DNA from: an uncultured Trueperaceae bacterium
GTDB taxonomy: Bacteria; Deinococcota; Deinococci; Deinococcales; Trueperaceae
Direction: 5' to 3'
Length of the DNA: 9,496 nt
Assembly (NCBI GenBank): GCA_937907415.1
Contig: CALCHY010000321.1
Location: forward strand, 1 to 9,496
This document shows positions 1 through 9,496 of the stretch, piece after piece. How positions within the stretch are numbered: position 1 is the stretch's first letter; each line of letters opens with the position of its first letter. Made by a program: the position numbers and the translations under genes. The notes beneath the pieces are model-generated. The model saw only the letters and a list, made by a program, of their open reading frames with translations. It was not told where the DNA came from and ran no database searches.

Positions 1-2
1 GG

Positions 3-107
3 GCGGTGGTCGATGGCGCCAGGCCCCTCGAGGCGGCGAGCTCGGACTGGGCGAAGGTGGCTGCGACTTGGCAGCGCGAGTTCGCGGAGTTCAGGGAGAA
101 GGGCTAG
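3..107 (+). CDS. 3' end of an unrecognised upstream gene (partial)
   Basis: The frame is open from the window edge to a TAG at 105-107 and encodes the last 34 residues of a protein, ending QREFAEFREKG. The tail is charged and looks helical (DWAKVAATWQREFAEF). By hand count 31 of its 34 sense codons end in G or C, far above the other two frames, which is why I take it as coding. I do not recognise the family and the rest of the gene lies outside the window. It is followed by about 770 bases without a convincing protein gene, so it is probably not part of the cas operon. Confidence 0.55.
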   Translation, partial: AVVDGARPLEAASSDWAKVAATWQREFAEFREKG

Positions 108-185
108 GCGCGGTGCCGTGTTCCTGGCGCAGCTTAGGGTCGCTGCGGCTGGCGACCGCAAGCCCAAAGCGCGCTAGGTGGAGGC

Positions 186-211
186 AACAAAAAAACGCGC
201 TCTCGCGCGTT
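186..211 (-). terminator. Possible intrinsic terminator read on the minus strand
   Basis: Positions 194-200 (AACGCGC) pair perfectly with 205-211 (GCGCGTT) around a TCTC loop. Seven A's at 189-195 on the + strand become a T-run directly after the stem when read on the minus strand, which is the form of an intrinsic terminator. On the + strand there is no T-run after the stem. It could end minus-strand transcription coming from the mini-array near 449-535, or act weakly for the gene ending at 107. Confidence 0.45.
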
Positions 212-223
212 CGATATCTTCAA

Positions 224-237
224 CATACGCCCGTATG
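224..237. promoter_or_regulatory. Perfect 14-bp palindrome, possible operator
   Basis: CATACG (224-229) and CGTATG (232-237) form a perfect inverted repeat separated by CC, the size of a dimeric repressor site. On the minus strand it overlaps a possible promoter: TTGACG at 250-245, a 17-nt gap, and TATGTT at 227-222. That promoter would run straight into the stem-loop at 211-194, so its product is unclear. The palindrome is seen directly; the operator role is inference. Confidence 0.3.
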
Positions 238-407
238 CGGTATTCGTCAAGGGGTTGCAGGCGAGTGGGGGAAGTGCGGTGTGGAGTGGGTGGGGCGGGA
301 CATATGCGGCGAATCTCTCAGCGGCGTTAGGTGTCGCAGGGCTGGACTAGGGTCTGCGGAGAGGTGGTCGATCACAAGTGCTGACCTGGGGCCGGCGCCG
401 CTCGGGA

Positions 408-443
408 GGTGGCGACCAAGCCGTTAACGCTACGGCCGCCACC
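408..443 (-). other. Strong hairpin just 3' of the second degenerate repeat
   Basis: GGTGGCG (408-414) pairs with CGCCACC (437-443), and GCCGT (420-424) pairs with ACGGC (432-436). The two helices total 12 bp, with a 5-nt bulge (415-419) and a 7-nt loop. Read on the minus strand it begins 5 nt after the second repeat-like element, so it could form or protect the 3' end of a short guide RNA. There is no U-run after it, so a classical intrinsic terminator is not shown. Confidence 0.4.
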
Positions 444-448
444 AAGCG

Positions 449-477
449 AGAGTCATCCCTGCGATTGCAGGGAAGTC
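449..477 (-). repeat. Degenerate I-E repeat, distal copy (psi-R2)
   Basis: Aligned by its stem to the array repeat at 9468-9496, 18 of 29 positions agree. TCCCTGC (473-467, minus strand) pairs perfectly with GCAGGGA (462-456) around a 4-nt AATC loop. This is the 7-bp, 4-nt-loop geometry of I-E repeats recognised by Cas6e. Repeat positions 9 and 18 have changed together from C-G to T-A, preserving the pair. The 3' handle has drifted to ATGACTCT, which fits a copy needed only for cleavage and not for a new guide. Confidence 0.75.
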
Positions 478-497
478 ACGAGGCTGCGCACGTACGT

Positions 498-526
498 TGG
501 TTCATCCCCTCGCCGTGGGGAGGTTC
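498..526 (-). repeat. Degenerate I-E repeat, proximal copy (psi-R1)
   Basis: Aligned at its 3' end, 16 of 29 positions agree with the array repeat, and a one-base gap improves the match in the 5' arm. TCCCC (521-517, minus strand) pairs with GGGGA (509-505) around a 7-nt loop. The 3' handle ATGAACCA is close to the array's GTGAACCG, keeping the TGAACC core that Cas5e and Cas7e hold in a mature crRNA. Conservation is strongest exactly where a functional 5' handle would be needed. Confidence 0.72.
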
Positions 527-536
527 GGGCAGCCCG
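526..536. promoter_or_regulatory. Small inverted repeat at the predicted mini-array start
   Basis: CGGGC (526-530) and GCCCG (532-536) are a perfect inverted repeat around one base. It lies between the predicted start of the minus-strand guide RNA and its first repeat. It may be a small operator or simply part of the transcript; nothing else supports a role. Confidence 0.2.
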
Positions 537-541
537 GCAGG

Positions 542-570
542 ATTGTAACGCCTGGCATTTTGGCTCTTGA
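542..570 (-). promoter_or_regulatory. Predicted promoter of the minus-strand mini-array
   Basis: The minus strand reads TCAAGA (570-565), a 17-nt gap and TACAAT (547-542). The -10 box matches the sigma-70 consensus at 5 of 6 positions; the -35 box is weak at 3 of 6. The gap from the -10 box to the first repeat is 15 nt, similar to the 17 nt in the real CRISPR leader. Its -35 overlaps the TTGACA of the opposite promoter, so the two probably compete for polymerase. Confidence 0.45.
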
Positions 571-596
571 CATTGAGGACGCTGGAGTAGCATTAT
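567..596 (+). promoter_or_regulatory. Predicted promoter of the cas operon
   Basis: A perfect -35 box TTGACA (567-572) is followed after 18 nt by CATTAT (591-596), which matches 4 of 6 consensus bases including the key A2 and T6. Transcription would begin near 602-604 and run through a leader of about 275 nt into cas3. The predicted mini-guide target (606-621, PAM 622-624) sits directly on the start region, so bound Cascade would block initiation or early elongation. Confidence 0.55.
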
Positions 597-605
597 GACG
601 ACTAG

Positions 606-624
606 GGCTACGCACGTACGTCAT
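606..624 (-). promoter_or_regulatory. Predicted Cascade target (protospacer plus ATG PAM) for the mini-guide
   Basis: The minus strand at 621-606 reads ACGTACGTGCGTAGCC, identical to the first 16 nt of the spacer-like segment at 497-482 except T for C at position 12. I-E crRNAs do not pair at every sixth position, so position 12 is a tolerated mismatch. The three bases 5' of the protospacer (624-622) read ATG, an accepted I-E PAM in E. coli. Beyond position 16 the match is lost, so pairing should allow binding without a full R-loop. The spacer locus itself is preceded by CCA and would not be self-recognised. Confidence 0.7.
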
Positions 625-863
625 GGCCCGATATAGGTGAAGATGAAATGCGTTGGGAGTCACGTTAGATACAGCCTCCATGCCGCCGTCGCATCCGTCC
701 AGGTACAGAATAGGGTGAATAGCTCGTCATCGGCGGATCAGATCATTGTCGACATCTGGTTCGCCTCTTGGTCCACGGACGCTTCGCAAGACGTGCGGGT
801 AGGTTCTGACGTGCTCCACGACCGTGGCGGCTCCAGCTTCAGTTTTCGGGCAAGCACCTCTTC

Positions 864-870
864 AAGGGGG
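864..870 (+). promoter_or_regulatory. Ribosome binding site deciding the cas3 start
   Basis: AAGGGGG lies 8 nt before the CTG at 879 and is the only Shine-Dalgarno-like sequence at a usable distance from an in-frame near-cognate start in the open stretch 810-965. It supports initiation at CTG rather than at the ATG at 966. Confidence 0.5.
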
Positions 871-878
871 CGGCGCCG

Positions 879-3566
879 CTGAGCCGGGCCAGGGAACTCT
901 GGGCAAAGTCCAGCAAGAGCGGTCCTCCGGGCCACTCCCTCCTTGGGCACCTCCTAGACGTCGGCATGGTGGCGCGCCATTTGCTAATGGACGCGAGGCT
1001 CCAACGGGCGCTCAGGCGTTTCGCGCATGACCTTCGGTTGGAGGTGGAAGCTGCGAGGAGGCTGTTGGTAATCCTCGCCGCACTTCACGACATAGGAAAG
1101 GCCTCGCCAGCGTTTCAGAGGAAGTGGCCGGACGGTGCGCCCCCGGAGGCGCTGCAGAGGCCGGTACCCGACATACCGCACGGCACGATCAGCGCCATGA
1201 TCCTCAAGGACTGGCTCCGCGAGAGAGGGATGCACTCAAGGGAAGCCGAGACGCTCGCTCACGCCGTAGGCGTCCATCACGGAGTCACCTTGCCTCCCGG
1301 TCTCAGCACTACCTTCGGCCTCGATTCCTCGGGTGTTGGTAGCGCACCCTGGGAAGGCTGGCGGAACGAACTCATTGAGGCGGTCGTAGAGGCCTTCGGG
1401 CCCCTGCCCGAGCTAACAAGTCACAAGGGCTATAGAAGGTCCTCAAGTTGGGGATTTCAGGCTGGCCTAACGTCCGTGGCGGACTGGATCGGCTCCGGCC
1501 TCCCGTTTGCGCCGGAAGTATCTGACCGAACGGCTTACATGGCAGCCAGGGAGACGGACGTGGCCCTCCGCCTCGAGGAGATCCAGTGGCCGCGTGACGG
1601 GCAGTGGTGGGTTGAGCCCAGCTCCCCTGAGATGTTCGAATCTTGGTTCCAGGGTACGCGCGCTGGTGAGGATCCAAGACCGCTTCAGATCGCAGTTCAA
1701 GAGGCTCTGGTCCAATCGCGTGGGGAGCAGTTCCTGCTAGTAATCGAGGCCCCCATGGGAGAGGGCAAGACCGAGGCGGCCTTCTTCGCCGCTGTCCGTG
1801 CCGCGACCGCGCGAGGACTCTACATCGGGCTTCCCACACATGCGACTAGCGATGCACTTCACTCTCGGCTGACGGCGTTCGTAGAGAAGCACGCGAGTAG
1901 GACGGTGCACATAGCGTTGGCGCATGGGGCGGCGAGAGCGCTTGCCGCGCTTGGCGGGGTTACTGCCTCGGTGGTCCTAGCGCCCAAAGTAGACCTGGCG
2001 CTGGACCCGGTAGATGAGGAAGGCGCCGAGGCTGCGGCGACGCAGGCTCTCTGGCTGACGACCGGCCGCAGGGAGTTACTGGCCGAACTCGGTGTTGGGA
2101 CCGTGGATCAGGCGCTGTTGGCTGTCCTTTCTACGAAGCATCACTTCGTAAAGCTATGGGCGCTTGCCGGGAAGGTGGTCGTTCTCGACGAAGTCCATGC
2201 CTACGACCGCTACACCTTCGGACTGCTTGAGGAGCTGGTCGAATGGCTGGCGAGCATGGGCTCCACGGTGATCGTGATGAGCGCGACACTGCCGCAAGGC
2301 ACCCGTACGGCCTTAGTGGAGGCGTTTCAAAGGGGCACTGAGTCCGAGGTGTTGCCACCGGACTCCGCTCTTTACCCTCGGCTCACGCTCGTAACGCGAG
2401 ACCTGCTGCTGACGGTGCCATTCGCTGCATCAAGAGACTCGAGAATGGGCATTGCGGCGGCACCCTACCCGATAGAGGATCTGGGACACTTCGTGTTGGC
2501 ACTGCAGGCCGGTGGCGGCGCGGTAGGGGTCATCGTGAACACGGTTTCGAGGGCGCAAGAATTGTACGAGTTCTGCCGAGCCGCGGGCGCCGAACCCCTC
2601 CTGCTTCATGCCCAAATGCCCCTAGGCGAGCGGCAGAACAGGGAAGCGGAACTGATAGAGAGGTACGGCGTAGGGTCCAAGGGTCAGCGTGACGGGCTTG
2701 TGATTGCCACGCAGGTCATGGAGCAAAGCCTAGACGTCGACTTCGACGTGCTCGTATCGGACATGGCGCCGGTCGACCTGTTGCTGCAGCGCGCGGGCAG
2801 GATGCACCGTCATCTGCGCGGCGGCAATCGCGGTCCTCACAACTCCGCGGTGCTCTACATAGCCGGCTTTGGCGACCTTGAGTATGGACCCCATCTAGAT
2901 GCGATGGAGGGTATCTACGACTCCTACATCATGTGGCGCAGTTGGGCTGCCCTCACGATGAAACCGGAGTTGCGGCTGCCCGATGACATCGATTCGTTGG
3001 TTCAGCAGGTATACGACCTGGACTCTTCCGCCGACCTTCCACCAAGTGTCTCGGTAGACATGCCCGTTCTGGCGCAGGCGTTCAACGCGCGTTTGGAGGT
3101 GATGGATGCCGCGGTAAAGGCTTGGGTCGTGGGTTCGCCGCTAGAGCCCGCTTCACAGGCCTGGCGGAGTGTGTCTACTGACGACGAAGGACGTGAGCGC
3201 GGTAAGGCCATCGCCCCGACCCGCTTGGGTGAGCGCCGCCTAACCGTGATACCGGTCTACTCCTCGAAAGGGCGGTGGCGTTTGCCTGGGAACGACGAAA
3301 CTGTGTCTAGCACGGCTGGCCGAGTTTCGGCAGATTGGTTGCGCGCCGCGCTCATGTCACAGATCGGAGTCAGAAATGTGGCCCTTATCGCAAAGCTCGA
3401 GGCGCACCAGAGGCCAGAATGGTGGACGAAGCACAAGCTACTGCAGTTCTTATTTCCGCTAGAACTTGGTGACGATGGTACTGCGGTCGTAGACGCGAAC
3501 GTGCGCCTAGATTCGGAGTTGGGTCTGGTCATCGGCCGGGCGCTCTCGCGGGGGAGGGGACGATAG
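879..3566 (+). CDS. cas3: CRISPR-associated nuclease-helicase Cas3 (type I-E), probable CTG start
   Basis: Cas3 is recruited by target-bound Cascade and unwinds and degrades the DNA. Numbered from CTG 879 (895 aa), the HD nuclease has GHSLLGHLLD with H19 and H24, H70-D71 in LHDIGK, H133-H134 in VHHG and D202 in VADW. The SF2 helicase follows: Walker A GEGKT 294-298, DEVH 437-440, SAT 468-470 and QRAGRMHRH 637-645, then a C-terminal domain. The first in-frame ATG (966) would delete H19, H24 and the ELWAK segment typical of Cas3 N-termini. The in-frame stretch 810-965 has no ATG, GTG or TTG, so CTG 879 with AAGGGGG 8 nt upstream is the best start. A programmed or sequencing frameshift from the overlapping frame ending at 882 is the alternative. 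Two bases separate it from cse1. Confidence 0.95.
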   Translation: MSRARELWAKSSKSGPPGHSLLGHLLDVGMVARHLLMDARLQRALRRFAHDLRLEVEAARRLLVILAALHDIGKASPAFQRKWPDGAPPEALQRPVPDIPHGTISAMILKDWLRERGMHSREAETLAHAVGVHHGVTLPPGLSTTFGLDSSGVGSAPWEGWRNELIEAVVEAFGPLPELTSHKGYRRSSSWGFQAGLTSVADWIGSGLPFAPEVSDRTAYMAARETDVALRLEEIQWPRDGQWWVEPSSPEMFESWFQGTRAGEDPRPLQIAVQEALVQSRGEQFLLVIEAPMGEGKTEAAFFAAVRAATARGLYIGLPTHATSDALHSRLTAFVEKHASRTVHIALAHGAARALAALGGVTASVVLAPKVDLALDPVDEEGAEAAATQALWLTTGRRELLAELGVGTVDQALLAVLSTKHHFVKLWALAGKVVVLDEVHAYDRYTFGLLEELVEWLASMGSTVIVMSATLPQGTRTALVEAFQRGTESEVLPPDSALYPRLTLVTRDLLLTVPFAASRDSRMGIAAAPYPIEDLGHFVLALQAGGGAVGVIVNTVSRAQELYEFCRAAGAEPLLLHAQMPLGERQNREAELIERYGVGSKGQRDGLVIATQVMEQSLDVDFDVLVSDMAPVDLLLQRAGRMHRHLRGGNRGPHNSAVLYIAGFGDLEYGPHLDAMEGIYDSYIMWRSWAALTMKPELRLPDDIDSLVQQVYDLDSSADLPPSVSVDMPVLAQAFNARLEVMDAAVKAWVVGSPLEPASQAWRSVSTDDEGRERGKAIAPTRLGERRLTVIPVYSSKGRWRLPGNDETVSSTAGRVSADWLRAALMSQIGVRNVALIAKLEAHQRPEWWTKHKLLQFLFPLELGDDGTAVVDANVRLDSELGLVIGRALSRGRGR

Positions 3567-3568
3567 AC

Positions 3569-5134
3569 GTGGGGAGGTCTTTTCAGCTACTCGATGAGCG
3601 CTGGATCCCTGTTGAATCGTTGGAGGGGGCGTTCTCTGAAGTAGGTCTGCTCGAGGCGTTCGAGCGGGCAGCCGATTTACGGCGAATCGTACATGCTTCG
3701 CCTTTGGTGACAGTTGCGCTGTACCGGCTGCTCTTCGCCATCTTTCACCGGGCGGCACCTGTTGCCAACGACAACGAGTGGGGCGACCTGTGGGACTCCG
3801 CTACGGCTCATAAGGATGCTGGGTCCTACCTCGAACGCTGGCGGCACAGGTTCGACCTCTTCTCGGAGACAGAGCCATTCTGGCAGGTGCCGGATCTGAG
3901 TGACGAGCTCGAGACAATGTCATGGGCGAAACTGGCCGCGGAGCTGAACGACAACAACAACAAGGTGCTGTTCGACCACACGCGCACGAAACAAGATAGG
4001 CCGTTGGCCACGCCGGCTCAGGTGGCGCGACTATTGGTGGCATGTCAAGTGATGTCTGTAGGAGCTGGCAACAGCCCCACGGGCTTCAACTTGAACGCGG
4101 TGCTAGCTACTTCACTGGTTGTGATACCCGAAGGCGCGAACCTGCGAGATACGTTGCTGGCCAATGCGCGCGTTGGGAAGTCGAAGGGCGATGCACCCGT
4201 ATGGGAACAGCCCGTACCCAGGGCAGCCGACATCCTTGAGGGGAATTCGCAGAAGCCAGCTCGCACGTACCCTTACGTTGGGTTGGCCAGGCGGTTGACC
4301 TGGCTCACCAGGGCGATAAAGATTGTGCCACCCGGCAGTTCGGAGTTTGTCGAAAGCGTGATATTCGGGGCGGGCCGCAGGCCGGCGGTCCCGGATGGAG
4401 ACCGTGACCCATGGGTGGCCTATCGCGTCTCGAAGGAAGGGAAGTGGGTGCCTCAACGCCTCGACCCTACTCGGGCGATTTGGAGAGACCTACAGGCGAT
4501 AGCCATACGAACGGACGATGACAAGCGGGCTGTTGCCCCGGTTCTTGCGAGCCTTGGCGCTATCCGAGAAGGCGACCGCCCGTTCCCAGACTCCTGGTCC
4601 CTATTGTTGGGCGGCCAGGCGGCGGACAAAGCGAAACTCGAGGGCTGGGGACAGGAGCGTTGGCAGCTGCCTGACTCTGCGCTACGAAACCCGCGGGTTC
4701 GAGAGGCGTTGTCGCTTGGGACGGCGAGTGCGGAAGAGGGCGGGCACCAATTAGGCAAGATTCTGCTCGCGCTGGCCAGAGATGTCTTGGCGCCCGACCC
4801 ACAGACGAACCCCGATTTGGCCGCAGTGCGCATGTTGGCGAGTGGTTTCCCCGCCCTCAAAACGTACTGGTCTCGGCTTGAGGTGGCATTCTCGCACTTC
4901 TTGCACCGCCTGGGTGAGGCGAACGGGGATTCAGATCTTATCGAAGGAAGCGCCCTGAAGAACTGGTACAGCGACACCGCGCTGGCCGTGAAGGCTGCCA
5001 CGGACGCCACGTATGGCGTGATGGGGAAGGATGCACGCGCTTTGAGGGCATGGGCTAGGAACTCTCCGAAGCTCGAGTTGCTTGCGAGTAAGTACCGCCG
5101 CATGGCGAGAGAAGCCGAAGGGAGCAAGGGGTGA
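3569..5134 (+). CDS. cse1: Cascade large subunit Cse1 (CasA, Cas8e)
   Basis: Cse1 is the large subunit of the I-E Cascade complex. It reads the PAM, starts DNA unwinding and docks Cas3. The 521-residue product has the family's N-terminal signature FQLLDERWIPV (5-15), HRFDLF (93-98) with PFWQV (103-107), and the LFDHTR to GAGNSPTG stretch (134-172) expected around the DNA-contacting loop region. The GTG at 3569 is preceded by GGAGGGGA with 8-nt spacing and follows the cas3 stop by two bases, so the two are probably co-translated. Its stop overlaps the cse2 start (GTGA). Length is normal for the family. Confidence 0.95.
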   Translation: MGRSFQLLDERWIPVESLEGAFSEVGLLEAFERAADLRRIVHASPLVTVALYRLLFAIFHRAAPVANDNEWGDLWDSATAHKDAGSYLERWRHRFDLFSETEPFWQVPDLSDELETMSWAKLAAELNDNNNKVLFDHTRTKQDRPLATPAQVARLLVACQVMSVGAGNSPTGFNLNAVLATSLVVIPEGANLRDTLLANARVGKSKGDAPVWEQPVPRAADILEGNSQKPARTYPYVGLARRLTWLTRAIKIVPPGSSEFVESVIFGAGRRPAVPDGDRDPWVAYRVSKEGKWVPQRLDPTRAIWRDLQAIAIRTDDDKRAVAPVLASLGAIREGDRPFPDSWSLLLGGQAADKAKLEGWGQERWQLPDSALRNPRVREALSLGTASAEEGGHQLGKILLALARDVLAPDPQTNPDLAAVRMLASGFPALKTYWSRLEVAFSHFLHRLGEANGDSDLIEGSALKNWYSDTALAVKAATDATYGVMGKDARALRAWARNSPKLELLASKYRRMAREAEGSKG

Positions 5135-5706
5135 CGGAATCATACTTGTCTGACCGCTTCGCGCAGCACCTGCGCAAGGTGCTGGAGGGGCCTGGACGTG
5201 CGCGTGCTGTCTTGCGCAGATCTCTGACTTTGCCACCAGGGGAGTCAATGGCGGCAATACCCTACGTCGAACCCTTCGTGGCCACCGCGGGCAAATGGAC
5301 GAGGAAGTGCGCCTACCTGGTTGCTGGAGTCAGCGCCGCTTCAGGGGTTGATGTCGGCAGCGGAAGCTTGGGTGCTGCAGCTGCTCGCTTGAGGCTGAGG
5401 ACTGATTCTAAGTCGGTTGAGACTCGTTTCCTGGCCTTGCTTGACGCTGACGAAGAGCAGTTGCCGTATCGGTTGCGCCAGATGATCGTGCTTATGGCTG
5501 GGAACGAGATCGCGCCCGATTGGGCTGGACTCTTCCGGGACCTCAGGCGGTGGCAGGCACCAGGCAGGCCCGCGCAGATCATGTGGGCACGCGACTACTA
5601 CACCGTTGTCGGCTCTGCGGGAGTCGAAGACGTTGAGGGTGATGAAGGTCCCGACGACGAGCTGAGTGAAACGAGATTCAACCCAGATGAAGTTCAGGAA
5701 GATTAG
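5131..5706 (+). CDS. cse2: Cascade small subunit Cse2 (CasB)
   Basis: Two Cse2 copies form the inner belly of I-E Cascade and stabilise the displaced strand and R-loop. The 191-residue product carries the family pattern: Y-L-V-A-G near residues 54-58, a central SVETRFLALL with DEEQLPYRLRQ, and a late DWAGLFRDLRRW with WARDYY. After that comes an acidic tail (VEGDEGPDDELSE) that is longer than in E. coli and may be disordered. The GTG start overlaps the cse1 TGA by four bases, indicating translational coupling, and GGGAGCAAGG lies just upstream. Confidence 0.92.
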   Translation: MTESYLSDRFAQHLRKVLEGPGRARAVLRRSLTLPPGESMAAIPYVEPFVATAGKWTRKCAYLVAGVSAASGVDVGSGSLGAAAARLRLRTDSKSVETRFLALLDADEEQLPYRLRQMIVLMAGNEIAPDWAGLFRDLRRWQAPGRPAQIMWARDYYTVVGSAGVEDVEGDEGPDDELSETRFNPDEVQED

Positions 5707-5715
5707 GAGGGGCTA

Positions 5716-6843
5716 ATGTCCACGAGAATTGAGTTCCACGTACTTCAATCCTTCGCTCCAAGTAACCTCAACCGCGACGACACCGGTAGTCCTAAAGACG
5801 GCGTTTTTGGCGGGGTCCGAAGGGGACGCATCTCGTCGCAAGCGCTAAAGCGTGCTGCGCGCCTCCACATGCGAGATGGCGGCCTGATACCTGCCCATGC
5901 GGGCTCGACTAGGACCAAGAGGCTCGTTCACCTTATCGAGAAGCGTCTCGAGGGGCGCGTGGATCCCGCTGTGGCACAGGGCGCGGCGGTGAACGTACTG
6001 GCGAAAGTTGGAAGCCAGAAGAAGATTCAAGCCAAACCGGCTAAGGGCGGTTCGGAGCCGCTAACCGAGTATTTACTGTTCGTTGGAGAAAGCGAGCTTG
6101 AAGAGATCGTCGAAGTAATAGCAGCGCAGGCGGAGGAACTCAGCAACCCCAAGTCCAAGGCGTTGGACGCCGCAGGGCTTGCGGTCACCGAGATCCTGAA
6201 ACGTAAGGGTTCTGGCTCCGTGGACGTAGCGCTTTACGGGCGGATGCTCGCGAACCTGCCAGAAGGTAACGCCGATGCAGCTTGCCAGGTGGCGCACGCG
6301 ATCAGCACACACAGGGTTGACCGCGAGTTCGACTATTTCACGGCCGTGGACGACGAGAACCCTGCCGACTCGAGTGGTGCTGGCATGATCGGAACTGTCG
6401 AGTTCAATAGCTCCGTCTACTATCGCTATAGCGTTGTGGACGTAGATCAACTTCGGGCGAACCTCGCTGATGACAAGGTGCTCACCGCCAACGCTGTAAG
6501 TGCCTATGCGCGCTCGGTCGTTGAGTCCGCTCCGAGCGGTAAGCAGAATACCTTCGCGGCGCACAATCCCCCTTCTGTCGTATTGGTAACCGTGCGTCGC
6601 CACGGCGGTCCGGCGAACCTCGCGAACGCGTTCGAGAAGCCGGTGAGCCAGGCAGGGGGTGGGCTTGTTGAAGCGTCGGCCACGGCGTTGAGAGAGTACT
6701 GGCATAAGCTCGACGGCGCTTATGGAAAGGCCGACGACGCGTGGGTTCTCGACCTCACGGGGACGTTCGATTCCGACAAGGGAGTGACGCGCGTTGCGTC
6801 ACTAGACGAGCTGGTTGCTGCTGTCAGGGCAGCATCGATGTGA
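5716..6843 (+). CDS. cas7: Cascade backbone subunit Cas7e (CasC, Cse4)
   Basis: Six Cas7e copies wrap the crRNA and kink it at every sixth nucleotide. The 375-residue product opens with the family signature HVLQSFAPSNLNRDD (8-22) followed by GGVRRGRISSQALKRA (32-47), which contacts RNA. It has the later blocks GTVEFNSSVYYRY and NTFAAHNPPSVVLV typical of I-E Cas7. The ATG follows AGGAGG at 5705-5710 with 5-nt spacing, the clearest ribosome binding site in the operon, matching the need for many copies. The kink pattern matters for the mini-guide upstream, whose one mismatch falls at guide position 12. Confidence 0.96.
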   Translation: MSTRIEFHVLQSFAPSNLNRDDTGSPKDGVFGGVRRGRISSQALKRAARLHMRDGGLIPAHAGSTRTKRLVHLIEKRLEGRVDPAVAQGAAVNVLAKVGSQKKIQAKPAKGGSEPLTEYLLFVGESELEEIVEVIAAQAEELSNPKSKALDAAGLAVTEILKRKGSGSVDVALYGRMLANLPEGNADAACQVAHAISTHRVDREFDYFTAVDDENPADSSGAGMIGTVEFNSSVYYRYSVVDVDQLRANLADDKVLTANAVSAYARSVVESAPSGKQNTFAAHNPPSVVLVTVRRHGGPANLANAFEKPVSQAGGGLVEASATALREYWHKLDGAYGKADDAWVLDLTGTFDSDKGVTRVASLDELVAAVRAASM

Positions 6844-6847
6844 ACGC

Positions 6848-7513
6848 ATGACGTGGACCCTGAGGATGCGTTTCGCTGGGCAGATGCAGAGCTGGGGTAC
6901 AAGGTCTAGGTTCGATAACCGAGACACTGAGGTAGCGCCGTCGAAGAGCGGAGTGCTAGGCCTTGTGGCGGCGGCTCTCGGGAGGGATCGGACCGAAACG
7001 GTTGTTGACCTGGCGGCCCTCAGACTCGGCGTCAGGATCGATAGAGAAGGCGTGCTGCTGAGTGATTATCACACTGCCCAGGACGTCATTAGGGCGGATG
7101 GCGGTGGTCGCCAAGCAACGGCGCTCTCAGTGCGTCACTACCTAGCAGACGCTGTGTTCCTCGTCGGCCTTGAGAGCGAAGAGAGGCCGATTCTGGAGAC
7201 AATTGACCAGGCGCTCGAGAACCCCCACTGGCCTTTGGCGCTAGGGCGTCGATCGTTCCCGCCCTCAAGGCCGGTGCAGCTTCGGCCTCCAGAGGACCCG
7301 ACTCCTATCTTCGAGGGGCCGCTCAGAGAAGCCCTTTCGGAGTGCCCGCCTCTGATTGAGACACCGGCTGGCCCCGACGTGAGATACGTCGTTGAAGATG
7401 AGACTGGAGACCAACTCTGGTTCGATCAACCGACCTCGACCTTCGCGGAGCGCACGTTCACCATGCGCAAGGTGCGCATCGTGGTCGCGCCGTGGGGGGA
7501 AAAATGGTCTTGA
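6848..7513 (+). CDS. cas5: Cascade subunit Cas5e (CasD)
   Basis: Cas5e holds the 5' handle of the crRNA and caps the Cas7 backbone next to Cse1. The 221-residue product begins with the RAMP strand and FAGQMQSWGTRSRF (9-22), then PSKSGVLGLVAAALGR (31-46), both characteristic of I-E Cas5. I chose the ATG at 6848 over an earlier in-frame start at 6815. The earlier start overlaps cas7 by 29 bases and adds residues without family resemblance, whereas 6848 starts four bases after the cas7 stop. There is no strong ribosome binding site, so translation is probably coupled to cas7. Confidence 0.94.
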   Translation: MTWTLRMRFAGQMQSWGTRSRFDNRDTEVAPSKSGVLGLVAAALGRDRTETVVDLAALRLGVRIDREGVLLSDYHTAQDVIRADGGGRQATALSVRHYLADAVFLVGLESEERPILETIDQALENPHWPLALGRRSFPPSRPVQLRPPEDPTPIFEGPLREALSECPPLIETPAGPDVRYVVEDETGDQLWFDQPTSTFAERTFTMRKVRIVVAPWGEKWS

Positions 7514-8109
7514 GCCGATTGGAACTCAACCTGGAAGACCCAAGCGCCAGGCGGGACCTAGCTAACCCGTACGAGATGCACAGCACGCTCATGCGGGTGG
7601 TTGAAGAGAGCGCAAGTAGACCCTTGTGGCGCATCGAGCAACAACTAGACGTCTCGATGACGGCCTCCATCCTTATACAGAGCGAGGGCGTTCCGGACAG
7701 CGAGGCACTTCGGGCCTATGCTCCGAAGTATTTCCGGAAGTTCGACTCTAAGCAGAACGTTCTCCTAGAGAATTTAGCGAATGGGCAGGTCCTAAACTTC
7801 AGGCTACGGGCAAACCCAACGGTCACGCGTGAAGGTAAGAGGCACGGCCTGGACGATGTTGACGAGCAACTAGCGTGGATTGAGCGGCAAGTAACAAGGG
7901 CAGGCGGTGAGCTGTTGGGCGCTGAGACCAGCAATCCCGCCAGACTCAAGATGGTAAGGCGCAGCCAGAGCAGTCCTATCGTGATCCTTGGCGTGACGTT
8001 CGATGGTCAACTCAGGGTTCTGGATGACCTACTTCTGAAGGTGGCCGTACGAACAGGGATTGGACCCGGCAAGGCGCTCGGATTCGGGCTCTTGACGCTG
8101 TCGCGATGA
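7504..8109 (+). CDS. cas6e: crRNA-processing endoribonuclease Cas6e (CasE, Cse3)
   Basis: Cas6e cuts the pre-crRNA at the base of the repeat stem and stays on the 3' hairpin in Cascade. The 201-residue product starts VLSRLELNLEDPSARRDLANPYEMH. With the ATG at 7504 the catalytic pair falls at Y23 and H26, the same numbers as in the well-studied Thermus thermophilus enzyme, which supports this start over the GTG at 7492. The C-terminal Gly-rich loop GIGPGKALGFGLL is present. GTGGGGGA lies just upstream, and the gene overlaps the end of cas5 by 10 bases. It is the enzyme expected to process the degenerate repeats at 449-526. Confidence 0.96.
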   Translation: MVLSRLELNLEDPSARRDLANPYEMHSTLMRVVEESASRPLWRIEQQLDVSMTASILIQSEGVPDSEALRAYAPKYFRKFDSKQNVLLENLANGQVLNFRLRANPTVTREGKRHGLDDVDEQLAWIERQVTRAGGELLGAETSNPARLKMVRRSQSSPIVILGVTFDGQLRVLDDLLLKVAVRTGIGPGKALGFGLLTLSR

Positions 8110-9047
8110 GCAAGAAGAGGGCCATCGACCTCCGTAGTTTGCCGAAGCTGCGCGATGGCCTTACTTACGTCTTCATTGAACGAGGTCGAGTCGAGCGTGA
8201 CGACTCGTCGATCGCCTGGTACGGGCCTGATGGGGCCGTTTCTTTGCCGGCGGCCGCCCTAGCCACACTATTTCTCGGACCGGGTGCGACCATCACGCAC
8301 TCTGCCATGATGGCGCTGGCCGACAATGGGGTAACCGTTGCGTGGGTCGGTGAAGCCGGTGTGCGGTTCTATGCTGGTGGAGTCGGTGAGACGCGCTCGG
8401 CGAAGAACGTTGAGAAGCAAGCGATGGCCTGGGCCGATGAAGCAAGGAAGCTTGAGGTCGTGCGGCGGCTATACACATTTCGGTTCGGTGAAGACCTCGA
8501 TCCAGACCTCACGCTAGAACAAATCCGGGGAATGGAGGGAGTACGAGTCAGGACCGCATACAGCCGAGCCGCGAAAGTGCATGGGGTCAAGTGGCGAGGG
8601 CGCAATTACAGGCGTGATGGCTGGGACGAGGCCGACCCCGTCAACCGGGCCCTCTCTGCCGGCAGCGCATGCATGTACGGTCTATGTCACGCTGCTATCG
8701 TCAGCCTTGGCTTCTCGCCCGCCTTGGGGTTCTTGCACTCTGGCAAGCAGCTATCTTTCGTTTACGACATAGCGGACCTCTATCGGACTGAAATAGTTGT
8801 GCCCGCGGCGTTCGCCGCCGCCGCGGTGCCGGGTGAAGAGATAGAACGGCGGGTGCGACTCACGCTCCGTGACCAGTTGAGGAAGTCACGGTTCCTTGAG
8901 CGTGTGGCGCGGGACCTGCATCGCCTTTTCGACCTTGACCCGGACTCAGTTGATCCGTACGAGGCTGACGCGGCCAAGCCCGGAGATATCTGGGATGGTG
9001 ACAAGTTCGTGCCGGGCGGAGTTGCTTATGGTCGTAGTGACACTTGA
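8106..9047 (+). CDS. cas1: CRISPR integrase Cas1 (type I-E)
   Basis: Cas1 with Cas2 captures protospacers and integrates them at the leader end of the array. The 313-residue product has the metal-binding residues of the family: E144 in GMEG, H211 in GFLHSG, and D221 with D224 in SFVYDIAD. They match E. coli E141, H208, D218 and D221 with a constant shift of three. The N-terminal beta domain (about 1-100) and the alpha-helical catalytic domain are complete. The ATG overlaps the cas6e stop (ATGA). The adaptation module is therefore probably active. Confidence 0.97.
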   Translation: MSKKRAIDLRSLPKLRDGLTYVFIERGRVERDDSSIAWYGPDGAVSLPAAALATLFLGPGATITHSAMMALADNGVTVAWVGEAGVRFYAGGVGETRSAKNVEKQAMAWADEARKLEVVRRLYTFRFGEDLDPDLTLEQIRGMEGVRVRTAYSRAAKVHGVKWRGRNYRRDGWDEADPVNRALSAGSACMYGLCHAAIVSLGFSPALGFLHSGKQLSFVYDIADLYRTEIVVPAAFAAAAVPGEEIERRVRLTLRDQLRKSRFLERVARDLHRLFDLDPDSVDPYEADAAKPGDIWDGDKFVPGGVAYGRSDT

Positions 9048-9348
9048 GCTTGTGCCTCCCCGCCTTCGTGGGGGTCTAACTCGGTGGCTTACCGAGATTG
9101 GCCCCGGCGTATTTGTAGGACGGGTCAGCTCACTCGTTAGAGATCAGCTGTGGGAGCTCATCATTACGGAGGCCGCGGCGACAGGCAGAGCGGTGTTGGT
9201 TAATAGAGCGGCGAACGAGCAAGGATACGAGATCCGAATGCACGGCGACTCGAAGAGACGAGTGGTCGATGTGGATGGTCTACAGCTAGTCGCTAACAAG
9301 CACGCGGCATGGCTCGACTGGCGCGACGATGAAGAAGACATCAACTAG
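9028..9348 (+). CDS. cas2: CRISPR adaptation protein Cas2 (type I-E)
   Basis: Cas2e is the central dimer of the Cas1-Cas2 integration complex. The 106-residue product has the I-E signature VVVTLELVPPRLRGGLTRWL, then GPGVFVGRVSSLVRDQLW and the later QGYEIRMHGD. I chose the ATG at 9028, giving a 20-base overlap with cas1. An earlier in-frame GTG at 8896 would add residues that are only the shadow of cas1. GGAG at 9018-9021 sits 6 nt before the ATG. An acidic tail (DWRDDEEDIN) ends the protein. It is the last gene before the leader. Confidence 0.95.
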   Translation: MVVVTLELVPPRLRGGLTRWLTEIGPGVFVGRVSSLVRDQLWELIITEAAATGRAVLVNRAANEQGYEIRMHGDSKRRVVDVDGLQLVANKHAAWLDWRDDEEDIN

Positions 9349-9467
9349 TTAATCCCGTGAGTAGACGCTCAGTAGCCTTTTCGCTTTGGATCGCTAGCGC
9401 GGTCCGCGGAGCTTGAAAATAGAGACATAGGACCTCGCGATTGCTAGAATCGTCGTGCTGGTCAAGT
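9349..9467 (+). promoter_or_regulatory. CRISPR leader
   Basis: This 119-nt stretch between cas2 and the first repeat is the leader, the site of spacer integration and of the array promoter. It holds two perfect 8-bp palindromes (CGCTAGCG at 9392-9399 and TCCGCGGA at 9403-9410) and an inverted repeat CGATT-GCTAG-AATCG at 9438-9452. I see no sequence matching the E. coli IHF site, in keeping with a non-proteobacterial I-E leader. No protein gene is visible in it. Confidence 0.85.
9422..9450 (+). promoter_or_regulatory. Array promoter with extended -10
   Basis: GAGACA (9422-9427) matches 4 of 6 -35 bases. After 17 nt comes TAGAAT (9445-9450), 5 of 6 for the -10, with the extended -10 TG at 9442-9443. 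Transcription would begin near 9457, about 11 nt before the first repeat. Confidence 0.55.
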
Positions 9468-9496
9468 GCCGTCCCCGCGCGCGCGGGGGTGAACCG
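9468..9496 (+). CRISPR. First (leader-end) repeat of the I-E array
   Basis: The last 29 nt have the I-E repeat form and align without gaps to the E. coli repeat. They contain GCCG, then TCCCCGC and GCGGGGG arms around a GCGC loop, ending TGAACCG. Cas6e cleavage after position 21 would leave the 8-nt handle GTGAACCG (9489-9496). The 5' boundary at 9468 is set by length and could be off by a base or two. The window stops at the end of the repeat, so no spacer or second copy can be seen; the call rests on form and position next to cas2 and the leader. Confidence 0.88.

Follow-up and report, generated by a model that had tools for sequence, protein, structure and literature searches.

A degenerate repeat-guide-repeat unit upstream of cas3 as a candidate CreR of a type I-E CRISPR-Cas locus

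Results

The cas locus and the start of cas3

The window (the whole stretch of DNA analysed here, 9,496 nucleotides) carries a complete-looking type I-E locus, in which eight cas genes, all on the plus strand, are followed by a CRISPR array repeat (Table 1). The genes cse1, cse2, cas7e, cas5e and cas6e score above the NCBIfam cut-offs, so that the genes for a cognate Cascade are present. In the list of open reading frames of the window the cas3 frame has no ATG, GTG or TTG upstream of position 966; homology to Cas3 begins near position 879, and the homologue P0004 starts MSRARALWAKSS. We propose that translation of cas3 probably begins at the CTG at 879. This CTG overlaps the TGA (880–882) that ends an upstream ORF of about 80 aa (637/643–882), the ATG of which at 643 is immediately preceded by an AGGTGA motif, and a coupled leader ORF, a CTG start or a frameshift are all possible arrangements within the 5' region of cas3 (637–966). 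The leader situated between the guide target described below and cas3 (604–878, 275 nt) contains this same ORF.

Table 1. Positions of the features of the window, numbered from its first nucleotide.
Feature	Position	Strand	Remarks
Intrinsic-terminator-like hairpin	186..212	-	8-bp stem, GAGA loop, T-run; candidate end of the guide transcript
psiR2, second degenerate repeat GACTTCCCTGCAATCGCAGGGATGACTCT	449..477	-	Cas6e-type 3' hairpin of perfect 7-bp stem and 4-nt loop; decayed handle (TGACTCT)
Guide (psi-spacer) ACGTACGTGCGCAGCCTCGT	478..497	-	20 nt
psiR1, first degenerate repeat GAACCTCCCCACGGCGAGGGGATGAACCA	498..526	-	3'-most 8 nt ATGAACCA equal the crRNA 5' handle; UCCCC/GGGGA stem upstream
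Weak predicted guide-RNA promoter TCAAGA-17-TACAAT	542..570	-	8/12; start predicted near 535; absent from the stricter scan
Predicted cas promoter TTGACA-18-CATTAT	567..596	+	10/12 consensus positions; start predicted near 603, at the target edge
Guide target	606..621	-	15/16 identical; sole mismatch at guide nt 12
PAM ATG (CAT on the plus strand)	622..624	-	Immediately 5' of the target
cas3	879..3566	+	First gene of the operon; CTG start at 879 probable; first ATG 966
cse1, cse2, cas7e, cas5e, cas6e, cas1e, cas2e	3569..9348	+	Overlaps or gaps of at most 9 nt; complete type I-E set
First CRISPR array repeat GCCGTCCCCGCGCGCGCGGGGGTGAACCG	9468..9496	+	Last nucleotides of the window

A degenerate repeat-guide-repeat unit upstream of cas3

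Two degenerate repeats, psiR1 and psiR2, flank a short guide in the intergenic region upstream of cas3 (minus strand, 526–449). A preliminary description of this DNA had reported two minus-strand repeat-like elements around a 20-nt segment, and these coordinates hold, refined to 526–498, 497–478 and 477–449. The distance of 350–430 nt to cas3 given there is true only if the CTG at 879 is the start, because there is no in-frame ATG, GTG or TTG before 966. Relative to the array repeat (9468–9496), ungapped identity is 18/29 for psiR2, as previously described, and 17/29 for psiR1 rather than the 16/29 first counted. However, other non-array 29-mers of the window score as well or better, with three at 19/29, three more at 18/29 and several at 17/29, so that repeat identity is at background level and, having been offered earlier as support for the unit, is rejected here as evidence for it. 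With these identities and a 20-nt guide the unit does not have the near-identical repeats and spacers of about 32 nt of a canonical CRISPR array.

The structures of the two repeats are more informative. The psiR2 hairpin has a z-score of -5.04, none of 200 shuffles being equally stable, which bears out the description of a perfect stem (7 bp, 4-nt loop) in the distal copy; the claim that the proximal copy keeps the 5' handle is also correct, ATGAACCA lying in psiR1 behind a 5-bp stem. The psiR1 hairpin, with this stem and a 7-nt loop, has a z-score of only -0.82, and psiR1 may be cut poorly given so short a stem. Folded in full, the 106-nt RNA shows no unusual stability (z -0.67), and an Rfam search of window positions 1–1000 gave no matches at E-values up to 1. 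A single guide RNA draws its handle from the first of two repeats and its 3' hairpin from the other, and psiR1 and psiR2 therefore each retain the part that would be used.

Predicted transcription signals lie on both sides of the unit. The TTGACA-18-CATTAT sequence is the best cas3-facing promoter near the target and was found in two scans, one of them stricter; when 2000 windows were drawn at random from the surveyed regions, 19 held a promoter of at least 10/12. The predicted guide-RNA promoter is divergent from the cas promoter and overlaps its -35 box. The hairpin at 186–212 may end the guide transcript, since no minus-strand ORF of at least 60 aa is situated between 212 and 737 (525 nt before the hairpin). 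A scan of 180–980 found no terminator-like sites on the plus strand.

The guide matches the predicted start of the cas operon

Nucleotides 1–16 of the guide, adjacent to the handle, match the minus strand from 621 to 606 at 15 of 16 positions, and pairing ends after nt 16. Nine nucleotides separate the -10 box from the target downstream of it, which therefore occupies about +3 to +22 relative to the predicted start. The segment had previously been said to match the cas promoter, and the match itself stands, although the site is just downstream of the -10 and outside the promoter boxes. Three features were omitted from the earlier reading, namely the ATG PAM, the sense of the nt-12 mismatch and the terminator-like site on the minus strand.

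The sole mismatch falls at a position that is flipped out in type I-E Cascade, in which every sixth crRNA nucleotide is flipped out and unpaired according to the available passages of PMC5904413. ATG is a PAM proposed for the E. coli type I-E system, a set that may not be the window system's own, and is listed there among PAMs that earlier studies termed optimal (PMC5904413). According to the same passages, an optimal PAM with as few as 5 seed pairs often suffices for binding by E. coli Cascade, affinity peaks with a match of no more than 18 bp, and Cascade bound at promoters can repress, whereas interference requires extensive pairing (PMC5904413). A partial match of 16 nt would thus suit binding without cutting. 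Binding does not assure repression, since off-target Cascade binding is without effect on local gene expression in E. coli, in the wording of a section heading, and AAG is ranked above other PAMs (PMC5904413, in the passages available).

To judge the level of chance we define a full unit as a handle of at least 6/8, a stem of at least 4 bp, a second stem of at least 5 bp and a target with at most one mismatch in nt 1–11. Such a unit with a target is found once in window positions 107–878, and no other pair of 16-mers in positions 108–966 reaches 15/16. Among 3000 dinucleotide shuffles of positions 107–878 there were no two-repeat units with a PAM-bearing target and no matches of 15/16 or better, and four units with a target but without a PAM. 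The observation of a repeat-guide-repeat unit with a match at the predicted cas start is confirmed.

Relatives of the locus

Members of the window's own clade (Cas3 41–76% and Cas1 63–93% identical) are known as proteins without DNA context, apparently metagenomic; among them the Cas3 proteins P0002–P0007 are 57–75% identical. In genome contigs the Cas3 relatives do not exceed 40% identity in the best segment, among the best 80 of 569 confirmed stretches, and in viral contigs there are 12 Cas3-related loci of at most 37% identity. The exact pattern (part of the handle plus the guide) has no matches in the viral contigs. Scanning these by Cas1 alignment gave one locus (L093), a 138-kb IMG/VR contig whose Cas1e is 48% identical to that of the window. 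Whole-genome samples of Actinomycetota (396 genomes), Chloroflexota (400), Acidobacteriota (297), Deinococcota (111) and one Burkholderiales order (250), with groups named after the loci used as centres, yielded distant relatives that were used in the survey below; the best score, 807.5 bits on a scale uncalibrated for members of the window's clade, was in Deinococcota. The survey was enlarged with family or order samples of 200, 6 and 121 genomes around G256, G431 and G245 respectively.

Survey of cas3-upstream regions

The survey drew on 286 sequences, 285 of them with a Cas3 match (L093 being without), which after removal of duplicates and of regions shorter than 150 nt gave 270 distinct regions including the window, not all of them type I-E. 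A strict two-repeat filter left 122 candidates in 78 of the 270 regions, and allowing targets at most one mismatch anywhere in nt 1–11 gave 35 rows. Nine of these have a PAM of the chosen set (AAG in four, AAC in four, ATG in one) and correspond to eight independent pairs, because L083 and L094 are one system; a pair by these criteria thus occurs in only 8 of the 270 surveyed regions, the window included. The strict filter did not favour nt 6, unlike the loose filter used earlier. The PAM set was chosen with knowledge of the E. coli PAMs and is not blind, as hits with AAG, ATG and AAC had been seen in the loose-filter run.

The other 26 rows have other PAMs. Fourteen of them, from L209, L217 and L235, are judged to be array-derived, since the majority of their targets repeat with a period of about 61 nt. 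Of the remaining 12 (one each from L095, L101, L105, L162, L177, L219 and L248, two from L234 and three from L158), ten have one mismatch, which is at nt 6 in a single case (L158, PAM GCG). A smaller strict run (193 regions, 68 candidates) gave seven rows with I-E-like PAMs, none with six control PAMs and eight with other PAMs. The loose filter (193 regions with partial masking, 3142 candidates) was dropped because about 45 chance hits are expected; L090 and L091 in that run were repeat arrays. In a first survey of 92 loci and the window (380 candidates, no array masking), the 16/16 hits at L013, L017, L024 and L081 were rejected as false leads because they fall within arrays, next to them or in stretches of N.

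A six-nucleotide footprint in the candidate guide-target pairs

The eight pairs are those of the window, L124, L168, L083 (= L094), L105, L099, L229 and L269. The seven pairs outside the window have different guides, the two-repeat layout and AAG or AAC as PAM; L105, L229 and L269 are from one family, yet their guides are unrelated. Three of the eight have AAC, which is absent from the PAMs named in the available passages of PMC5904413. Nucleotides 1–5 and 7–11 match in all eight pairs, which is partly an effect of the filter, whereas nt 6 matches in two and nt 12 in none. Further along, matches are seen at nt 13 in five pairs, nt 14 in six, nt 15 in four and nt 16 in two, and beyond this they are near chance with few exceptions. 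Six of the eight pairs have one mismatch in nt 1–11, always at nt 6, for which the probability is (1/11)^6 if placement is random over the 11 positions. The match pattern over the eight pairs is that of Cascade pairing. Promoters at the target score 9–10/12 for the window, L168 and L083, and 5–7/12 for L124, L105, L099, L229 and L269; as the latter scores are at background level, these five targets are not established as cas promoters.

Individual loci provide further observations. At L269, situated upstream of a cas3 in the family of G256, guide and target are on opposite strands and pair in blocks 1–5, 7–11, 13–15, 19–23 and 25–30, with mismatches at 6, 12, 18 and 24 together with 16, 17, 31 and 32; nowhere else in the survey is the 6-nt footprint as clear. 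L083 (2347–2454) and L094 are a Lactobacillus intestinalis I-E locus, L094 being on a plasmid, and the locus is also in an IMG/VR contig. The target of its two-repeat unit mismatches guide nt 6, 12 and 16 and is close to a cas3 promoter, and from its layout this unit looks like another CreR. At L168 (Deinococcota) the psiR2-like stem leads into T-rich sequence and could double as a terminator, and the target overlaps the -10 of a TTGACA-17-TAAGCT promoter.

Discussion

Liu et al. 2023 is reportedly the primary paper on CreRs. These are the cas-regulating RNAs of mini-CRISPRs in the accounts available (PMC12737573, PMC12948488, PMC13131331), where they are described as mediating autorepression in types I-B, I-E and V-A (PMC13131331), and as recognising the cas promoter, being outcompeted by crRNAs and being relieved by anti-CRISPRs (PMC12737573). 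The window holds a mini-CRISPR in which degenerate repeats flank a guide and which adjoins the cas operon; the guide has limited complementarity, starting from nt 1, to the cas promoter region, and a PAM and Cascade genes are present. As far as those accounts go, the likeness includes a crRNA-like mini-CRISPR guide, partial complementarity to the cas promoter region, Cascade as the repressor, a type (I-E) that is among those reported, and no toxin gene recognised, the window genes scanned being cas. The window differs in being a different type I-E lineage with its own guide sequence, an ATG PAM, a 20-nt guide and a divergent promoter, and in being known from sequence alone.

We propose that the unit is a type I-E CreR, a guide that would direct Cascade to repress cas transcription without cutting, and give this a probability of roughly 0.86. 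The preliminary description had read the unit in the same way, as a CreR or mini-CRISPR guide, and several lines of evidence support it: the PAM, the seed pairing with its flipped-base pattern, the repeat parts retained, the overlap with the predicted start of a complete-looking I-E operon, and the same layout with unrelated guides at other loci. As CreRs have been published for types I-B, I-E and V-A, the unit would be a further CreR and not a new kind.

From these features we infer the transcription, processing, repression and sensing role of the unit as follows. A minus-strand RNA would begin near 535, and either cleavage by Cas6e or simply initiation at the promoter would give a crRNA-like guide, the processed form consisting of the handle AUGAACCA, the 20-nt guide and the psiR2 hairpin. 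Cascade loaded with it would find the ATG PAM and pair guide nt 1–11 and 13–16 at 621–606, beside the cas start, about 16 nt of pairing being sufficient to bind and too short to cut. Bound Cascade would block RNA polymerase, with repression of the whole cas3–cas2 operon. Canonical crRNAs competing with the guide complex would raise cas expression, as would anti-CRISPRs that inactivate Cascade and so remove the guide complex.

A second model, which we consider improbable, is an antitoxin of the CreTA kind, in which the guide represses a toxin RNA (CreT) in the leader (604–878), instead of or besides cas, with addiction to Cascade as the outcome. The 275-nt leader with its ORF (637/643–882) between the target and cas3 leaves room for such an element. 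The type I-B CreA, as described in the available text of PMC9458426, shares with the unit two degenerate repeats around a guide, a partial promoter match and repression by Cascade; its psiR1 is also more diverged than psiR2 (PMC9458426), and in the window it is psiR1 that has the weaker stem. The target of CreA in that text is a toxin RNA and not the cas genes (PMC9458426). Against the model, the start of the leader ORF is without tandem rare-arginine codons by eye; moreover, the promoter at the target faces cas3 and the scan of 180–980 gave no terminator-like site on the plus strand, so that the cas genes would come under control either way.

That the unit is a non-functional relic of a former CRISPR array carrying a self-targeting spacer is more improbable still. 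Degenerate repeats and a guide of 20 nt, not about 32 nt, are what such a remnant might show, but the decay is non-random, psiR1 keeping the handle and psiR2 the stem, the 16-nt pairing is interrupted at nt 12 alone where a captured spacer would be expected to match over its full length, and the pattern recurs at seven further loci. It is least credible that the two 16-mers are operator copies for a DNA-binding repressor, a protein-binding site being conceivable because both contain the 8-bp palindrome ACGTACGT, since the stretch they share is asymmetric, reaching 8 nt beyond the palindrome in one direction and none in the other, and ends exactly at the handle or PAM, and no regulator gene is among the window ORFs scanned, the eight scanned being the cas genes.

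Other RNAs invite comparison. The long-form tracrRNA is said to autoregulate Cas9, a report attributed to Workman 2021. Like the proposed CreR, the long-form tracrRNA and the Francisella scaRNA, in the accounts available, are CRISPR-derived RNAs whose partial match makes an effector a repressor, although these are type II and act without Cas6 or Cascade. The phage Racr RNAs are likewise solitary repeat-like RNAs that engage Cas6 or other Cas proteins, but in the passages available they are virus-encoded inhibitors and have no promoter-targeting guide (PMC10651486).

It is tempting to extend the CreR reading to the survey as a whole. Type I-E CreRs could form a class over several phyla, in which selection keeps only the nucleotides paired in Cascade, in 5-nt blocks with every sixth position drifting, a proposal we make tentatively and would not yet bet on. 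On the same tentative reading the guide of the window, at 20 nt two 6-nt units below the usual 32-nt spacer, may build a short Cascade that binds without recruiting Cas3. Among the titles and abstract beginnings listed there was no report of a 6-nt footprint for CreRs, and we claim no priority.

The feedback design is already described for other CRISPR systems, and the window would add another type I-E case, from a lineage not met among the named genomes searched, of an autoregulatory guide whose pairing pattern suggests Cascade as its reader. Such a case has a bearing on the way in which a costly immune system stays low and senses its crRNA load or anti-CRISPRs. If there is indeed a class with a 6-nt rule, regulatory self-targeting guides would be separable from chance by their sequence, and the footprint (nt 6 and 12 free, nt 1–5 and 7–11 kept) is a sequence-only test that could help to find such guides in many genomes.
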